Source: a bacterium
GTDB lineage: Bacteria; DYJV01; JALVYZ01
NCBI GenBank assembly: GCA_027037705.1
Contig: JALVYZ010000361.1
Span: 949-7,134, forward strand
Reading direction: 5' to 3'
DNA length: 6,186 bases
Below are positions 1 to 6,186 of the stretch, piece after piece. The notes under the pieces are model-generated. The model had not been told where the DNA came from, made no database searches, and saw nothing but the letters and a program-made list of their open reading frames with translations. Numbering within the stretch: the stretch's first letter is position 1; the number at the start of each line of letters is the position of its first letter. A program made the position numbers and the translations under genes.

Positions 1-507
1 CCAGATATCAAACCATTATATCTTTTTAAATTAAGTGGATTTGAATTATTTTTCTGGTATTTAGCTTTTGCAATGATTATTAACACAATAAAATATTTTA
101 ATATAAAAAAAGCTACAATTACACTATTTTTAATCGCATTTTGCTTTTTTCTTTATCAAAAAATCCATAACTTTAATGAAAAGATTGCAATAATAAATCT
201 TAGAAAAACGCATGCAATAGTAATTAACCATAACAATAAAAATATTTTAATTAATGGTGGAAAAAAGCAGATTATTTTAAATTTTTTACTTTTTAAAAAT
301 ATTACATCTCTTGATTGGCTTATTTTAACTAATTACAACAAGATTTTCCTTGAAAGCACTCAATTTTTAATTTCAAATTTTAAAATAAAAAATTTTTACT
401 ATCCTAAAAAATTTGATTTATCCCCTCCTGAATTTGTAAAATCAATATTAAAAGAGAATAGAAAATACTTAAAAAACAGATATTTTGAGAAAAAGTTAAC
501 TAACTAA
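1..507 (+). CDS. comEC: ComEC/Rec2-like competence protein, C-terminal part (5' end outside the window)
   Basis: The frame is open from base 1 to a TAA at 505-507, giving the last 168 residues of a longer protein. An internal ATG at 73 is unlikely to be the true start, because the frame reads on upstream through a hydrophobic, aromatic stretch typical of a membrane helix (residues about 6-24). A second hydrophobic segment (about residues 39-52) is followed by a soluble tail. That tail looks like the start of the metallo-beta-lactamase-like domain of ComEC: a beta-rich stretch, ILINGG (82-87, usually ILIDGG), then DWLILTN (105-111, usually a DxLxLTH strand). ComEC forms the inner-membrane channel for DNA uptake. 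Here the Asp of the first motif is Asn, the HxHxDH metal motif is absent, and only about 100 residues follow the last helix where the family usually has over 200. The domain is probably inactive, or the gene is decaying. The family call rests on these remnants and is moderate. Confidence 0.55.
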   Translation, partial: PDIKPLYLFKLSGFELFFWYLAFAMIINTIKYFNIKKATITLFLIAFCFFLYQKIHNFNEKIAIINLRKTHAIVINHNNKNILINGGKKQIILNFLLFKNITSLDWLILTNYNKIFLESTQFLISNFKIKNFYYPKKFDLSPPEFVKSILKENRKYLKNRYFEKKLTN

Positions 508-510
508 CTT

Positions 511-568
511 TTACCTTGCAAATCATTTTAATTTATATTATTGGCATAAATACTTTATTAAGTATACA
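511..568 (+). promoter_or_regulatory. candidate promoter region for the hdrA operon
   Basis: This short gap before hdrA is the most likely place for the operon promoter. Two sigma70-like pairings can be read. One is TTGGCA (541-546, five of six bases of TTGACA) with a 16-base spacer and TATACA (563-568). It would start transcription almost at the ribosome binding site and leave a very short leader. The other is the weak TTACCT (511-516) with a 17-base spacer and TATATT (534-539), giving a leader of about 40 bases. In DNA this AT-rich such matches arise easily by chance, so neither is firm. Confidence 0.3.
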
Positions 569-575
569 TGCTCTC

Positions 576-581
576 AGGAGG
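576..581 (+). promoter_or_regulatory. ribosome binding site that sets the hdrA start
   Basis: AGGAGG lies six bases before the ATG at 588. It decides the start: the frame is open further up, to a TTG at 516, but that would add 24 residues with no ribosome binding site before them and would run through this motif. Confidence 0.85.
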
Positions 582-587
582 TTATTA

Positions 588-3548
588 ATGACTGCAAATC
601 AAGGGAAATCAACAGTTCTCGTCTATGGGACAAACATGTCTGGTTATAGAACAATCTATGCTCTTGGAAAGTTAGGTTATAAAACAATTCTTTTAAATAG
701 AGGAAAATATGTAGATGAAGTAAAAAATCAGGTTTTAAGTCAATTACCTCTTGATTTATGCTGGGCATGTGCATTTGGTCCGCAGAGAATGTTTGTTGGA
801 CTTGGTGCTTTAAATGTTTTTTACAGTGCTGATATTCTTGAAATAAAGGGAACTCCTGGTAACTACAAAGTTAAAATTAAAAAGAAAGACCCTTATGTTA
901 ATAATTTTATATGCACAGAATGTAATAAATGTGTTGAAGTATGTCCTGAAGGTGCAATTGAGGTTATGCCAAAAGTTTTCTGGGAGAACATCTATTTAAT
1001 TAATGAAGAAAAATGCACAAAATGTGGAAAATGTGAAGAAATTTGCCCAACTGGAGCGTTAAAACTTGACAAAAAAGAGGAAGAACTTGAAGTTGAAGTA
1101 GCTGGTATTGTTTTATCTCCAGAGTATGTGGATGTTGATAAAGGAGATTTAGAAAAATTTGGCTATAAAGTTTTTAAAAATGTGTTAAAAAATTCAGATA
1201 TTGTTAGAGGCAATATTCCTACAAGTTTTGTTCTAAATTCTCTAAAAAGAAGGTCTGATGGGAAATTGCCTCAGAAAATTGCAATTATTGTTACTCCTCA
1301 ATACAACAATATTGAATATGAGGATTTCAATACAACAAATATAGCAGTATATAGAGCAGTTAGAATAAAAGAGCTTCACCCCTCAGCAGATGTTACAATT
1401 TTTATGAGAAATTACAGAGGATTTGGAAAAGGTGCATATAAAATTTATGAAAGAGCAAAGGAAATTGGTGTTAAAATTATTAAAGCTGATGATGTTTATT
1501 TAAATGAGCTTGAAAACAATGACCTTGAAATAACTTATAAACTTGCAGGTAAACAAAATAAAGAAAATTACGAATTTGTAATTCTTGTGACAGGTCAAAA
1601 AGCTCCAATAGAAGAGGTTAAAAAATTTGAAAAACTATGCAAAATCAAAGGAGATAATCATGGTTTCTGTTACATAGAACCTTTTACAAACAATAAAACA
1701 AACATTCCGGGAATTTATGCAGGAGGCGAATTTACAGGACCAAGGGGAAACCCTGAAACTGTATGGGAAGGATATGATATTGCGCAGGATATTTTAGACT
1801 TTCTTGGCAAACCAGTTGTATCTCCCCCACAACCTCCTCCATTTAGAGATGTTTCCAAAGAAGAGGTAAAAATTGGAGTATTTTTATGTTCATGCTTTGG
1901 AAAATTCAATGATAAAATAGATATTGAAAGATTAAAAGATGAAGCATCTAAAATACCTTATGTAACCCATGTTGAAATATTAAATGGTGCATGCACACCT
2001 CAAACAATACAGGAAAATGCTAAAAAAATTAGAGAGTCCGGTGTTAATAGAGTTATTTTAGCTGTTTGTACTCCATTACAGAAGTTAATGAAATTCAGAA
2101 AAACTGTGATGATGGGAGGACTTAATCCATTACTTGCTGAATTTTTAAGGTTAAGAGAGGATGTTGTTAATGTTCATGAGGATAAAGAGAAAAAACTTGA
2201 AAAAGCTTTATCTTTGATTAGAGCTGCTGCTCTAAAATTAAAATATGCTCTTCCATTTCCAGGAGCAAGTGATAAATTTCATGGTAAAGCATTTGTAATT
2301 GGTGGTGGTGTTGCGGGAATGGAAGCAGCTATTAGACTTGCAAAAAGAGGAGTTCAGGTAACATTAATTGAAAAATCTGACTCTCTTGGTGGAATAGCAT
2401 ACAGACTTGACTCAGACATAGAAGGAAGAGATTTAAAAAAATTTATTGAATCGCAAATTAAAGAAATAAAAAGAAATGAAAATATAAAAGTTTATTTAAA
2501 TTCTGAAGTTGACTCAATAAAAGGATATGCTGGAAATTTTAAAATTATATTTTCAGAAAACAAAAAAATAACCCATATTGAAGATGCTGGAGTAATTTTC
2601 ATTGCAACTGGAGCTAAAATAAGAGAGGTATCATCTTATTTTTATGGCAAAAATCCAAATATTTACACTCAACTTGATATGGAAAAAGCAATTAATGAAG
2701 GTAAATTCAGTGCAAAATCAGTTGTAATGATTCAATGTGTTGGATCAAGAAACAAAGCTTATCCTTATTGCTCAAGAATTTGCTGTTCTCAGGCATTAAA
2801 AAATGCATTGAGATTAAGAGAAAAAGGGGTTGAAGTTACAATTTTATACAGAGATTTAAAGCTCTATGGATTTAAAGAAGATTACTACAAAGAAGCTGTA
2901 AATAAGGGAGTTAATTTTATTAGATTTTACGATGATAATTATCCAAAAGCAGGACAAACTGAGAATGGTTTTAAAATTACTGTAAAAGAGTATGGAACAG
3001 ATGAGGAAAAAGCAATAAATTGTGATGCTTTAGTTTTAAGTGTTGGTATAAGACCTGATATTGAAACAAATAAAAAATTGTCACAAATGACAGGAATAAA
3101 ATTATTTGAAAATGGATTTTTTGCAATTTCTCCAGGTCCTTTTGAAGAAGCAGCTAAAAAATTGATGAAACCATTTGAATTGCAGACAAATGGAGTATTC
3201 CCAATAGGAATGGCTTTATCTCCAAGAACAGTAGATGAAAGTTTATTAACTGCAAGACAGGCTGTTGGTCAATCTCTAATATTTCTTAAAAAACAGAGAT
3301 TACCAGCACCAAATGGAGTATTTGTATCAGAAGTTGATGAATCAAAATGTGTTGGGTGTGGATACTGTGTTGAAGTATGCCCATACAATGCAAGAAGCAT
3401 AGATGAAGTTAAGAAAAAAGCAGTTGTTCATCCATTTTTATGTGATAGCTGCGGTGCATGCGTTGTTGCATGTCCAAGTGGAGCAGCTTTTATAAGAGAT
3501 TTACAGGATAAACAGGTAATTGCATCAATTGATGCGTTGTTGGGATAG
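588..3548 (+). CDS. hdrA: HdrA-like electron-bifurcating flavoprotein with two tandem modules
   Basis: A 986-residue cytoplasmic iron-sulfur flavoprotein, much longer than the roughly 650 residues of a classical HdrA. Module 1 (about 1-410) has a Rossmann-like start (GTNMSG, 14-19), CxxC at 58-61, two ferredoxin motifs (C109/112/115/119 and C143/146/149/153), and an HdrA-like end, YAGGEFTGPRG (378-386) plus ETVWEG. Module 2 has the HdrA N-terminal domain (about 428-555, with C434, C436, C469 and C494). A canonical FAD fold follows (GGGVAG, 572-577; E595 ends strand 2), then the HdrA signature QCVGSR...YCSRICC (716-733), LSPRTVDESLLTARQA, and two C-terminal ferredoxin motifs (C921/924/927/931 and C952/955/958/962). 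In the HdrA family FAD takes electrons from MvhD and splits them between ferredoxin and a higher-potential acceptor. Module 1 has lost the middle Gly of GxGxxG (Asn16), the ribose-binding Glu (Asn37) and the QCVGSR/CC motif, so only module 2 looks fit to bifurcate. First gene of the operon. The family is certain; the physiological partner is not. Confidence 0.92.
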   Translation: MTANQGKSTVLVYGTNMSGYRTIYALGKLGYKTILLNRGKYVDEVKNQVLSQLPLDLCWACAFGPQRMFVGLGALNVFYSADILEIKGTPGNYKVKIKKKDPYVNNFICTECNKCVEVCPEGAIEVMPKVFWENIYLINEEKCTKCGKCEEICPTGALKLDKKEEELEVEVAGIVLSPEYVDVDKGDLEKFGYKVFKNVLKNSDIVRGNIPTSFVLNSLKRRSDGKLPQKIAIIVTPQYNNIEYEDFNTTNIAVYRAVRIKELHPSADVTIFMRNYRGFGKGAYKIYERAKEIGVKIIKADDVYLNELENNDLEITYKLAGKQNKENYEFVILVTGQKAPIEEVKKFEKLCKIKGDNHGFCYIEPFTNNKTNIPGIYAGGEFTGPRGNPETVWEGYDIAQDILDFLGKPVVSPPQPPPFRDVSKEEVKIGVFLCSCFGKFNDKIDIERLKDEASKIPYVTHVEILNGACTPQTIQENAKKIRESGVNRVILAVCTPLQKLMKFRKTVMMGGLNPLLAEFLRLREDVVNVHEDKEKKLEKALSLIRAAALKLKYALPFPGASDKFHGKAFVIGGGVAGMEAAIRLAKRGVQVTLIEKSDSLGGIAYRLDSDIEGRDLKKFIESQIKEIKRNENIKVYLNSEVDSIKGYAGNFKIIFSENKKITHIEDAGVIFIATGAKIREVSSYFYGKNPNIYTQLDMEKAINEGKFSAKSVVMIQCVGSRNKAYPYCSRICCSQALKNALRLREKGVEVTILYRDLKLYGFKEDYYKEAVNKGVNFIRFYDDNYPKAGQTENGFKITVKEYGTDEEKAINCDALVLSVGIRPDIETNKKLSQMTGIKLFENGFFAISPGPFEEAAKKLMKPFELQTNGVFPIGMALSPRTVDESLLTARQAVGQSLIFLKKQRLPAPNGVFVSEVDESKCVGCGYCVEVCPYNARSIDEVKKKAVVHPFLCDSCGACVVACPSGAAFIRDLQDKQVIASIDALLG

Positions 3549-3552
3549 GAGG
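3547..3552 (+). promoter_or_regulatory. mvhD ribosome binding site overlapping the hdrA stop codon
   Basis: AGGAGG begins on the second base of the hdrA TAG stop and lies five bases before the mvhD ATG. The two genes are nine bases apart, so a ribosome ending hdrA covers this site. This suggests translational coupling and matched amounts of the two proteins. Confidence 0.8.
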
Positions 3553-3557
3553 TAAAC

Positions 3558-3959
3558 ATGACCTGGGAGCCAAAGATTGTTTATATAATGTGTTCATGGT
3601 GTGGGTCTGGAGGTGCAGAAAGTGCATCAGCTTATGGTTTAAAATATCCTGAAAATATAAAACCATTTAGAGTATGGTGCACAGGAGGTCTTGATCCAGC
3701 GTACATTTTAAGAGCATTTTTAGAAGGTGCTGACGGAATATTGATAAGTGGATGTCATCCAGGAGACTGTCATTATGATACTGGAAATTATTTTGCAAGA
3801 AGAAGACTTGCAGCACTTAAAACAATTTTAAAAACTTTTGGATTTGATGAAGATAGAGTCTGGCTAAGATGGGTTGGCCATTCTGAAGGAAAAAGACTTG
3901 TGGACACAGCAATAGAATTTAATGAACATATAAAAAAATTAGGACCGAATAAGATTTAG
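3558..3959 (+). CDS. mvhD: MvhD-type [2Fe-2S] electron-transfer subunit
   Basis: A full-length 133-residue MvhD/FlpD-family protein (usual size about 130-150). The family carries a [2Fe-2S] cluster and links a hydrogenase or formate dehydrogenase to the FAD of HdrA in the cytoplasm. The five expected cysteines are present: C12 and C15 (CSWC), C41 (VWCTGG), C66 and C71 in the highly conserved GCHPGDCHY stretch. The family's ADGILISG and ARRRLAALK segments are also clear. It starts nine bases after hdrA with an overlapping ribosome binding site, the usual partner arrangement. Its TAG stop shares two bases with the first 7-base unit of the repeat that follows, so the exact C-terminus may have been set by the repeat. 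No hydrogenase or formate dehydrogenase catalytic gene lies in the window, so its electron donor is not visible. Confidence 0.95.
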   Translation: MTWEPKIVYIMCSWCGSGGAESASAYGLKYPENIKPFRVWCTGGLDPAYILRAFLEGADGILISGCHPGDCHYDTGNYFARRRLAALKTILKTFGFDEDRVWLRWVGHSEGKRLVDTAIEFNEHIKKLGPNKI

Positions 3960-4033
3960 TCGGGAGTGCGGAGTCTGGAGTGTGGAGTAAAAAAATTTAA
4001 AAACTCACGACTCCTGACACCAGACCCCAGACT
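3958..4033. repeat. heptamer-built inverted repeat, copy 1
   Basis: A 76-base element: left arm of 31 bases (3958-3988), a 14-base A/T centre (3989-4002) and a right arm of 31 bases (4003-4033). The left arm is four 7-base units of the form AGTNNGG (AGTCGGG, AGTGCGG, AGTCTGG, AGTGTGG) plus AGT. The right arm is the degenerate reverse complement; 22 of 31 positions pair in the simple register, and shifted registers also pair because the arms are periodic. It fills the gap between mvhD and the first FrhB-like gene, starting inside the mvhD stop codon and ending seven bases before GGAGG. It could be a non-autonomous mobile repeat, an RNA hairpin that protects or processes the transcript, or both. 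Confidence 0.9.
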
Positions 4034-4040
4034 GCATTTT

Positions 4041-4045
4041 GGAGG
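4041..4045 (+). promoter_or_regulatory. ribosome binding site that sets the start of the first FrhB-like gene
   Basis: GGAGG lies five bases before the ATG at 4051. An in-frame TTG at 4039 would place this site inside the coding sequence, so the ATG is the better start. The 20 bases from 4037 to 4056 (TTTTGGAGGCAAAAATGAAA) recur exactly at 5094-5113 before the second paralogue. Confidence 0.85.
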
Positions 4046-4050
4046 CAAAA

Positions 4051-5016
4051 ATGAAATATTACAAAGTTGAAAATGTCAAGGATTTTCTTAAAAATCTTAT
4101 GGATGAGAAAATTGTTGAAGCTCTTATTCTACCATTAAAGTCCTATACAGAAGAAGCATACAACCCTTTTTTAATAAAAGATAAAAGTTTAATTGATAAA
4201 TCTGAACCTTTTACTTTTTGCAAAGGGATAAACACAGCAAGAGAAGTTTCAAAGTTAACATTTAAAGGTGCTTTACCATTTAAAACTGGAATTGTGTTAA
4301 AACCATGTGAGCTTAGAGCATTTAGAGAACTTATAAAATTAAATCAGATAAATCCTGAAAATTTAGTTACAATCTGCTGTGATTGTAATGGATTTGAAGA
4401 TAGAGAAATCTGTGAAATGTGTGTTGATTTTGTGCCTGATTATGCTGATGTTAAAATATTGAGTTTAGGACTGGAGGGATACTATATTGAAACTGATTTA
4501 GAGCTTCAATTGGAGGAAAACAGTGGAAATTTAGAAAATATAGAAAAGGAAATATTAAAAATTTTAGATGAAAAAAGAAAAAATAGGGATAAAAAATTAT
4601 CAGAAATTAAAAGCAATTTAAAAGATCTTTTAAAAAATTGCATATCGTGCCACAATTGCATGAGAGTTTGTCCAATATGTTTCTGTCAGGAATGTTTTTT
4701 TGATTCTCCTGCCTTAAAAAATGATTCAGTTACATACTTAATGAGAGCTTCAAGAAAAAATGGGCTTGATTTTCCAGAAAACAAACTTTTATTTCATCTT
4801 GGAAGAATGAACCACATGAGTGTAAGCTGTGTAAACTGTGGTGTATGCGAGGAGGTGTGTCCTGCACAAATCCCTGTATCTCAAATTTTTGTAGCAGCAG
4901 GAGATGAGCTTAAAAAATTATTTAATTATCAACCAGGAAAATCACTTGAAGATAAAATACCATTTACATGCTATCAACATGATGAATTACATGATTTTGA
5001 GAAAGAATACAAATAG
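4051..5016 (+). CDS. FrhB/FdhB-like iron-sulfur oxidoreductase subunit, paralogue 1
   Basis: A 321-residue cytoplasmic protein with no signal peptide or membrane helix. The N-terminal half resembles the FrhB/FdhB beta-subunit family of F420-hydrogenases and formate dehydrogenases: KPCELRA (84-90, like the family's GTPCQI), a Cys cluster at 109-112, and CEMCVDFVPDYAD (121-133, like the family's CxxC-DF-AD signature). C86, C109 or C110, C121 and C124 could hold one [4Fe-4S] cluster next to a flavin. A charged, Lys/Glu-rich linker (about 160-192) leads to a C-terminal half with an unusual motif, C197-x2-C-x2-C-x3-CPICFC-x2-C215, and a ferredoxin motif (C260/263/266/270). It ends with VSQ and FNYQPG segments shared with its paralogue. 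Third gene of the operon; it probably docks with HdrA-MvhD in place of, or beside, HdrBC. Whether its partner is NAD(P)H, F420, a formate dehydrogenase or something else cannot be read here. Confidence 0.8.
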   Translation: MKYYKVENVKDFLKNLMDEKIVEALILPLKSYTEEAYNPFLIKDKSLIDKSEPFTFCKGINTAREVSKLTFKGALPFKTGIVLKPCELRAFRELIKLNQINPENLVTICCDCNGFEDREICEMCVDFVPDYADVKILSLGLEGYYIETDLELQLEENSGNLENIEKEILKILDEKRKNRDKKLSEIKSNLKDLLKNCISCHNCMRVCPICFCQECFFDSPALKNDSVTYLMRASRKNGLDFPENKLLFHLGRMNHMSVSCVNCGVCEEVCPAQIPVSQIFVAAGDELKKLFNYQPGKSLEDKIPFTCYQHDELHDFEKEYK

Positions 5017-5090
5017 TGCGGAGTACGGAGTCTGGAGTGTGGAGTAAAAAAATTTAAAAACTCCCGACTCCCGACACCAGACTCCAGACT
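5015..5090. repeat. heptamer-built inverted repeat, copy 2
   Basis: Same 31-14-31 layout as the copy at 3958: left arm 5015-5045 (AGTGCGG, AGTACGG, AGTCTGG, AGTGTGG, AGT), an identical 14-base centre (5046-5059) and right arm 5060-5090. In the simple register 23 of 31 positions pair. In a shifted register AGTCTGGAGT (5029-5038) pairs perfectly with ACTCCAGACT (5081-5090). It again begins inside the upstream TAG stop codon and ends seven bases before GGAGG. The right arm is followed by G and six T residues, so the folded RNA resembles a weak intrinsic terminator or attenuator ahead of the last gene. Confidence 0.9.
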
Positions 5091-5097
5091 GTTTTTT

Positions 5098-5102
5098 GGA
5101 GG
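5098..5102 (+). promoter_or_regulatory. ribosome binding site that sets the start of the second FrhB-like gene
   Basis: GGAGG lies five bases before the ATG at 5108. The in-frame TTG at 5096 is rejected as a start because it would put this site inside the gene. Spacing and surrounding bases are the same as before the first paralogue. Confidence 0.85.
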
Positions 5103-5107
5103 CAAAA

Positions 5108-6151
5108 ATGAAAGAAAAAGTGGTTGAGATTTTGAAAAAGGCTTTTGAAAAATCTGAAATTGATGGTGCTGTTGTTATGAGTAAAAGAGAAGATGGATAC
5201 AATTATGTTCTGTATTCAAATTTTGAAGATATAGGTGAAATATCTCCTTTTCATCCTGTGATGAAATTAAATGGAGCTAAAGTTATCTCACTTGTGACAA
5301 AGGATAATGATTTAGGAAAGAAATTTTTATTTATTTTAAAACCATGCGAGGTTAGAGCTGCAATTGAATTGAAAAAACTCAACCAGATTGACTTTAATAA
5401 TACAATTTTAGTTTCCTTCACCTGTCCTGGAGTTTTTGAATTTAAAGAAGGGAATAACTTTGAAGATATTGATAAATTATTAGATGATTTTAAAAATGGA
5501 AATTTATCTGAAAATTTAAGGGAAACTTGTAAATCATGTGAATATTTTAAAGGTGAAGGTTCAGACATTTTAATTGATATTTTTAATGAAGAAGTAATAT
5601 CTTTAACAGCTAAAGGAGAAGAATTTTTAAAAAATATTGATTTAAATTTTTCAACTGAGATAAAAGATAATGAAAATTTAAATAAAATAAAGGACTTAAG
5701 AGCAAAGAATGCATCAGATTTATACAAAAGTTTTAAAAAAGACTTTAAAGATGAAAATAAATTAATTGAATTTTTTGATAAATGTATAAAATGCAATAAT
5801 TGTAGAGAAGCATGTCCTATTTGCTACTGCAGACAATGTTATTTTGAATCAGAAACATTCAAATATTATCCAGATTCAATCAAGAGAAAATTTCAAATAA
5901 AATCAGCTTTAAGACTTCCAACTGATAAAACTTTATTTCACCTTGGACGGGTATCTCATATGGCAACCTCATGTGTTGCATGTGGAATGTGTGAAGATGT
6001 ATGTCCAATGGATATCAAAGTCTCACAATTTTTCAAATATATGGGTAAAAATATTCAGGAAACATTTAACTATGTTCCAGGTATAAACAGAGAAGAACCA
6101 TTACCATTGTTAACTTTTAAAGAGGATGAATTTAGGGAAGTGGAGGACTGA
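5108..6151 (+). CDS. FrhB/FdhB-like iron-sulfur oxidoreductase subunit, paralogue 2
   Basis: A 347-residue cytoplasmic protein, paralogous to the gene just upstream. It has KPCEVRA (78-84), FTCPG (C106) and CKSCEYF...SD (141-153), matching the four-cysteine pattern of FrhB/FdhB proteins. Next comes C226-x2-C-x2-C-x3-CPICYC-x2-C244, then a ferredoxin motif (C289/292/295/299) and closing VSQFF and FNYVPG segments. From 225 to 325 it aligns without gaps to 196-296 of paralogue 1, with about 47 of 101 identical residues by hand count. The N-terminal halves differ much more, and here the stretch between C106 and C141 is longer and acidic. The two proteins may form a heterodimer or act at different steps. 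Last gene visible in the operon; the transcript could continue past the window. The substrate is unknown; transfer of electrons between HdrA-MvhD and a further enzyme is inference. Confidence 0.8.
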   Translation: MKEKVVEILKKAFEKSEIDGAVVMSKREDGYNYVLYSNFEDIGEISPFHPVMKLNGAKVISLVTKDNDLGKKFLFILKPCEVRAAIELKKLNQIDFNNTILVSFTCPGVFEFKEGNNFEDIDKLLDDFKNGNLSENLRETCKSCEYFKGEGSDILIDIFNEEVISLTAKGEEFLKNIDLNFSTEIKDNENLNKIKDLRAKNASDLYKSFKKDFKDENKLIEFFDKCIKCNNCREACPICYCRQCYFESETFKYYPDSIKRKFQIKSALRLPTDKTLFHLGRVSHMATSCVACGMCEDVCPMDIKVSQFFKYMGKNIQETFNYVPGINREEPLPLLTFKEDEFREVED

Positions 6152-6154
6152 TTG

Positions 6155-6186
6155 AGTCAGGAGTCGGGAGTGCGGAGTCAGGAGTC
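6155..6186. repeat. heptamer repeat, copy 3, cut by the window edge
   Basis: Four 7-base units of the same AGTNNGG form (AGTCAGG, AGTCGGG, AGTGCGG, AGTCAGG) followed by AGTC at the edge. It begins three bases after the TGA of the second FrhB-like gene, so it corresponds to the left arm of the two complete copies. Whether an A/T centre and a right arm follow, and which gene lies beyond, cannot be seen. Confidence 0.8.

Follow-up and report, generated by a model that had tools for sequence, protein, structure and literature searches.

Convergent G-rich heptamer arrays at gene ends, and the probable copying of one such hairpin, together with a ribosome binding site and start codon, between two junctions of a bacterial operon

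Introduction

Short tandemly repeated repetitive (STRR) heptamers occur in heterocystous cyanobacteria, and we know of none with a paired design that includes a ribosome binding site (RBS). Fingerprinting based on STRR sequences has been put to use (PMC5088731). Closer to the case described here are the heptamers of Xanthomonas and Nostoc, with the units GGGNATC and GGGGA(C/T)T, which prefer four units (Rehm et al. 2015, PMC4692102). These are intergenic, lying between aligned genes within 50 bp after stop codons (sense) or before start codons (antisense); many form convergent inverted pairs, and they have been linked to four G-tracts and GGG quadruplexes (PMC4692102). A further family, the TAACTGA heptamers of marine Beggiatoaceae, is intergenic, lies near genes and is present in two to six copies (MacGregor 2015, PMC4679880).

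Here we describe a family of GGAGTNN arrays in a bacterial draft genome, which matches the Xanthomonas and Nostoc heptamers in its seven-base G-rich unit, its preference for four units, its placement and its convergent pairs, but differs in that the unit has a constant GG only and a variable dinucleotide, and in that one pair carries an RBS and ATG along with it. As three of the features described by Rehm et al. are found and the GGG-quadruplex feature is not, the element is a variant of that heptamer class rather than a strict member. With STRR sequences it shares the form of dispersed intergenic heptamer arrays, but the units are others; TAACTGA repeats are likewise short intergenic heptamer arrays near genes, but these are directed toward start codons, usually stand in place of the RBS and do not vary in sequence (PMC4679880). 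REP/REPIN elements with their RAYTs are also short extragenic palindromes at gene ends, sometimes paired, but the arms described here are built of direct heptamers and show no GTAG/CGTC tag at their ends. REP/RAYT identity is also not supported by a search of the draft genome (~93% complete) for Y1_Tnp (PF01797), in which controls were detected and no match was found.

Results

The window, by which we mean the whole stretch of DNA analysed (6,186 nucleotides; 949-7134 of contig C361), lies at the end of a 7134-base contig in a 2.05-Mb, 496-contig draft genome; G+C was 27% in the genome stretches read. Its features, in window coordinates, are as follows.

In window: ComEC-like gene, partial
588-3548: HdrA-like gene
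3558-3959, + strand: mvhD/flpD, its C-terminus ~7 residues short of that of relatives and ended by the element
3958-3988, + strand: junction 1 arm 1, AGT(NNGGAGT)4, whose first AG completes the mvhD TAG stop (3957-3959)
3989-4002, + strand: junction 1 A/T loop, same bases as the junction 2 loop
4003-4033, - strand: junction 1 arm 2, the 31-mer in inverted form, changed at three core positions
4034-4056, + strand: junction 1 spacer, Shine-Dalgarno GGAGG (4041-4045), ATG and AAA of gene A; in the copied tract, outside the repeat family
4051-5016, + strand: gene A, encoding a 4Fe-4S protein from an old clade that occurs with HdrA/MvhD
5015-5045, + strand: junction 2 arm 1, whose first AG completes the gene A TAG stop
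5046-5059, + strand: junction 2 A/T loop
5060-5090, - strand: junction 2 arm 2
5091-5113, + strand: junction 2 spacer, GGAGG (5098-5102), ATG and AAA of gene B
5108-6151, + strand: gene B, encoding a 4Fe-4S protein from another old clade
6155-6185, + strand: third array, starting three bases beyond the gene B stop; the contig breaks within that junction

Both junction units thus run in the order stop codon, AGT(NNGGAGT)4, 14 A/T bases, inverted 31-mer, 7 bases, GGAGG, 5 bases and ATG AAA. The hairpin itself consists of two four-unit G-rich heptamer arrays in convergent orientation and belongs to an interspersed non-coding repeat found at the ends of genes; its predicted RNA fold has short stems interrupted by small internal loops where the variable NN bases lie. 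Rfam gave no family at gathering score and a plasmid collection gave no match. A terminator scan, limited to loops of 3-8, returned no site; the stem is followed by six T in copy 2 (junction 2) and by CATTTT in copy 1 (junction 1).

A pattern of three units is matched exactly 58 times in the source genome and not once in G001, the sole same-order genome compared. Within 40 stretches totalling 297 kb, which include every contig listed with three perfect units, there are 50 arrays (32 four-unit, 11 three-unit and 7 five-unit), with variable dinucleotides that are chiefly CG, CT, GC and CA. Thirty-seven of these arrays lie on the sense strand shortly after a stop codon and eight lie antisense, at most 27 bases before a start; this placement rule is obeyed by 45/50 within 100 bp, mostly within 30 bp, and the remaining five are unassigned. 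Convergent inverted pairs number about nine in the genome, both window units included. The pattern is present in 35 of the 386 genomes searched, mostly in low numbers, and array placement in other genomes with GGAGTNN arrays is suggestive only, with few loci and a crude gene caller. The 6.1-Mb genome G323 stands out with 308 GGAGTNN matches, far above the source genome and mostly four-copy GGAGTTG/GGAGTTA.

The two junctions are strikingly alike. The sequence-only reading had described an ungapped 99-base match with 8 differences, and this is confirmed: 3958-4056 aligns with 5015-5113 at an offset of 1057 with 91/99 bases matching, the differences falling at 3961, 3962, 3968, 4007, 4015, 4026, 4035 and 4036 (arm 1 28/31, loop 15/15, arm 2 28/31, spacer with RBS 14/16, ATGAAA 6/6). 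A whole-genome search recovers copy 2 from copy 1 with E 1.8e-35, so the likeness is not due to chance. Its boundaries are sharp: upstream coding DNA is identical at 20/58 positions, and successive 24-mers after ATGAAA at 12/24, 10/24, 9/24 and 7/24, while the proteins encoded by A and B share 31% identity over a 350-column alignment.

That reading had also posed the question of whether the RBS and ATG belong to the element throughout the genome. They do not, since all 22 other genomic matches to the 99-mer end at or before base 76, which places RBS and ATG outside the repeat family and confines them to a local copied tract. The 20-mer TTTTGGAGGCAAAAATGAAA from the RBS tract has no exact occurrence elsewhere in the genome, and the RBS regions (-20..+6) of A and B match at 24/26, ranking top among 15,753 pairs of 178 genes in a test made post hoc, with a runner-up at 23/26. 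RBS likeness of this sort can come in part from convergence on A-rich Shine-Dalgarno regions.

Hairpins from different contigs are 61-83% identical and their loops differ, whereas the two window copies agree at 92% of positions. Contig C6 carries three hairpins that also resemble one another closely (87-93% identity, loops almost the same), and the genes downstream of them are not paralogous among themselves, which shows that paralogy is not needed for local likeness; the stretch from RBS to ATG differs within this trio, but is shared in the window pair. Away from the window, then, the loop and variable bases of the element drift, and only here are RBS and ATG co-copied. Local likeness of hairpins was seen in these two neighbourhoods only, and single arrays show no excess likeness on the same contig (p 0.25), which weighs against copying between junctions.

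The genes are much older than this likeness. In a tree of 29 relatives, A falls in a clade of 8 rows (support 95/96) and B in a clade of 6 rows (100/99), both of which span several phyla, and one member of each is present in four other genomes (MAGs of Deltaproteobacteria, WOR-3 and Euryarchaeota, and one unclassified). Separate multi-phylum clades, along with genomes that hold both, place the split of A and B before this lineage acquired or inherited them, and hence make the likeness of the junctions far younger than the gene duplication; the earlier argument that old duplication alone is insufficient is borne out. The arrangement at 588-6151 of the window, HdrA-MvhD with either or both of two related 4Fe-4S families after it, recurs in Aquificota, Deltaproteobacteria, WOR-3, Aerophobetes and Euryarchaeota MAGs.

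Some mark of the element's arrival can also be read at the gene ends. In five relatives whose mvhD-A junction was read there is a short gap, and the element is absent. MvhD of the window has the C-terminus GPNKI-stop, ending exactly at the element, and relatives in several phyla keep about seven further residues (GPNPLKRWDT or similar; GPSTLKSAWDA in G001); gene A too ends sooner than most of its relatives, but gene B does not. The element supplies the stop codon of MvhD and has taken the place of its last ~7 residues, and the shortened ends of MvhD and gene A indicate that it came in at the ends of genes and displaced part of them.

Discussion

Synthesising these findings, we consider it probable (at roughly 70%) that a single hairpin of this interspersed repeat, along with the neighbouring RBS, start and second codon, passed between junctions of the operon through local copying or gene conversion. 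We suggest that the hairpin would first have settled at gene ends in this genome and that, long after the divergence of A and B, it would have been copied from one junction to the next together with the RBS, ATG and second codon, whether by short-range gene conversion or by template-switch copying. The repeat family, where it sits, the relative age of genes and junctions and the limits of the shared tract are shown by the data; that a single copying event lies behind the pair, along with its mechanism and direction, is something we infer. Of the explanations that the sequence-only reading had offered, recent spread or gene conversion fits the data, and selection on RNA structure is not supported.

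It is also conceivable, although we think it unlikely, that two copies of a young mobile subfamily, with its own loop and RBS, inserted independently into the neighbouring junctions without conversion. The family is interspersed, and a single parent is suggested by the common loop and by a core variant, GGTGT in arm 2, that both copies have; against this, no third copy with the same loop or RBS tract was found in the genome, the draft yielded no Y1 transposase, and two adjacent paralogous genes as landing sites would be a coincidence.

Less likely again is a functional RNA, in which translation of A and B would be under the hairpin's control, pairing of arm 1 with arm 2 would free GGAGG from the ACTCC arm, and selection would keep the junctions alike. 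Folding of the two copies does beat that of shuffles (z -3.6 and -5.5), and in those hairpins that were inspected, the gap from stop codon to RBS between aligned genes is taken up by the element. When arm 1 is deleted in silico, the ACTCC arm of either copy is predicted to pair with most of the Shine-Dalgarno bases, an arrangement that would allow translational coupling; some of these bases are, however, paired in the full unit too, and the majority of the genome's arrays consist of a single arm 1 without arm 2, so masking of the Shine-Dalgarno sequence is not a general function. None of the six differences within the hairpin is part of a two-sided compensatory change, and two disrupt core pairs of copy 1 when the arms are aligned in the plain register (at one of them, C4026, the predicted fold restores pairing by a register shift), whereas conservation is highest in the unpaired loop; an unchanged loop and uncompensated stem differences are the opposite of what selection on structure predicts, and the free divergence of elements elsewhere in the genome tells against it as well.

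Finally, the order of parts seen here is what one would expect had a junction and its gene been duplicated in tandem, but inheritance of the junction through the duplication that made A and B, kept since by purifying selection, is highly improbable in view of the separate clades with members in other phyla, the absence of the element from relatives and of arrays from the same-order genome, and the collapse of coding identity right after codon 2.

Returning to copying between junctions as the preferred account, we regard the heptamer hairpin as mainly a tolerated interspersed element, albeit one whose stem-loop, as modelled, may shield the mRNA upstream of it or have an attenuating effect on the operon. 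Two consequences follow for how such repeats are viewed: repeats of the GGAGTNN kind trim gene ends, MvhD having lost a tail that its relatives keep, and within one operon an RBS and start codon have, on this account, been homogenised between junctions of long-separated genes.

The family also bears on the link that Rehm et al. drew to four G-tracts, which is weakened by a repeat that agrees in copy number, polarity and pairing yet has GG tracts only, and for which the GGAGTNN family provides a test case. With only GG constant, a three-layer quadruplex is not expected; as a reason for the four units, quadruplexes were set aside for the RNA, where ViennaRNA, with quadruplexes switched on, predicts none at 37 or 60 C. 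We speculate, with considerable doubt, that four-unit heptamer arrays with the same inward placement at gene ends arise in unrelated lineages without quadruplex potential, that the rule of four copies of seven bases stems from a hitherto undescribed copying process acting on DNA or from a protein that binds with a seven-base period, and that this process may also move an RBS and start codon between junctions.

Two minor observations concern the sequence of the unit and its surroundings. GGA is the usual motif of CsrA, which is present in this genome, and it recurs in the heptamer unit, but nothing ties CsrA to it. The intergenic DNA of the source genome, at about 470-760 in a stretch of contig C413 and in other gaps, also contains further short tandem families, namely AAATGCGT 8-mers, AACACT 6-mers, GGCTATA and GGTTGAA 7-mers, and AATGAAAA, several of them strung together in one gap.
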